Assembly (NCBI RefSeq): GCF_000285275.1
Contig: NZ_CADO01000003.1
Coordinates: 1-64,000 of the forward strand
From: Acetobacter pasteurianus subsp. pasteurianus LMG 1262 = NBRC 106471
Lineage (GTDB): Bacteria; Pseudomonadota; Alphaproteobacteria; Acetobacterales; Acetobacteraceae
Direction of reading: 5' to 3'
Length of the DNA stretch: 64,000 bases
A model generated the notes under the pieces. That model had not been told where the DNA came from. It worked only from the letters and a program-made list of their open reading frames with translations, and made no database searches. Below are positions 1 to 64,000 of this stretch, in pieces (within the stretch, counting starts at the first letter, position 1; each line of letters opens with the position of its first letter). Position numbers and translations under genes: made by a program.

Positions 1-39
1 GCCGTGCAGTTCGCCTCAATCATCATCCTGCTTAACTGA
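1..39 (+). CDS. possible 3' end of a gene entering from the left
   Basis: Frame 1 is open from the first base and ends with TGA at 37-39. It gives a short hydrophobic tail (AVQFASIIILLN), which could be the last residues of a membrane protein. The convergent lipoprotein gene ends at 60, so spacing would be normal for two converging genes. Twelve residues cannot identify a family and the call may be chance. Confidence 0.25.
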   Translation, partial: AVQFASIIILLN

Positions 40-59
40 CGACACGCTGTAGAACAATA

Positions 60-758
60 TCACCCGTGCTGTGTTTTCTTCCGCACAATGGTGTGTCGCC
101 CAGTGGATTGACCAGAAGGAAGCTGGCGCAACTGCTGGGCAGCAACATCCGCCAATTGGCCCAGCAACTGGCTTAACACCTGCACCATTGGCATGGTGGC
201 ACTGGCCTGTGTGCCCTGCAGTGTAAAGTTCTGCATATAGTACTGCTCATCCTTGCCAGGAGCACCAGCAGATGCGGGCTGGATGGAAAGCGTGGCATCC
301 AGCTCCACGTTGCCTGACGGGCCGGTTGAGAAGCGGCTGATGGACATATCCACATAGGCTTCCGGCTCAGTCGCCACAGTATCATTCTCTACAAACACGC
401 CTGTGCCCGGCAGGCGCTGCGCCAGATCCCCCGCCATAACGCGGCTGATCTGGGCCGGCAGGGAATCGCTCCATGCATCAGCAGCAGAAACTGTAAGCTT
501 ATAACCACTATCTACCGTAACAATCCGGTCTCTATCCAAACCGGATGCCACAGTAGGCAAGCGCACTTCTACAAAACGTGGTCCACCTGGCTGCGGTTGG
601 CCGGGTGTAACCGCCAATGTGTAAAGGGAGGGACTCCCACCAGAGCAGGCCGTTAACGTAAAGGCCATAACACCCAGCCCGGCCACACCGCTCAGGCGGA
701 GCAACATACGCCGGTCAAGACGGGTTTTCATGGGCTTGCAAGAACCAGTTTGCGTCAT
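60..758 (-). CDS. pqiC: PqiC-like outer-membrane lipoprotein (ABC-type transport auxiliary)
   Basis: This is a 232-residue lipoprotein. A basic, hydrophobic N-terminus ends in the lipobox LTAC with the lipidated Cys at residue 38, so translation may really start at Met10. The body resembles the PqiC/DUF330 family, which sits at the outer membrane as partner of the MCE protein PqiB. Its start lies 5 bp beyond the stop of the upstream MCE gene, so the two are co-transcribed. The role inferred from family knowledge is lipid transport or envelope maintenance between the two membranes. The gene is last in a three-gene operon. Confidence 0.82.
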   Translation of the reverse strand: MTQTGSCKPMKTRLDRRMLLRLSGVAGLGVMAFTLTACSGGSPSLYTLAVTPGQPQPGGPRFVEVRLPTVASGLDRDRIVTVDSGYKLTVSAADAWSDSLPAQISRVMAGDLAQRLPGTGVFVENDTVATEPEAYVDMSISRFSTGPSGNVELDATLSIQPASAGAPGKDEQYYMQNFTLQGTQASATMPMVQVLSQLLGQLADVAAQQLRQLPSGQSTGRHTIVRKKTQHG

Positions 759-762
759 GATC

Positions 763-2499
763 TTATCGTCCTGAAAGCAGCGCAGAAGGATGGTTGGTCA
801 GGAAATCTGACAGGAACCGCAGGGAGCGCGCTGTCTGCCCCAACTGCACCACCATGGATTGCAGATTCCGATGGAAATCACTGTTGCCGCCATAACTGGC
901 CAGCAGGCGGTTGGCATTCTGCAGGGTTTGATCAAGCTGCTGTGCCATTTCTGGCAGACGCTTGCTCAGCGGTGCCATACCATTGCGCAGATCATGCGTA
1001 AGCGCCTGCAGGTTCTGCATGGAATTGCGCAGTCCAATCAGAGACTGCTTAACATCCGGGCTCACAAGTGTCTGATCCGCATGTGCCAGCAGATTATTGG
1101 CGTTTGTGCCAATCTGTTCAAACGGCATAGCCGCCAGACGAGACGTAATGGTGGACAGCGAATCCATAATTCCGCCCATCCCACCGGCCTGACTTGGAAT
1201 AACCAGCGTAGGACCTTCCATGCTGGTTGTGGCTGGTGCGGGATTCTTGATGAAGTTCAGGGAAATCATCCCCTCACCCGTCAGGAAGCTCACACTGTCT
1301 GTTGAAGCACGCAGACCATTCGCCACCAGAGTGCGGAACATATCTGTCAGATTGTTATTCCGCAGTTCAGCCGGAGACAGCACGCGTTCAGGCTGAACTT
1401 CCATGCCAATACGCACACGCGGATGGCCCGGGTTGGAGCTTAGATCCAGCTTTACACTGGTTACATTGCCCACCTGAATCCCAAACATCGTGACCTGGCT
1501 GCCAACATCCAAGCCTTTGACAGAAGACATTACATAAGTGGCAAGTGGCACGCGCTCACGATAGCCTGCGTTATCTGCATCCTCATGGGTATCATACAGC
1601 TTGAAAACCGTATTGGCTGGCGCTTCTGAAGCTGGATGCAAACGGCTTTCTGCAACAGGCGGCAGACCAAAAGCCACGCCACCAGAAAACAAAGCCTGCA
1701 GGGATTGTAACTGCACCTTAAGCCCACCGGCGCCAAACCCAACCTTAACGCCAGAAACGTTCCAGAAACGGGAATTGGTGTTCAGGTAATGATCATAGGG
1801 TTCGCGCACAAAAATCTGGATCATCACCGGGCCACGGCCGCCGGGTGGCATGGTGTAACCCAGCACTTCCCCCACATCCACATCACGGAAGAAAACAGGC
1901 GCCCCCTGCCCGATAGACCCGATATTGCCAGCTACCAGCGTATAAATACGACCCGGCTGATCTGACCTCACACCCGGAGGAGCTTCCAGCCCTTCAAACG
2001 TTGTGGTGCGTTTACCTGCAGGGTGGCCATTCTTGTTCAGCCCCGGATCAAACGCGATATACGCACCAGACATCAGGGTTTCCAAGCCGGTAATACTTGC
2101 CCCGTTGATACGCGGACGCACAACCCAGAACCGGCCGCTATCTGTCAGCATATCATTCGTACCCTTATTCATACGGATACGCACTTTGACATGCCGCAGA
2201 TCATCAGTCAGCGAAACACCTTCCACCGTGCCCAGAACCACAGATTTGTTTTTTACCTGTGTCTGGCCGCTGGTCAGGCCATCGGCTGTATCAAATACAA
2301 CGGTAATTTCTGGCCCATTGTCCATAAAACTGCGCCAGACCAGAAAGCCCGCAATCAGCACGGAAACAATGGGGATAATCCAGATAATGGAAAACCGAAT
2401 GCGCCTTACCAGAGCATCCTGAGCACTTTCCCCTTCTGGAGGAGAGAAATGATTATGACTGTGTCCGTTCACGCCCTGTCCGGCTCCATGTTGTCCCAA
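763..2499 (-). CDS. pqiB: PqiB-like MCE-domain intermembrane transport protein
   Basis: The 578-residue protein has one transmembrane helix near residues 32-53, then three MCE/MlaD domains at about 62-145, 185-250 and 315-385, and a long helical C-terminus. That is the PqiB layout: stacked MCE rings forming a tunnel through the periplasm. The preceding gene encodes PqiA and the following one PqiC, giving a complete operon. The ATG at 2499 overlaps pqiA by 31 bp. A GTG at 2472 that overlaps the pqiA stop codon as GTGA is an equally reasonable start. Confidence 0.88.
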   Translation of the reverse strand: MGQHGAGQGVNGHSHNHFSPPEGESAQDALVRRIRFSIIWIIPIVSVLIAGFLVWRSFMDNGPEITVVFDTADGLTSGQTQVKNKSVVLGTVEGVSLTDDLRHVKVRIRMNKGTNDMLTDSGRFWVVRPRINGASITGLETLMSGAYIAFDPGLNKNGHPAGKRTTTFEGLEAPPGVRSDQPGRIYTLVAGNIGSIGQGAPVFFRDVDVGEVLGYTMPPGGRGPVMIQIFVREPYDHYLNTNSRFWNVSGVKVGFGAGGLKVQLQSLQALFSGGVAFGLPPVAESRLHPASEAPANTVFKLYDTHEDADNAGYRERVPLATYVMSSVKGLDVGSQVTMFGIQVGNVTSVKLDLSSNPGHPRVRIGMEVQPERVLSPAELRNNNLTDMFRTLVANGLRASTDSVSFLTGEGMISLNFIKNPAPATTSMEGPTLVIPSQAGGMGGIMDSLSTITSRLAAMPFEQIGTNANNLLAHADQTLVSPDVKQSLIGLRNSMQNLQALTHDLRNGMAPLSKRLPEMAQQLDQTLQNANRLLASYGGNSDFHRNLQSMVVQLGQTARSLRFLSDFLTNHPSALLSGR

Positions 2500-3938
2500 T
2501 ATGCAGCAGCCTCAATTTTTGCCGGGCAATTTTGCCCGGCATCGGCTGGGGCCGTATCGCCGTTTTTGCCCGCTGCATCCCACATCAACCGAGGGTCAAA
2601 TGCATGCACTGCAAAAATTGTCAGCACCACAACGGCGGCAAAACATACCACACCGCCATTGGCACTGATGCTAGCCATACTGCTAAAGCGCACCATGGCT
2701 ACCAGAATGGAAACCATGAATACGTCAATCATAGACCAGCGCCCGATAACATCTACCAGCCTGTAAAGCCTGGATCGGGCAGCCAGATTTCGCGCAGAAT
2801 GGTATTTGGTGCTGATCACCATAAACATCAGCCCGATAATTTTAAGAACGGGTACCAACACACTGGCAAACAACACCAGCAGGGAAAGCGGGATCATGTT
2901 GCTTTCCCACAGTTCTATGGCCCCTTCCACAATGGTATGCCCCGTGCCTGCGCCCAGCCGGATAACGGTCATAACCGGGTAGATATTGGCAGGCAGATAA
3001 AACACCACAGCGGAAACAAGCAGCGCCACCGTGCGGGCAATGCTATCTGGCTTGCGTTGGCGCAGCACATGCCCGCAGCGAGGGCAAAACCCTAACGGAG
3101 CTGTTTGATCCAGCTTTTCATCAAACAACAGCACAGCAGAGCAAGACAGGCAGGAAACCATATGGCTGGGTGGCGGTATCTGGTCATCCGGCCCGATTTC
3201 CTCGCAGGATAGACGTACGCGCTGATTATCCATCCGCCGCAAGCTGGTATCTGTTTGCCTGCGCCGCCAGATCAATTCCGTATCCAACGTGGCATCTGTG
3301 GCGGACATGGTGACCATAAGTGAAGCGACCAGAAAAACTGCCGCCCCCACCTGCACATAAGCCATATCTGACAGCTTGGTGTAGGCCACAAAGACGCCCA
3401 GAATATACACTTCCACCATCGACCACGGGCGCAAGCGTTCATACCACTTAAGAAGATGCGGCACCCAGAACGGCAGCTTGGGCTGAAGCGCACCAACCAG
3501 CACCAGCATCATCATGCTGATAACAAGCCCCGGCACAATAATGGTGGCTATGGCCACCAGCACGCCAATTTCGCCCCACCCCTCATGCAACAATTCTATC
3601 GGGCCAGTAAGAATATCTACGGTTCTCTCCCGCCCATACAGATCCAGCATCATCAATGTGGAAAGCAGCATGGCCAAATAGAGAGAAGCCGAACTGATAC
3701 AAAAAGCCAGAGGCGTTGCGATAGGAGAAGTGCGATTGCGCCGATCCAGCAATTGCCCGCATCGGCAACAGCGTGCCTGTGTTCCGGGTTTAAGTTCTGA
3801 CAGATGCTGGTAATGGCCACAGCAAGGGCATTCCACAATGCCCTGCACAAGCCGAACATGCCGCTTTTCATCAACCGGAACATTCTGCCCGGGATTAAGG
3901 GCCTCCCGCACCAAGCCAAATAACTGCGACATGTTCAT
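2469..3938 (-). CDS. pqiA: PqiA-like integral membrane protein with two paraquat-inducible A domains
   Basis: The 489-residue protein contains two copies of the PqiA unit. Each begins with a rubredoxin-like CxxC pair (CPCC...CCRC near 37-60 and CLSC...CPRC near 261-288) followed by about four transmembrane helices. PqiA is the inner-membrane partner of the MCE protein PqiB, and the gene order here, A-B-C, matches the enterobacterial operon. Although named for paraquat induction, the family is linked to intermembrane lipid transport. No terminator is visible between the three genes. Confidence 0.87.
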   Translation of the reverse strand: MNMSQLFGLVREALNPGQNVPVDEKRHVRLVQGIVECPCCGHYQHLSELKPGTQARCCRCGQLLDRRNRTSPIATPLAFCISSASLYLAMLLSTLMMLDLYGRERTVDILTGPIELLHEGWGEIGVLVAIATIIVPGLVISMMMLVLVGALQPKLPFWVPHLLKWYERLRPWSMVEVYILGVFVAYTKLSDMAYVQVGAAVFLVASLMVTMSATDATLDTELIWRRRQTDTSLRRMDNQRVRLSCEEIGPDDQIPPPSHMVSCLSCSAVLLFDEKLDQTAPLGFCPRCGHVLRQRKPDSIARTVALLVSAVVFYLPANIYPVMTVIRLGAGTGHTIVEGAIELWESNMIPLSLLVLFASVLVPVLKIIGLMFMVISTKYHSARNLAARSRLYRLVDVIGRWSMIDVFMVSILVAMVRFSSMASISANGGVVCFAAVVVLTIFAVHAFDPRLMWDAAGKNGDTAPADAGQNCPAKIEAAAYWDNMEPDRA

Positions 3939-4110
3939 ACGGATAGTTCTTAAAACGAAAAAACTGTTCCGTCACACTCAAAACAGAATGGCACCCCTGC
4001 TTAAAGCCAGAAATGACGTTTTGTTGTTGCCCAAACTGCTAGGTAAATTGCAGTTTTCCCCTTGCGTAGGCACAGGGACCATGATAGTCACCGCCCCGCA
4101 AACAAAATGT

Positions 4111-4183
4111 GCCCGCTTAGCTCAGTTGGTAGAGCACGTCATTCGTAATGATGGGGCCGGTGGTTCGAATCCGCCAGCGGGCA
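4111..4183 (+). tRNA. tRNA-Thr (anticodon CGT)
   Basis: The 73-base sequence folds as a full cloverleaf: a 7-bp acceptor stem (GCCCGCT with AGCGGGC), D-stem GCTC/GAGC, anticodon stem CGTCA/TGATG, and T-arm GGTGG-TTCGAAT-CCGCC with discriminator A. The anticodon CGT is at 4144-4146, reading ACG threonine codons. The CCA end is not encoded. It stands alone between pqiA and a convergent glycosyltransferase. Confidence 0.96.
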
Positions 4184-4268
4184 TTTCCTTTTGCACTTCC
4201 CAAAATACTGAACCCACTTTTGCATTGCGCTGTAAAAATGCGTTTTATATCCGTCCATTCAAACAGTT

Positions 4269-5960
4269 TTACTGCTTTGGCGGCGTATTCAGCTTGTACA
4301 AACTTATGAGCAAATGATGGCCGTTGGAGTAATTCAGCCCACCTACTGTACCAAGGCTAACGGCATCTTCTGTTTTATTCCCCAGCGCTGCCATAAATGC
4401 GGGTGTATCGCGCTGATCAACAAGTGCCACCGTGCACTTTGCATCTGCCTTTACAGCTGCTGCAGCATTTTCTGCACCCGTTAGCAACACCTTGCCACCC
4501 AGCAGAAAGACCAGGCTGGGCTCAGAAAATGATACTGACACCACATGCGACTCTGCACACGGTTGGTGTGCTTGCACCAGTGCTGTCAGACGCGGGGCCA
4601 ACCAGATGCTCTGCAACTGTGGCACCACCACCGTAAACAGTCCCACATAGAGCAGCACAGCCGCTGCCACGCTGCTTAAAGCGGCCTGTTGCAAGCGTGC
4701 ACGTGAAATATACCATGTTGCAAGGCCAACCAACGGCAATACACCCAAGGCCAGAACAATAGCAGCTGCGGATATTTGGTGCTCCAACACCCAGACAAGG
4801 GTTGGGCCAGCAACGGCCAAGGCAATGCCCACCAGAGCCCACGCGACAGCATAAATACTGAGCAGCACCTTGCCCCAAACTCGCGCAGGCCAATTACGCC
4901 ATACGTCCCCACCTTGGGCCAGAAACGCTGCGGTAAGAATGGCAATAGCAGGATAAGTAGGTAGCACGTAATGCGGGAGCTTTGTCGCAATCGCTTCAAA
5001 CACCACCCAATGCGGAATAATCCAGCACAGCAAATAGCGCACTGTTTCTTGCTTACGCGCACGCCAAACCAAAGGTGCCACGCAGGCCGCAAAAAATGAG
5101 CCTGGCCAGAACGCCAGCAAAAAAACCAACAGGTGGTAGCCTGGTGGCAACCCATGCGCTTGCTGCCCAGAGGCCACCTTGCCTAAAAAGTTGGTACCTA
5201 CAGCATTCCGAAAAAACTCACCGTGGCTCACAACCCCAATAGCTACACACCACGGCACCAGAATAGCTGTGGACAGAAGCCAGCCCCATGCCGGGCGCAT
5301 TCTGTGCCACAGACCAAAATCTCGTTCTAACATCCCCAACACCAAGGGTGTCGCAAGAGATGGGATAAGAATAACCGGCCCTTTCAACATCAGGCCGCAG
5401 CCAATGGCACCCCAATACAGCAAAGCACGTTTTATGGGCGTGGCCACACTTTGCTGGCGATCTCGCAAAGCGCCTGTTAACGCCAACTGCGCAAGCAAAA
5501 CTGTAAGCAGCAGGCAGGAATCGATAGTGGCCATACGGCTTTCTGCTGCAACCAGCACAGAAGCCATAAACAACAAGCCCGCACCCAATCCGGCCGAAGC
5601 CCCAAACAGCATGGAGCCAATAAGTGCTGTAAGAACAACAGCAGCAGACATGGCCAGAAGTGAGGGAATACGATACGGCCAAACAACACGCTGATGCTGC
5701 ATTCCTGTAAGAGAAACAGCAGCAGCCTCCAGCCAGTAAATACCAGCCGGTTGCAAATAACGCGGTTTGTCCTGAAAGCGCACATCTACAAAATTGTGCG
5801 ATTCTAGCATCTGCGCTGTGGCTTCCATGTATCGGGGTTCATCCCGATCAAATGGTGGCGTAACAGCGCGCCCTGGCAGAAACAGCAAAAAAGCAGCAAG
5901 GCCTAAAAGCAGCAGAGCTTTAAGAGAAAGTGGCTGGTGACCGTTTTTCTGATTCAGCAT
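4269..5960 (-). CDS. ArnT-like family 39 glycosyltransferase
   Basis: This 563-residue membrane protein has about a dozen transmembrane helices. The first periplasmic loop carries the acidic motif FDRDE at 37-41 followed by EPRYME, typical of GT39/ArnT enzymes, which move a sugar from a polyprenyl-phosphate carrier to lipid A or another acceptor outside the cytoplasmic membrane. Its start overlaps the stop of the upstream GT2 gene by 7 bp, so the GT2 enzyme probably makes the lipid-linked donor. No arnA, arnB or pmrD gene is nearby, so the sugar need not be aminoarabinose. Confidence 0.83.
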   Translation of the reverse strand: MLNQKNGHQPLSLKALLLLGLAAFLLFLPGRAVTPPFDRDEPRYMEATAQMLESHNFVDVRFQDKPRYLQPAGIYWLEAAAVSLTGMQHQRVVWPYRIPSLLAMSAAVVLTALIGSMLFGASAGLGAGLLFMASVLVAAESRMATIDSCLLLTVLLAQLALTGALRDRQQSVATPIKRALLYWGAIGCGLMLKGPVILIPSLATPLVLGMLERDFGLWHRMRPAWGWLLSTAILVPWCVAIGVVSHGEFFRNAVGTNFLGKVASGQQAHGLPPGYHLLVFLLAFWPGSFFAACVAPLVWRARKQETVRYLLCWIIPHWVVFEAIATKLPHYVLPTYPAIAILTAAFLAQGGDVWRNWPARVWGKVLLSIYAVAWALVGIALAVAGPTLVWVLEHQISAAAIVLALGVLPLVGLATWYISRARLQQAALSSVAAAVLLYVGLFTVVVPQLQSIWLAPRLTALVQAHQPCAESHVVSVSFSEPSLVFLLGGKVLLTGAENAAAAVKADAKCTVALVDQRDTPAFMAALGNKTEDAVSLGTVGGLNYSNGHHLLISLYKLNTPPKQ

Positions 5961-6727
5961 TCACGAATCGATTTTGGAAGATGCGTACGATTCCGCAACC
6001 ACATCACGCCCAGCAGATCACGCACGCCAACCACTGCACGATTAAAGTTGGTGTATTTAGACTGCCCATGCAAACGCGGCCGATGCGTAACAGGGTGGCA
6101 CACCAACGGCACACCGTAAGATGCGAACAACGCCGGAAGGAAACGATGCAAGCCCTCAAACTGCGGCAAGCGCAGGAAGTCTTCTCGTTGGAAAATTTTG
6201 ATAGGTGCGCCTGTATCCGGGCACTGATCATTTAAAAGTTTCTGCCGCAACCCGTTAGCAAAACGCGTTGCAAAACGGCGGGACCAACCATCTTTACGGC
6301 GCGTGCGCACCCCCACAACAAGTGGGGCCCTCCCCTTGGTTGCCTGCGCTTGCGCAAGAGAAACTAAATTACCGAGCTCACGTGGGTCATCCTGCCCATC
6401 ACCATCAATAGTGGCAATCCATGTTCCTCGGGCAGCTGTAATGCCTGTGCGTAGGGCAGCAGACTTACCGCAACGCCGATCATGAGAAAGAATGCGTAAA
6501 CTTGGCAAACATTCATCCCGCAAACGTTGCAAAACTTCTACGGTTTGATCTTGGCTGCCATCATCTACAAAAACCACTTCGACCGCAGGCAATTGCTGCA
6601 TGGCCTCGGCCAGTTCCCGGCAAACCTGTGGCAGATTATCCTGTTCATCCAAAACAGCAATAACGATGCTCAGTTCACACTGAGCATCGTTATGCTGTGA
6701 CGGTGTGGCTGAAACCAGACCTGTCAC
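5954..6727 (-). CDS. family 2 glycosyltransferase (dolichol-phosphate mannosyltransferase type)
   Basis: The 257-residue protein has the GT-A fold signature: SIVIAVLDEQDN near the N-terminus, DDGS at 55-58 for nucleotide binding, and DGDGQDDP at 108-115, the metal-binding stretch of the DPM1/ArnC group. There is no clear C-terminal membrane anchor, unlike ArnC. It is expected to transfer a sugar from a nucleotide donor to undecaprenyl phosphate for the GT39 enzyme it overlaps. The start is GTG. The gene begins 27 bp after atpF on the same strand, so it may be read through from the ATP synthase operon. Confidence 0.84.
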   Translation of the reverse strand: MTGLVSATPSQHNDAQCELSIVIAVLDEQDNLPQVCRELAEAMQQLPAVEVVFVDDGSQDQTVEVLQRLRDECLPSLRILSHDRRCGKSAALRTGITAARGTWIATIDGDGQDDPRELGNLVSLAQAQATKGRAPLVVGVRTRRKDGWSRRFATRFANGLRQKLLNDQCPDTGAPIKIFQREDFLRLPQFEGLHRFLPALFASYGVPLVCHPVTHRPRLHGQSKYTNFNRAVVGVRDLLGVMWLRNRTHLPKSIREC

Positions 6728-6753
6728 GTATTCACCATTCAGCTGATAATGTT

Positions 6754-7257
6754 TCAGGCTGCCTTGCGCGCAAGAGCGGCAGGCAAACCAGCCAGCGCCT
6801 GATCAACAAGCCCTGCGGCTTTCTGCTCATCAAGCGTCTGAGGAATAACACCGTTGGCAGCCTGTACGGCCACATCAATTGCCAACTGGCGCACTTCTTT
6901 AACAGCAGCGCGTTCTACAGCAGCAATACGATCACGCGCCATTTGCTCATGACGCTGCACAGCGGCTTCTGCCTCTGCGCGTGCTTTCTGGGCCATTTCA
7001 GCGGCTTGCTGATGCGCCTGCTCTACATAAGACTTAGCTTCTGCCAGTGCCTGCTCACGATCACGCGTGGCATCTTCTAGCATCTGCTCAGCTTCTCTTC
7101 TCAAGCGGGCAGCTTCATCCAGTTCTTCACGGATACGGTTGGCGCGGCTATCCAGAACGGTGGTAATAGGCAGCCAAATCTTTTTGCCAACCAGCACAAA
7201 GAACAAAACGAACGAAACAGCGACCCAGAAACCCGCTTCGTGAAAAATGCCAGACAT
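6754..7257 (-). CDS. atpF: F0 ATP synthase subunit b
   Basis: The 167-residue protein has an N-terminal membrane helix (about 8-28) followed by a long charged, alanine- and glutamate-rich coiled coil. This is the peripheral stalk subunit b, which holds F1 still while the c-ring turns. It is the last F0 gene in the operon and follows the b' subunit gene by 23 bp, the usual alphaproteobacterial arrangement. Confidence 0.93.
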   Translation of the reverse strand: MSGIFHEAGFWVAVSFVLFFVLVGKKIWLPITTVLDSRANRIREELDEAARLRREAEQMLEDATRDREQALAEAKSYVEQAHQQAAEMAQKARAEAEAAVQRHEQMARDRIAAVERAAVKEVRQLAIDVAVQAANGVIPQTLDEQKAAGLVDQALAGLPAALARKAA

Positions 7258-7280
7258 GACGAAAATTCCCCCGGAGCTGG

Positions 7281-7880
7281 TCAGATAGTGCTGTGCGCCG
7301 AAGCGCTTTCAACCTTCTGGGCAACAAGCTGAGCATCAGGCACAATACCTGTCAGACGCTGAACCAGAGCCTGCGTGGTATCACCTGCAATTTCTTTAAG
7401 CGCGCTCAATGCACGCGTTTTTTCCTCAGCCACGCGTTTTTCGGCATCAGCAATTTCTGCTGTTACCCGCGCATTAATTTCCTGCATCTGCTGTTCGGCA
7501 GCTTTATGTTCTTCTGCCAGAACCTGATCAAGATGCGCCTGAGCTTCTGCCATGGCATCTTTACGGGCCTGCTGAAGTTCAGCAACAGCTTTATCGGCGT
7601 CCTGCTTAGCCGCGCGTGCAATTTCCAGATCCCCGGAAATACGCTTGCTACGGTCTTGCAGCACCCGGGTAATACCGGGCAGCATGGCTTTGCTGAGCAC
7701 CATATAAAAGACGAAGAAAATTACCGCGCCCCACATAACCTGACCGGTTACAAGGGGGTTGGCAAAATCTAGCTGAGGCATTCCCGTGGCATATGCACCA
7801 GGCGCGGAAACGGCCAGAAGAGACACACCGGAAACCGTTGCCAACAGGCCGGCACGAAGCATCTTCTTAATCACACCCAC
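7281..7880 (-). CDS. atpG: F0 ATP synthase subunit b' (second b-type stalk subunit)
   Basis: This 199-residue protein has a membrane helix at about 45-65 followed by a coiled coil, as in the b' subunit that pairs with b in photosynthetic and alphaproteobacteria. It carries an extra N-terminal hydrophobic stretch of about 30 residues ending in AYA, which looks like a signal peptide. The GTG start is supported by an AGGAG site nine bases upstream. The gene sits between atpE and atpF. Symbol usage varies (atpF', atpF2, atpG). Confidence 0.9.
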   Translation of the reverse strand: MGVIKKMLRAGLLATVSGVSLLAVSAPGAYATGMPQLDFANPLVTGQVMWGAVIFFVFYMVLSKAMLPGITRVLQDRSKRISGDLEIARAAKQDADKAVAELQQARKDAMAEAQAHLDQVLAEEHKAAEQQMQEINARVTAEIADAEKRVAEEKTRALSALKEIAGDTTQALVQRLTGIVPDAQLVAQKVESASAHSTI

Positions 7881-7911
7881 AGGAATGTTCTCCTCTTTCC
7901 TGAAAGCTTTC

Positions 7912-8145
7912 TCAGACGAACAGGATCAGGAACGCGATCAGCAGCGCGAACAGAGCGATAGCTTCTGTCAGAGCAAAGCCGAGCATACCCAGACCGAACA
8001 CATGCGGGCGGGAAGCCGGGTTGCGCGCAATGCTGCTTACCAGCGTGGAGAAGATGTTGCCGAGGCCGATACCAACGCCGGCAAGGGCGATCACGGCGAT
8101 ACCTGCACCGATTTCCCGGGCTGCAGCGATGTCCATATCAGTCAC
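7912..8145 (-). CDS. atpE: F0 ATP synthase subunit c
   Basis: The 77-residue protein is a two-helix hairpin with the polar loop RNP at 41-43 and the proton-carrying glutamate at residue 61 ([10 protein letters not shown]). It forms the rotating c-ring in the membrane. The GTG at 8145 and an ATG three codons later are both possible starts. The sequence is highly conserved and unambiguous. Confidence 0.96.
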
Positions 8146-8191
8146 TTCCTTGTTTCAAGTACAGTTCAAACGAAACGGGCAAAGCAGCTCC

Positions 8192-8941
8192 TCAGTGAGC
8201 CACGGCCTCCCGCAGGTAGATGCACGTCAGAATGGCAAACACATAGGCCTGCAACACACCAACAAGCAACTCAAGAGCCATCAGTGCCACGTTAATGGCA
8301 ATCGGCCCAACCGCAAACACGTCACCCACCACACCAAAACCGGCGAGCATGATAACAAAGCTTGCGAAAATATCGAACATGACATGCCCGGCAACCATGT
8401 TGGCGAACAGTCGGATGGAGAGGCTGACAGGACGCGAAAGAAAAGAAAGAATTTCAATCGGGATCAGCAGCGGAGCCAGAAACGGGCTAGCGCCTTCCGG
8501 CATGAAGTGCGCAAAGAAACGCAGCCCCTGCACCTTAAGGGAGACAATAACCGTAAGCACAAACACCATCATGGCAAGCGCAAAGGTTACGGCAATATGG
8601 CTGGTAAACGTAAAGGAAAACGGCAGCAGACCAATATAGTTACCGGCCAGAATAAAGAAGAACAGCGTGAAGATGAACGGGAAGAAAGCCGTGCCTTCTG
8701 GCCCGATCGTATCAACCGCCATGTTATGAATAAATTCGTAACAAACTTCTGCCGCTGCCTGCAAACGACCGGGAACAACTGCTGCTGGGCGCATACCAAA
8801 ATACAGGAATGCCAGAACCAGACACACTGCCACAATCATGTACAGGGGGGATTGGCTGAAACGCAATGCTTCGCCCAGCCCACCAAGAACGGGATGAAGC
8901 TCAAACTGTTCAAGTACGTTGATGCTGGAACCGCCCGCCAC
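8192..8941 (-). CDS. atpB: F0 ATP synthase subunit a
   Basis: This 249-residue membrane protein has the essential arginine at residue 177 inside SIRLFANMVAGH, which faces the c-ring glutamate and separates the two proton half-channels. The length and helix count fit bacterial AtpB. It lies between atpI and atpE, in standard order. Confidence 0.96.
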   Translation of the reverse strand: MAGGSSINVLEQFELHPVLGGLGEALRFSQSPLYMIVAVCLVLAFLYFGMRPAAVVPGRLQAAAEVCYEFIHNMAVDTIGPEGTAFFPFIFTLFFFILAGNYIGLLPFSFTFTSHIAVTFALAMMVFVLTVIVSLKVQGLRFFAHFMPEGASPFLAPLLIPIEILSFLSRPVSLSIRLFANMVAGHVMFDIFASFVIMLAGFGVVGDVFAVGPIAINVALMALELLVGVLQAYVFAILTCIYLREAVAH

Positions 8942-8995
8942 AACCGCTCTCCTAAAACCCTTTACCGCATCCGAATCGTATCGGATTACAGCTTC

Positions 8996-9298
8996 TTACT
9001 TGCCGTCTATCGACTTGACCAGCCGCCAAACATTCAGCACGCCAGCACCTCCGCCCATCAGCGCGAAGATAACGAGAAAAACTGCCCGGGTTTTCAGCCA
9101 GTGATCCAGCTCCCACCCAATTGCAACGCCCACTATCAGTGCTGAAAGCATTTCTGCCCCAGCTCTAAGCGCCAGCCCAGGAAGAGATTGCTCTATAGCA
9201 TCTTCTTTCTCGGCTGAATCTTCCTTTTTCTCTAGGCCAGAGCGGCGTTCTGCCGCCTTTAGCCGAGCATCGAAGGAATCGTCACCGTTCTTACTCAT
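8996..9298 (-). CDS. atpI: ATP synthase assembly protein AtpI
   Basis: I place the start at ATG 9298 (MSKNGDD...), which follows an AAGGGG site and lies downstream of a candidate promoter; an in-frame ATG at 9346 would add 16 residues. The protein of about 100 residues has a charged N-terminus and two membrane helices, as in AtpI, which helps assemble the c-ring. It is the first gene of the F0 operon. Confidence 0.86.
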   Translation of the reverse strand: MSKNGDDSFDARLKAAERRSGLEKKEDSAEKEDAIEQSLPGLALRAGAEMLSALIVGVAIGWELDHWLKTRAVFLVIFALMGGGAGVLNVWRLVKSIDGK

Positions 9299-9327
9299 TC
9301 TTCGCCCCTTCAGAGGGGTGCAGGCGC

Positions 9328-9356
9328 TTGCTAACGGGGCTGTCATATCCTGTCAA
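9328..9356 (-). promoter_or_regulatory. candidate promoter of the F0 operon
   Basis: On the minus strand a TTGACA box (9351-9356) is followed after 17 bases by TAGCAA (9328-9333). The -35 box is perfect and the -10 box weak. It would start transcription close to 9320, supporting ATG 9298 rather than 9346 for atpI. Confidence 0.4.
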
Positions 9357-9417
9357 GAAACCATGATGGATAGATGCATCAAAATCTGTCTTTTCCACCA
9401 TAATTCTCCACAAAAAA

Positions 9418-10347
9418 TCAGACTGTGTCAGCCACACCCACTAAACCGCGTGCATAATCCACTGCGGAGAAAGGTCGCAGATCTTCTGCCTGTTCACCCA
9501 CACCCACGGCATGCACGGGCAACCCAAACTGATCAGCCAGCGCCACCACAATGCCCCCACGGGCAGAACCATCCAATTTTGTCACCACCAGACCGGTCAC
9601 ATTCACAAGTTCGCGAAACACCCGCACCTGCTCCACAGCATTCTGGCCAGTTGTGGCATCCAGCACCAACAACACGGAGTGTGGCGCCGTTTCATCGAAC
9701 TTACGCATGACGCGGATAATCTTGGCAAGTTCTTCCATCAGCGCACTTTTATTGTGCAGGCGGCCGGCCGTATCTACAAACAGCAGATCAGCACCTTCTG
9801 CCTTGCCACGCTTGAGTGCTTCAAAGGCCAAACCGGCTGCATCTGCACCGGGGGGGCCAGCAATAACCGGGCAACCGGTTCTTTCGCCCCAAATCTGCAA
9901 TTGCTCCACGGCTGCGGCGCGGAAGGTATCGCCCGCCACCATCATCACCTTCTTACCTTCCTCGGTAAAAAAGCGGGCCATTTTGCCAATAGTGGTTGTT
10001 TTACCCACGCCATTCACACCCACCACCAATACAACATGCGGTTTGTGTGCGGGATCAGGCTCAAAAGGCTTGGCAACAGGTTCCAGAATGGTGGCAATTT
10101 CGTCCGCCAAGGTGTTGCGAATTTCTTCGTCCGTCACCTCAGTGCCAAAACGGGAGGATCGGAAGGATTCGATAATACGCTCTGCAACAGCCGGCCCCAT
10201 ATCTGCTGTAATCAGCAGATCTTCCAGCTCTTCCAGTGCTTCGTCATCCAGCTTGCGCTTGGTGAAAATGCCCGTAATGCCTCCACCCAGCTTTTGGGTA
10301 GAACGTGACAATCCCTGCTTGAGACGAGAGAAAAAACCAAGCGCCAT
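9418..10347 (-). CDS. ftsY: signal recognition particle receptor FtsY
   Basis: FtsY docks the ribosome-SRP complex at the membrane for co-translational insertion. With the start at ATG 10347 (MALGFFSRLK), one base after the mtaB stop, it is 309 residues. An upstream ATG at 10377 would overlap mtaB. The short basic N-terminus lacks the long acidic A domain of E. coli FtsY, as is common in alphaproteobacteria. GTPase motifs are clear: G1 GVNGVGKTT at about 110-118, DTAGR at 192-196, and TKLDG later. Confidence 0.95.
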   Translation of the reverse strand: MALGFFSRLKQGLSRSTQKLGGGITGIFTKRKLDDEALEELEDLLITADMGPAVAERIIESFRSSRFGTEVTDEEIRNTLADEIATILEPVAKPFEPDPAHKPHVVLVVGVNGVGKTTTIGKMARFFTEEGKKVMMVAGDTFRAAAVEQLQIWGERTGCPVIAGPPGADAAGLAFEALKRGKAEGADLLFVDTAGRLHNKSALMEELAKIIRVMRKFDETAPHSVLLVLDATTGQNAVEQVRVFRELVNVTGLVVTKLDGSARGGIVVALADQFGLPVHAVGVGEQAEDLRPFSAVDYARGLVGVADTV

Positions 10348-10348
10348 C

Positions 10349-11593
10349 TCAGATCCTTTCCACCACCAGCCCTGCACTTTCGGCCATTGTGGGCTGAAGG
10401 GTTATAATTTCCCCCACTTCGGCTTCACCTTGCGCAAGCCGCACCGGCGCAAACTGCTCACTATGGCCGGTGGTTGGGGTTTCCATCAGCACGCGTAGGG
10501 GCTGACCTACAAGACTTTCATAATATCGGGCAGCAGAGGCTGCACCCACTTCGCGCAACTGCGCAGCACGCGCCTTGCGCTCGGGCACAGGCACTGCACG
10601 CATACGCGCTGCAGGCGTTCCAGGCCGCTCACTATACGGAAACACATGCAGATACGGCAGCGCCTGCTGGGCAAGAAAACTGCGGGTTTCTTCAAACAGC
10701 GTTTCATCTTCAGTTGGGAAGCCCGCAATAACATCAGCGCCAATGCCAATATCTGGCCGCAGTTTTCGTGCACGTTCTACAACCCGCGCAGCATCTGCCA
10801 CCAAATGCCGCCGCTTCATGCGCTTGAGAATCAGGTCAGACCCTGCCTGCAAGGAAAGATGCAGATAAGGCATAAAACGTGGCTCTTCTGCCAGAAGCTG
10901 CCAGATATCCTCATCAATCTCGACCGGATCTACCGAAGAAAGGCGCATGCGCTCCAGTTCTGGCACCAGGCGCAACACGCGGCGGCAAAGCTGACCAAGC
11001 ACTGGCTTGCCGGGCAGGTCTTCCCCCCAGGATGTCATATCCACCCCGGTCAGCACCACTTCCCGATACCCGGACTGCACCAAAGCACGTACCTGCTCCA
11101 CTACAGCCCCCACGGGGACAGACCGAGATGGCCCGCGCCCAAAAGGAATAATGCAGAACGTGCACCGATGATTGCACCCCTGCTGAACCTGCACAAAAGC
11201 CCGTGTGCGGCCTGCAAATTCCGTCACCAGATGTGCGGCCGTTTCCTTGGCTGCCATAATATCGGACACAGCAAGCGGCTCAGACAAGGCAGATGCAGAC
11301 CAACTCTCGGCCTTCAGCTTTTCCTCATTCCCCAGTACACGGGCTACGCCGGGCAGATCGCTCCAACTTTCTGGGTTAATCTGGGCTGCACATCCTGTGA
11401 CCACAATGCGGGCATCCGGATTTTCACGATGCGCGCGCCGAATAGCCTGCCGCGCCTGCCGCTCTGCCTCTCCCGTAACGGCACAGGTGTTCACGATAAT
11501 TACATTATCCAGTGAAGCTGCGTGGTTACGCATCACTTCACTTTCCCATGTATTCAGACGACAGCCAAATGTGAGAATTTCTGGCTTGCTCAT
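10349..11593 (-). CDS. mtaB: tRNA t6A37 methylthiotransferase MtaB
   Basis: The 414-residue radical-SAM enzyme adds a methylthio group to threonylcarbamoyl-adenosine 37 of tRNAs. Visible parts are the N-terminal UPF0004 domain with Cys11, Cys37 and Cys68 for one Fe-S cluster, and the radical-SAM triad Cys140, Cys144, Cys147 (GCNHRCTFC). A TRAM-like C-terminus follows. It overlaps dapF by 4 bp and abuts ftsY, a familiar alphaproteobacterial trio. The early CRLN pattern favours MtaB over MiaB. Confidence 0.9.
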
Positions 11594-12402
11594 TCCGGGT
11601 ACGCGGCCAAATCAACCGTCCCCTCAAAAGCTGTTGTTGCAGAACCTGTCATGAGCACATGATTGTTGGCTGTCCATTCAATCCGCAAAATGCCACCATC
11701 CAGTTCCACTTCACACACACGGCCGATCAGACCGCGCCGTGCTGCATTTACCACTGCGGCACATGCGCCAGAACCACAGGCTTCTGTTACACCGGCACCA
11801 CGTTCATGCACCTTGAGCCGCATCCGTGCTGGCCCATCAATACGCGCAAAGCCGATATTGGCGCGTTCGGGAAAAAGCGGGTCATGCTCCAGCGCATACC
11901 CTTGGGAAAGGCGCACAAAATCTTCCACAAAAAACGTTGCGTGCGGGTTCCCCATAGATGCCGCGGCAGGGTCACCCTCCAATGGCAGATGCAGGGTATC
12001 CATTTCCGCCGCCAAAGGCACATCCTGCCAGTTCAGGCGGGGTTCACCCATATCTACCGTAATCAGACCGTTTTCTTCTATCCGCGCAGGCAGGCATCCA
12101 GCGCGCGTTTGTAGCACAGGCGTTCTGTTTCCTGTTTCCCGCCAGATCAGATCAGCCACACAGCGCGAAGCATTTCCGCACGCACCGGCCTCTGATCCAT
12201 CAGGATTGAAAAAACGCACAAAAACATCTGCCCCCTCCGCACAGGCCGGGCGCAGCGTCACCAACTGGTCACACCCAATACCACGGCGCCTATGCGCCAA
12301 AGCGGCTATACGGGCTGGCGTAAGGGACAAATGCCCATTGCGCTCGTCCAGAATGACGAAATCATTCCCCAGACCATGCATTTTACGGAAAGATGTCAGC
12401 AT
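11590..12402 (-). CDS. dapF: diaminopimelate epimerase
   Basis: The 270-residue enzyme converts LL- to meso-diaminopimelate for lysine and peptidoglycan synthesis. The two catalytic cysteines are in place: Cys75 in GACGNASR and Cys209 in EACGSGAC. Length and the N-terminal MHGLGNDFV motif fit the family. It is first in a unit with mtaB and ftsY. Confidence 0.95.
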
Positions 12403-12507
12403 GCCGTGGCTTATACGCCACTTTAAGCGCTGATGCCATGAGAGAAAGCAGCCAGCAGGCCCGGAAATCGGTCTTTTCCGCGCTCTACTGGCATAATTGT
12501 AACGTGC

Positions 12508-12909
12508 TTACAGGAAGCGCCCCGGAGCACCACGCTGCAATACTTCAATTTTATAACCATCCGGATCGGTCAGAAAAAAGAACTGCCCTACCACTTGGCC
12601 TTTATTTTCCAGCGTTTTAACCGGCGTAACCGGATGCCCAGCTACTTCCATACGATCATGTTCTGCCTGCACATCCGCAACAGACACAGCGAGATGGCCG
12701 TAACCTTCCCCTAGATCATAAGGTTCTGTCCGCCCGTGGTTGATTGTAAGTTCAAGCTCAAAAGTCTGCTCATCATTAGCCAGATACACCAATGTAAAAC
12801 TCTCAAATTCAAACCGGCCGACAGGTTTGATGCCGAGCGTATCTGCATAAAAATGCGTGGAACGTGCCTCGTCCAACACCCGCAACATGCTGTGGATCAT
12901 CTTGGCCAT
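12508..12909 (-). CDS. gloA: lactoylglutathione lyase (glyoxalase I)
   Basis: The 133-residue VOC-fold protein matches class I glyoxalase: MIHSMLRVLDEARSTHFYADTLG at the N-terminus with a metal-binding His, FELELTINHG in the middle and GYGHLAVSV in the second half. It detoxifies methylglyoxal with glutathione. It stands alone, 105 bp from dapF, and is divergent from the porin gene. Confidence 0.9.
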   Translation of the reverse strand: MAKMIHSMLRVLDEARSTHFYADTLGIKPVGRFEFESFTLVYLANDEQTFELELTINHGRTEPYDLGEGYGHLAVSVADVQAEHDRMEVAGHPVTPVKTLENKGQVVGQFFFLTDPDGYKIEVLQRGAPGRFL

Positions 12910-13026
12910 AAAAACATTCCTTTACCAAACAGAGCATAATAAAAACCAACGCCTGTGCTTAACGCACATCTTTTTTCCCTGAAATTATTTTTTAAGGAGA
13001 GAGCTCTTTACGGCAAGCCAAGGAAA

Positions 13027-15000
13027 ATGGTTCACATTCATATAAGAACCACTTCAACAATATTTGAAAAGCGAATGCGCATCTTCCGCCAGTTTTCCTG
13101 CCGCATGGCACATCATATTAAAACAGGCCTATGCATGGGCACTGTACTGGCCTCTGGCGGAATGGCCATGAACTACGCCTATGCGGCAGCGGATGATGCG
13201 GCCTCGCTTGATGCGTTGGAACAGCAGATTGCGCGCATTCAAACCGAACAGCGCGAATTGCAAAAAGCACTCGTAAGCGTGCAAAAACAGATTGCCCAGC
13301 GCCGCGGCACTGTACACGCCAGTAATGGCAGCTCCACTACAGCAAGGGCTGTTTCTGGCAGCCACCATGCCGTTGCCAGTTCTGGCTCTGGTGTTACCGT
13401 TGCCATGCAGGATGGTACAATCGCCAGCACAGCCTCCACAGATCCGGGTATTAGCGCACCAGCCTCCACACGCTCTATGCGTCATGCCATTGGTCCAGAT
13501 GCCCAACCTGTATTTTCTGGCAAAAATGATACGCCCGAAGTGGAATCTGTTGTTGGCCACCGTGCAGAAGACATGATTGCCCGTATTGCGGACAACCAAG
13601 TGGGCGCGCACCAACGTGAAACAGCTGGCGCACAGGCCGCCGGTGCGCTGGGCGACCATGGCGTGTTCCACCTTGGGCCACTTACCCTTATTTTGGGTGG
13701 CTTTTTGGATGCAGCGGCGGTGGAATCAAACCGCCACACATCCACCGGCACCTTCAACTATTGGGCGGACATGCCTTACAAGGGTGATGCGCGTTACCAT
13801 ACCGATAACTTTGAAGGCAGCGCACGTTACAGCCGTATTTCCCTTATGGCCCGCGGCAACGTGGATAAAAACTCCACCATTTCCGGTTTTTATGAAATGG
13901 ACTTCGGGGCGGGCGCTTCCACAACAGATCCGTATGAAAGTAACAGTTACACCTTCCGTATGCGCCAACTTTATATGGCCTACGATAACAGTGCTCTGAA
14001 CTTTCACTTTCTGGCCGGGCAAGCATGGAGCATGCTGACACCTGGCCGCGTGGGTATTATTCCCCGTCAGGAAAATCTGCCTCTCACCATCGAATCCTCC
14101 ATGCTGGCAGGCCAGACATGGGCACGGCAGCTACAGTTCCGCTTTGTAAAAGACTTCTTCCAGCACAGGCTGTGGGCTGGCCTTTCCATCGAAAACTCGG
14201 CCACCCTTTATAATGTTGATAGCTTTTCGAGCGTGACAGACGGGCAGGTACGCCTGCCAAACGGACGGATTGCAACTGTAGGGTATGACGGCACGGGCCT
14301 GACAAACGATGCCCTCTTCCCCAACGAAATTGCCCCAGACATTATTGGTAAACTGGCATGGGACCCCCACTGGGGGCACTACGAAATTGAGGGGATTCTG
14401 CACTTTCCGCATACCCGCGTTTCCGAACTTGGTGGCGGACGCAACCATACTGCCATTGCTGGCGGTGGTGGTGGCTCTGTTGTGCTTCCCGTTCTGCCGC
14501 ACAAGGTGGAAGTGCGGCTTGCAGGCTTGGCTGGGGTAGGCATTGGCCGTTACGGGTCTGTGTTGCTGCCAGATGCCACGCTTAATTCCAAAGGTGAGCC
14601 CTCACCCATTCCATCCATACAAGGTACGGCTGGCGTTATTGCCCACCCTAACCCGCTTATCGATGTGTATGGTTACTTTGGATATCAACAGGCAGGCCGT
14701 CGCTACTTTGATGCCAATGGCTCTGCCTATGGGTATGGCAACCCATCGTTTGATAACAGCGGCTGTAATGTTGAAATGGCCACAGAACTTTCCACTCTTG
14801 GCTGCACAGGCAATACCCGCAGCGTCATGGAAGCAACCGTTGGCGCGTGGTATCGTTTCTTCAAGGGCCATTACGGCACTGTGGAAGCCGGTTTGCAGCT
14901 TGCGTATTCCCGCCGCAAGGCCTGGGAAGGGCTGGGCGGCGCCCCAAGTGCTGGTATGAGCCAGGTTTTTATGGATTTCCGCTATCTTCCTTTCCAGTAA
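13027..15000 (+). CDS. outer-membrane porin with N-terminal coiled coil
   Basis: The protein has a signal region ending in NYAYA, then a heptad-rich segment (SLDALEQQIARIQTEQRELQ) predicted to form a trimeric coiled coil. A low-complexity Ser/Ala/Thr linker follows, then a beta-barrel of about 450 residues with alternating aromatic strands and a terminal Phe-Gln. This resembles DcaP-like porins. The start is unclear. ATG 13027 has AAGG close upstream, while ATG 13075 (MRIFRQ) and ATG 13105 (MAHHIK) give more normal signal peptides. The barrel presumably admits small solutes; the substrate cannot be read from sequence. Confidence 0.75.
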   Translation: MVHIHIRTTSTIFEKRMRIFRQFSCRMAHHIKTGLCMGTVLASGGMAMNYAYAAADDAASLDALEQQIARIQTEQRELQKALVSVQKQIAQRRGTVHASNGSSTTARAVSGSHHAVASSGSGVTVAMQDGTIASTASTDPGISAPASTRSMRHAIGPDAQPVFSGKNDTPEVESVVGHRAEDMIARIADNQVGAHQRETAGAQAAGALGDHGVFHLGPLTLILGGFLDAAAVESNRHTSTGTFNYWADMPYKGDARYHTDNFEGSARYSRISLMARGNVDKNSTISGFYEMDFGAGASTTDPYESNSYTFRMRQLYMAYDNSALNFHFLAGQAWSMLTPGRVGIIPRQENLPLTIESSMLAGQTWARQLQFRFVKDFFQHRLWAGLSIENSATLYNVDSFSSVTDGQVRLPNGRIATVGYDGTGLTNDALFPNEIAPDIIGKLAWDPHWGHYEIEGILHFPHTRVSELGGGRNHTAIAGGGGGSVVLPVLPHKVEVRLAGLAGVGIGRYGSVLLPDATLNSKGEPSPIPSIQGTAGVIAHPNPLIDVYGYFGYQQAGRRYFDANGSAYGYGNPSFDNSGCNVEMATELSTLGCTGNTRSVMEATVGAWYRFFKGHYGTVEAGLQLAYSRRKAWEGLGGAPSAGMSQVFMDFRYLPFQ

Positions 15001-15065
15001 AAGCGCATAATTCCTGTGCTATAAAATCATGCAGTACAGGGTTCTGCCGTCAAACTACTAGCTTT

Positions 15066-15111
15066 TCCGGGCAGGAACCTTTATCTCGCATTTCTATTCC
15101 CGTTGCCCGGA
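15066..15111 (+). promoter_or_regulatory. stem-loop in the leader of the DEAD-box helicase gene
   Basis: TCCGGGCA (15066-15073) pairs perfectly with TGCCCGGA (15104-15111) across a 30-base loop. It ends 10 bases before the helicase ATG, where no clear Shine-Dalgarno site is visible. It could control translation of the helicase or terminate upstream transcription; only the pairing is seen. Confidence 0.35.
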
Positions 15112-15121
15112 TCCGGATTGT

Positions 15122-16876
15122 ATGCCTTTTCAGAATGCTCCTGCCCCTCTCGCTCGTGCTCTTGCTGCACGTGGCTTTACTGCTCCTACCGCTGTTCAGG
15201 CCGCCGTTCTGGCCGATGATGCCAAAAATCGCGACCTGCTGGTTTCAGCCCGCACCGGATCTGGCAAAACTGTTGCTTTCGGCCTGACGCTGGCTGACCT
15301 GCTGCTGAATGATGCAGGCCGCTGCGTGCCGTCTGGCGCACCTATCGCTCTGGTTATTGCCCCCACGCGTGAACTTGCCTTGCAGGTGCGTAGTGAGCTG
15401 GAATGGCTGTATGCCGAAACCGGTGCACGCATTGTTTCCTGCGTTGGTGGCATGGAACCCCGCAAGGAAGCCCGAGCCCTTGCCTCTGGCTGCCACATTG
15501 TTGTGGGCACCCCTGGCCGCCTGTGTGACCATCTGCGCCGCGGTGCGCTTGATCTTTCACACCTGAAAGCCGTGGTGCTGGATGAAGCAGATGAAATGCT
15601 TGATCTGGGCTTCCGTGATGAGCTGGAAACCCTGCTGGACGCCATGCCAAAAGAGCGGCGCACCCTGCTGTTTTCCGCAACCATTGCACGCGATATTGCA
15701 GCCCTTGCACGCCGATATCAGCAGGATGCCCTACGCATTGATACGGTAGGGACAAATACTCCCCACGCCGATATTACCTACCGTGCTGTTCTGACCGAAC
15801 AAGGCGATATGGCTGGCACGGTTGTAAACGTGCTGCGCCTGATGGAATCCTCCGCTGCCATCGTGTTCTGCCATACGCGTGAAGCTGTGCGCCAGTTGCA
15901 GGCGATTCTGACAGAACGCGGTTTTTCCTCCGTCGCCATTTCAGGTGATCTGGGACAGAACGAACGTAGCCGCGCCATAGAAAGCCTGCGCCATGGCCAA
16001 GCCCGCGTGTGCGTAGCAACAGACGTAGCCGCCCGCGGTATTGATATTCCGGATCTGGGGCTGGTTATCCATGCCAGCCTGCCCTCCAACCCAGCTACCT
16101 TGCTGCATCGTTCCGGCCGTACAGGCCGTGCAGGCAAAAAAGGTACCTGTGTGTTATTGGTGCCACCGGCACGCAGAAGATTGGCAGAACGCCTGCTTCA
16201 GGCCGCCAAGGTCACCGCAGAATGGAGTGGTGCCCCTACCCCGGCGGCCATTGCCACAGCCGATGCCGAGCGCCTTTTGGGTGCTCCATTCCTTTCTGCT
16301 CCGGCACCGGAAGATGCAGAAACACAAACGCTGATCGGTCGCCTTGTTGCTGAACACACGCCAGAACAACTGGCTGCAGCACTTGTTGGCCTGTGGCATA
16401 AAAGCCTGCCTGCACCTGTTTCTGTACGCGTCATCACTCCAGATGCGCGTCGTGCCCCGCGTGAGCGTGATCCAAACCGCCCTGTGCGCGAAAGAGAACG
16501 TGCACCTGCGATGGATGGCAAATGGTTCCGCCTTTCTGTTGGCCGTGAAGATCGGGCAGACCCCAAATGGCTGGTGCCCATGCTGTGCCGCTTGGGGAAC
16601 ATTAAAAAGCAGGATATCGGCTCTATCCGTATTACGCAGGACCACACACTGGTTGAAATTTCTCCCGATAAAGCTGAGCAGTTTGCGTCTTGCGCCTCTG
16701 CCACGGACCCGGATGAAATTACAGTGGAACCAGCAGCAGCACCCCGCAAAGGTGGCGGTGGTGGCGGACCTCGCCCTGCTTATGCTGATCGGAAACCCAA
16801 AGGTGGCCGTTCTTTTGCGCCTCGTCGGGAAGGCCCTAGCAAAAACGGTTCTTCCCGCAAGCGTAAATCAAAATAA
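15122..16876 (+). CDS. DEAD-box ATP-dependent RNA helicase with DbpA-type RNA-binding domain
   Basis: The 584-residue protein has all core motifs: ARTGSGKT (43-50), PTRELA, DEAD (154-157), SAT (185-187), then the helicase C domain with ARGIDIPDL and HRSGRTGRAGKKG. Residues about 470-545 look like the DbpA/CsdA RNA-binding domain, followed by a basic Gly- and Arg-rich tail. Such helicases unwind structured RNA in ribosome assembly or at low temperature. It is transcribed alone and has a stem-loop just before the start. Confidence 0.9.
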   Translation: MPFQNAPAPLARALAARGFTAPTAVQAAVLADDAKNRDLLVSARTGSGKTVAFGLTLADLLLNDAGRCVPSGAPIALVIAPTRELALQVRSELEWLYAETGARIVSCVGGMEPRKEARALASGCHIVVGTPGRLCDHLRRGALDLSHLKAVVLDEADEMLDLGFRDELETLLDAMPKERRTLLFSATIARDIAALARRYQQDALRIDTVGTNTPHADITYRAVLTEQGDMAGTVVNVLRLMESSAAIVFCHTREAVRQLQAILTERGFSSVAISGDLGQNERSRAIESLRHGQARVCVATDVAARGIDIPDLGLVIHASLPSNPATLLHRSGRTGRAGKKGTCVLLVPPARRRLAERLLQAAKVTAEWSGAPTPAAIATADAERLLGAPFLSAPAPEDAETQTLIGRLVAEHTPEQLAAALVGLWHKSLPAPVSVRVITPDARRAPRERDPNRPVRERERAPAMDGKWFRLSVGREDRADPKWLVPMLCRLGNIKKQDIGSIRITQDHTLVEISPDKAEQFASCASATDPDEITVEPAAAPRKGGGGGGPRPAYADRKPKGGRSFAPRREGPSKNGSSRKRKSK

Positions 16877-16894
16877 ACTTTACACTCATCAACC

Positions 16895-16922
16895 CATCAG
16901 GCCGCTTTCAAGCGGCCTGATG
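16895..16922. terminator. stem-loop between the helicase and the repeat-protein gene
   Basis: A perfect 13-bp inverted repeat, CATCAGGCCGCTT with AAGCGGCCTGATG and a 2-base loop, lies between two converging genes. Flanking T-runs are weak on both strands, so bidirectional termination is inferred from position. Confidence 0.55.
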
Positions 16923-16937
16923 CAGTTTGAGCCAACC

Positions 16938-17525
16938 TTACAAAGGTGGCAGAGTGGTTGCATCGCGCAGGTCTGAAGAAACCCGGTCTCTCTGGGCTTT
17001 CCAAGCCTTACGCGTATTTTCCCCCGCATTATTCCAACGGTCTGTAACGTTCTTTTCTGCGTTGGTTACACGATCACGCTGCGCCTGCAGCCTTTCGCGT
17101 GCTTCCTCACCACTGTTATTCCAGCGATCCCGGACGTTCTTTTCCGCATTGGTGACACGGTCTCGCTGTGCCTGCAGTTTCTCACGTGCTTCCTCACCGC
17201 TATTGTTCCAGCGGTCACGCACGTTCTTTTCTGCATTGGTAACACGATCGCGCTGCGCCTGTAGCTGTTCACGCGTTGCTTCAGTGCTATTGTTCCAACT
17301 ATTGCGCACCTGATCTCGCGCAGCCTGCCCGCTATTTCTAAAACCAGATGTCAGATTATTGGCATCATTGCGCACGCTATCACGCGTTGCATTCAGTTGG
17401 TCCTGTGCGTCCTGCTGCAGGCAACCCGTCAGAGACAGGCACGGATCAGCATGTGCCAAAGATGCCGTGCCAGCCAACGCTGCCACAGATAAACTCATCA
17501 CCGCAAATTTCTGAATAAACCTCAT
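16938..17525 (-). CDS. exported protein with three tandem 29-residue coiled-coil repeats
   Basis: The 195-residue product has a signal peptide ending AHA (residue 26), two cysteines (29 and 35), then charged helical sequence. Residues 92-178 are three consecutive 29-residue units starting RDRVTNAEKN and containing RWNNSGEEARE; residues 63-91 are a degenerate earlier copy. It is rich in Arg, Asn, Glu and Gln with no hydrophobic core. I do not recognise a named family. A periplasmic extended helical or stress-related protein is possible, but no function is assigned. Confidence 0.75.
   Translation of the reverse strand: MRFIQKFAVMSLSVAALAGTASLAHADPCLSLTGCLQQDAQDQLNATRDSVRNDANNLTSGFRNSGQAARDQVRNSWNNSTEATREQLQAQRDRVTNAEKNVRDRWNNSGEEAREKLQAQRDRVTNAEKNVRDRWNNSGEEARERLQAQRDRVTNAEKNVTDRWNNAGENTRKAWKAQRDRVSSDLRDATTLPPL
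16992..17252 (-). repeat. three tandem 87-bp coding repeats
   Basis: Three adjacent 87-bp units encode the 29-residue repeats of the exported protein. They differ from each other mainly at third codon positions, so the peptide has been kept while the DNA drifted. Confidence 0.85.
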
Positions 17526-17682
17526 AATAACCTATTCTTTCTTCAATTCTGTCCACACGAAGTGGAGCGTTGATGAATTTTTAGACATGTAATTCTGGCA
17601 AAAAATAGTCCACCCCGGCCCTTGCGAGAACACGATTGCAGACGCAGCATAGCGACAAGTATTTTCGATAAACTCAAGGATC

Positions 17683-19275
17683 ATGCGTATCGTGATGAAA
17701 CCTGTTTTCTACCCGGCAAAATGGCCAAGTTTTAGCAAGCTAAAGCTTGCTTGCTCTTTAGCTGTTGCCCTTAGCCTATCCACCACAGCCATAGCCGCAA
17801 CCGAACCATCACCACCGCCAGCCAAGCCCACACCACCGGTAACAGGCCCAGCTCCGGCACAAACGCAAACAGATACATTTCACAATGAAGCAGCCCTGCT
17901 GCCTCAGGACGCCATCACGCATCACACTGGCATTTTTGATAAGCGCAAAATCCCTTACACAGCCCATACCGGTACCCTGACCTTACGGGATGATGAAGGT
18001 GCCCCTACGGCGCGTGTTTTTTACGTTGCCTATACGCAGGATGGTGTAGATCCGGCTCATCGGCCTGTTGCCTATTTCTTTAATGGTGGCCCCGGCGCAG
18101 GCACGGCTTACTTACATTTGGGCGCGGCTGGCCCTTCTGTTCTCTCTTTCCCTAATGGCAACCCGGCAGATGGTGCCAATGCACAGCTCACACCCAACAC
18201 GGAAAGCTGGCTGGCTGCAGCAGATCTGGTGTTTATAGATGCACCGGGCACTGGCTGGTCTATCCCTACAGATGCCAAAAAAGCCGCTAAGGCATTTTAC
18301 GGCGTTAAACAGGATGCACACGCATTTGCAAAAGCTATCCAGCTTTGGGCCCAAAGCAATAACCGGCAGATTTCTCCACGTTATCTTGTAGGTGAAAGCT
18401 ACGGTGGCCTCCGCGCTATTGAAGTCGCCGATGCCCTCGCGCAGGATCAAAATATTCTGGTGAATGGGATCATCATGATCTCCCCAGCACTGGATATGAC
18501 ATTGCTGGATACGGCCAATGATATTCTGGCAACCAGTTTTGTCCTGCCCTCTCTGGAAGCATCCCAGCTTGCACTGCAACATAAACTGACACCAGAAAAC
18601 GCTGCCGGGCATTTGGATAGCGCATACCATTACGCCATTGGCCCATACCTCAGCACGCTGGCCAATGCGCCACTTGCCGGAAATGCCGCGCAGGATTTTT
18701 ACGAAGACGTTGCCACACATTCAGGCATCCCGCTTGAGACTGTGGCAAAAGAACGCGGCATGTTGCAGCCAGAGGCCCACGATGTGCGCAGCCGTAATGG
18801 GCGCCTTTATTCCCTTTACGATAGTACGTTTTCCATTGCAGACCCATTCCCCGAAGGTGTGGAAAATGGTGCCAGCCCGGACCCCATTCTGGATGGCTTT
18901 ACCCGCGCCTATGGCAGCGCATTTGAACAGTATGCTGCAACAAGCCTGAACTTCCGCACACCGCTAAGCTATTCTCTTTTGAACATGAAGGTAAATGAGG
19001 CGTGGGATTATCGGGATGGTGGCAGCCCTATTGTCCGCCCTATTCCGACACTTCGCCGCCTTTTGGCATTGAACCCAACCCTGCGGGTTTTTATTGCCAA
19101 TGGGTATTATGATCTGGTTTGCCCCTTTGCCTCATCCCGCTGGGTAGCTGAGCATATTCCGGTAGGCAGAAACCGCATTGCCCTACACACTTACCCTGGC
19201 GGACATATGCTTTACATCCGGGCAGACAGCCGCGCAGCCCTTGCGCAGGATGCCAAAACATTCATGACACCATAA
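17683..19275 (+). CDS. exported S10-family serine carboxypeptidase
   Basis: The 530-residue protein has a signal peptide to about residue 38 and a Pro-rich spacer (41-62). An S10 carboxypeptidase domain follows: oxyanion-hole motif NGGPG (134-138), nucleophile Ser239 in GESYGG, Asp477 in NGYYDLVCPF and His508 in PGGHM. These enzymes remove C-terminal residues at acidic pH, which would suit the periplasm of an acid-producing bacterium. AAGGA lies right before ATG 17683, and a second ATG four codons on is possible. It converges on rpsI across a strong terminator. Confidence 0.88.
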   Translation: MRIVMKPVFYPAKWPSFSKLKLACSLAVALSLSTTAIAATEPSPPPAKPTPPVTGPAPAQTQTDTFHNEAALLPQDAITHHTGIFDKRKIPYTAHTGTLTLRDDEGAPTARVFYVAYTQDGVDPAHRPVAYFFNGGPGAGTAYLHLGAAGPSVLSFPNGNPADGANAQLTPNTESWLAAADLVFIDAPGTGWSIPTDAKKAAKAFYGVKQDAHAFAKAIQLWAQSNNRQISPRYLVGESYGGLRAIEVADALAQDQNILVNGIIMISPALDMTLLDTANDILATSFVLPSLEASQLALQHKLTPENAAGHLDSAYHYAIGPYLSTLANAPLAGNAAQDFYEDVATHSGIPLETVAKERGMLQPEAHDVRSRNGRLYSLYDSTFSIADPFPEGVENGASPDPILDGFTRAYGSAFEQYAATSLNFRTPLSYSLLNMKVNEAWDYRDGGSPIVRPIPTLRRLLALNPTLRVFIANGYYDLVCPFASSRWVAEHIPVGRNRIALHTYPGGHMLYIRADSRAALAQDAKTFMTP

Positions 19276-19311
19276 AAAAACGGGTGGGGAATTTCTTCCC
19301 CACCCGTTTTT
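19276..19311. terminator. bidirectional rho-independent terminator
   Basis: AAAAACGGGTGGGGAA pairs with TTCCCCACCCGTTTTT around a 4-base loop, giving a 16-bp stem with A- and T-runs on both sides. It serves the convergent carboxypeptidase and rplM-rpsI transcripts. Confidence 0.92.
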
Positions 19312-19341
19312 GCCAAACGGTAAACCGTTTTTCCCGACAGA

Positions 19342-19830
19342 TCAGCGCTTGCTGAACTGGAAGGAACGACGAGCCTTGGCGCGACCGTATTTCTTACGTT
19401 CAACCTTACGAGAGTCACGCGTAAGGAAGCCAGCAGCCTTAAGGATGCTGCGCAGTTCTGGTTCGTAATGTGTCAGCGCGCGGCTGATACCATGACGAAC
19501 AGCACCTGCCTGACCAGACAGACCACCACCTGTTACGGTGCAAACCACATCGAACTGGTTGTAGCGGTCAGACACAAGAAAAGGCTGGGTCAGCAGCATG
19601 CGCAGCACAGGGCGCGCAAAGTAGGTGCCAACCGGGCGACCGTTAACGGTGATTTCACCCTTGCCAGGCTTGATCCACACGCGAGCAACTGCGTCTTTAC
19701 GACGGCCGGTTGCATAGGAGCGGCCCTGAGCGTCACGCTTGGCTTCATAAACCGGGGCGTCAGAAGCAATTTCTGGAACCACGGTCTTCAGATCGGCCAG
19801 CGTGCCTGTACGTTCCTGAGTTTCAGACAT
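19342..19830 (-). CDS. rpsI: 30S ribosomal protein S9
   Basis: The 162-residue protein has the S9 core ([36 protein letters not shown]) and ends in [17 protein letters not shown], the tail that reaches the ribosomal P site. An N-terminal extension of about 30 residues is usual in alphaproteobacteria. It follows rplM by 5 bp, the conserved L13-S9 pair. Confidence 0.97.
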
Positions 19831-19835
19831 TCTGC

Positions 19836-20312
19836 TCAGCCCTTCTGCACGTTAACAACGTTCTTGCGGTTCATGGCCGCAACATCAAGCTGCTGGGGGT
19901 TCTGGCCAGCATGCGGGTGTTCTGCACCAGCATAAACATGCAGGCTGCGCATCTGCTGACGCTGCAGCGGACCGCGTGTGATCATGCGTTCCACAGCTTT
20001 TTCAACCAGCTGACCCGGATTCTTGCCTTCAAGGCGCTGCTTTACAGTGCGTTCCTTGATGCCGCCGGGGTAACCGGTGTGATAGTGGAAGAGCTTCTGA
20101 TCAGCCTTGCGGCCTGTCAGGGCAACTTTTTCCGCGTTGATGACAACAACGTGGTCACCGCAATCAACATGCGGAGTAAACTGAGGCTTATGCTTGCCGC
20201 GCAGGCGCTGGGCAATGATGACGGCGAGACGACCTAGAGCGAGACCTTCGGCATCGATCAGGATCCAGTTCTTCGTCACCTCCGCGGGCTTCAGCGAGAG
20301 GGTGGTCTTCAT
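19836..20312 (-). CDS. rplM: 50S ribosomal protein L13
   Basis: The 158-residue protein matches L13: [27 protein letters not shown] and the conserved GMLP-like region replaced by [25 protein letters not shown]13 assembles early into the large subunit. It is first in the rplM-rpsI operon, with a good promoter about 50 bases upstream. Confidence 0.97.
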
Positions 20313-20356
20313 GACACTGATTCCATACTAGAACAGTTGTGTATCCAAGATGGCGC

Positions 20357-20385
20357 CTTATGCGGTGCCCAAAACAAAACGTCAA
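20357..20385 (-). promoter_or_regulatory. candidate rplM-rpsI promoter
   Basis: On the minus strand TTGACG (20380-20385) is separated by 17 bases from CATAAG (20357-20362). Both are close to sigma-70 consensus, and the start of rplM lies about 45 bases downstream. Confidence 0.5.
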
Positions 20386-20518
20386 GCACTCTTTGCGTTG
20401 ATGTCTGTATTTTCAGGGGGTTTTCTATAGGTAATATGTTACCGCATCGGCGCTTGCAGCCCCATCCACCATGCACTAAAGCTGGTTTTGTGTCCCGAAA
20501 CAGTAGGATTTCCAACGG

Positions 20519-21850
20519 GTGAAGAAGAACGTTCTGGTCATGATTTCCGGCATTGCCATTCTAGGTGGCATTGGTTGGCTTGGTGCACGCCATGCCGAAC
20601 ATCTTATGCTGGACAAAAGCATAGAGCGTTTTAGGCAAACATTGGGGCCTGATGCTTCTTTTACATATAAAAAAGCCACACCCGGCGTTCTGGGGCGCAG
20701 TGTAAAGTTTACCAGCCTTGTGTTCCGCCAGGGGCCAGAAACCATAACTGCAGATGAAGCCGAGGTTTCCAAACCCGTTACCAAAGGCTCCGAGTCCCCG
20801 CTTATTGAGCACCTTTCCTTCCGTAACTTTCAGATGGCAGATACGGCGGGTAGCCTGCACCTGGCAAAACTGGCCATGGAAGGCGTAACTCTGCCTGTAA
20901 AGGAAGATGTGCACACACCAGCGCATACGCTTTCCATCCAACATGCAGAGGCCACAAAACTGCATGGGTTTATTGATAGCCTGCAATCCGACATTGCTGC
21001 CGATACCGTTACGGTAGATGACTTTGGAGAAAGCATGGCCTCACACCTTGAGGCCACAAAGCTGCAATTTTCTGCGGATGTGCCCCCTGCCCGCCATGTT
21101 TCTGCTGACCATGTTGGCATTGATGGGCTGGATCTGGCTGGATTGTACAATAGCCTTACAACCGGCGCAGCTTATACCGGCCGCAATGGCACCCGTGACA
21201 TCCAGATTGACCACCTTGCCATTGATGGTGACAGCCCGCTTTTACGCGCTGTGAAAATTCTTTCTCATTCCAGCAAGTCTGAGACCGCCGAGCAGGAGGT
21301 TTCCAGCGTGCAGGATGCAGAACTCTGGCCCAGCTTACCGAATCTCGGATGGCTGCCCACCTTGGGTTATGACCACCTACGCGCCTCTCTGGTTCTCAAC
21401 GATACGCACGATCTGAAAACAGACAAACTGCATATTGAAGAACTGAGTGTAGATGCCGCCCAGATGGGCCGCCTGCACTTGGATGGCGATTTTGCGCAGG
21501 CAGGTTCCCACGCTGTTGTAGCCGCAAATGCAGACATGCAGGTTTTACACATGCACATGAACTATATGGATCATGGGCTTGTGCCGAAAATACTGGATCA
21601 GGCTGCCAAGGCACGCAACATGAACCTGCAGGATATGCTGTCCGGCTGGCAGGAACAGATCAAGCAGGGCAACAACCCGATTCTGGCCCAGGCACTTACC
21701 TATGCCCTGCACCCTGAAAAAGGCCCGCTGGATATCTATATTCAGCCGCAGCGCCCTCTCCCTCTCATGACAGTTCTGGCGTCTTTGGGAGCTGTAGGTG
21801 TGGCGCCACAAATTGCACAGCAGGTCGGCCTTTCCCTGCATACGCCGTAA
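20519..21850 (+). CDS. membrane-anchored protein of unknown function (DUF945/AsmA-like appearance)
   Basis: This 443-residue protein starts with GTG after an AGGA site and has one N-terminal membrane helix (about 5-22). The rest is probably periplasmic: repeating beta-rich segments with phrases such as IEHLSFRNFQMADTAGSLHLAKLAMEGV and LHIEELSVDAAQMGRLHLDGDF. That pattern recalls DUF945 (YdgA) or AsmA-like proteins, but I cannot make a firm family call. Its stop codon overlaps the next start as TAATG, so the two genes are translationally coupled. Confidence 0.7.
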   Translation: MKKNVLVMISGIAILGGIGWLGARHAEHLMLDKSIERFRQTLGPDASFTYKKATPGVLGRSVKFTSLVFRQGPETITADEAEVSKPVTKGSESPLIEHLSFRNFQMADTAGSLHLAKLAMEGVTLPVKEDVHTPAHTLSIQHAEATKLHGFIDSLQSDIAADTVTVDDFGESMASHLEATKLQFSADVPPARHVSADHVGIDGLDLAGLYNSLTTGAAYTGRNGTRDIQIDHLAIDGDSPLLRAVKILSHSSKSETAEQEVSSVQDAELWPSLPNLGWLPTLGYDHLRASLVLNDTHDLKTDKLHIEELSVDAAQMGRLHLDGDFAQAGSHAVVAANADMQVLHMHMNYMDHGLVPKILDQAAKARNMNLQDMLSGWQEQIKQGNNPILAQALTYALHPEKGPLDIYIQPQRPLPLMTVLASLGAVGVAPQIAQQVGLSLHTP

Positions 21851-22722
21851 TGTTGCCCCTTCATACGCTACAGCCGATGGCAGACCCTGTTCATGTTATT
21901 GGGGCATCAGGCCGTTCTGGGCGAGCTGTGTGTCAGGCTTTACTGACACAGGGTGTTCCCGTTGTTCCGATTGTGCGTAACGCCAGCCGGGCAACCGGGT
22001 TAGAAAATATCCGTATTGCCGATTTAACAGCCCCGACGGGGATGGTAAAACCTGTATTGGCAGATGCCACGCGCATTGTTTGCACAGCGCATGCACGTAA
22101 TATCCCAGCCTTGCTGGCTGCTGCGCCGGCTTCTGCCAAACTGGTATGTCTCGGCAGTACGCGTAAATTCACACACTGGCCCGATGCTCACGGCAATGGT
22201 GTTCTGTTAGGTGAAAAAGCCCTGCTGGACTCCGGGCGGGATGGCATTATTTTACACCCCACCATGATTTATGGTGCTCAGGGTGAAAATAATGTGCAGC
22301 GCCTGGCAGCACTCCTGCGCTTTTTGCCCGTTATTCCTTTGCCCAATGGCGGAACAGCTTTGGTGCAGCCTATCTGGCAGGGAGATGTGACCGCCAGTAT
22401 TCTGGCTGCACTTGCACAAACATGGCATGGCCCACGCAGCCTTGTGATTGCCGGGAAAAACGCCGTAACCTACAAACAGTTTGTAACTTTGGTGGGACAG
22501 GCCAGCGGATTACGCCCGCGCCCCTTTGTTTCATTACCTGCCAAATTGCTTATGGCATGTGCCCGTATAACTTCTCGGGTTCCGGGGCTGCCTGAAATCG
22601 GGCCGGACGAAATCCGCCGCCTGCTTGAAAACAAGAACTTCGATATTGCACCGATGCAGAATTTGTTAGGCGTGCAGCCCATAGATCTGCAGGAAGGATT
22701 GGCACGCACCTTTACGGGCTAA
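21850..22722 (+). CDS. NAD(P)-binding Rossmann-fold protein (NmrA/atypical SDR type)
   Basis: The 290-residue protein begins its fold with VHVIGASGRSGRAV, the GxxGxxG dinucleotide motif. It continues with SDR-like segments (ILHPTMIYGAQGENNVQRL) and a C-terminal substrate region. It resembles NAD-dependent epimerases and NmrA or complex-I-assembly-like atypical SDRs. A residue-10 ATG (MADPVH, 21877) is an alternative start, but the TAATG overlap favours 21850. The substrate is unknown. Confidence 0.8.
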   Translation: MLPLHTLQPMADPVHVIGASGRSGRAVCQALLTQGVPVVPIVRNASRATGLENIRIADLTAPTGMVKPVLADATRIVCTAHARNIPALLAAAPASAKLVCLGSTRKFTHWPDAHGNGVLLGEKALLDSGRDGIILHPTMIYGAQGENNVQRLAALLRFLPVIPLPNGGTALVQPIWQGDVTASILAALAQTWHGPRSLVIAGKNAVTYKQFVTLVGQASGLRPRPFVSLPAKLLMACARITSRVPGLPEIGPDEIRRLLENKNFDIAPMQNLLGVQPIDLQEGLARTFTG

Positions 22723-22749
22723 TACGCGCCAACCTTTAGTTCTACAAAA

Positions 22750-23487
22750 TCAAGAATCTTTATGAGCGTCTTTTCTGGCTGCACCGCCGCGTGGGCGCAC
22801 TGCTGGCAGCATGTTGCCGGTTACAGCGTAGTAAACACGCTCTGCAATGTTGGTGGCGTGGTCACCAATGCGTTCCAGATTTTTTGCAACAAACAGAAGA
22901 TGGATACACGGGCCAATCTTGCGCGGGTCTTCCATCATATACGTCACCAGTTCGCGGAACATGGCCGTATATAGCTCATCTACAGCCGTATCCGCATTCC
23001 ACACTTCCATGGCGCGGGTGCTGTCATTTTCCACCATGGCCTCAATAGCCTTGTGCAGGTTTTCCTGCACAAGGCGCGCCATGGCCCGTAACGGGCTAAA
23101 GGAAAATGCACCATCCAGCGGCTCCACCTTCATGGCGCGGCGGGCAATGCTGGAGGCGTAATCGCCAATACGTTCCAGGTCACCGCTCATTTTCAGAACG
23201 GCAACAATCATACGCAAATCCACCGCCATTGGTGCGCGCAGGGCCAGAATGCGGATCGCCAGCATTTCTGCCTCACGTTCCAGCGCATCCACCTCCGTAT
23301 CCAGTTCGGGTGGTTCAATCGCGGCTTCTTCGTCCTGATCCACCACTGCGGCAATGGCCTGCGCTGTCTGGCGTTCCACCAAACCACCCATGCGGGCAAC
23401 AATTCCACGCAGCCGATCAAGTTCCTGATCGTATCGGGTAACGGTATGTGCGGGTTCGTTTCCCATAACGTGTTCCTTTCTGCTCAC
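22750..23487 (-). CDS. phoU: phosphate transport regulator PhoU
   Basis: The 245-residue all-helical protein contains two PhoU repeats with their metal-binding E/DxxxD patterns (near 55-65 and 160-170). PhoU links the Pst transporter to the PhoR/PhoB sensor system and keeps it off when phosphate is plentiful. Its start overlaps the pstB stop by 4 bp. It is last in the operon; phoB and phoR are not in this window. Confidence 0.95.
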
Positions 23488-24314
23488 CCAAAGCGGCCGG
23501 TAATATAATCCTGCGTTTGCTGCTCACGCGGGGTTGTGAACATGCGTGCTGTGCTGTCCACTTCAATCAGCTTGCCCATATAGAAAAATGCCACCTGATC
23601 CGCACATCGCGCAGCCTGCTGCATGTTGTGCGTTACAATAGCAATGGTGAACTCGGTTTTCAGTTCATCCAGAAGTTCTTCAATACGGGCAGTGGAAACT
23701 GGATCCAACGCACTTGTAGGTTCATCCAGCAGAATAACTTCAGGCCGCACAGCAATTGTGCGCGCAATACATAAACGCTGTTGCTGGCCGCCAGACATGG
23801 CCGTAGCAGAACTGCTGAGCCTGTCCTGCACTTCAGACCACAAAGCCACGCGCCGCAGGGCATCTTCTACCCGTCCATCCATTTCTGAACGGGAAACACG
23901 CTCATGCAGCCGAATACCAAAAGCAATATTATCGTAAATGGACATAGGGAATGGCGTGGGTTTCTGAAACACCATGCCAATGCGTGAACGCAGCACGTTC
24001 AGGTCCACCCCGGTGGCCAGAATATTCTGGCCATCGAATATCACCTCACCCGTGGCTTTCTGGCCCGGATACAGGTCATACATCCGGTTCAACACGCGCA
24101 GCAGGGTGGATTTACCACACCCTGATGGGCCGATCATGCCCGTTACGCTGCGTTCGGGAAAATTAAGAGAAATATCGTGCAGCGCGTGTGACTTGCCGTA
24201 ATAGAAATTCAGATCACGCACCTGCAAAGCAATCGGGCGGGCATCTTTTTCTGTCTCAGCAACAGTCACTGTCTGCTCTGCGGCAACGGTTTCCGTTTGG
24301 ACCTCTACGCTCAT
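23484..24314 (-). CDS. pstB: phosphate ABC transporter ATPase PstB
   Basis: The 276-residue protein has Walker [10 protein letters not shown] (about 62-70), signature SGGQQQRLC and Walker [14 protein letters not shown]. The N-terminal 28 residues are a family-variable extension. It powers high-affinity phosphate import through PstC/PstA. It overlaps pstA and phoU by 4 bp each. Confidence 0.96.
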
Positions 24315-25186
24315 GTCCGTCCTCCACGGGTTCCTACCCGCACCACAATATTAATGACCAATACACCAAGTGTAACCAGCAGCGCGCCTGTCCAAGCCTG
24401 CTGCATCCAATCCTGATAAGCGGAACCTGCATACTGGTAGATAGCTACGGGCAGGCTGGCCATGGGCCTGTTCATATCAACAGACCACTCGGAGTTCCCC
24501 AGTGATGTAAACAGCAGCGGTGCTGTTTCACCTGCCACACGTGCCACAGCCAACAAAACACCTGTAAGAATGCCCCCGCGCGCCGCACGTAAGCAGATAA
24601 ACAGGATAACCCGCCACTTTGGCGCCCCCAGCGCAATACCAGCCTCACGCATGGCAACGGGCACCAAGTAAAGCATGTCTTCTGTTGTGCGCACCACAAT
24701 AGGCATAGCCAGAATGGCGAGGGCCAAAGACCCCGCATAGCCAGAGAAATGCCCCAGCGGTGCCACCAGCACCATATAGATAAACAGACCGATCAGAATG
24801 GATGGGGCAGAAAGCAGCATGTCAGACACAAAGCGTACCGTGCGCGCCAGCACATTGTTCGCTCCGTATTCTGCCAAATAAATACCTGTTAGCAGCCCAG
24901 CCGGTGTGCCCAGCAAAATGGCCAGCCCGGTTTGCAGAAGGCTGCCCATAATGGCATTTGCCAGCCCGCCATTCTGGCCGGGTGCCGCCATGGAATGCGT
25001 AAACAGGTTAATGCTCAGCCCAGCCAACCCGTTTTTAACCAGTGTCCACAAAATGGACCCCAGAACACACACAACAATCAGCATGGCCAGCCAGCTCAGG
25101 CCGGTTGCCATTCTGTCGGTGATTTTTCTGCGCAACAGAAGCGAAGCAGAACGATCGGACCGAAGGAGAGAACGTGACGTAGCCAT
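24311..25186 (-). CDS. pstA: phosphate ABC transporter permease PstA
   Basis: The 291-residue protein has six transmembrane helices and the ABC-permease EAA loop ([14 protein letters not shown]). It pairs with PstC to form the phosphate channel. It starts 2 bp after the pstC stop and overlaps pstB. Confidence 0.94.
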
Positions 25187-25188
25187 TC

Positions 25189-26172
25189 TTAATCTCCCGC
25201 AGCTTTTTGCCCACGGGCCAGAAGCCAGCGAGAGAACCAGAGTGTCAGGAACGAAATTGCCATCAGAATAGCCCCCAGCGCCATGAGAGACGCCAACTTC
25301 AGGCTACCCGCCGCACTTTCAGGGAATTCCAAAGCGATAAGAGAAGCAATGGTGTTAGCCGGTGCGAAAAGCGACCAACCAATATGGTTGCTATCCCCAA
25401 TCACAAAGGTCACTGCCATTGTTTCGCCCATGGCGCGGCCCATGCCCAGCACAACCGCGCCAATCACGCCTTGCCGAGACCACGGCAACACCACGTTGCG
25501 CATAACCTCCCACCGCGTAGCGCCCAAACCGTAAGCGCTTTCACGCAATACCGTTGGCATGGAAACAAACACGTCCCGCATAACGGCGGTAATGGAAGGC
25601 GTAATCATGATTGCCAGAATAAGGCTGGCGGTGAACAAACCTGTGCCGAATGGTGCGCCAGCTACAAGCGCGGAAAGCCCGGGCACGTGCCCAAACAGAT
25701 GCCGGGCCGTAGGCTGCACATAATGGGCAACCAATGGCACCACCACAAAAAAGCCCCACATCCCGAAGATAATGGAAGGCACAGCAGCCAGAAGCTGCAC
25801 AGCCATGCCAATAAAAGCTGCCGCAGCCGGAGGGGCAAGGGCTGCAAGCCAGAATGCGGTACCAAAAGCCAACGGCACCGCCACAACAAGTGCCATCGCA
25901 CTGCTGACAATGGTACCAAAAACGGGTGCCGCTGCCCCAAAATGCTGGGTAACAGGGTTCCACACCGCAGATATAAGGAATTCAGGGCCAAAAACAGCAA
26001 AGGCTTTCCAGCCCCCTACTGCCATCACACCAATAATGGCCCCCAGCACCACCAGAACACCAATACCGGTTGCCATCACCAGCATCCTGAAGAAAGGATC
26101 TGCTGTGCGAACACCTCCGGCTGGGTGGTTCTTTTTTGTTGCGGGCAGGGGCTGCCTTGCGGAAATTTCCAT
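25189..26172 (-). CDS. pstC: phosphate ABC transporter permease PstC
   Basis: The 327-residue permease has about six membrane helices and the EAA-type loop ESAYGLGATRWEVM. It is the first gene of the pst operon here. The usual upstream gene for the phosphate-binding protein PstS is absent; ilvD lies divergently instead. Confidence 0.94.
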   Translation of the reverse strand: MEISARQPLPATKKNHPAGGVRTADPFFRMLVMATGIGVLVVLGAIIGVMAVGGWKAFAVFGPEFLISAVWNPVTQHFGAAAPVFGTIVSSAMALVVAVPLAFGTAFWLAALAPPAAAAFIGMAVQLLAAVPSIIFGMWGFFVVVPLVAHYVQPTARHLFGHVPGLSALVAGAPFGTGLFTASLILAIMITPSITAVMRDVFVSMPTVLRESAYGLGATRWEVMRNVVLPWSRQGVIGAVVLGMGRAMGETMAVTFVIGDSNHIGWSLFAPANTIASLIALEFPESAAGSLKLASLMALGAILMAISFLTLWFSRWLLARGQKAAGD

Positions 26173-26272
26173 CTGCTCTCCGTTCCGAACGTCCGCCGGA
26201 TGCGAGGAGGAATACTGAACGCCTCCGTCTCCTGCAACATAATCCCCGCAAGAAAGCTGGGTAAAAGCAGAT

Positions 26273-26290
26273 TTGTCACAAAACTGTAGC
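26273..26290 (+). promoter_or_regulatory. candidate Pho box
   Basis: TTGTCAC-AAAA-CTGTAGC resembles the PhoB direct repeat CTGTCAT-N4-CTGTCAC, with matching half-site spacing. It lies about 100 bp upstream of pstC in the pstC/ilvD divergent region. Its orientation points toward ilvD, which lowers confidence that it drives pstC. Confidence 0.4.
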
Positions 26291-26329
26291 AGGAAAAACC
26301 ACTATCCGCCCTTAGGCCGCAATCCCGGC

Positions 26330-26358
26330 CTGACAGAAGTTTCTTTGTAGTCTAATGT
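26330..26358 (+). promoter_or_regulatory. candidate ilvD promoter
   Basis: CTGACA (26330-26335), a 17-base spacer and TAATGT (26353-26358) fit a sigma-70 promoter. The expected start near 26365 leaves a leader of about 70 bases before the ilvD ATG at 26437. Confidence 0.45.
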
Positions 26359-26371
26359 GCAGCCCCCATAT

Positions 26372-26389
26372 ATCTGGCGGACGCCAGAT
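26372..26389. promoter_or_regulatory. 18-bp perfect palindrome in the ilvD leader
   Basis: ATCTGGCG-GA-CGCCAGAT begins 13 bases after the candidate -10 box. It could be an operator for a dimeric regulator or a short RNA hairpin in the leader. Confidence 0.45.
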
Positions 26390-26436
26390 TGCTCCGGAAC
26401 CACACAGCAGACAGAAACCAGAGAGAAGACCCCACC

Positions 26437-28305
26437 ATGGCCGGTTACAGATCCCGCACCACCACACACGGGCGCAACATGGCAGGCGCTCGCAGCCTGT
26501 GGCGCGCCACCGGGATGAAAGACTCCGATTTTGGCAAACCCATTATTGCGGTTGCCAACTCCTTTACCCAGTTTGTGCCCGGCCATGTGCATCTTAAGGA
26601 TATGGGCCAGCTTGTGTGCCAATCCATTGCCGAAGCTGGCGGAATTGGCCGTGAATTCAACACCATTGCAGTGGATGATGGCATTGCCATGGGCCACGGC
26701 GGCATGTTGTACAGCCTGCCCTCGCGCGAGCTGATTGCCGATGCCGTGGAATATATGGTGAACGCACATTGTGCGGATGCGCTGGTTTGCATCAGCAACT
26801 GCGATAAAATTACGCCGGGCATGCTTATGGCCGCCATGCGGCTGAATATCCCCACCATTTTTGTTTCCGGCGGCCCGATGGAAGCCGGACGTGTAACACT
26901 GGCGGATATTGAACAGCGGGCAGACCTTGTCACTTCCATGGTTTCTGCGGCCAACCCGAATGTGAGCGATGCCGATTCGCTTGCCATTGAACGTTCGGCT
27001 TGCCCTACCTGTGGTTCCTGCTCCGGCATGTTCACCGCCAATTCCATGAACTGCCTGACAGAAGCTCTGGGCCTTTCCCTGCCCGGCAATGGCAGCCTTG
27101 TAGCCACACACTCCGCGCGCCGTGGTCTGTTTGTAGAAGCTGGGCAGCGCATTGTGGATATGGCCCGCCGTTATTATGAGCAGGAAGATGCCTCTGTGCT
27201 GCCACGCAGCATTGCCACCATGGATGCGTTTGAAAATGCGATGTCAGTTGATATCGCCATGGGTGGTTCCACCAACACCGTGCTGCATCTTCTGGCCTCT
27301 GCGCATGAAGGCAACGTGCCCTTTACCATGAAGGACATTGATCGCCTTTCACGCAAGGTGCCGCATCTGTGTAAGGTTTCCCCTTCCCGCCCGGATGTAC
27401 ATATGGAAGATGTGCACCGCGCGGGTGGCATTCCGGCCATTATGGGTGAGTTGGATCGGCTAGGCCTGTTACACCGCGATGTGCCGATGGTGCATTCCGC
27501 CAACCTGCCCGAAGCCTTGAAAAAATGGGACATTCGCGCACCGGGTGCTGAAACCAACACCACAGCGCGAGACTTCTTCCGTGCCTCTCCGGGCGGGGTG
27601 CGCACTACGGAAGCCTTCTCTCAGTCCAGCCAATATCATGAACTGGATATGGATACGGAAAACGGCGCCATCCGTAGCGGGGCACATGCCTATAATCAGG
27701 ATGGCGGCTTGGCTGTTCTATACGGCAATCTGGCCGAAGATGGTGCCATTGTTAAAACAGCAGGTGTTGCCGCTGGTTTGGAAACATTTTCTGGTCCGGC
27801 CCGTATTTTTGAAAGCCAGGATGCCGCAGTTTCCGCCATTCTGGGCGACAAAATCAAACCCGGTGATGTGGTGCTGATCCGCTATGAAGGCCCCAAAGGC
27901 GGCCCCGGCATGCAGGAAATGCTCTACCCCACCAGCTATCTGAAATCCAAAGGATTGGCTGAAAAATGCGCCCTGATTACGGATGGTCGTTTTTCAGGCG
28001 GTAGCTCTGGCCTTTCCATTGGCCATATCTCCCCCGAAGCCGCCGAAGGTGGCGTGATCGGCTTGGTTGAGGAAGGTGATATTATTGAAATTGATATCCC
28101 GAACCGTAAACTGGCTGTAGCGGTGCCAGAAAGCGAACTGTCTGACCGCCGCGCCCGTATGGATGATCTGGGGGATCAGGCATGGCAGCCCAAGCGTGAC
28201 CGCGTGGTTTCCAACGCGCTGAAGGCCTATGCAGCCCTCACCACCAGTGCTGCCCGTGGTGCCGTAAGAGATGTTAGCCAGCTTACGCGGCGGACGCCTC
28301 GTTAA
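26437..28305 (+). CDS. ilvD: dihydroxy-acid dehydratase
   Basis: With the start at ATG 26437 ([14 protein letters not shown]), preceded by GAGAGAAG, the enzyme has 622 residues. It dehydrates dihydroxy acids in valine, leucine and isoleucine synthesis and carries an Fe-S cluster. Clear signatures are [28 protein letters not shown] and the late segment [20 protein letters not shown]. An in-frame ATG at 26389 lies inside the leader palindrome and is less likely. A strong terminator follows. Confidence 0.96.
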
Positions 28306-28333
28306 GACACGGTTTCTCAACACATCAAATAAC

Positions 28334-28370
28334 AAAAAGCCCCGGTGGATATTTTCCACCGGGGCTTTTT
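28334..28370. terminator. bidirectional rho-independent terminator
   Basis: AAAAAGCCCCGGTGGA pairs with TCCACCGGGGCTTTTT around a short loop. The A- and T-runs on both sides serve ilvD and the convergent exported-protein gene. Confidence 0.93.
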
Positions 28371-28430
28371 GTTGCGTTTTAACCGTGCCGGATATCACCC
28401 CAAAAAGATGATATCCAAGCAGCTAAAATC

Positions 28431-29156
28431 TTACTGACCAGCTACTGGAGGCGCTTCAAGCGGAGCTGCCGGAGGAGCTGTCTGTGTTGCCGGAGCAGGA
28501 GTAGCGGCTACGCTATCACCAGCCGGAACAGCAAGCTGCTGCCCATTGGTTGGCGGCTGCAGCACGTTTTCATTGGTGATAACGTAGGAGATGGATTCCG
28601 CACGCGTAATATCCACCACATCGCCAATTTTCAGGGTCGCCAGAAAATCCTGCATGGCCTGGGTACGCAGAACAGCAACATGCAACGCGCCGTCGTCCGT
28701 AACAAAGGAAGCCGTGTGGGTATTCAGGTCAATCGCCTTAATGGTGCCACGTTCACGGTTGAAAGCTGCAATCACGCCGCGTGGATGACCATGCGCATAA
28801 CCACGTGCTGTTGTAAGCGTGGATTCGGGCAGCGGGCTATCAGGCGGCGCCATCTGTGCGCCCAGTGTTTCTACAAACCGAATCTTGAGGTGATCACCCT
28901 CATGCAGGTGCGGCAGGTCACGCACAGCGCTACCGTATTCAACGGTGATCAGATGCCCATTGCCTTCACGCAGCAGCACTTCACGCGCATCACGGTCCAC
29001 TGTTTCAACCACAGCGGTTGCGGTCTGGTTTTTCAGAAGCACGGAAGCCTGAGCATGAGCTGCGGAAGGAGCAGCAGCCAAGCCAGCTACAGCGAGCGTG
29101 CACACGGCCACTGAACCTGTGACCAAAGAAGACATACGGGAAACGAGAGGATGCAA
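28431..29156 (-). CDS. exported protein of unknown function
   Basis: This 241-residue protein has a signal peptide ending near SAAHAQA (about residue 36; Met8 is an alternative start). Beta-rich sequence follows, with two similar halves that each describe a small OB- or SH3-like strand set (TAVVETVDRDAREVLLREGNGHLITV and GTIKAIDLNTHTASFVTDDGALHVAV). The C-terminal 40 residues are Pro/Ala-rich and probably unstructured. I do not recognise a family. It is probably periplasmic and transcribed alone. Confidence 0.7.
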   Translation of the reverse strand: MHPLVSRMSSLVTGSVAVCTLAVAGLAAAPSAAHAQASVLLKNQTATAVVETVDRDAREVLLREGNGHLITVEYGSAVRDLPHLHEGDHLKIRFVETLGAQMAPPDSPLPESTLTTARGYAHGHPRGVIAAFNRERGTIKAIDLNTHTASFVTDDGALHVAVLRTQAMQDFLATLKIGDVVDITRAESISYVITNENVLQPPTNGQQLAVPAGDSVAATPAPATQTAPPAAPLEAPPVAGQ

Positions 29157-29301
29157 CGCTCTTAATCCTTTCCAACATCAGTCTGATGCAGCCATGCGCC
29201 AGACACTGGGTTATTTTAATGCCCGTGATACAATGGTTTCACCATAACACAAGCCATGACGCCATGTTATGGGGTCTGACAACGACGCGATCAGAAAACA
29301 G

Positions 29302-29331
29302 AAAGCCCGTCTGGCAGACCAGACGGGCTTT
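29302..29331 (-). terminator. rho-independent terminator after the 37-residue gene
   Basis: AAAGCCCGTCTGG and CCAGACGGGCTTT form a perfect 13-bp stem with a 4-base loop. On the minus strand it is followed by CTGTTTTC. It lies 28 bp downstream of the small gene's stop codon. Confidence 0.8.
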
Positions 29332-29359
29332 GCTGCATGAAATCTGCAAGAAGCAAATT

Positions 29360-29473
29360 TTATGCGCAGGACTTCTTCTTACGCAGGAAATACACCACTG
29401 TTGCAATCAGTCCGGCAACCAGAAGGCCACGCACACACGGAGATTTCGGGCACTTAACCGCACACTTGGACAT
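29360..29473 (-). CDS. 37-residue single-pass membrane peptide, cysteine-rich ends
   Basis: A small reading frame, ATG at 29473 to TAA at 29360, gives 37 residues. It begins MSKCAVKCPKSPC, continues with one hydrophobic helix (about residues 16-29) and ends RKKKSCA. AAGGA lies nine bases before the ATG and a strong terminator lies just downstream, so the unit looks like a real monocistronic gene. Four cysteines flank a helix with a positive C-terminal side. I do not recognise a family. Without the ribosome site and terminator this would be called chance. Confidence 0.55.
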   Translation of the reverse strand: MSKCAVKCPKSPCVRGLLVAGLIATVVYFLRKKKSCA

Positions 29474-29600
29474 GTTCTGTTATCCTTGATCTATTCCACC
29501 CGTTACAATCAGGCAGATACGTTATCCTACCCTATACGGGCCTGCACGTCATGCCATTGAAACGCATGTTGGCATATGTTCATGACAGCTGCGCAAAAAG

Positions 29601-30584
29601 CTAAACTGTTAGAATCGTGCTGCCGGTTGTGCGGCGCGATTCCAGCGCCCTATGCGCTTGTTCGGCTTCTTTTAGCAAAAAGTGTTGACCAATTTCGGGT
29701 TTCAACACCCCTTGCTCTACCATTGCAAACAGTTCCTGCGCACTGGCCTCCAGTTCCTTGCGATCTGCAATATATGTCGTCAGAGAAGGACGTGTCAGAT
29801 ACAAGCTGCCATGTGCACTTAAAGTTCCTACGGATACACCCGTAACCGGCCCGGATGCATTTCCATAACTGACCATAAGCCCACGTGGGGCAAGGCAGTT
29901 CAGGCTGGTTTCAAAAGTATCTCGCCCAATGCTGTCATACACAACGGGCACCATTTTCCCGTCAGTCAGATCTCTTATCCGCGCAGGTAAATCTGATGTA
30001 CCAATAACAACATCCGTAGCCCCGCAAGCCTTGGCAATAGCTGCTTTTTCTTCTGTAGATGTCACACCTATTACACGCGCGCCCAAACGCCGTGCCCACT
30101 GGCAGATAAGCTGCCCGACCCCTCCGGCCGGGGCATAAACCAGAATATCCTGCCCTGCACGCACATGGTACACTTGGCGCAACAACATATGGGCTGTAAG
30201 GCCCCGTAAAGTGACAGCAGCCGCAATATCAAATGGAATAGTATCAGGCAGCACCACCAGCCTGTCTGCCGCAATGGTGCGATAACGGGCATAAGCCCCC
30301 AAAACTCCTGCGTAGGCAACCCGCATACCTGGCTGAAGATGCTGCACACCTTCGCCCACTTTTTCCACCACGCCCGCTCCCTCGTTTCCGGGAATGGCTG
30401 GCAAAGCGGGAAACGGATACAGGCCAGAGCGAAAATAGGTATCTATAAAATTAACGCCTATGGCTTCCTGCCGCAGAAGCACTTCCCCTTTTTGAGGCTG
30501 GGGAACAGGAAGAGTTTCAACACATAATACATCCGGTGGGCCTGTATGATGCACACGCACGACTGTGTTGAGATCGCTTGCCAT
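29601..30584 (-). CDS. qor: NADPH:quinone oxidoreductase (zinc-independent MDR family)
   Basis: I start at ATG 30584, which follows GAGG by six bases, giving 327 residues. The protein has the GroES-like N-domain (NFIDTYFRSGLYP, GNEGAGVVEKVGEGV) and the nucleotide motif APAGGVGQLICQWARRLGARVIG. Zinc-binding cysteines of alcohol dehydrogenases are missing, as in Qor. It reduces quinones or other alpha,beta-unsaturated carbonyls with NADPH. It is a single gene on this strand, followed by unrelated genes. Confidence 0.9.
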   Translation of the reverse strand: MASDLNTVVRVHHTGPPDVLCVETLPVPQPQKGEVLLRQEAIGVNFIDTYFRSGLYPFPALPAIPGNEGAGVVEKVGEGVQHLQPGMRVAYAGVLGAYARYRTIAADRLVVLPDTIPFDIAAAVTLRGLTAHMLLRQVYHVRAGQDILVYAPAGGVGQLICQWARRLGARVIGVTSTEEKAAIAKACGATDVVIGTSDLPARIRDLTDGKMVPVVYDSIGRDTFETSLNCLAPRGLMVSYGNASGPVTGVSVGTLSAHGSLYLTRPSLTTYIADRKELEASAQELFAMVEQGVLKPEIGQHFLLKEAEQAHRALESRRTTGSTILTV

Positions 30585-30698
30585 TTCTTGCCTCATTTTC
30601 TGCTGTCCGCTGCATAGCCCTCCGTCATCTTCCCAAGCACAACGGCAGCCAGACAGGTTTACAATGCTCCAAACATGTCGGCCCTACCTTCCTGAAAG

Positions 30699-31727
30699 TC
30701 AGGGCCTGTCTGCGTCATCCTCACCCAGAAAACTGATAATATGCTTCAGATCAGTCAGCAGGATTCCCACAACAAAACGTATAATCGGGTCTGCCGTTTC
30801 ATCTTCTGCCGGAAGGGCTGAAATAACTTCTGCTGCCACGCGGCTGTCATCCCCTGAACGGGCCGTGGCTTCATCATTGCAACGCTGAATAACCCATTGA
30901 AACCCACGCAGAAGGCCCGCGCTAATTGTGGCCACCTGTTGTGGGGGAATAGTGGCGCCGGAATGTGGAAAACGCAGCATGGCACGTGCCACCACCAATG
31001 CATCCATCTGCAATTGCCGCACTTCCTTGGGAAGTTGCGCCAGCATGGGGTCTCGTTGCTCTAGCGGCTTCCAATGTTCACGCCGTGCCTCTTCCAACGC
31101 GGCCTGAACCTTGCGCAAAGACGCCGCGCACTCATCATTCATGTCCTGAATGGTCACCCAATCTGTGTCTCCAGAACGGGCTTTTTGCAACATGGCCACA
31201 ATTTGCGTCACTGTTTCCGCTGCGTTGCGGAAGGCATCCCGCCGTGCCTGTTCATGCAGCACAACGTATGTCACCAATGTGGAAACCCCTACCCCGATCA
31301 AAATAGCCAGCACACGCTCAATAGGACGGAGGTACGGATCTCCCTCTGAGGGAAACAAAGTGGCAATCATGAGTGTGACCACACCCATGCGTGCTTCGGG
31401 CTTCCAACTGACCAACACGGCCAATGGAATAAAGGCAATTGCAAAGGCCTCCCACAACGGCCAGCGCAAAAACATCATCAGCGTAATGGGCACAATACTG
31501 GCAACTGCACCAATAAGGGTGCCAACAATCTGATCTCGCCCTTTGGAAATGGTATCCGTAATACTGTTTTGCGTGACAATAACGGACGTAATAATGGCCC
31601 AACCTGGTTCCTGCAGATTGGTCAGCCACACCATAAAACCAGAAAGGCCGACGGCACTCAGCAGCCGTACGGTCTGCCGCGCCACAGCGTTGTTCAGCCA
31701 TGGCGCCTGAATAGAAAATGGAATCAT
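30699..31727 (-). CDS. FUSC-like membrane protein (aromatic acid exporter type)
   Basis: The 342-residue protein has about six N-terminal transmembrane helices (to residue about 155) and a cytoplasmic helical tail of about 185 residues. The first half carries FUSC features (GWAIITSVIVTQ, GTLIGAV), matching the fusaric-acid-resistance and YccS/AaeB-type families. It is half the length of full two-repeat FUSC proteins and may act as a dimer. It abuts the htrA stop by one base, so they share a transcript; the substrate is unknown. Confidence 0.78.
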   Translation of the reverse strand: MIPFSIQAPWLNNAVARQTVRLLSAVGLSGFMVWLTNLQEPGWAIITSVIVTQNSITDTISKGRDQIVGTLIGAVASIVPITLMMFLRWPLWEAFAIAFIPLAVLVSWKPEARMGVVTLMIATLFPSEGDPYLRPIERVLAILIGVGVSTLVTYVVLHEQARRDAFRNAAETVTQIVAMLQKARSGDTDWVTIQDMNDECAASLRKVQAALEEARREHWKPLEQRDPMLAQLPKEVRQLQMDALVVARAMLRFPHSGATIPPQQVATISAGLLRGFQWVIQRCNDEATARSGDDSRVAAEVISALPAEDETADPIIRFVVGILLTDLKHIISFLGEDDADRP

Positions 31728-33260
31728 TTATTGAGACGTATCTTCACCCGTTAAGGAAAACGGAATCCAACGCAACCCATCTGAATCATGCACAAGCAGC
31801 AGAACAGAACGCTTTTTGTCCTTCTTGGCTGCTTCAATCCGTTTTTTCAGATCTGCCGGTGTGTTCACCTCGGCCTGCTGCACTTCGGTAATCACATCTC
31901 CGGGCTTTAACCCTCGGTCTGCGGCAAGACCATCCTCCTGCACAGATGTAACCAGCACCCCTTTCTGATTGGCAGACAGGCCGTATTTCTGCCGGGCTGC
32001 CGTATCAATGATGCCAACAGAAAAACCAAAATCTGCAAAACTGACGGTTTCTTTGGTTTTAGATGGAGCCGTTGTTTTCTGAGGCGTTTCATCCGCAGGT
32101 TCTGGCAAAGCTGCAATGGTAACTGGCAGATCCAGAGTTTTGCCATGCCGCCATACGCCAAGATGCGCCACACTTCCTACGGGCAGTTGGGCAGAAAGAC
32201 GCGGCAATGCTTTGCCTTCAATGGGCTGTGCGTTCAGTGACTGAATGACGTCCCCAGTCTGCAATCCGGCTTTGGCTGCTGGGCCATTTTTTTCCACACC
32301 GGCCACCAAAGCGCCGCGTGCAGGTGTAAGCCCCAGACCATCAGCAATATCCTGCGTGACATTCTGGATTCTTACACCCAGCCACCCGCGTGAAACCTTT
32401 CCGGTTTTACGCAGTTGTTCGACCACATTGCGGGCCTCGTTGGAAGGAATGGCAAACCCGATACCAACAGAGCCGCCAGAGGGCGAATAAATGGCTGTAT
32501 TTACGCCAATAACCTGCCCATTCATATCAAACAGCGGGCCACCGGAATTGCCCTTGTTGATGGGCGCATCTGTCTGGATAAAATCATCATACGGGCCTTG
32601 GTCAATATTGCGCCCGCGTGAGGAAATAATACCGGCCGTAACGGTGCCGGACAAACCAAACGGGTTGCCAATAGCCAGCACCCAATCCCCTACCCGGTGG
32701 CTGTCACTATTACCGAACTGCACAAAAGGCAGCGGCTTTTTGCTTTCCACCTTCAGCAGGGCAAGATCTGTTCTGTCATCATGGCCAACAGCCTTGGCCG
32801 TTAGCACCGTATTATCCTGCAAGGTGACCGTAATGCGGTCTGCCTTACGGATAACGTGGTTGTTGGTCACAATGTAGCCGGTAGGGTCAATAATAAAGCC
32901 AGAACCCAGTGCCTGCATCCGCCGAGGTGGTGCATCTGGCTCGGTCTGCCTGTTCATGAAATCATGAAAGAATTTCTCGAACGGAGAGCCCTGCGGAAAA
33001 TTGGGCATCTGTGGCAGTTGGTCATCTTCATCATCATCGTCCGAATCTGCCCGCACGGTCTGGGTGGTGGACACATTCACCACAGCGGGCAAAAGCTTTG
33101 CCGCCAGATCTGCAAAGCTTTCCGGCACGCGCTGCGCCACCACTACAGGCGGTGTAGCCGTAGCAGCCTGATCTGCCCGTGCAGGATGCACAAAACTTGC
33201 ACCCGCCAGCAAAAGGCCAGACAGAGAAAAAACACGGGCAAAACGGACAGATATACGCAT
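31728..33260 (-). CDS. degP: periplasmic HtrA/DegP-type serine protease
   Basis: The 510-residue protein has a signal peptide ending HPARA (residue 29), an acidic loop (72-80), and a trypsin-like domain with triad His135, Asp165 and Ser239 (GNSGG). Two PDZ domains follow, at about 285-375 and 415-500. It degrades or holds misfolded envelope proteins. It resembles the DegP/MucD (Do) group. It is the first gene of a pair with the FUSC-like membrane protein. Confidence 0.92.
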   Translation of the reverse strand: MRISVRFARVFSLSGLLLAGASFVHPARADQAATATPPVVVAQRVPESFADLAAKLLPAVVNVSTTQTVRADSDDDDEDDQLPQMPNFPQGSPFEKFFHDFMNRQTEPDAPPRRMQALGSGFIIDPTGYIVTNNHVIRKADRITVTLQDNTVLTAKAVGHDDRTDLALLKVESKKPLPFVQFGNSDSHRVGDWVLAIGNPFGLSGTVTAGIISSRGRNIDQGPYDDFIQTDAPINKGNSGGPLFDMNGQVIGVNTAIYSPSGGSVGIGFAIPSNEARNVVEQLRKTGKVSRGWLGVRIQNVTQDIADGLGLTPARGALVAGVEKNGPAAKAGLQTGDVIQSLNAQPIEGKALPRLSAQLPVGSVAHLGVWRHGKTLDLPVTIAALPEPADETPQKTTAPSKTKETVSFADFGFSVGIIDTAARQKYGLSANQKGVLVTSVQEDGLAADRGLKPGDVITEVQQAEVNTPADLKKRIEAAKKDKKRSVLLLVHDSDGLRWIPFSLTGEDTSQ

Positions 33261-33391
33261 GAAGAAACAGTCTTTCTGTCAGACAGCGGCAGGAAAATGT
33301 ATTCTGAGTTTATGGCATGAACGTGCTGAAAGGTCAGCCCGCTTTACACATGCGGTTTTTGTTCTGCCCATATCAGCCTAATTTAAAGCCG

Positions 33392-34027
33392 TTACCCCTC
33401 CGCCAGTTCCAGCACCCACGTCGCAACGGCCTCACCTAACAATTGGTAACCAGTATCCCCCATATGGATACCATCGGGCGAAAGGTCTTCGCGCCCTAAA
33501 CCGTATGTTTTGCTCCACTGCTTCATCATCTCAAAACGTGGGAATACTGGCATTTCCAGCTCCTGCCCCAGTGCGTGCACAGAAGCCTGAAAAGCCGGTG
33601 CCACAGGGCATTCATCCAGCAAACGGCACCATTGCAAATCCATGAGTGCAACGTCTGCTCCGCTTTCGCGCAGCGCTCGCAGATCATCGCGCGTTATCTG
33701 CTCAAAATCTGTCAGATTTACGCCTGTTAGCGGGTCATTTACACCGCCTTGCCAGATTACAAGATCGGCCTTGTCTGCCAGAACCTGCGCCAAGCGGTCA
33801 TGCATCTGCACAGCCCCCTGCCCACCAATACCACGATTAATGACTTCCAGCTTATCCGGCACGGCAGCACGCAATGTTTGCTCAAAAACGCCTGCGTAAC
33901 TGGTCGCAATGGATGAAGCGCCCACGCCTTCCGTAGAGGAAGAGCCAAACAACGTAATTTTTACAGGCTTTTTATACTGCAAAAGTCGGGCCACATGCGG
34001 CAGGGTAGAAAGCTTCGTTAAGGGCAT
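33392..34027 (-). CDS. SGNH/GDSL-family hydrolase
   Basis: With ATG 34027 (AAGGAA seven bases upstream) the protein has 211 residues. SGNH blocks are visible: ITLFGSSSTEGVGAS with the nucleophile Ser, a central NRGIGGQGA, WQGGVND (Asn block) and DGIHMGDTGYQLLG with the Asp-His pair. There is no signal peptide. It likely hydrolyses an ester, perhaps an acetyl or acyl group on a glycan. It lies 33 bp downstream of an OpgC-type acyltransferase gene, so it may remove or edit what that enzyme adds. Confidence 0.85.
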   Translation of the reverse strand: MPLTKLSTLPHVARLLQYKKPVKITLFGSSSTEGVGASSIATSYAGVFEQTLRAAVPDKLEVINRGIGGQGAVQMHDRLAQVLADKADLVIWQGGVNDPLTGVNLTDFEQITRDDLRALRESGADVALMDLQWCRLLDECPVAPAFQASVHALGQELEMPVFPRFEMMKQWSKTYGLGREDLSPDGIHMGDTGYQLLGEAVATWVLELAEG

Positions 34028-34059
34028 GATGTTTCCTTTATGATGCAACCAACTCTGCG

Positions 34060-35271
34060 TTACTTACTGGCCGCCAACGCAGCACGTTGGCGTGTGCGGC
34101 GGGCATCCAACCAAGCGGCCAGCCAGAACAATACAGCCAGCCCCACAATGTTGACCGCCACCTGCAAACCCCAACCTTCACCAAACGTGCTGAAAATGAG
34201 CCGTGCGTATAAATCCAGCACCGTGCCCACCACAAAGATTTCCAGGGAATGACGGCCAACCCGTGCCAGAATTTGCCCCAGTTTGCTTTCTGCTGCCCAC
34301 TGCCGCGCTTTATCTGAAGACTGAACAAGATAAAAAATGGCCACAACATCCAGCAGACGAAACGGAGAAAGCCATGTTTTGGCAGGCGCTATGGAATCTC
34401 CAAACGGGCGGAAATCTGGCAACCCCCACAACGTCCAGGGGAATGCCTGAATGGCAGAAAACACCAGATACAAAATGCTGGCGATCACCAGTAACCGCTT
34501 CTGTGGCAGATCACCCCCGCGCCGTTCGGTTTCGGCAGAAGCCGTCAGCCCCAGCGCAAACAGAAACTGCCATGCAAATGGATTAAAATACCATCCGTCT
34601 GGGTCCAGCCAGTTGGGAAAGTTGATTTCCGGATCAAAATTGACAAACAGCCACACAGCGCCAGACAGCACGAGCGCAAGGGAACGATGCACGCGCATCA
34701 GCACATAAAAAAGCGGAAACCCACCCAGCAGAACAATATACAGGGGCAAAATATTAAGGTTGCTGGGCAAGGCATCAAACATCATCACACGCCAGACCCA
34801 GCCCATGCCATGCGCCAGTTCTGGCTCCAGATAATCGACTGAAACTGGCGTAAAATGGCGCCATGCCCGCACGGTGAAGACGTAAGCCGCCACCATAATG
34901 GTTTGGCCAATGTAAAGCTGCACACACCGGCGGAAAATCCGCTTTAGAATTGTGGGCACACCATATTTTCTAAAGCCGCGCCCATATGCCAACCATGATG
35001 CATAGCCCGCAAGCAGCACAAACACTTCCGCTGCATCTGCAAACCCGACATTGCGCATGGTAAAACGGTTGAGCAGGTTTTGAGGGATGTGGTCTATAAA
35101 CATCATCAGCAGCGCCACACCACGCATGGCATCAATCCGATGATCTCGCCCTCGGCCTGCAACAGGCTTGGGTGGCTGTGCAAAGACAACACCAGATCCT
35201 GAAGTTTTTTCAGCCTGTGAGGTCATTTTTTCCACCCGGCCATCCGCCACTGCATTTACCATGTGCGTCAT
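34060..35271 (-). CDS. OpgC-like membrane acyltransferase
   Basis: The 403-residue protein has about ten transmembrane helices. The first carries RDHRIDAMRGVALLMMFIDHIP, the OpgC_C/acyltransferase-3-like opening, and a following loop has AEVFVLLAGYASWLAYGRGF. OpgC proteins add succinyl or similar groups to periplasmic glucans. The start may be ATG 35226, which follows GGTGG, rather than 35271. It is first in a pair with the SGNH hydrolase. No opgG or opgH gene is in the window, so the acceptor is inferred only by family. Confidence 0.82.
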   Translation of the reverse strand: MTHMVNAVADGRVEKMTSQAEKTSGSGVVFAQPPKPVAGRGRDHRIDAMRGVALLMMFIDHIPQNLLNRFTMRNVGFADAAEVFVLLAGYASWLAYGRGFRKYGVPTILKRIFRRCVQLYIGQTIMVAAYVFTVRAWRHFTPVSVDYLEPELAHGMGWVWRVMMFDALPSNLNILPLYIVLLGGFPLFYVLMRVHRSLALVLSGAVWLFVNFDPEINFPNWLDPDGWYFNPFAWQFLFALGLTASAETERRGGDLPQKRLLVIASILYLVFSAIQAFPWTLWGLPDFRPFGDSIAPAKTWLSPFRLLDVVAIFYLVQSSDKARQWAAESKLGQILARVGRHSLEIFVVGTVLDLYARLIFSTFGEGWGLQVAVNIVGLAVLFWLAAWLDARRTRQRAALAASK

Positions 35272-35428
35272 CTACCGGCCTCGTCTGTTCTGTGCCAGAA
35301 AAAATCTGTCACACACAGAAACCACGCCAAACCTGCACAACGTCCCGCGCAGGCCCTCCCCTTGACGGCAAGCCATACTTGCTGTTGCCAACACAACAGA
35401 CCTCATCACCTTTAACAGGAGCAAAATT

Positions 35429-36544
35429 GTGGCCCAGCCTCCCTCCGTTTCCTCTCAGGACATCGCGCGTGTTCTGGAAAATGTAAAAGACCCACAAACG
35501 GGCAAAAACCTGCTGGCTTATGGGCATCTGGAAGGCTGTTCACTTACGGAGGGCAAACTTTCCGTGGCCTTTGCAGTCGCGCGGGAACACGCCCAAACCA
35601 TTTCTGCTTTATGTGATGATGCGGCCCGTCAGCTCGAAACCCTTCCGGGTGTGCAAAGTGCCAGTATTATTCTTACCGCACATCGCCCAGCCGGAGCTGC
35701 AGCAAAACCCAAGGCCGCAACTGGTGGGCATCGTCCTTTAGGAGGTGTGGCACCGGCTGATGGCAATGCCCCCATTCTTCCCGGTGTAAAAACCATTATT
35801 GCCGTGGCCTCGGGCAAAGGCGGTGTGGGCAAATCCACCACAGCAACCAATCTGGCCGTTGGGCTTGGTTTGGAAGGCCTAAAAGTTGGTCTGCTGGATG
35901 CAGATATTCATGGTCCTTCCCTGCACCGCATGTTGGGCGCAACGGGCAAACCTGAAGTTATAGAGGGCAAGCTGCAACCTGTTGAAACATGGGGCATCAA
36001 GGCAGTTTCCCTCGGCATGCTGGTAGATGAAAAAGCCGCCATGATCTGGCGCGGCCCCATGGTGATGGGCGCCATCAATCAGCTGCTGACGGATGTAACC
36101 TGGGGAGATCTGGATGTGATGGTGGTGGATCTGCCGCCCGGCACCGGTGATGCACAGCTTTCTCTTACACAAAAAGTGCCTTTAACCGGCGCGGTTATTG
36201 TTTCTACCCCGCAGGATATCGCACTGATTGATGCGCGCCGCGGCGTGACAATGTTTGAAAAAGTAAATGTGCCCGTATTGGGCCTTATTGAAAACATGTC
36301 CTACTTCTGTTGCCCGAATTGCGGACACAATACAGAACTGTTTGGCCATGGCGGCGCCAAGAAAGAAGCCGAAGCCATGGGTGTGCCTTTCCTCGGCGAA
36401 GTTCCACTATTGGCAGACATTCGCGCAAGCGGAGACAAAGGCGTGCCCGGTATTATTGAAAACCCGGATGGTGAAGGTGCCAAAGCATGGCGCCACATTG
36501 CACATACAGTTGCAGAAATGCTGCGGCCACAACTGCAAAAGTAA
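35429..36544 (+). CDS. mrp: Mrp/ApbC iron-sulfur cluster carrier ATPase
   Basis: The 371-residue protein starts with GTG after AGGAG. It has an N-terminal MIP18/DUF59 domain (about 8-85), a linker, then the P-loop ATPase with deviant Walker A GKGGVGKS (129-136). The CxxC pair CPNC lies near residue 292. It binds and transfers Fe-S clusters to target enzymes. Aconitase and DHAD are plausible clients in this same window, but no link is shown. A terminator follows at once. Confidence 0.93.
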   Translation: MAQPPSVSSQDIARVLENVKDPQTGKNLLAYGHLEGCSLTEGKLSVAFAVAREHAQTISALCDDAARQLETLPGVQSASIILTAHRPAGAAAKPKAATGGHRPLGGVAPADGNAPILPGVKTIIAVASGKGGVGKSTTATNLAVGLGLEGLKVGLLDADIHGPSLHRMLGATGKPEVIEGKLQPVETWGIKAVSLGMLVDEKAAMIWRGPMVMGAINQLLTDVTWGDLDVMVVDLPPGTGDAQLSLTQKVPLTGAVIVSTPQDIALIDARRGVTMFEKVNVPVLGLIENMSYFCCPNCGHNTELFGHGGAKKEAEAMGVPFLGEVPLLADIRASGDKGVPGIIENPDGEGAKAWRHIAHTVAEMLRPQLQK

Positions 36545-36558
36545 ACAATTTTAACAGA

Positions 36559-36600
36559 AAAACCGGTCATTCCCTTTATGCAACGGGAGACCGGTTTTCT
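36559..36600. terminator. rho-independent terminator after mrp
   Basis: AAAACCGGTC (36559-36568) pairs with GACCGGTTTT (36589-36598), with CCC/GGG pairing further in. A-rich and T-rich flanks let it work on both strands for mrp and the convergent small gene. Confidence 0.85.
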
Positions 36601-36618
36601 TACACATTGAACACGTGG

Positions 36619-36888
36619 TTATTTGGATTTTGGCTTATGTGCCGGAGGTGCTTTTGTACCTTTTTTGAAAAAAGCACGACATTTGGGGCTGAGCTTATCC
36701 TGCTTACGCTCCATGCATTGTGTGATTTTCTTTTCATTGGGAATAGCCAGCGCACAAAGACGTAGAGCATCCCCTTTGCAAGCTTCTGTCTGCTTTTCCC
36801 GCAATGTGTCAGCATGAGCAGGATACGCCAGACCGATCATAGCCACCCCAGAAAACACTATAGAGATACGTTGCATAAAATTTGTCAT
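36619..36888 (-). CDS. small exported cysteine-rich repeat protein
   Basis: I start at ATG 36888, which follows GGGGGA; an ATG 12 bases upstream lacks a site. The 89-residue product has a signal peptide ending AHA. One cysteine module follows, with spacing Cys-x7-Cys-x12-Cys-x11-Cys and the phrase DKLSPKC, which resembles a single GLG1-type cysteine-rich repeat. A Lys/Pro-rich tail ends it. Two disulfides are likely in the periplasm. The function is unknown. Confidence 0.7.
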   Translation of the reverse strand: MTNFMQRISIVFSGVAMIGLAYPAHADTLREKQTEACKGDALRLCALAIPNEKKITQCMERKQDKLSPKCRAFFKKGTKAPPAHKPKSK

Positions 36889-36940
36889 TCTATCCCCCAT
36901 TAAATTTCAGAAATTGCCAATTATCTGTAACAAGCTGCTC

Positions 36941-37219
36941 TTACGGGTCGAGCTTAGGGCAAATGTTTTTCATTCCACCCTGCGCCTTATCACAGAATTG
37001 AAAATGCCAATTATCTTTGGTGGCTGGGGCATTCAAAAACAAAACACCCCATATAACCACCAGCACAACAGCAACAACCACGAAAGGCCACAATGGCGGC
37101 AAATATGTAGGCTTAAAAGGTTGCCGTAACTTTTTACCGTGTGAACCTTTCTGCACAATTTGCTCAAAGAGGGGTGTTTCCCCTTTGAATGCGTTTGTTT
37201 CATCCGGCTTGTTTGTCAT
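36941..37219 (-). CDS. small single-pass membrane protein of unknown function
   Basis: The 92-residue protein has a hydrophilic N-terminus of 42 residues, one membrane helix (about 43-65) and a short extracytoplasmic tail with two cysteines (FQFCDKAQGGMKNICPKLDP). It lies between the cysteine-rich protein and thyX on the same strand, 21 bp from thyX. I do not recognise a family. Confidence 0.65.
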   Translation of the reverse strand: MTNKPDETNAFKGETPLFEQIVQKGSHGKKLRQPFKPTYLPPLWPFVVVAVVLVVIWGVLFLNAPATKDNWHFQFCDKAQGGMKNICPKLDP

Positions 37220-37241
37220 GGTCAGGATAACGCTCTAGCAA

Positions 37242-38150
37242 TCAGCCTTTCAGGCTCGCCAACATTTCATCCCATTCACGACGGCTCAGGCCAGAGCCTT
37301 TCTGCTCCACATTCTCTCCGGCCAACATACGACGCAGAACCTGCATCATAGTTGCAGAGAATGTGACTGCGCCACGGCGATATTCTTCAAAAGCGCTGGC
37401 TGTTACCGGCACCCATGCATGCAGAATTTTCAGCATGATTTCTGCATAAACCCGGATTTCATACTGCGCATGCGGGTCGATCCGCAGGGCCAGAAAGTGC
37501 ATGAGGTTATGAAGATCTATTTTCCAGTACCACTGGGTATAGGTATTCAGGGTCAGGTTAATACGGCCCAGTTCACGCGCCAGCCCATACCCGTTTTCTG
37601 CATCCAGCATTTTTTCGTAATCACGATACGTCCGCATGGCATCATCGCGCAGAATATCCAGAACCTCGGCTGCCTGTTCTGGAGCCAGAATCTGCCCCCG
37701 GCCCTGACGGTTTACTTCACTCTGTGCGGCCATATGTTCTGGGGCGGGTAGATAAAATTCACTGTCCAGAATGGAATAACGTGCAGAATATTCATTCACG
37801 CTGGCCATACGATGGCGAATCCACTGTCGTGCCACAAAGATGGGCAGTTTGACGTGAAATTTCATCTCGCACATTTCAAACGGTGAGGAATGGCGATGGC
37901 GCATCAGATAGCGGATCAGCCCCGCATCTTCTGAAACCTTGCGAGTGCCCCGACCGTATGAAACACGGGCCGCCTGCACAATGGCGGCATCATCCCCCAT
38001 ATAGTCAATAACGCGCAAGAACCCATGATCCAGCACTTCCTGCGGTTCATACAGCATAGCTTCCAGCGCCGGCACGGTAGGCCTGCGCGTGGCAAAGGTT
38101 TCCTGCCCGTGAGCTGCTATTTCCGCCCGCTGTTCTTCCGTAAGTGCCAT
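37242..38150 (-). CDS. thyX: flavin-dependent thymidylate synthase
   Basis: The 302-residue enzyme methylates dUMP to dTMP using methylene-tetrahydrofolate, FAD and NADPH. The ThyX motif [14 protein letters not shown] lies at 112-125, and a second flavin-site stretch is [17 protein letters not shown] at 84-100. The C-terminal phrase NLMHFLALR is also typical. It stands upstream of two small membrane or exported genes and divergent from the tmRNA locus. A thyA gene is not in this window. Confidence 0.96.
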
Positions 38151-38265
38151 GCCGCCTTATTCCTAACCGTGGTCTGAATTCAGACCTCCATACTCCATAG
38201 CGCCCCTTGGATGCCAGCCCGCAGATACCACTGCCACACGTTGTAATTTTCTTGGCGTAAACACC

Positions 38266-38294
38266 TTGCGCAGCCTTACACTCCTGCCTATGTT
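38266..38294 (+). promoter_or_regulatory. candidate ssrA promoter
   Basis: TTGCGC (38266-38271), a 17-base spacer and TATGTT (38289-38294) lie upstream of the tmRNA acceptor piece. Transcription would start near 38301. Confidence 0.4.
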
Positions 38295-38340
38295 TGGGGT
38301 GTGAGAAGTTCGCTTCTGACTATGGCAATAAACGGGATAT

Positions 38341-38600
38341 GGAATAGGCGTAGTGGACCCGGGGGCGGTACCCGGCGTCTCCACCAATCATCCGGCCTTG
38401 CAAAGGTTTGGACAGATGGGGACGAAATAGGCTCGACACGCGCAGTAAAGATGTTCTTTTTGCCCGGTATTGTACCACCGTTATCGGGCTATTTTTACAA
38501 GTGCCAATGATAACACTGAGGTGCTCGCTGTCGCTGCATAAGCGATAAGCGCGGTTCGGGAGGGCACCGGGCAACAGAAGCCCTCCCACCTCATTTTCCA
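38341..38600 (+). ncRNA. ssrA: two-piece (circularly permuted) tmRNA
   Basis: The acceptor half comes first, ending in a T-arm (CCGGG-GGCGGTA-CCCGG) and an encoded CCA at 38384-38386. The coding half begins at 38418 with GGGGACGAAATAGG; its first seven bases pair with CGTCTCC before the CCA to make the acceptor stem. GGAA...GTGG at the acceptor 5' end can pair with CCAC...TTCC at the coding 3' end. The intervening 31 bases would be removed. This is the alphaproteobacterial layout. It rescues stalled ribosomes and tags the nascent chain. End points are approximate. Confidence 0.93.
38503..38541 (+). other. tmRNA tag-peptide reading frame
   Basis: Starting at the resume codon GCC (38503-38505) the frame encodes ANDNTEVLAVAA and ends with TAA. 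The AND start and hydrophobic VAA end are the SspB- and ClpX-recognised parts of alphaproteobacterial tags. Confidence 0.93.
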
Positions 38601-38764
38601 AGCTCAGCTTCGTATTAAAACGTTATACTCCGGCCTGCATGGCTGGTGTTGCAACAAACATGCCCGGCGTGCTTGCGCTTGCGTGATCTTTCGCGCATCC
38701 CTGCGTTATATAAGTACTGATCAAAAAGCCGGGCTAACCCCGGTGGCGGCAAGGAGCAAATAAT

Positions 38765-39301
38765 ATGGCTGATGACCACGACCCCACACAGGACGACTCT
38801 CTTTTTCCGGCTCCCAGCCTGCTGCCTTATGAACGCTGGCTGAATGAGGCCTCACGCAGTGTGATGTTGAATGCGCTCGAACATGTGAGCCGTGAAGGGC
38901 TTGCAGGAGAGCACCATTTCTATCTGACTTTCCTTACGGATTTTCCCGGCGTGGATATTCCTGCCCGACTTCGCGCCCAGTATCCGCATGAAATGACCAT
39001 CGTGCTCCAGCACCAGTTCTGGGATCTGAAGGTAGACCGGAAAGCAAAAACTGTTTCTGTCGGCCTTTCCTTTGGGGGTGTTGGCTCCATACTGGTTATT
39101 CCTGTGCAGGCTATTACTGGGTTTGCTGATCCTGCCATAAGGTTCAGCCTGCATTTTGCTGCCATGGAGCCAACGGAGGAACCCGCGCCGGAAGAACCCA
39201 CCACTGGCCAGCCCGAACAGGACGGGCCGGAGGAAAGCGACTCGTCCTCACAGGTCGTGAGTCTTGACGCTTTCCGCAAGAAAGGACCATCACCCGCCTG
39301 A
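38765..39301 (+). CDS. sspB: ClpXP adaptor SspB (alpha type)
   Basis: The 178-residue protein has the SspB fold sequence (YERWLNEASRSVMLNALEHV, HHFYLTFLTDFPGVDIP, FGGVGSILVIP) and an acidic, disordered C-terminal tail ending SLDAFRKKGPSP, which would dock on the ClpX zinc domain. AAGGAG precedes the ATG. SspB binds the N-terminal part of the tmRNA tag and hands tagged proteins to ClpXP. Its position just after ssrA places tag and adaptor side by side. Confidence 0.92.
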   Translation: MADDHDPTQDDSLFPAPSLLPYERWLNEASRSVMLNALEHVSREGLAGEHHFYLTFLTDFPGVDIPARLRAQYPHEMTIVLQHQFWDLKVDRKAKTVSVGLSFGGVGSILVIPVQAITGFADPAIRFSLHFAAMEPTEEPAPEEPTTGQPEQDGPEESDSSSQVVSLDAFRKKGPSPA

Positions 39302-39347
39302 AGCCCCGGTGCAAACGGGACCAGGTTGACGGAGAAGACACGAAGAA

Positions 39348-41000
39348 ATGACCAGCCAGCCCCCTCGCCCCCCGGTGCCGGAATTTGCCTATTCTCCCCT
39401 GTTCCCGATGGGGGAGGATAAAACCACCTACCGCAAGCTGGATCTTGCAGGTGTGAGCACATCACAGTGCGGTGGCAAAACCGTGCTGCACGTTACGCCC
39501 GAATCCCTTACCGAACTCACAGCGCAGGCTTTTCATGAAGTGGCGCATTTTCTGCGTCCCGCACATCTGACGCAGCTCGCTTCTATTCTGAAAGACCCCG
39601 AAGCTTCAGATAACGATCGCTTTGTGGCGCTTGATCTGCTGAAAAACGCCTGCATTGCCGCTGGTGGCGTGCTGCCCATGTGCCAAGATACCGGCACTGC
39701 CATTGTGTTCGGCAAAAAAGGCCAGCGTGTCTGGGTGGAAGGGAACGAGGAAGTTGCCTTCTCCAAGGGCGTGTATGAAACCTATACACGCACCAATCTG
39801 CGCTATTCCCAAATGGCGCCGCTGACCATGTTTGAGGAAAAGAACACCGGCACCAACCTGCCCGTTCAGTGCGATCTTTTTGCCAGCCCCGCTGGTGAGC
39901 ACGATGAGCAGATGGACCTGATGTTCGTGGCCAAGGGTGGTGGCTCTGCCAACAAAACGTTCCTGTTTCAGGAAACACGCGCTCTTCTGGGGTCTGAACA
40001 GCAGTTGCTGGACTGGCTGGACACCAAGATCAAGACACTCGGCACATCCGCTTGCCCACCTTACCATCTGGCCATTGTTATTGGCGGCATGTCTGCTGAA
40101 CAGACGCTCAAAACAGTTAAGCTGGCATCTACCCACTGGTATGATTCCCTGCCGACCAAAGGGGATATGACAGGCCACGCCTTCCGTGATGTTGAGATGG
40201 AACAGAAGGTGCTGGAACTTACCCGCAAGCTGGGAATTGGTGCACAGTTTGGCGGTAAATATTTCTGCCACGATGTGCGCGTTATTCGCCTGCCCCGGCA
40301 CGGTGCATCACTGCCGGTTGGTATTGGGGTTTCCTGCTCGGCAGATCGGCAGATCAAGGCACGTGTAACGGCGGAGGGCTTCTTTCTGGAACAACTGGAG
40401 CATGACCCTGCCCGCTTCCTGCCAGAAACTACAGATGAACATCTGGAAGGCGAAGCCATCAAGATCGACCTGAACCGGCCGATGGATGAAATCCGCAAAG
40501 AGCTTTCCAAATATCCTGTCAAAACCCGTCTGGCCCTTACGGGCACAGTGGTAGTTGCACGTGATATTGCCCATGCCAAGTTCCGCGAACGCCTGCAAAA
40601 AGGTGAAGGTCTGCCGCAGTATCTGAAAGATCATCCCGTCTATTACGCTGGACCGGCCAAAACGCCTGCTGGCATGCCTACAGGTTCCTTTGGCCCTACA
40701 ACGGCTGGCCGTATGGATTCTTACGTGGCGGAACTTCAGGCCAATGGTGGTTCCTACGTTATGTTGGCCAAGGGTAACCGCTCCAAGGCTGTAAAAGATG
40801 CCTGCCAGAAATATGGGGGCTTCTATCTGGGGTCTGTTGGTGGGCCTGCCGCACGGCTTGCCAAAGACTGCATCCGCAAGGTGGAAGTGCTGGAATACCC
40901 TGAACTGGGCATGGAAGCCGTATGGAAAATTGAGGTAGAAGATTTTCCTGCGTTTATTGTTATTGATGATAAGGGCAACGACTTCTACGCTGAGCTGTAA
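39348..41000 (+). CDS. fumA: class I fumarate hydratase (4Fe-4S)
   Basis: The 550-residue enzyme interconverts fumarate and malate in the TCA cycle. It has the class I arrangement: an N-terminal alpha domain with [15 protein letters not shown], and a C-terminal beta domain with [17 protein letters not shown] and AKGNRSKAV. Cluster cysteines are present (PMCQ, FCHD, SCSAD). It is oxygen-sensitive, unlike class II FumC. A stem-loop follows its stop codon. Confidence 0.95.
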
Positions 41001-41010
41001 GACAGCAGCC

Positions 41011-41037
41011 TTGGCCCCTTTGCTGCAAAGGGGCCAA
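41011..41037. terminator. stem-loop after the fumarase gene
   Basis: TTGGCCCCTTT and AAAGGGGCCAA form a perfect 11-bp stem with loop GCTGC. No T-run follows, so it may be a weak terminator or an mRNA-stabilising 3' structure before the VOC gene 24 bases on. Confidence 0.5.
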
Positions 41038-41060
41038 CAGCAAGGGAGCGATGCGGTTTC

Positions 41061-41453
41061 ATGCGTTTTACAGTAGATCGGTTAGACCATGTGGTGCTGA
41101 CTGTAAGGGATGTAGAAATTTCCGCTTCATGGTTCCAGCGCGTGCTGGGGATGGACCGGGAAGAATACGGCCGCAACAATCGCACTGCGCTGCGTTTTGG
41201 GGGCCAGAAGCTGAACCTGCGTGCTTACAATGCCGAAGGGTGGGAAACAGCCACGCACGCCCTGCCCGGCGGAAACGATTTATGCTTTGTAACCGCCATT
41301 ACCAGTGAAGATGTTTGCGAACACCTTAAAACCTGCGGCGTAACAATTGTAGAAGGCCCTGTGGCACGCCTTGGTGCACTAGGTCCCATTACATCCGTTT
41401 ACTGCCATGATCCGGATGAAAATCTGATCGAAATTGCATCTTATCAAGGTTAA
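41061..41453 (+). CDS. VOC-family metalloprotein (glyoxalase/dioxygenase fold)
   Basis: The 130-residue protein has the VOC pattern: LDHVVLTVRDVEISASWFQRVLG at the start and HDPDENLIEIASY at the end, with likely metal ligands His10, His67-region and Glu near 125. It resembles small glyoxalase/bleomycin-resistance proteins; its substrate is unknown. It follows fumA on the same strand and ends in a strong terminator. Confidence 0.8.
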   Translation: MRFTVDRLDHVVLTVRDVEISASWFQRVLGMDREEYGRNNRTALRFGGQKLNLRAYNAEGWETATHALPGGNDLCFVTAITSEDVCEHLKTCGVTIVEGPVARLGALGPITSVYCHDPDENLIEIASYQG

Positions 41454-41454
41454 A

Positions 41455-41498
41455 AAAAAGCCTCCCTCTTTAAAATTTATAAAAGAGGGAGGCTTTTT
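41455..41498. terminator. bidirectional rho-independent terminator
   Basis: AAAAAGCCTCCCTCTT pairs with AAGAGGGAGGCTTTTT across a 12-base AT-rich loop. It separates the VOC gene from the convergent glucoamylase-like gene. Confidence 0.93.
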
Positions 41499-41502
41499 AC
41501 TT

Positions 41503-43044
41503 TCAGCCCTTACGCCGCACAACTGATGAGGGCTGCTGCGCGACCTGTTGCAACCACCCTCCATGAAAACCAGCCTGAAGCAGTCCACGGCGAATAACAG
41601 CGCTTTGCCGCATTGTGTCCCACACAAGGCCGCTGCGCCAGTTTTCCACCATCAGCAAAATGGGCCCTTGGTCGATACCCAAGTAAGTATTATCGGCCCA
41701 GTAATCCTGCTTCTCATCATGAAAGCTGGGGTTGAACGAATCTGCAAAACCATATTTGCCGTAAATATGGTTTCCGTATTTGCTTTTCATGGTGCGCAGT
41801 GCCGGAATGGCAATTTCCGGCGCAAACGCCACAGAGCCACCAGCGGCCGTTGGGGCAATGGTGCCATCGTCCTGCGTATAATCACGCCCAACACCACGCG
41901 CACTGTAAGACAGGAAGTGACGCGTCTGCCCATTTTCTGTTTTGGTCACATCACCAGGGCCATCACTGGCTGTTAGACCCCATGTATTGGCATCGTAACC
42001 TTGCCATTTTCCGGGGTTGGACACAGCATAATTACGTTGCGCATACACAGCACGCCGGCTGTTTTCAAAATAATCAATGCCCTTGCTGCTGATCCAGTTA
42101 TCCTGAATCCCTCGGAAATCTATCCATGCGTGGGAATACTGATGCCCAAACAATGGTGCAAAGTTCAGGAATGTCTGCCCGTATTCGTCACCCCAGCGCT
42201 TATCATTTGTTGCCAGCCAGGCTTGCCAGGAAACAGGCTGTAACCCATGCTCGGGAGCACCCAAAGCAAGAATGTACAGCATCATCCCTTCGCTGTAGCC
42301 TTCCCAATAATTAGGAAGAAAGCCATGCTCGGGTGACCACCCCATGCTCAACCGATGGTCTGGACGTTCCATCCATTTCCAGTCCACCCTATTGAAAAGC
42401 TGGTCTGAAAGCTGACGAATTTCTTTTTCCTGTGCTGTATCCTGCGTATAAAAATTACGACAGAACAGCACACCCTGCATTAATAATGCGGTATCAATAC
42501 TGGAAAGTTCAATATCCGGGTTCAGGCGCAAACCTGTGCGGTTATCAAGAAAATGATAGAAAAACCCGTGATAGCCAGAGGCTTTATCCGCACTCTCATT
42601 TTGCGGCAATTTCCACATATAACGCAGCGTTGTAAGCGTACGTTCTACTGCCTGCTGGCGCGTAATATAATGGCGCTTAACACCTATACCGTAAGCTGTA
42701 AGACCAAAACCTACGGAAGCAACACTATCCTGCTTCTGATCTGATGGATAACGATCTGGGATAAGCCCTGTGGCCGGATCTGCTGAATCCCAGAACCACT
42801 GGAATGTCCGTTGTTCCAGATCCGATACCATCGCCACATCTGCCGGGGTGGGCGTATAAGCCTGCGGTGCCTGCGCAGAGGGTGCAAGCGCATAAGCCTG
42901 CCCACTGATATTGGCAACACCCAGAAAGAGGCTTCCGGCAAGAAGCAAAGCCCCTGTTTTTAGAAAGGATTTTCTTTTTTCTGAAAGATCCGGCTTCTTG
43001 TTTTTCCATACATCAGGCACGCACTTTGTTTTCATAACCGCCAA
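41503..43044 (-). CDS. exported glucoamylase-family protein (GH144-like)
   Basis: The 513-residue protein has a signal-anchor region at 28-52 and then an (alpha/alpha)6 domain: LEQRTFQWFWDSADPATGLIPDR, SVASVGFGLTAYGIG, SSIDTALLMQGVLF and GPILLMVENWRSGLVW. This matches the glycoamylase-like family (PF10091), whose characterised members include GH144 endo-beta-1,2-glucanases. It likely acts in the periplasm on a glucan. Given the OpgC-like protein 6 kb away, periplasmic glucan turnover is a reasonable guess. It is transcribed alone. Confidence 0.85.
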   Translation of the reverse strand: MAVMKTKCVPDVWKNKKPDLSEKRKSFLKTGALLLAGSLFLGVANISGQAYALAPSAQAPQAYTPTPADVAMVSDLEQRTFQWFWDSADPATGLIPDRYPSDQKQDSVASVGFGLTAYGIGVKRHYITRQQAVERTLTTLRYMWKLPQNESADKASGYHGFFYHFLDNRTGLRLNPDIELSSIDTALLMQGVLFCRNFYTQDTAQEKEIRQLSDQLFNRVDWKWMERPDHRLSMGWSPEHGFLPNYWEGYSEGMMLYILALGAPEHGLQPVSWQAWLATNDKRWGDEYGQTFLNFAPLFGHQYSHAWIDFRGIQDNWISSKGIDYFENSRRAVYAQRNYAVSNPGKWQGYDANTWGLTASDGPGDVTKTENGQTRHFLSYSARGVGRDYTQDDGTIAPTAAGGSVAFAPEIAIPALRTMKSKYGNHIYGKYGFADSFNPSFHDEKQDYWADNTYLGIDQGPILLMVENWRSGLVWDTMRQSAVIRRGLLQAGFHGGWLQQVAQQPSSVVRRKG

Positions 43045-43284
43045 AAATCCGATTGTTACCCCAGACCGTCCCGACCATTACGTTACAAAACCGCACTGCC
43101 ACGGCTTGTATGCAAGACGCATGAAAACATTCCAGCAACTGTGTAAAGTTCCCACAAATGTGAGCATGAAACACAGCGTATGCAAAAACAATGCTTTTGA
43201 GGGTAGATTTTTTGCGGTGCGCACAAGCGGAAAACGCATATAGCGCTTTCCGCCCGCACCTGAAAATAATTCTGGATGATAGAA

Positions 43285-44544
43285 TTATGACTGACGATAC
43301 CGGAAGATATTCAAATCTGCCGTATCAATATCAGGCTTTTTGTTGGACATAAGATCTGCCAGAACTTTGCCGGAACCACATGCCATGGTCCACCCAAGCG
43401 TACCGTGCCCGGTATTAAGGAACAGATTATCCAAACCTGTGCGCCCAATAACCGGCGTGCCATCTGGAGTCATTGGGCGCAGGCCTGTCCAGAAAAGTGC
43501 CTGCTCTACATCGCAACAGCCGGGGAACAGATCTGTTACAGAGTGTTCCAGTGTTTCACGCCGGGGTTTACGCAAACGGCGGCTAAAACCAGCCAGTTCT
43601 GCCGTGCCCCCAATACGCACCCTATCCCCCAAGCGGGTGATACCAATTTTGAAGGTTTCATCCATAATGGTAGAAACAGGTGCTGCATCCGCATTTTGAA
43701 TAGATGCTGTAAGCGAATAACCTTTTACAGGATAAACTGGAAGATCAATCCCCAAGGGCCGTAGCAGTGCGGGAGAAAAACTGCCCAATGACAGCACATA
43801 GGAATCTGCCGTCAATACGCCGCGAGAGGTTTCTACACCCGTCACCCGTCCACTTTCTGAGCGAATGCGACGCACAACTGTATCATACAGAAATTTTACA
43901 CCAGCTTCCTGCGCCATACTGGCCAGACGCTGTGTGAATTTAAAGGCATCTCCCGTTTCATCACCCGGCAAACGCAAACCACCAACAATCTTTTGGCGAG
44001 ATGCTGCAAGACCCGGTTCTGCCGCTACGCAGCCATCTACATCCAAAAGTTCGTAGGGCACATTATACTGTTTAAGAACAGCAATATCCTTGGCTGTTGC
44101 ATCAAGCTGCTTCTGGGTTCTAAAAACCTGTAGCGTGCCCTGCTGGCGGTCATCATACGTGATACCTGTTGTCGCACGTAAATCCTGCATGACATCACGG
44201 CTATATTCAGCCAAACGCACCATACGGCCCTTGTTGCGATCATACGCAGCAGCCGTGCAGTTTTCCAGCATCTGAAAAAGCCATTTCCACAAATGCGGGT
44301 CTGGCATTGGCCAAAACACAAATGGCCGATATTTCATCAGCAGCCAGCTAATGGATTTAAGCGGCACACCCGGCCCGGCCCAAGGCGCAGAATAACCGGG
44401 GGAAACCTGCCCCGCATTGGCAAAACTGGTTTCCATGCCAGCTTCCGGCTGGCGGTCGACCACTGTAACTTCATGCCCGGCCTTAGCCAGATACCAGGCA
44501 GATGTAACCCCTACAACACCACTTCCCAGAACCAGAATTTTCAT
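43285..44544 (-). CDS. dadA: D-amino acid dehydrogenase small subunit
   Basis: The 419-residue flavoprotein starts with the FAD motif [27 protein letters not shown], has [24 protein letters not shown], and ends with the [14 protein letters not shown]...[14 protein letters not shown] block of the DadA family. It oxidises D-alanine to pyruvate at the membrane. It follows alr by 30 bp, so racemisation and oxidation of alanine are co-expressed under the divergent Lrp-type regulator. Confidence 0.94.
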
Positions 44545-44574
44545 TTCTGCTTATCTTTCTGTTGGGTAAACTGT

Positions 44575-45711
44575 TCAGGCAGCCGCTGCGTAAACGCGAT
44601 GATAACGCCGCCCCAGAGATGTCAGTACTTCGTAGCCAATTGTGCCTTCTGCTTTGGCCACAGCATCTACGCCGTACGACTCATTCAGAAGTTCCACCAT
44701 GCTGTCTTCTTCCAACAGACCCTCGGGCACTGCAGAAAGATCAACAGTCATGGAATCCATGGAAATTCGGCCCAGAATTGGCAGCCTATAGCCCTTATAC
44801 CAAGCGCACCCAGCGGCAGCCCCGGCACGGACAAAACCATCTGCATAACCGGTAGCAATAGTGGCAACACGGCATGGACCATGAGCCTGCCATGTCAGCC
44901 CGTAACCGATCCGGTCTCCTTTGGATAAATGACGAATTTGTAGAATATGCGCTTGCAGGCCAACCACAGGCTTAAGCGGGTTATCACCCTCATTCTGTGG
45001 TGCCACGCCATATAAAGCAGCACCGGGGCGCACGAGATCAAAATGAAATTGCGGCCCCAGAAAAATGCCGGATGATGCAGAAAGGCTTAATGCCGCTTGC
45101 GGCAGCATGTGGGCATATGCCTCAAACCGTTCGCGCTGCATGGTGTTTGCTGGATTTTGCGGTGTATCTGCGCAAGCCAGATGACTCATCACCAGACTGA
45201 CAGATAAGCCTTTCAGAAGCTCTGGATACGCCACCAGTTTATGAATATCCGCCTCTGAAAGCCCAAAACGAGACATGCCCGTATCAAGCTGAATAGCCAC
45301 ATCCAGAGGCTTATCCATTTTGGCTGCCAGATCTCGCAAAACAGCAACTTGTTCCAAACTGTTCAGAACAGGCCGCAAATTGTTGCGTACACATACCTCA
45401 GCAGCATCAGGCCTAGGCCCATGCAACACTGTTACCGATGTGTGAGGAGAGAGAAATGGCCTGAGGGCAAGTCCTTCATCTACATGCGCAACAAAAAAAT
45501 GTTCTGCACCTGCTTTCTCCAAAACAGGCGCCACCTGCGCAACACCCAGCCCATAGGCATCTGCCTTAACCACTGCGGCACACGCTGTTTTGCCTAGTCG
45601 GCTTTTAAGATAGCGGTAATTTTCAGCAATGGCAGACAGGTTGACTGTAAGAACAGCCCCCGCGCGAGATGCCGGCCACAATGTTCTGGCTGAGGACGAA
45701 ACAGTATTCAC
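44575..45711 (-). CDS. alr: alanine racemase (catabolic DadX type)
   Basis: I start at GTG 45711, preceded by AGGGTGG; a TTG at 45741 would lengthen it by 10 residues. The fold-type III PLP enzyme has its cofactor lysine in AAVVKADAYGLG, and the second catalytic stretch GDRIGYGLTW. It interconverts L- and D-alanine. Placement before dadA marks it as the catabolic enzyme, though it may also supply D-Ala for the cell wall. Confidence 0.92.
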   Translation of the reverse strand: MNTVSSSARTLWPASRAGAVLTVNLSAIAENYRYLKSRLGKTACAAVVKADAYGLGVAQVAPVLEKAGAEHFFVAHVDEGLALRPFLSPHTSVTVLHGPRPDAAEVCVRNNLRPVLNSLEQVAVLRDLAAKMDKPLDVAIQLDTGMSRFGLSEADIHKLVAYPELLKGLSVSLVMSHLACADTPQNPANTMQRERFEAYAHMLPQAALSLSASSGIFLGPQFHFDLVRPGAALYGVAPQNEGDNPLKPVVGLQAHILQIRHLSKGDRIGYGLTWQAHGPCRVATIATGYADGFVRAGAAAGCAWYKGYRLPILGRISMDSMTVDLSAVPEGLLEEDSMVELLNESYGVDAVAKAEGTIGYEVLTSLGRRYHRVYAAAA

Positions 45712-45805
45712 AACCGCCACCCTTATTTGTTTCGATTCCAAAATTTTAGCAGGTATTTTATAAGATATCCTGCCTGTGTGTTGCAGAACATACTATTTTT
45801 CCTGT

Positions 45806-45820
45806 ATTTTAGAATAAAAT
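45806..45820. promoter_or_regulatory. candidate Lrp-type operator between alr and lrp
   Basis: ATTTTA-GAA-TAAAAT is a 15-bp palindrome in an AT-rich 137-bp divergent region, matching the size and base bias of Lrp/AsnC sites. It lies 29 bp before the regulator's ATG. Confidence 0.4.
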
Positions 45821-45848
45821 TTCAATATTAGACCGCAAAAGACAGATT

Positions 45849-46301
45849 ATGCCAGATCGTGTAACCGAAGCCATTTTGCGACAGCTTGAACACAATGGCC
45901 GCCTTAGCAATGCGGAACTGGCTGCAAAAGTTGGCCTTTCTCCATCCGCCTGCCTGCGCCGTGTGCGCATGCTTGAACAGCAGGGTACCATACAAGGCTA
46001 CCACGCCATTATTGCCCGGCAGAAAAGCCCGGCAGTTGCCACCATTATTGTGCAGATCACGCTAGAAAAGCAGACAGAGGAATGCCTTCGGCGTTTTGAA
46101 AGCCGCATTAAAGAATGTGCTGATGTTAAGGAATGTTACCTGATGACAGGTGATGCAGATTATCTACTACGTGTAGAAGCCCGAGACATGCAGGATTACG
46201 AGCGTATCCACAAAGAAGAATTATCCCGCATGCCGGGTGTAGTGCGTATTCAAAGCAATTTTGCCATTCGCCCCGTTGTACAACAGGGCAAATGTAGCTG
46301 A
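45849..46301 (+). CDS. Lrp/AsnC-family transcriptional regulator
   Basis: The 150-residue protein has an N-terminal winged helix (ILRQLEHNGRLSNAELAAKVGLSPSACLRRVRML, about 7-40) and a C-terminal RAM domain that binds amino acids. It is divergent from alr-dadA, so it is probably the alanine-responsive activator of that operon (DadR/BkdR type). Its gene ends 4 bp from the convergent rbfA stop. Confidence 0.92.
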   Translation: MPDRVTEAILRQLEHNGRLSNAELAAKVGLSPSACLRRVRMLEQQGTIQGYHAIIARQKSPAVATIIVQITLEKQTEECLRRFESRIKECADVKECYLMTGDADYLLRVEARDMQDYERIHKEELSRMPGVVRIQSNFAIRPVVQQGKCS

Positions 46302-46305
46302 CTAC

Positions 46306-46770
46306 CTAGTCTTCCGACTCTTCATCTTCTGATACCGCATTGAGATCACGCTGCACTTCCGGAGAACGCAGCAGTGTATCCATATGCATGGCCGTATCCA
46401 GTGCTGTATCTGGCTGGAAATGCAGTTCCGGCACAGTACGCGCACGTATTTTATGCGCAAGCTGTGTTCTCAACCACGGAGCCACACGCTTTAAAGCGGG
46501 CAGAAGTTCCGCAACATCGCTACGCCCCAAACGGGTAATAAAAACCGTTGCATGACGAAAATCTGGAGAAAGCCGAACTTCTGTTACCGTAAGGTCAACA
46601 TCTACCAGATCCGGATCACGAAACGTGGTGCGTGCAAAAACTTCTGCCAGCACCCGCCGCACTTCTTCCCCTACCCGCAACTGACGCTGAGAGGGGCCAG
46701 ATGGAGCAAGACCGGCGAGATACCCCGCCGGCCCTGCTACTTTACTGCCTGATCCGTTCTTACGGCTCAT
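46306..46770 (-). CDS. rbfA: 30S ribosome-binding factor A
   Basis: The 154-residue protein has the RbfA KH-like core ([54 protein letters not shown]). It helps mature the 16S 5' end. It overlaps infB by 4 bp and is the last gene of the rimP operon here; truB and rpsO do not follow. Confidence 0.95.
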
Positions 46771-49436
46771 GCTGGAACCAGCTCACTTTCAAAGCATTCC
46801 ACCACGTCGCCTTCGCGCAGATCATTATAGCCTGCAAAGGAAAGGCCACATTCGTAACCCTTGCTGACTTCCTTCACATCGTCCTTGAAGCGCTTGAGCT
46901 GGCTCAAGTCACCTTCATGAACCACTACGCCATCACGCAGCAGACGCACGCCACAGCCGCGTTTGACAACGCCTTCCGTAACGTAACAACCAGCCACCTT
47001 GCCCACCTTGCTGATTTCGAAAACACGGCGGATTTCGGCGTAGCCAAGGAACTTTTCACGATGCTTAGGTGCCTGCTTACCGCGCACAAGCTGTTCCACA
47101 TCATCAGCAACCTGATAGATGATGGAATAGTAGCGGATATCAACACCTTCGCGCTGCGCCAACTGACGCGCCTGCGCTGTAGCACGCACATTGAATGCAA
47201 TAATCACTGCATCCGATGCCTTGCCAAGCTGCACATCGCTTTCCGTGATCTGACCAACAGAAGCATTGAGAACGCGAACGCCCACTTCTTCATTTGCCAG
47301 CTTGAGCACGGTTGTCTGGATAGCTTCTGCAGAACCCTGAACGTCTGCCTTGATCAGAACAGAAACTTCTTTCTGATCACCCGCCTGAATACGGGCTAGC
47401 ATCTGATCCAGCGTGCCACGAGCAGCAACCTGACCAGCCACCTGATGTTCTTTCAGCTTACGCTGACGGAACTCGGAAATCTCACGGGCGCGGTTTTCGT
47501 TTTCAACCACCACGAACGGAGCACCGGCAGATGGCACACCAGAAAGACCCAGCACTTCAACCGGCATGGAAGGCCCTGCATCCGTAACCTGGCGGCCACG
47601 ATCATCCAGCAGAGCACGTACCCGGCCCCATTCAGTGCCAGCCACCACGATGTCGCCCTTATGCAGCGTGCCTTTTTGCACCAGCACAGAAGCAACAGAA
47701 CCGCGGCCACGATCCAGACGGCTTTCAATAACGGCACCTTCGGCAGCCCGATCCGGGTTTGCTTTCAGTTCCAGAATTTCTGCCTGCAGAAGAATAGCTT
47801 CTTCCAGCTTGTCCAGACCAATACGCTTAAGCGCGGAAACTTCGATATCCTGAACGTCACCGCCCATGGATTCCACCACAATTTCGTGGCTCAGAAGTTC
47901 CTGACGCACCCGATCAGGCTTGGCACCCGGCTTGTCGATCTTGTTGATAGCAACAATCATCGGCACGTTTGCAGCCTTGGCGTGTTTAATGGCTTCAACC
48001 GTCTGAGGCATAACACCATCATCAGCCGCCACAACCAGCACCACCACGTCCGTAATGGATGCGCCGCGAGCACGCATGGCCGTAAAGGCTTCATGGCCCG
48101 GGGTATCCAGGAATGTGATCTTGGAACCAGAAGGCAGAGTAACCTGATAAGCGCCGATATGCTGGGTAATACCGCCGGCTTCTCCACCCGCAACGTCTGT
48201 TGTGCGTAGAGCATCCAGCAGGGATGTCTTACCGTGGTCAACGTGGCCCATGATTGTCACAACTGGCGGACGCGGACGCAGAGCTTCTGGTGCGTCTTCC
48301 ACACCTTCAATCCCCAGTTCAACGTCTGCTTCAGAAACGCGGCGCACGCGGTGGCCGAATTCTTCAACAATCAGTTCAGCCGTATCAGCATCAATGGTCT
48401 GGGTAACAGTTGCCATCACGCCCATTTTCATCAGCGCTTTGATAACTTCACCCTGACGGGCTGCCATACGGTTGGCCAGTTCCTGCACGGTAATGTTTTC
48501 CGGCAGAATCACATCACGTACGACCTTCACCTGATCGGAACGCAGACGTTCCAGTTCAGCCTGACGGCGTTCACGTTCGCGCTGGCGACGGACAGATGCG
48601 AGTGAACGCGTCTTGTCGTCATCACCTTCAATCGCGGCCTGCACGTCAATACGGCCTGCACGGCGGCCACCACCAACATCGGACTTACGCCCACCACCGC
48701 TTTTGCGATGGTTGCCAGGAGGTGCCTTGCGAGATGCACCACGGCGCGGCGCATCGTCACTTTCCATGTCACGGCCACTGCGCAGACGCAGGGTTTGCGC
48801 AGCCGCTGGTTCTTTTTCCTTGGCTTCAGCAGGCTGAGAGCGTGAAGGAACAGGTTTCAGCGGCTTGGCTGGCATAATCGCACGTTCAGCCAACGGACGC
48901 AGACGCCCGACCGGCGGAGCCAGCGTTACTTCACCCGGAATGGGCACAGCAGAAACAACTGGCTCTTTCACGGCGATAGGCTGAATGGATTCAATGCGCG
49001 ATTTGCGCTCATCCTCTTCAGCCGCAGCCTTTGCGGCTTCGGCTTCTTCAGCCGCGCGCTTATCTTCCTCTTCCTTCCGGCGTGCTTCTTCAGCAGCAGA
49101 AAGAATACGAATTTTTTCAGCTTCACGCTGCTCGGCTTCACGCCGGGCGGCTTCTTCCGCTGCTTTTTTCTGTTCCGCCAGCACACGCTGACGCATGGCC
49201 AGTTCAGCGGCTGTTAGCGTACGACCGCCACCGCGCGCTCCACCGGCACGTCCACCAGAGCCACCCGGCCCGGCACCACGTTTTTTGCGCACTTCAACCT
49301 GCACAACCTTGGAGCGGCCATGACTGAAACTCTGCCGCACGGACCCGGCATCAACCGTCCGTCCGACCTCCGAACGCCCTGCCGGCCGAAGGGACAAACG
49401 CCCCTTACCCTGATCCTGATCCTTGCCTTCGCTCAT
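46767..49436 (-). CDS. infB: translation initiation factor IF-2
   Basis: The 889-residue GTPase has a long, charged and variable N-terminal half. A conserved N2-like segment ([25 protein letters not shown]) follows, then G1 GHVDHGKT (397-404), [15 protein letters not shown] and NKIDKP, and then domains II-IV. It places initiator tRNA on the 30S subunit. The N-terminal region is rich in Lys, Glu and Ala with predicted long helices. It overlaps ylxR and rbfA by 4 bp each. Confidence 0.97.
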
Positions 49437-50083
49437 TGACCCGCCTGTTCACACCCATGCGCCGGAAAGGTCCGGGGCATGCGAGGGCCGCCTTCAGCAA
49501 CCCCCGTAAAACGCTTATTCTCACAACGTAAGCGCTGTGCCAGCCCACCGGCTGAAAGCGCTACGTTCACCACTCGCTCCCGCCCAAAAATCTTTGCCAG
49601 ATCTTCAGATGACAACGCCTCAACGACAGGAATATCGCGTTGGCCGGAAACCAGCCTCTCCCGCTCTTCCCTGCTTCCATCCAGCGCATGAACAACAATG
49701 GCAGCTTTACGCTGCACCAGCCATTCCCGCACCTTCATAAATCCACTTGTAGCCTGACCAGCTCTGCGAGCCAGCCCTACAAGTTCACTCATCCGCCGGA
49801 GCAGCCCCGTTTCTACACGGGCCACTATATCTTCCGGCACCTTAACCTGCTGGCGTGCGGCGCGTGAAAAAACGCCCCGAGCACGCGCCTGTTCTATCAC
49901 ATCCCGGCGGGGGCTCAACCATATTCCCCGCCCCGGCAGACGTGCATCCAGATCAGGCACCACTTCACCAGATGGTGAAATTACAAACCGGATCATTAAA
50001 GAAGGTTCGCCTTCTTCACGCGTTACCGCGCACCTCCGAAGGCTGCCTTTCTCTTCTGTTTCTGGCAAGAAATCACCACCCAC
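49433..50083 (-). CDS. YlxR/DUF448 RNA-binding protein with L7Ae-like C-terminus
   Basis: The 216-residue protein has the YlxR domain ([33 protein letters not shown]) followed by an L7Ae/L30e-like region ([41 protein letters not shown]). This fusion between nusA and infB is normal in alphaproteobacteria. A role in RNA or ribosome regulation is presumed. Confidence 0.88.
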
Positions 50084-50096
50084 TTTATATCAGGCC

Positions 50097-51641
50097 TCAG
50101 GCGTTGGCCTCACCTTCCTTGGTATCGGAAGGCTGCTGATTTTCATCCTCAAACCAATGAGCACGTGCTGCCATGATAATTTCATTGGCGGCATCTTCCT
50201 CAATGGCATCGGTGCCCAAGATCTCAACCAGCTCATCGCCAGCCAGATCTGCAAGGTCGTCTAAGGTTTTTACACCTTTTTCACCCAATGTCACAAGCAT
50301 CTGGTTTGTAAACACGCCCATATCGGCAATATCGTCCACAACACCCAGCTCTTTCCGCCGATCATCCAGCTTTTGTTCCTGCTGAACGAGGTAAGATTCT
50401 GCGCGCTGCACCAGCTCCTGAACCACCGACTCGTCAAAACCTTCAATGCCGATCAGCTCATCCGGATCTGCAAAAGCCAGTTCTTCGATAGAATGGAAAC
50501 CTTCTGTGACCAGCAGACCTGCAATCACATCATCCACATCCAGCGCTTCAACGAACAGCGCTGTCCGACGACGGAACTCTTCCTGACGACGTTCGGATTC
50601 TTCTGCTTCTGTCAGGATATCAATATCCCAACGCGTCAACTGGCTCGCCAGACGGACGTTCTGCCCACGGCGGCCAATAGCAAGAGAAAGCTGCTCATCC
50701 GGCACAACCACTTCTACGCGGCCAGCTTCTTCATCCATCACCACCTTGCTGACTTCAGCAGGTGCTAGCGCATTCACCACAAAAGTAGCGGCCTGCGGGC
50801 TCCATGGGATGATATCAATCTTTTCACCCTGCAGTTCGGCCACAACGGCCTGCACACGGGAACCGCGCATACCTACGCAAGCCCCAACAGGATCAATAGA
50901 AGCATCACGAGAAATCACAGCCATTTTGGCGCGAGAACCCGGGTCACGCGCAACGGCTTTAATTTCAATAATGCCATCGTAAATTTCCGGCACTTCCTGC
51001 GCAAACAGCTTGGCCAAAAAGGCCGGATGCGTGCGGGAAAGGAAAATCTGCGGACCACGCGGCTCATCACGCACATCGTAGATGTAAGCACGCACGCGGT
51101 CTGAGTTACGGAACGTTTCGCGCGGGATCAGCTCATCACGCCGAAGCAGTGCTTCTGCCGAACCAATTTCAACCAGCAGATTGCCGTATTCGGTCCGCTT
51201 GACGGTGCCGTTTACGATTTCGCCAACGCGATCCTTGAATTCGTTATACTGGCGCTTGCGTTCATATTCACGCACGCGCTGCACAATCACCTGCTTGGCG
51301 GTTTGCGCGGCAATACGGCCAAAATCGATCGGGGGCAGTGGATCGATCAGGTATTCGCCTGCCTGAATTTCAGGGCGAAACTTGCGGGCAATGGAGAGCG
51401 CAATCTGCGTATCTTCATTTTCCACTTCGTCCACCACTTCCGTCCAGCGGGACAGGCGCACATCGCCTGTCTTGCGGTCGATGGTGGCACGAATGTCCTT
51501 TTCGTGCCCATATTTGGCGCGTCCGGCTTTCTGGATCGCCTGTTCCATGGCTTCCAGCACTTCTTCACGCTCGATACCTTTCTCGCGCGAGACAGCGTCT
51601 GCAACCAGCAAAAGTTCAGGACGGGAAACAGAGGTATCCAT
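50097..51641 (-). CDS. nusA: transcription elongation/antitermination factor NusA
   Basis: The 514-residue protein has the N-terminal polymerase-binding domain, an S1 domain (about 135-200), two KH domains (about 230-350, with PVGACVGMRGSRVQAVVAEL and AIGRRGQNVRLASQLT) and a C-terminal helix-hairpin-helix region with an acidic end. It modulates pausing, termination and rRNA antitermination. It sits between rimP and ylxR. Confidence 0.96.
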   Translation of the reverse strand: MDTSVSRPELLLVADAVSREKGIEREEVLEAMEQAIQKAGRAKYGHEKDIRATIDRKTGDVRLSRWTEVVDEVENEDTQIALSIARKFRPEIQAGEYLIDPLPPIDFGRIAAQTAKQVIVQRVREYERKRQYNEFKDRVGEIVNGTVKRTEYGNLLVEIGSAEALLRRDELIPRETFRNSDRVRAYIYDVRDEPRGPQIFLSRTHPAFLAKLFAQEVPEIYDGIIEIKAVARDPGSRAKMAVISRDASIDPVGACVGMRGSRVQAVVAELQGEKIDIIPWSPQAATFVVNALAPAEVSKVVMDEEAGRVEVVVPDEQLSLAIGRRGQNVRLASQLTRWDIDILTEAEESERRQEEFRRRTALFVEALDVDDVIAGLLVTEGFHSIEELAFADPDELIGIEGFDESVVQELVQRAESYLVQQEQKLDDRRKELGVVDDIADMGVFTNQMLVTLGEKGVKTLDDLADLAGDELVEILGTDAIEEDAANEIIMAARAHWFEDENQQPSDTKEGEANA

Positions 51642-51671
51642 ACTCTCAGCTCTCCAAAACAGGCAGCTTTA

Positions 51672-52277
51672 TCAATGCACCTTGGGCCCGGAAGAATCGT
51701 CGTCATTCTTCTGGGCGGGATCAGTGCCGGGCGCAGATTGCACCATACGGGCACTAGCTTCAATCAGAGCATCTGTCAGCACCAGCCGTGCACGCCGGAG
51801 TTCTTCCAGCGGCAAGGCAACTTCCGTGCCATCATCCAGACGCATCCGCGCAACAGTTCCATCAGACCCCAGAACCGTGCCGGAAAAGCGGCGGCGCCCA
51901 TTTACCAGCAGCAGAACTTCTGCCTTGGCCTGGTGCCCGGCAAAGCGGTTCCAGTCCTTCGCACGGGTAAGGGGCCGATCTATCCCGGCAGAGGAAACTT
52001 CCAGCGTCCACGCCCCGGGAATAGGGTCTTCAACATCCAGCACGGCACCTACCGCGTGGCTGATCCGTTCACAATCTTCCACATTGATCAGGGAGCCATC
52101 TTTACGGTCCGCCATGATCTGCACGGTCGGACGCTCACGCCCCAGCACAGCAACACGTACGATCTCATAACCCATATCCTCAACGGCAGGGGCTATCAGC
52201 GCAGCAACGCGGGCTTCTAGGCCAGAGTGAGTAGAAAGGTCTGTATCCAATGCAAAAAAGGCGGCCGTCAAGGCCAC
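51672..52277 (-). CDS. rimP: ribosome maturation factor RimP
   Basis: The 201-residue protein has the RimP two-domain sequence ([61 protein letters not shown]). It assists 30S assembly. It is first in the rimP-nusA-ylxR-infB-rbfA operon, which is divergent from the AAA+ cluster. Confidence 0.95.
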
Positions 52278-52510
52278 CCCCCGAAACGTAAAACAAATTG
52301 AGAAGGATGGCTCTTTATGTAAGGTATGCAGACTGAAACCGCAAGGGCAGAATAAAGCTGCTGCCCGCCATGCAAATCTTTATCCTTTATAAAAAACAAT
52401 TTTACAGGCTGGATGCAAATTGCACATTGCAGGGCACGCCGGACATGCTTTTATTAACTCTATTGCGACATATTTGCCATCCTCCACACTGCAAGGGCTG
52501 ACCTTCGAAG

Positions 52511-53107
52511 ATGCACAAAGAGCCAGAACCCGCGTGGAAGCCACAGCCGCAACCTCAGGCTGCAGATAAACCCTCTGGCGTGCGCATGGCTCTTATAGGG
52601 CTGGCAACATGCGTGATCATGGCCGGAGCTGGCGTGCATTTTATGGGAGGCGGGCATGGAAATACCGCCACGCCTGCTGCAGAAAACAATACGCAAGACC
52701 ATGATAACAGCGCGAACCGAATGGGGATTCCCCTCACGCTGATTGCCTCGCAAAAAGCGGCCCAAACCTTAGCCAAATCCAATTACACGGATCAGGAACA
52801 GGCGGATATTCTGGCAGGCATAAAGCGGCGGGATATTCGTTTGGTAGCCATGCCTGTTTACGATGCCACAGGCGCTGGTGGCACCATTACGCTTATTTGC
52901 GGAGCATGGCACCAAACTGTGCATTTGTCCCCTACTCCGCAAACCGTCATTCTACCCATTACGATAAGTGGCAATGTTGATATCATACCAGCATCAGACC
53001 CCGGGCCTGCGGGTATTGGTAGCGGTGCCATTACGGTATTTGGCCCACAAACACTGCCGATTATGTATAAAGGGGATACTTTGCCACTAACGGTGATTGC
53101 GCAATGA
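52511..53107 (+). CDS. single-pass membrane protein of the AAA+ cluster, unknown family
   Basis: The 198-residue product has a short Pro/Gln-rich cytoplasmic head, one membrane helix (about 25-46) and an outside domain of about 150 residues with a beta-rich second half (GGTITLICGAWHQTVHLSPTPQTVILPITISGNVDII). No known domain is recognised. Its stop overlaps the start of the AAA+ gene by 4 bp (ATGA), so the two are translationally coupled and probably made in matched amounts. It could be a substrate, receptor or regulator of that ATPase. Confidence 0.75.
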   Translation: MHKEPEPAWKPQPQPQAADKPSGVRMALIGLATCVIMAGAGVHFMGGGHGNTATPAAENNTQDHDNSANRMGIPLTLIASQKAAQTLAKSNYTDQEQADILAGIKRRDIRLVAMPVYDATGAGGTITLICGAWHQTVHLSPTPQTVILPITISGNVDIIPASDPGPAGIGSGAITVFGPQTLPIMYKGDTLPLTVIAQ

Positions 53108-54387
53108 AGGGACTGCTACCCGCCCTAAACCGGCTGATGCCGTTGATGATGGTCATCTTTCTGGTGCTTGCCAGTATTCAGATTGCCCTCAGCCTGCATC
53201 TTTCCCTGCATTCCATTACGCATGTTTTGCAGTGGTGCGCTCCAGCATGGCCGATTTTAGCCGTAAGTGGCATTATACTTACAGTAGCAGGGCTGCTGTT
53301 TGAAACACGCGCCGAAAAGCTGGCGCGCAAAGGGCTTTTACGCCGACGGGGATTCATCATGGACGTTCTTGCCAGACTGACCAACCGCGCCGCACTGGAA
53401 GAAATGATGGCGCGCGAGCAGCGTGAAACCACCATTGATGCGGAAGAACTGGCAGCCAACCTGCGCGCCCGCGTTATTGGGCAGGATCAGGTATGTGAGG
53501 ATGTGGCTGTGCAGTTGCGCCGCCGCCTTGCCTTGCAGGTGCGTGGTAAACCAGTAGGCATTTTTCTGCTGGCTGGCCCCCCGGGCACAGGCAAAACCTA
53601 TCTGGCCAAGCAGCTTGCCCGCCAGCTTGAACGCCCCCTGCTGCATTTTGACATGACACAGATGAGCAGCCCCCACGCTGCAACCCAACTGTTTGGCTCT
53701 CCCAAAGGTTATGTGGGTTCAGATACTTACGGGAAGCTGACTGGTGGCCTGAAGGAAAAACCCGATGCCGTTGTATTGCTGGACGAAATTGAAAAAGCAC
53801 ATCCTGATGTGTTCAAAAAGTTCCTGACAGCCTGGAACGACGGACACATTACCGAAGCCTCTACCGGGCAGCAGATTTCCACCGTACGCGCCATTTTTGT
53901 GCTGACATCCAACATCGCCACGGATGCGCTCACAGAAATTGCAGACCGCCTGCATGATGACCCGGACCGTATGCGTGCCGAATCGGTAGAAGCCCTGCGT
54001 CAGGCCGGATTTGCCCCGGAAGTTCTAAACCGGTTGGATCGCATTTTCGTCTTCCGTCCGCTACAGGGGCTGGATATTGCCCGCGTGGCTGCGCTGGAAA
54101 TTGAAACCATGATTGAAAGCTACGGCCTGAAGGTAGAAACCGGCGGGATTGATGCCACCCTGCTGATGGATGTGATGCGCCGCCAGAGCCGCATGGGGGA
54201 TGCAGCTTCTGCCCGCGATCTGGTGCGCTCCATTGAAGATATGATCAGCGAATCCCTGATTGTGGCCCGCCAGCAGGGTGCCAATATGGTGCGGTTGGTG
54301 AAGGAAGATGATGGCGCAGTGGTTGCAAAAGTGGCGGATAACCGCACGGATGAAGGCGATGGCATTCATGCGCGCCTGATCCCATAA
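53104..54387 (+). CDS. membrane-anchored Clp/HSP100-type AAA+ ATPase
   Basis: The 427-residue protein begins with two transmembrane helices (about 10-30 and 48-66), then one AAA+ module of ClpA/ClpB D2 type. Its motifs are Walker A GPPGTGKT (158-165), pore loop GYVG (202-205), Walker B VVLLDEIE (223-230), sensor 1 LTSN (267-270), arginine finger in LNRLDR (308-313) and sensor 2 near Arg371. It has no Clp N-domain, first AAA module or ClpB middle domain, and no evident IGL/IGF ClpP loop. It therefore looks like a tethered unfoldase. It sits between two unknown single-pass membrane proteins. Confidence 0.88.
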   Translation: MKGLLPALNRLMPLMMVIFLVLASIQIALSLHLSLHSITHVLQWCAPAWPILAVSGIILTVAGLLFETRAEKLARKGLLRRRGFIMDVLARLTNRAALEEMMAREQRETTIDAEELAANLRARVIGQDQVCEDVAVQLRRRLALQVRGKPVGIFLLAGPPGTGKTYLAKQLARQLERPLLHFDMTQMSSPHAATQLFGSPKGYVGSDTYGKLTGGLKEKPDAVVLLDEIEKAHPDVFKKFLTAWNDGHITEASTGQQISTVRAIFVLTSNIATDALTEIADRLHDDPDRMRAESVEALRQAGFAPEVLNRLDRIFVFRPLQGLDIARVAALEIETMIESYGLKVETGGIDATLLMDVMRRQSRMGDAASARDLVRSIEDMISESLIVARQQGANMVRLVKEDDGAVVAKVADNRTDEGDGIHARLIP

Positions 54388-54430
54388 GCGGCCCCTTACT
54401 GTTTATTCTTCCGGCACAAGGCTGTTCTGC

Positions 54431-55399
54431 ATGTCTGCTTTTACCCGATTGTGGCAACGCGCTCCTGTTTGGCGTGTAGCACTATTTACCGCTGGCGCAT
54501 GCAGTGTGTTTTCCGTGATGTTTCCGGCCCCTTGGCTGACATCACGCCTGCCAGCCTATGCAAAGCTTACCTCCAAAATCAGCCATATGCTGCCTAGCGG
54601 TGCATCATCTACCGATTCGTCAGAAGATGCGTTGCGGCCGGATGAAGACCGGCGCACCGTTTCTGCACCCCCTATGGATGCACAATTTGAAGGCACATTA
54701 TCCTTTGCAGGCCGCCAGCTCCCCTTGCCCGCTGGCAAGTGGCACCCGCTTTTGAATTATCAGGATGATGTTGCGCATGGGGAAATTCTGACATCCCTTT
54801 ATGTGCGTTCCGAACAAGGCATTGTCACAGGCCTCTTGGTTGCACAGGCCACCACGCAATCCTTACCCATTACGGATACGCAGTTGGTGCAAGATGAATG
54901 CCACAGCAACTTCAACTTTATGTCCGAAGCCTTGCCACAGGATGGCACGCATACAGAATGCTGGATGACATCCCCTATTCGGGTTGTGAACAACGTTTTC
55001 CTGACATCCAACCCTGCATTACAGGCCTTGCTGGGCAGCCCCATGTTTATTCCCCCAGCAGTGCAACGCCTGACAGGCATGGGCTTTGATCTGCCACCAG
55101 TTTTGGTAGACGCGGGATGGAACCGGATTGAAAAAAGCAAATCCGGCCCAGGTGTGGATTTCATGAGTGTTCACATGCTGACAAGCCCGGCAGAAGCGGG
55201 CAGCAAAACCGTACCGGGTGCGCCAGAAAACTGGTCCCGCGCAGGTATGTCCGATTCGTCTGCAGTGTCAGATTTTGTCCACCGCACCAACGCATGGCTA
55301 CGCGGATGGGGCCCTTACCTGCGCCAAGGGTTTGATAGCAAGCTTCCCGATACTGCGCTGCCCACCACTGTATCGGCAGATCCTGCGTTCCACGGTTGA
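54431..55399 (+). CDS. signal-anchored protein of the AAA+ cluster, unknown family
   Basis: The 322-residue protein has one N-terminal membrane helix (about 15-35) and a polar, Ser/Asp-rich linker (55-85). An outside domain of about 230 residues follows, with cysteine-containing stretches (QDECHSNFNFMSEAL, HTECWMTSPIRVVNN). AAGG lies nine bases before the ATG. It follows the AAA+ gene by 43 bp on the same strand with no terminator, so it is probably part of the same unit. I do not recognise a family. Confidence 0.72.
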   Translation: MSAFTRLWQRAPVWRVALFTAGACSVFSVMFPAPWLTSRLPAYAKLTSKISHMLPSGASSTDSSEDALRPDEDRRTVSAPPMDAQFEGTLSFAGRQLPLPAGKWHPLLNYQDDVAHGEILTSLYVRSEQGIVTGLLVAQATTQSLPITDTQLVQDECHSNFNFMSEALPQDGTHTECWMTSPIRVVNNVFLTSNPALQALLGSPMFIPPAVQRLTGMGFDLPPVLVDAGWNRIEKSKSGPGVDFMSVHMLTSPAEAGSKTVPGAPENWSRAGMSDSSAVSDFVHRTNAWLRGWGPYLRQGFDSKLPDTALPTTVSADPAFHG

Positions 55400-55438
55400 G
55401 CACCCGTTAGAACGCTTTCTGTAAGGTATCGGAGGCCG

Positions 55439-56353
55439 TTAAACAGCCTGATGAAGCTTACCTTCACGCAGAAGATCTGCGGAAACTTCTATCAAGAAAT
55501 CCAGAACTGTCCGGGTACGCAAAGGTAGTGTACGTGGGCCAGTATGCACGGCATAGAACGGCAGAGAAGGAATGTTCCAGTCTGCAAACAGGCGCGTAAG
55601 CCGACCACTGGCAACAGCCTCACGCACCTGAAACTCTGGTAGCAAGCCGATGCCTAACCCAGATTCCACCGCATACAGCACAGCTTCACTGCTATTGGCA
55701 CGGAAAACAGCAGAAGGGGCAATAACGCTTTCTTCGCCATCCCGTTCAAAATTCCAGTCCAGCCTGCTGGAACCGTAATTATAGACGACTCCCGGGTATT
55801 CCGGTAGATCACGCGGGTGCATGGGCGTGCCACAACGGTTGAGGCAAGATGGTGCAGCCACCAACCATTTGCGCACAACACCCAACTTACGGGCGATAAG
55901 AGAACCCTCGGCTATATCCCCTACGCGCACAGCCAGATCCAGCCCTTCTTCTACCAGATCACCAAACGCATCGCGCATAACCACTTCAATAGCCAGATCA
56001 GGGTGCCGTTCCAGCAACTCCCCGATCCGCCGAGTCAAGCACAGACCGAAAGCTGTGGTTACGCCCAGACGCACCAAGCCAGAAACAGAAGCCCGCCGGC
56101 GGCCCAGCACTGTTTCTGCGGTTTCCAGAATTTCCAGCACTTCATAAGCATGCGGAAGAAGGCTTCTGCCATCTTCTGTCATGGTAAGGCTGCGTGTGGT
56201 GCGCGCAAACAGCGTTGTGCCGTAATGCGCCTCTAACAACGCAATATGGCGGGAAATTGTAGGCTGACTAACACCTGTCTCACGCGAGACGGCAGAAAAC
56301 GAGCCTGTAGCCGCAACGCGAACAAAGCTGTGAAGCGCGGAAAGAAGATCCAT
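55439..56353 (-). CDS. LysR-family transcriptional regulator
   Basis: I start at ATG 56353 (MDLLSALHSFVRVA), the usual LysR opening, giving 304 residues. An upstream ATG at 56413 adds 20 unlike residues. The N-terminal winged helix (SFSAVSRETGVSQPTISRHIALLE) precedes a two-lobed effector domain. It resembles the DmlR/YhjC subgroup. It lies downstream of the amino-acid ABC genes on the same strand, so its target is uncertain. Confidence 0.9.
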   Translation of the reverse strand: MDLLSALHSFVRVAATGSFSAVSRETGVSQPTISRHIALLEAHYGTTLFARTTRSLTMTEDGRSLLPHAYEVLEILETAETVLGRRRASVSGLVRLGVTTAFGLCLTRRIGELLERHPDLAIEVVMRDAFGDLVEEGLDLAVRVGDIAEGSLIARKLGVVRKWLVAAPSCLNRCGTPMHPRDLPEYPGVVYNYGSSRLDWNFERDGEESVIAPSAVFRANSSEAVLYAVESGLGIGLLPEFQVREAVASGRLTRLFADWNIPSLPFYAVHTGPRTLPLRTRTVLDFLIEVSADLLREGKLHQAV

Positions 56354-56495
56354 TGAAGTCCAGCACTGTCCCTGCGAACACGCGCACATTACATTACAAC
56401 TCCTTACCAGCAAGAAGTGTATCTAATGTTGCGCGTATTCCTGATTTATCGACAATTTTGGAACAAGCTGGCTGGTCGCACAACATCCGTCAGGC

Positions 56496-56549
56496 TCTGT
56501 TCCGCCATGTGACAGATGCACTTGCATTTGTCTCGCAAGACGGAACAGA
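56496..56549. repeat. imperfect stem-loop downstream of the ABC permease gene
   Basis: TCTGTTCCG (56496-56504) and CGGAACAGA (56541-56549) pair perfectly, and inside them CTTGC/GCAAG pair again. The structure lies 15 bp past the permease stop in an otherwise featureless gap of 211 bp before the LysR gene. No T-run follows on the minus strand. Confidence 0.45.
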
Positions 56550-56564
56550 TATCCCAAACAGGTT

Positions 56565-58124
56565 TTACCGGCGCCGCATATGCGGCTGTGCCAACTTTTT
56601 TTCTGCCATACGTGCCAAACGCACAAAAGGCAGCCCCAGCAGCAGATAAGCCGCACCAACCATCAGCCCTGTTCCAAAATAATCGAAATAGGAAGAGGAC
56701 AGACGGATATAAGTCTGGGTCAATTCTGTCAGCGTAATCACGCTGACCAGTGACGAATCTTTCAACAACGAGATAAAATCGTTCGTCATGACAGGCATAA
56801 CCAGACGGAAAGCCTGTGGTACCACAACATAACGCAGTGCCTGAGCGTGCGTCATGTTCAAGGCCAATGCAGCTTCCATCTGCCCATGCGCAACAGATTG
56901 CAGACCGGCACGATAGTTTTCGGCCTCGTATGCCGCATAGTTCATACCCAAGCTGACAACACCGGCCAGAAAGGGGGTAAGACTGATGCCAAATTCAGGC
57001 AGACCGTAGAAAATGAACAGAACCTGAATCAGCAATGGGGTGCCACGCACCACTTCCACATATGTGGTCGCCGCCCACCGCAGCGGTGTAGGGCCATACA
57101 AACGCAGAAGCGCCAAAGCCAAACCTGCACCAACAGCCAGCACCATTGCACACAGGGAAACCAGCAAAGTCAGCCATGCGGCTTTTGCCAGTTGCGGCAG
57201 AAAGCCGATATAGCGTTCCAGCTTAATGCGCCAGCCGCCCTTACCTTCCAGCTCCGCCACATATGCGTTCCACGCCGCTGGTGTAACGTTTAACGTGGTG
57301 TGATCATTGGTCAGTTGCGCCATTTCTGGCGTCCACAGATCCCACCGCAGCAAAACACGATGAAGCGTGCCATCATGCTGCATGGTTGCCAGTGCTGCAT
57401 TTACTTTTGTGCGCAGAGCGGCATTCTGCCCTTTGGCAAAAGCAATGCCATATTCAACACGGCCAATGGGTTCACCCACCACCTGCAGGGCTGGGTTGGT
57501 ATCACCGTAATATTTGGCAATGGGGCCATCAATCAGAATGGCATCCGTGCGTCCGTTTGCCAGATCCATGAACGCATCGGTTTCTTCATCATACGTCCGA
57601 AGCTGAACCTTGGCATTCTCGGTAAGAATACGTTCAGCCTGCGTATCTTTGATGGTGCCAATGGCATGGCCATTCAGATCCGCAAGGGTTTTCAGTTGCG
57701 GGCCATTACGCCGCACCACAATGCGTTCTGATGTGATGTAATACGGGTCTGAAAAATCAATGCCTTCAGCATGTTCATCTGTCATCTCGATGCCACAGAT
57801 GACCATCTCATACAGGCCGCGCTGCAAGCCGGGAATAAGGCCATCCCAGTCATTCTGCACGAACTGAAGCGACGCACCCATGTGCTTGCCCAGTTCCTGC
57901 ATCAGGTCGTATTCAAACCCGGTCAGCTTGTCCTGATCTTTCAGATCATGAAACGTATAGGGCACATCCGATGAAGCATCCGCAGCCCAGCGGATCGGCT
58001 TTTCTTCCTGTGCGTGTGCCACATGCGCGCCAGCACCCAGCCAGCTTACGGCCAGCAGCATACAGACACAGCGCAGAAACAAACCCCAAAAACGGGGCGG
58101 GCAATACTGTGCGTTCTGTTTCAC
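56565..58124 (-). CDS. amino-acid ABC transporter, fused binding protein and permease
   Basis: The 519-residue protein joins a signal peptide (to about 38) and a periplasmic solute-binding domain of SBP-3 type (about 45-270, with DVPYTFHDLKDQDKLTGFEYDLM) to a HisM/GlnP-type permease (about 305-510, with EVVRGTPLLIQVLFIFYGLPEFG). The fused form tethers the receptor to its channel. It imports a polar or acidic amino acid, exact ligand unknown. The ATPase gene upstream overlaps it by 4 bp. Confidence 0.92.
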   Translation of the reverse strand: MKQNAQYCPPRFWGLFLRCVCMLLAVSWLGAGAHVAHAQEEKPIRWAADASSDVPYTFHDLKDQDKLTGFEYDLMQELGKHMGASLQFVQNDWDGLIPGLQRGLYEMVICGIEMTDEHAEGIDFSDPYYITSERIVVRRNGPQLKTLADLNGHAIGTIKDTQAERILTENAKVQLRTYDEETDAFMDLANGRTDAILIDGPIAKYYGDTNPALQVVGEPIGRVEYGIAFAKGQNAALRTKVNAALATMQHDGTLHRVLLRWDLWTPEMAQLTNDHTTLNVTPAAWNAYVAELEGKGGWRIKLERYIGFLPQLAKAAWLTLLVSLCAMVLAVGAGLALALLRLYGPTPLRWAATTYVEVVRGTPLLIQVLFIFYGLPEFGISLTPFLAGVVSLGMNYAAYEAENYRAGLQSVAHGQMEAALALNMTHAQALRYVVVPQAFRLVMPVMTNDFISLLKDSSLVSVITLTELTQTYIRLSSSYFDYFGTGLMVGAAYLLLGLPFVRLARMAEKKLAQPHMRRR

Positions 58125-58882
58125 AGAAGTGTCCTCAAAAAGCGGCGTGTCTGTTCATGGGCAGGGTTCACACACAGAACCTCCGGCGGGCCGGATTCAA
58201 CAATATGGCCGCCATCCATGTAGACAATGGTATCCGATGCCACCTGGGCAAAACGCATATCGTGGGTGACGATAATCTGCGTCATCCCTTCATCATCAAG
58301 GGTGCGCATAACCCCCAGCACTTCTTCCGCAACTATCGGATCAAGTGCTGATGTGGGTTCATCATACAGCATAATTTCTGGCCGCATGGCCAAGGCGCGC
58401 GCAATGGCGGCGCGTTGCTGCTGCCCACCAGAAAGCGAAACGGGGTAACGCTGTGCAACACGCGCCAACCCTACTTTTTCCAGCAAAGCCATAGCCTCGG
58501 CACGTTCAACTTCTCCGCCCTCACCCTTCACCACGCGAGGGGCCAGCAGAACGTTGTCCAGAACTGTAAGATGGGGAAAAAGATTAAAGCTCTGGAACAC
58601 CATACCCACATGAGTGCGCAAGCGGTGTGCCATATGCTCATCAGCGCGGCGCCAGACGGCATCTTTGCGCTCTATGGTCACCCCCATGGCGGTAATCTTG
58701 CCGCTATCGGGAATTTCCAGAAAATTCAAACACCGTAAAAAAGTGGATTTTCCGCAACCGGATGGGCCGATAATAGAAACCAGCTCACCCTTTCGCACCT
58801 GCATGGATACACCACACAGGACATCCCCTTCGCCGAAATTTTTGTGCAGATGTTCCGCACTCAAAACGACTGGGTCTTCCAC
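58121..58882 (-). CDS. amino-acid ABC transporter ATPase (GlnQ/HisP type)
   Basis: The 253-residue ATPase has Walker [10 protein letters not shown], signature LSGGQQQRAAIARAL and Walker [13 protein letters not shown], the polar-amino-acid class. The GTG at 58882 has no ribosome site and begins just after the aconitase terminator stem; a TTG at 58864, preceded by GGAAG, is an alternative start. It drives the fused binding-protein/permease encoded next. Confidence 0.92.
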   Translation of the reverse strand: MEDPVVLSAEHLHKNFGEGDVLCGVSMQVRKGELVSIIGPSGCGKSTFLRCLNFLEIPDSGKITAMGVTIERKDAVWRRADEHMAHRLRTHVGMVFQSFNLFPHLTVLDNVLLAPRVVKGEGGEVERAEAMALLEKVGLARVAQRYPVSLSGGQQQRAAIARALAMRPEIMLYDEPTSALDPIVAEEVLGVMRTLDDEGMTQIIVTHDMRFAQVASDTIVYMDGGHIVESGPPEVLCVNPAHEQTRRFLRTLL

Positions 58883-58889
58883 AGAAAAC

Positions 58890-58915
58890 GCCGACCCGGT
58901 GCGTACCGGGTCGGC
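58890..58915 (-). terminator. rho-independent terminator after acnA
   Basis: GCCGACCCGGT and ACCGGGTCGGC form a perfect 11-bp stem with a 4-base loop. On the minus strand it is followed by GTTTTC. It ends 8 bases before the GTG of the ABC ATPase gene. Confidence 0.85.
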
Positions 58916-58946
58916 ATCTTGACGTTCACCTTGAACGAATTGGTTC

Positions 58947-61640
58947 TCAGGCAGCTTTCGTCATCCCTCGCAAGACGTACTGAAGAATGCCACCATGCCT
59001 ATAATACTCGACTTCGTCTAGGGTATCGACACGGCAAAGCAGTGGTACTTCCTGCGTGGAGCCGTCATTTCTTGTAATTGTCATAATTACATCCATGCGC
59101 GGCGAAAGTTTATCAACACCTTTAATGCTGATCACCTCATCACCCTTCAGACCAAGGGTCTTGCGGGTTGTGCCATCCTTGAACACCAGCGGCAGAACGC
59201 CCATGCCTACAAGGTTGGAACGGTGAATACGCTCAAAGCTTTCAGCAATAACGGCCTTTACGCCCAGCAGCAGGGTGCCTTTTGCGGCCCAGTCACGGGA
59301 AGACCCCATGCCGTATTCCTTGCCACCGATCACCACCAGCGGGGTGTGTTCCTTTTTGTATTCCATGGCCACATCGTAAATGGCGCCTTCCTTCCCATCT
59401 GGGAAGTGCTTGGAATACCCACCTTCCGTACCCGGCAACATTTCGTTTTTGATACGGATATTGGCAAAAGTACCACGAACCATCACGCGGTCATTCCCAC
59501 GACGGGAGCCGTAAGAGTTGAAGTCTTTCGGTTCAACCCCATGTTCCATCAGGTAACGACCAGCCGGTGAATCCTTCTTGATGGAGCCAGCCGGAGAGAT
59601 ATGGTCAGTCGTGATATTATCACCCAACAGGGCCAGAATACGCGCACCTTCGATATTGCCCGGAGCTTTGGGCTCAACTTCCATGTGCTTGAAGTAAGGC
59701 GGATCCTGCACGTAGGTGGACTTCGGATCCCACTTATAGGTTTCAGAACCCGTAGCAACTTTCAGGCCCTGCCATTCCTTCGTGCCCTTAGACACATCTT
59801 TGTAACGGCTGATAAACTCGTCACGGCTGATGGCGGAAGCAATAAGGTCTGCAATTTCCTTGTTGGAAGGCCAGATATCCTTCAGATAAACCGGCTTACC
59901 ATCCTTGGATGTGCCCAGCTGTTCCGTTGTAATATCCTGCCGCATGGTACCCAGCAGGGAATATGCAACCACCAGCGGCGGGCTTGCCAGATAGTTGGCC
60001 CGAACGTTGGGGGAAATACGGCCTTCAAAGTTACGATTGCCAGACAGGACAGAAACAGCAACCAGGTCGTTGTTTTCAATCGCATCTACAATGTGGGAAG
60101 GCAGCGGGCCAGAGTTACCAATACAGGTGGTGCAACCATAGCCAACGGTGTTGAAGCCCATGGCATCCAGATCTGTCGTCAGGCCAGAACGGTTCAGATA
60201 ATCTGTAACAACCTGAGACCCCGGAGCCAGAGAGGTTTTCACCCATGGTTTAGGCTTCAAGCCCAGAGCACGTGCCTTGCGGGCAACCAGACCAGCCGCA
60301 ATTAGCACAGCCGGGTTGGATGTGTTGGTGCAAGAGGTAATAGCGGCAATAACAATATCGCCCTGCCCCAGATCATAGTTGGTTCCGGCAACCGGCACCT
60401 TTTTATCGGCATCGTTTGCGGCCACACCCAGAGAGCTGGTGAGTTCTTTTTCAAACGCTGTTTTGGCGCTTTTCAGTTCCACACGGTCCTGCGGACGCTT
60501 GGGACCTGCCAGAGACGGGACAACCGTGCTGAGGTCCAGCTCCAGAATATCCGTAAACACGGGTTCGGGTGTTTCATGCGTGCGGAACATGCCCTGTGCA
60601 CGCAGGTATTCTTCAACCAGCTTGATACGGTGTTCATCACGACCGGTCTGACGCAGGAAGTCCAGCGTAAGGGCATCAACCGGGAAGAACCCGCAAGTTG
60701 CACCATATTCCGGAGCCATGTTGGCAATGGTTGAACGGTCTGCAACTGGCAGGTGGTCCAGTGCCGGGCCAAAGAATTCAACAAACTTACCAACCACGCC
60801 TTTTTTGCGCAGCATCTGGGTAACTGTCAGCACTAGATCGGTAGCCGTCGCGCCTTCTGGCAGCTTGCCTGTCAGCTTAAAGCCAATCACATCGGGAATC
60901 AGCATGGCAATGGGCTGGCCCAGCATTGCGGCTTCCGCCTCAATACCACCAACACCCCAGCCCAGAACGCCCAGACCGTTAATCATGGTGGTGTGGCTGT
61001 CTGTGCCGTACAGGGAATCCGGGTAAACGTATTCCTTGCCACCAACATTAGCGGTCCATGCCACCTGGGCAATGTATTCCAGGTTCACCTGATGGCAGAT
61101 GCCCGTATCAGGCGGCACAACAGAGAAGTTTTCAAAAGCTTCCTGACCCCAGCGCAGGAAGGCATAACGTTCTGCGTTGCGCTCAAATTCCAGCGTAATG
61201 TTTTCCTGCAGCGCATCTTTTGTGCCTGCATAGTCCACCATCACGGAATGGTCGATCACAAGGTTGACCGGAACCATCGGGTTCACCTTCTGCGGGTCAC
61301 CCTTCAGGCTCACAATCCCGTCGCGCATGGCTGCAAGATCCACCACACCCGGCACGCCGGTGAAGTCCTGCATCAGAATGCGTGAAGGCTTGAAAGGCAC
61401 TTCCTTGCTGCTGCTGCCCTTTGGCAACCAGCCTGCAATGGCCTTGGCGTCTTCCACATTGTAGGAACGCCCATCTTCAAACCGCAGAATGTTTTCCAGA
61501 AGAACCTTCAGCGAAACCGGCAGGCGGCTTACGTCGCCAATGGTTTTTGCCGCTTCGGGAATGGAAAAATAATGGTAGGTCTTGCCGTCAACCTCAAGGG
61601 TGCGGCCTGTCTTTAGCTTATCGTGCCCAACCGTTTTCAT
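58947..61640 (-). CDS. acnA: aconitate hydratase A
   Basis: Starting at ATG 61640 ([17 protein letters not shown]) the enzyme has 897 residues; an in-frame ATG at 61661 adds seven. It isomerises citrate to isocitrate with a 4Fe-4S cluster. Family blocks include [41 protein letters not shown] and [12 protein letters not shown] with the cluster cysteines. In acetic acid bacteria aconitase abundance is tied to acetic acid resistance. It is followed by a strong terminator. Confidence 0.96.
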
Positions 61641-61744
61641 AATCGCTCTCTCCCCGATCACAGCCGATGGCTGGTGATGCGTTCAGGACACCGTAAATAT
61701 GCCATTCGGCGCCGAGTGCCTGCCTGATCTGCCGGGCAACCGGC

Positions 61745-61773
61745 TTGATATCCCGTTGGGCCTAGAACATACC
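61745..61773 (+). promoter_or_regulatory. candidate ccmAB promoter
   Basis: TTGATA (61745-61750), a 17-base spacer and CATACC (61768-61773) lie in the acnA/ccmA divergent region. The -10 box is weak. The start would fall near 61780, just before a leader stem-loop. Confidence 0.3.
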
Positions 61774-61791
61774 GGCAGTTGGAAAAGGCAC

Positions 61792-61831
61792 AAGCCGGGG
61801 AGCGACCACGAGAACGCGAGGACCCCGGCTT
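61792..61831 (+). promoter_or_regulatory. stem-loop in the ccmA leader
   Basis: AAGCCGGGG (61792-61800) pairs with CCCCGGCTT (61823-61831) across a 22-base loop, followed by TT. It precedes an AAGGAG site at 61855-61860 by 23 bases. It could be an attenuator or merely a spacer structure. Confidence 0.4.
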
Positions 61832-62578
61832 TTGCGGCCTTGCACGGTAACAATAAGGAGAAGTGTTATCGCCGACAGTCCTTTCCCTGCCGGGCAATCT
61901 GCCCCAATCGGGCCTGAAACTGGTGCATTTCCGGCACTTTATGCTGAGGATCTTTGCGTTTTCCGTGGGGAAAGGCTGGTGCTGGATGGTGTCAGCTTTC
62001 AGATGGAAGCCGGAGCCGCCATGCTATTGACTGGCCCCAACGGCGCAGGAAAGTCCACTTTGCTGCGCGTTTTGGCAGGCTTGCGCAAACCCGATTCCGG
62101 CCAGTTACTCTGGCATGGCGAATCGGTTTTTGCTGATCGCGCAGCTCATGCCTGCAAGGTAGCTTATCTGGGGCATCAGGATGCGCTCAAGCCGGGGTTG
62201 ACCGTAACAGAAAACCTCGCCCTGTTCGCACGTGCGGGCCAAGGCAATATGCAAGCAGCCCTTGAAGCCATGGATTTGTTGCCGCTTGCCAATCTGCCAG
62301 CGCGCCTGCTTTCTGCTGGGCAGAAACGGCGTACAGCACTCGCCCGCATTCTGCTGGCCAATGCGCCTTTATGGCTGCTGGATGAACCCAGCCTTGGCCT
62401 GGATGCCAATGCCATTACCCTTTTAGGGCAAGCTCTTACGGCACACAGACAACAAGGCGGGTTGGTTATTGCCACCACGCATGTGCCCCTGCCGCTAGAA
62501 AATGTGCAGCCCCTTACATTGCCGGGCGCGAGCGATTCGTCCGCCTCTCCCTTTTACCAGCAGGAAGATGACGCATGA
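61832..62578 (+). CDS. ccmA: cytochrome c biogenesis ATPase CcmA
   Basis: The protein has Walker A GPNGAGKST, signature LSAGQKRR and Walker B LWLLDEPSLGLD, the CcmA pattern. With CcmB it drives release of haem-loaded CcmE for cytochrome c maturation. The start is uncertain. Family homology begins at ALYAEDLCVFRGERL, yet between the TTG at 61832 and that point the frame has no ATG, GTG or TTG. A strong AAGGAG at 61855 points to an ATC at 61868. The gene overlaps ccmB by 4 bp. Confidence 0.88.
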   Translation: MRPCTVTIRRSVIADSPFPAGQSAPIGPETGAFPALYAEDLCVFRGERLVLDGVSFQMEAGAAMLLTGPNGAGKSTLLRVLAGLRKPDSGQLLWHGESVFADRAAHACKVAYLGHQDALKPGLTVTENLALFARAGQGNMQAALEAMDLLPLANLPARLLSAGQKRRTALARILLANAPLWLLDEPSLGLDANAITLLGQALTAHRQQGGLVIATTHVPLPLENVQPLTLPGASDSSASPFYQQEDDA

Positions 62579-63243
62579 TCGGGCTGTTCTGGGCCATTGT
62601 TGGGCGTGACCTCCGCCTTGCCCTCCGGCATGGGGCAGACACAATGGGGGCCATTCTCTTTTTTATTGTTACAGCCACCCTGTTCCCACTTGCGCTTGGC
62701 CCATCTCCAGAATTGCTGCGCCATATGGCACCGGGCATTATCTGGGTCTGCGCCTTACTGGCAGCTCTGCTACCGCTAGACCGGCTGTTTGGTGCGGAGC
62801 TTGAAGATGGATCTCTGGACCAACTTCTGCTTTTGGGCGTTCCGGCTTCTCTGGTGGTCTTGGCCAAAATAACTGCACATTGGCTCACCACCGGCATCCC
62901 TTTGCTTCTGGCGGCTGTGCCATTGGCAACCATGCTGGGCCTGCCTGCCTCTGCCCTGCCTGTGCTTTTAACCGGGCTTTTCCTCGGGTCAGTTGTGCTG
63001 TCTCTTATTGGGGGAATGGGCGCATCTATTGTGCTGGGGGCGCGGCGTGGTGGTGTTCTCCTGCCACTGCTTACGCTGCCACTTGCAACTCCTGCGCTGA
63101 TTTTTGGGGCTGCGGCTATTGATGCCGCCTCTACCGGCCTGCCCTGGCAGCCAGATTTAGAACTTCTGGCAGCATTTGTTGCTGGCGCTTTACCACTCTG
63201 CCCTCTGGCGGCTGGTGCAGGCCTGAGAGCTGCGGCAGAATAA
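62575..63243 (+). CDS. ccmB: haem exporter permease CcmB
   Basis: The 222-residue protein has six transmembrane helices and the CcmB opening MIGLFWAIVGRDLRLALRHGAD. The segment LDRLFGAELEDGSLDQLLLLG is also typical. It pairs with CcmA. No ccmC, ccmD or ccmE follows; the next gene converges across a stem-loop, so the rest of the system lies elsewhere. Confidence 0.93.
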   Translation: MIGLFWAIVGRDLRLALRHGADTMGAILFFIVTATLFPLALGPSPELLRHMAPGIIWVCALLAALLPLDRLFGAELEDGSLDQLLLLGVPASLVVLAKITAHWLTTGIPLLLAAVPLATMLGLPASALPVLLTGLFLGSVVLSLIGGMGASIVLGARRGGVLLPLLTLPLATPALIFGAAAIDAASTGLPWQPDLELLAAFVAGALPLCPLAAGAGLRAAAE

Positions 63244-63249
63244 TACATC

Positions 63250-63284
63250 TGCTGTTATGGCCACCTGAACGGACCATAACAGCA
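63250..63284. terminator. bidirectional stem-loop between ccmB and the yfdX-like gene
   Basis: TGCTGTTATGG and CCATAACAGCA form a perfect 11-bp stem with a 13-base loop between two converging genes. T-runs are absent, so termination is inferred from position. Confidence 0.5.
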
Positions 63285-63299
63285 GCATGTTTGGCAAAC

Positions 63300-63998
63300 T
63301 TACTTAGATGTATTGCCAGACGCAGCCTGCTGATGGCTTACAGCCTGAATATCAACAGAGGCATAGCGCACTGAATTTTCTGCATCACGCAGAGCTTCGC
63401 TAGCCTTGTACGGATCATTCTTGATGAACTCAGCGGCACGATTTACGTCCTGCCGTGTCTGTTCCAACGGCACTGCAGCAATCACGTAATCTGCATCTAC
63501 GCCAGAAACTTTCAGCACTTCAGAAGCGCGGTCCGGGTCTCCTGCGCGCAGGTGGCGGTTTGCTGCGGCAACAGCAGCGCTTTTTTCCGTGGTAGGTTCA
63601 ACTGTTTCATCCAGAACCAGTTCGCCATCAATCGGCAACCAAGCCACTGGCGTGGTGCTGCCCATGCCTTTTTTGGCTGTCTGAGCCTGCTTGGTTTTCA
63701 CCGGCATCAGTTCAGCTTCTGCTTTCTGGAAAGCCGTGTTGTCGGCCCGTGCCCGATCTAGCGCCTGCTGTGCGCTTGTAATCAGGGTTTTAGCCCCTTT
63801 GAGATCACCATCAAAAATGGCGCGGCGTGCCAGCATCAGTTCTTCAAACGCTGTGTTACCATCATCTGAAAGACGGCCGAAATCCTGCGTTGCTGCCGCT
63901 GTTGCAGCATTTGTTGCAGGCACTGCGGCCGTAGATGCTGCCTGCTGTTGTGCCCATGCTGGCGCAACAGCCGTTGTTGCTGCCAGTAGAGCGCCCAA
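63300..63998 (-). CDS. YfdX-family exported protein (5' end beyond the window)
   Basis: The visible 232 residues include the end of a signal peptide (APAWAQ) and a YfdX domain: GNTAFEELMLARRAIFDGDLKGAKTLITSAQQAL, PVAWLPIDGELVLDE and the C-terminal AAEFIKNDPYKASEALRDAENSVRY. YfdX proteins are periplasmic and linked to acid and envelope stress. The true start is probably just past base 64000, because the first visible codon is TTG inside the signal peptide. Confidence 0.85.
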   Translation of the reverse strand: MGALLAATTAVAPAWAQQQAASTAAVPATNAATAAATQDFGRLSDDGNTAFEELMLARRAIFDGDLKGAKTLITSAQQALDRARADNTAFQKAEAELMPVKTKQAQTAKKGMGSTTPVAWLPIDGELVLDETVEPTTEKSAAVAAANRHLRAGDPDRASEVLKVSGVDADYVIAAVPLEQTRQDVNRAAEFIKNDPYKASEALRDAENSVRYASVDIQAVSHQQAASGNTSK

Positions 63999-64000
63999 CA

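Follow-up and report, generated by a model that had tools for sequence, protein, structure and literature searches.

The locus described here raises the question of why an ATPase of the Clp type should be built into a membrane, and with which partners it works there. Clp/Hsp100 unfoldases are usually viewed as soluble proteins, and FtsH as the membrane AAA+ machine of bacteria. In the window (i.e., the whole analysed stretch of 64,000 nucleotides from Acetobacter pasteurianus), three consecutive open reading frames occupy the plus strand exactly where an earlier note on this DNA had placed a three-gene cluster: gene A (52511–53107, 198 aa), gene B (53104–54387, 427 aa) and gene C (54431–55399, 322 aa). 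B is a membrane-anchored AAA+ ATPase of the Clp D2 type, and A and C are single-pass proteins. The stop codon of A and the start codon of B share 4 bases, ATGA (53104–53107, plus strand), and through this overlap the two genes are likely to be translationally coupled; 43 bases separate the stop of B from C. Among 67 A–B junctions in relatives, with start codons chosen by script, 36 have a 4-base overlap and 9 a 1-base overlap. All three are real genes under purifying selection, as the dN/dS values (Nei–Gojobori, window against A. pomorum, L091) are 0.052 for A, 0.013 for B and 0.035 for C, B being the slowest to evolve; degenerate copies were excluded from this calculation since their pairwise dS was saturated or infinite. 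A machine well known from the cytoplasm seems here to have been remodelled for work at the cell envelope. The gene set, in which a Clp-type motor would be anchored in the inner membrane together with one or two dedicated membrane partners, is apparently undescribed: the literature search, covering part of the published texts, returned no named system of a membrane-anchored Clp ATPase with such partners, and the word-searched main-text passages of the Gluconobacter papers make no mention of such an ATPase.

First of all, the identity of B is given by its AAA+ module, which is single. B matches AAA_2 in Pfam (E = 9e-37), ClpE, ClpB and ClpC structures in the PDB (from 7e-43) and the NCBIfam ClpB profile (E = 1e-51), the last aligned only at profile positions 533–847 of 853, which is the D2 half; the two-module layout with an N-domain found in ClpA and ClpB is absent from its 427 aa. 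The motifs, under their customary names, are all on the plus strand: Walker A GPPGTGKT (residues 158–165, 53575–53598; alignments A1 and A7), the pore loop GYVG (202–205, 53707–53718), Walker B LLDE (225–228, 53776–53787), the arginine finger R310 (54031–54033) and the sensor-2 arginine R371 (54214–54216). Together with sensor-1 N270 they align with the ClpB and ClpA of the same genome, so that the complete AAA+ module claimed in the earlier note is borne out, and they place B with the Clp/Hsp100 D2 type. In alignment A7, with 20 diverse members of the B family, K164, Y203, D227, E228, N270, R310 and R371 are invariant, as are G202 and G205 of the pore loop, and T165 is replaced by S in one member. 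Moreover, the segment FLTAWNDGxxTEAS (240–253, 53821–53862, plus strand) is conserved in the family and differs in ClpA and ClpB. Of the 80 loci kept from the GTDB scan, in which FLTAWNDG was one of the two patterns that found the family, 74 form the ATPase motif set; the Walker A regular expression passed over five others, L062 among them, two of the five reading GNPGTGKT and GHPGTGKT, and one more has no usable start.

In place of the N-terminal half of a Clp protein, B carries two hydrophobic segments, at about residues 11–29 and 48–66 (hydropathy peaks 2.48 and 2.13), which would form a membrane hairpin (residues about 11–66, 53134–53301, plus strand); this replacement, too, agrees with the earlier note. 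A positively charged segment follows the hairpin, so by the positive-inside rule the AAA module would lie in the cytoplasm. Compared with the D2 ring of ClpB/Hsp104 and ClpA, B shares the AAA_2 fold, Walker A and B, GYVG, the NR(L/I)D arginine finger and sensor 2, and over residues 116–336 it is 39% identical to the ClpB encoded in the same genome, but it lacks the N-domain, D1 and the middle domain, its small domain has diverged, and it would work with fixed membrane partners. FtsH is a ring ATPase with two N-terminal helices in the inner membrane and a cytoplasmic AAA module. B resembles it in its two N-terminal membrane segments followed by an AAA module, but it is a member of the Clp D2 (AAA_2) branch, and a protease domain is missing: its C-terminus falls shortly past the AAA small domain, leaving no FtsH-type zinc metalloprotease, and no protease family occurs among the 25 of 42 Pfam matches listed.

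Since Clp D2 unfoldases often work together with proteases, B, sitting at the membrane, might extract proteins for degradation by another enzyme, for instance FtsH or a protease of the envelope. The gene that comes next in locus L070 encodes a member of the TraB/PrgY/GumN family, which includes TIKI-type proteases, and this would suit such a role; but in the cluster map TraB/GumN does not recur as a constant neighbour, and no other protease family was found among the 10 neighbour proteins scanned. The ClpP-docking tripeptide, (I/V/L)G(F/L) between sensor 1 and the arginine finger, is also missing from B, as the earlier note had seen, and the VGF of the genome's own ClpA has no counterpart there. 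In 74 relatives the pattern matched twice (L116 and L121), both times immediately ahead of PEVLNR at the arginine finger, and thus not at the position of the ClpA loop. Feeding a protease is therefore regarded as quite unlikely.

C, the gene that follows B, encodes a protein with one hydropathy segment (residues 13–34) and no significant family match in Pfam, NCBIfam, PHROGs, PADLOC or the PDB sequence profiles. Its tag LWQRAPVWR (residues 7–15, 54449–54475, plus strand) passes directly into the membrane helix, so that in the window a gene with an LWxRAPxWR-like tag lies directly downstream of B. The tag followed by a membrane helix occurs in 77 of 78 C reading frames, a count that is partly circular because the C profile was derived from tagged proteins and an untagged C could escape it, against 1 of 4936 other reading frames, that one being a second C-like gene adjoining B. 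In the window's own genome C is the one tagged protein found (the next best match, E = 0.03, lies in a 54-aa frame), which speaks for a partner dedicated to B and against a signal shared by clients in general. Beyond the membrane, the ectodomain (residues 75–322, 54653–55396, plus strand) contains C157, present in 90% or more of the sequences in alignment A6, and the invariant C177. This alignment holds 61 of 78 candidates, the rest being identical, over 420 aa or, in 14 cases, of other ectodomain types; the C of L025, with coordinates that extended beyond a stop codon, was left out of the alignments. Under the constant tag the ectodomains vary by lineage, from an LPLP type and a GRVVGFL type to a Pro-rich tail and nearly nothing. 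The AlphaFold2 model of C (m84e23975479a) has a mean pLDDT of 83.9, and its fold has no match in the PDB at E ≤ 0.001. The nearest likenesses, 3ddv (a UTRA-type sensor domain; E = 0.01, TMt 0.38), Mog1 (E = 0.045) and IcmK/DotH (E = 0.43), are nonsignificant and serve as leads only.

The same constancy is seen in gene order. A C-type gene lies 3′ of B in 79 of the 80 kept loci (78 and one cut by a contig end), the remaining one, L102, having an unrelated Sel1-repeat protein in its place; C also adjoins B in 29/29 loci found by tblastn and follows it in 20/20 Acetobacteraceae regions, one copy being truncated (these regions were hand-picked from 34 genomes with matches and overlap with the 29). 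Judged from the sequences, C, or at least its tag and membrane helix, is the near-constant companion of B. Relatives of A precede B in 67/80 loci, and A is missing in 11 of the 78 loci with an upstream flank present and in three small-genome Acetobacteraceae. Thus synteny, the check named in the earlier note, mostly supports that note, being firm for B and C and looser for A: with C near-constant and sharing its tag, and A often missing, B and C are the core and A an accessory.

A itself probably has a short N-terminal tail, one membrane helix (hydropathy segment 24–44) and a periplasmic domain. Like C, it fits the earlier description as an unknown single-pass protein, with no significant match in Pfam, NCBIfam, PHROGs, PADLOC or the PDB sequence profiles; the sole family listed is NCBIfam MsuE (E = 0.15). 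Its ectodomain (residues 73–198, 52727–53104, plus strand) is modelled by AlphaFold2 (mf337d06217f5) as a helical element with beta strands, at pLDDT 93–98 per block of ten residues, and this predicted fold has no PDB match at E ≤ 0.001. The weak likenesses it does show, to a glucanase (E = 0.016), to vCBM60 (2xfd, E = 0.05, TMt 0.43) and to C2 domains, are nonsignificant leads. Alignment A5 took 64 of 67 A candidates, the others being identical or over 420 aa. A Microvirga reading frame at the position of A had no Pfam or NCBIfam match and was dropped as a lead.

As for distribution, the genus of the window, whose nearest named relative is the vinegar bacterium Acetobacter pomorum, has B in 46 of 49 genomes (the window's own included); the system is thus nearly core there. 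It is also scattered through Burkholderiaceae, Dyella, Microvirga and others, 25 of the 80 kept loci bearing names of groups other than Acetobacteraceae, so the family frame in which the earlier note had set the synteny was too narrow. Recurrence of the same neighbours across genera makes the cluster more than chance. No conclusion was drawn on the root of the ATPase tree, since its outgroup branches are very long and one outgroup, L004, does not qualify as a Clp D2 control. The flanking genes vary between loci and are ordinary chromosomal ones (10 proteins of 5 loci scanned), so the cluster seems to be self-contained. The three genes might be a mobile anti-phage cassette with a membrane ATPase. 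The scatter outside Acetobacteraceae would suit this, as would the Pseudomonas copy that clusters with Burkholderiaceae copies (100/97) and the best PADLOC matches of B, the ATPases of PDC-M37B and DolB. But these matches cover the generic AAA domain only, A and C have neither a PADLOC match nor a counterpart in those systems, no defence gene was found among the 10 neighbour proteins, and the cluster is nearly core in the genus and adjoins rimP–nusA in 16 of 20 Acetobacteraceae regions. We therefore give a defence role very little credence. Viral contigs contain no relative. Matches in phage records concern the AAA part alone, as the 25 listed out of 147 do not exceed 36% identity and none of them begins before residue 85; a phage origin was rejected. 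Among the 40 of 2124 matched plasmid records listed, only the copy of Microvirga sp. VF16 stands out (51%). A second ATPase-like reading frame in L087 proved to be a MoxR-type AAA_3 protein and was set aside.

In the family, structure, PADLOC and literature searches no clear match of all three genes to a characterised system was found; two eukaryotic systems are among the closest known. Torsin is described as a single Clp-like AAA+ subunit working with the membrane-bound partners LAP1 and LULL1 (PMC4358337, PMC4999309). B is likewise a single Clp-like AAA+ subunit with membrane partners, scoring 24 bits against Pfam Torsin, below the cut-off of 27. Torsin acts in the ER lumen, and LAP1 has an AAA-like fold with a conserved arginine. 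B differs in having its own arginine finger, R310, and no AAA structure occurs among the 50 matches listed for C, so that an AAA-fold partner supplying the arginine is not seen in the B–C pair. Msp1/ATAD1 is described as a membrane-anchored AAA+ protein that extracts membrane proteins (PMC12793716), and such a dislocase is the working model for B. It belongs to another AAA clade and is eukaryotic, and it is not known to have coupled partner genes of the A and C kind.

On this basis we tentatively favour, at somewhat below even chances, a membrane-anchored Clp unfoldase or dislocase in which C is the obligate membrane adaptor and A an accessory. What the sequences themselves show are the motifs, the hydrophobic segments, the missing ClpP tripeptide, the conserved adjacency, the tag and the varied ectodomains. 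B would assemble into a ring of the Clp type, anchored by its hairpin to the inner membrane on the cytoplasmic side, and would pull polypeptides through the GYVG-lined pore, extracting or remodelling inner-membrane or envelope-bound proteins without a built-in or ClpP-type protease; the pulling at the inner membrane suggested by the earlier note fits this anatomy. The tag of C, at the inner leaflet, and its helix may dock on the membrane or linker region of B, and the exchangeable periplasmic part may sense or hold a lineage-specific target, although the fold searches of A and C returned no significant match to support such sensing. Where A is present, its periplasmic domain could add recognition. 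If true, this conserved Clp ATPase, integrated into the membrane and paired with a single-pass protein of its own, would give bacteria a second route to pull envelope proteins.

The build of C also permits another mechanism, in which nothing is threaded and the ATP cycles of B move C (and A), powering periplasmic work in the manner of an envelope-complex ATPase. A single-pass protein whose tag on the membrane side stays constant while its periplasmic parts vary is what a transmission shaft would require, but the intact family retains its invariant pore loop, and the C of Microvirga, 61–82 aa in total as called, is almost devoid of a periplasmic part. This mechanism is considered unlikely, and the unfoldase reading is kept.

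Finally, some copies bear on what the motor is for. In three small-genome relatives (L036–L038) the motor residues are lost and A is gone, while C is retained, as are the B reading frame and the linker and small domain it encodes; the Pfam AAA_2 score, 127 bits in the window, falls to 41.7, to 20.6 (below the cut-off) and to no listed match. It follows that not all the work of the pair requires ATP-driven pulling. These copies could mean that the B–C complex is mainly structural and merely tuned by its ATPase, but four intact pairs keep the motor stretch 79–88% identical, in three of them as the best-kept segment, and the system may be on its way out of the three relatives, whose genomes are small, as it seems to be in G126 (L031), where the N-terminus of B is out of line and C has 112 aa; a scaffold is thus very unlikely. 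A broader reading, rather doubtful as a whole, would see here a hitherto unrecognised class of envelope machines, in which a membrane-anchored Clp motor with a standard socket (LWxRAPxWR and helix) takes different periplasmic tools, and in which some lineages, after the motor has died, retain the socketed complex for its scaffolding role. The conserved tag of C, the exchange of its ectodomains and the natural motor-dead versions all go beyond the earlier note, and the last of these offer a ready test of the purpose of the ATPase.

The cluster comprises gene A (52511–53107, + strand, 198 aa), gene B (53104–54387, + strand, 427 aa), which shares the bases ATGA with A, and gene C (54431–55399, + strand, 322 aa); B encodes an ATPase, and A and C encode single-pass proteins. 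It is flanked by rimP and nusA (− strand, divergent) and by a LysR-type gene (convergent). All three genes are alike under strong purifying selection, and promoter- or terminator-like matches in the region were not commoner than in shuffled sequence. In A. pomorum, a very close relative of the window's Acetobacter, the AAA region of B is 100% identical (295 columns) and the whole protein 99.1%. Elsewhere in the window, a tmRNA of alphaproteobacterial type lies at 38262–38588 (Rfam alpha_tmRNA and tmRNA_permuted), and its tag according to ARAGORN is ANDNTEVLAVAA.

B belongs to a known kind, the Clp-type AAA+ ATPases: AAA_2 matches it at 9e-37, and ClpB and ClpA do so with their D2 half (1e-51 and 6e-49); among solved structures, those of ClpE, ClpB and ClpC are nearest to it in sequence. 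The complete AAA+ module described in the earlier note was borne out, with Walker A, GYVG loop, Walker B, sensor 1, arginine finger and sensor 2 all present and K164, Y203, D227, E228, N270, R310 and R371 invariant in an alignment of 20 diverse members. The two membrane helices claimed there correspond to two hydrophobic segments before the AAA module, followed by a linker bearing the family motif MDxLxRLTNR. Its own genome encodes ClpB and ClpA, with 39% and 31% identity to B in the matched parts; one weak additional AAA match exists besides these two, and no other copy of B was found. The ClpP-docking loop is missing, as had been proposed: in the alignment, the tripeptide of this ClpA between sensor 1 and arginine finger has no counterpart in B. 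That B feeds proteins to degradation is considered improbable. The system differs from other Clp-type AAA+ ATPases by its membrane anchoring, its dedicated tagged partner and its missing protease, which make it a novel form of this known kind, and the family of B and tagged C is unnamed in the protein-family libraries and literature searched.

The proposed three-gene synteny in Acetobacteraceae held for C and only partly for A: in the family sample (tblastn), C adjoins B in 29/29 loci and A is present in 24/29. C also lies downstream of B in all of 20 larger Acetobacteraceae regions (one C truncated), which were picked by us from 34 hit genomes and partly overlap the 29 loci. Among the 80 loci kept from a wider GTDB scan, the C profile placed C downstream of B in 78; in L096 the contig ends within the module and a partial C is still detected, and in L102 (3740–5320) a Sel1-repeat protein stands where C is expected, with A retained upstream. 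A was found in 67/80; two of the other 13 loci (L062, L101) have hardly any upstream sequence, and the remaining 11 gave no A match in a six-frame search. In seven more relatives C was unmatched in a search run without a positive control, so that this empty answer is uninformative. At about 4.8–5.3 kb in four Microvirga loci (L056–L059), a conserved ORF of 128–153 aa (cluster c7) occupies A's position immediately upstream of B; its L056 copy is unmatched both in Pfam (at E<=0.001) and in NCBIfam (at E<=1e-5).

C-type proteins open with the consensus LWxRAPxWR, which leads straight into the membrane helix. A regular expression for this tag found 77/78 C ORFs, a count that is partly circular since the profile was built from tagged proteins, and 1/4936 other ORFs of the same loci, a count free of circularity. 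Location directly after B was not a search criterion. The ORF without a match (L128) reads LWRRSAKFK, and the sole positive non-C ORF is a second C-like gene adjoining B in L116, where a tandem pair follows a single B (4963–6059). In the window's genome the tag occurs only in C. Beyond the helix, four types were distinguished: LPLPxGxW with two cysteines (window included); a GRVVGFL...CHYIPNL domain, unrelated to the first, in Acidithiobacillus, Sulfuriferula and MAGs related to them, whose loci gave no A; a tail rich in Pro, seen in Aureimonas and Microvirga splendida; and next to nothing in the other five Microvirga. L065, L093, L104 and L106 are such CHYIPNL-type loci lacking A, and in the last three two genes follow the module, identified in L106 as ispD and ispF. 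The main new observation is a constant inner-leaflet segment with swappable outer parts beside a constant ATPase, and the tag may dock on B. Tentatively, at a little under an even chance, the best explanation is that B would act as a Clp unfoldase/dislocase anchored in the membrane, with C as its obligate adaptor and A as an accessory component; mechanotransmission is the foremost of the alternatives, and unlikely.

The predicted structure of C (mean pLDDT 83.9) has a mixed alpha/beta ectodomain, and the ectodomain of A is mainly beta (pLDDT 93–98 by blocks of ten). Neither model matched the PDB at E<=0.001, the best matches being a GntR-family regulator domain for C (E=0.01, TM 0.38 by target length) and one at E=0.016 for A; the modelled folds are new, or too diverged for naming.

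Three small-genome Acetobacteraceae, L036, L037 and L038 (the last two sharing one other genus), carry at about 9.0–10.4 kb a degenerate, naturally motor-dead B with uninterrupted reading frame and a kept C. Walker A T165 is replaced by K, N and K and Walker B D227 by N, K and Q, respectively; the GYVG loop is deleted and K164 is retained. The arginine finger and sensor 2 survive in L036 but not in L037 or L038. The Pfam AAA_2 score is 127 bits in the window, 41.7 in L036 and 20.6 in L037 (below cut-off), and AAA_2 is absent among the hits listed for L038. A was not found in these loci either, the positive controls L035 and L061 being detected. Between L037 and L038, identity is 37% in the motor stretch (150–300), 66% in the linker and 59% in the small domain, and between the intact L035 and L036 the motor stretch reaches 47%, the linker 70% and the small domain 59%. 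For four intact pairs, the motor stretch gives 79–88% and is the top segment in three, the fourth (L029–L033) having 82% in the motor stretch and 85% in the small domain. Since the motor stretch is the least conserved segment in both pairs with a degenerate copy, selection seems, from these sequences, to have been dropped specifically on the motor, while the other parts of B, and C, were held; these small genomes may be en route to losing the system, which calls for caution. A mainly scaffold role of the B–C complex is quite improbable. In L031 (G126), the B N-terminus seems out of line with relatives, C is cut to 112 aa, and the system is apparently in decay.

B occurs in 46/49 genomes of the window's genus (E<=1e-60, counting the window's own; of the three lacking it, two have genomes of 1.5 and 1.7 Mb) and in 34/150 genomes and 22/102 genera of the Acetobacteraceae sample (same threshold, own included). 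In the class-wide (2/385, E<=1e-52) and phylum-wide (2/398, E<=1e-70) samples it was matched only in the window's genome and in G056 of the same family. The GTDB contigs were scanned with a family-specific stretch; a genome had to contain one of two exact peptide patterns to be found, and the best 80 of 192 relatives were kept, biased towards Microvirga, whose copy came first in the query. Of these 80, 25 carry non-Acetobacteraceae names (Microvirga, Aureimonas, Paraburkholderia, Burkholderia, Trinickia, Dyella, Pseudomonas sp. TH31 and, as possibly wrong MAG labels, Ralstonia, Sulfuriferula, Acidithiobacillus, Accumulibacter, Nitrospira and others), and another 8 carry only a Proteobacteria or Rhodospirillales label. 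Several carriers have names that point to acidic environments (acetic acid bacteria, Acidithiobacillus, P. acidicola), a hint, from names alone and without a base rate, that agrees with the acid-stress idea of the earlier note; Microvirga is at odds with it. The ATPase at L087 (259–1230), upstream of the module by about 4 kb, is a MoxR-type AAA_3 protein and was rejected as a second B.

The rimP–nusA pair adjoins the module in 16/20 larger regions, and the differing flanks of the other four (L047, L049–L051) indicate that it moves as a unit. At five outsider loci, the 10 neighbour proteins scanned were ordinary chromosomal ones differing by locus (ispD, ispF, truD, mfd, MerR, FBPase, GGDEF, TonB-like, TraB/GumN, arabinofuranosidase), and a defence function is the least probable reading. 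In the B tree, the Pseudomonas copy clusters with five Burkholderiaceae copies (100/97) and the Ralstonia-labelled copy falls outside this cluster (97/72), which points to horizontal transfer.
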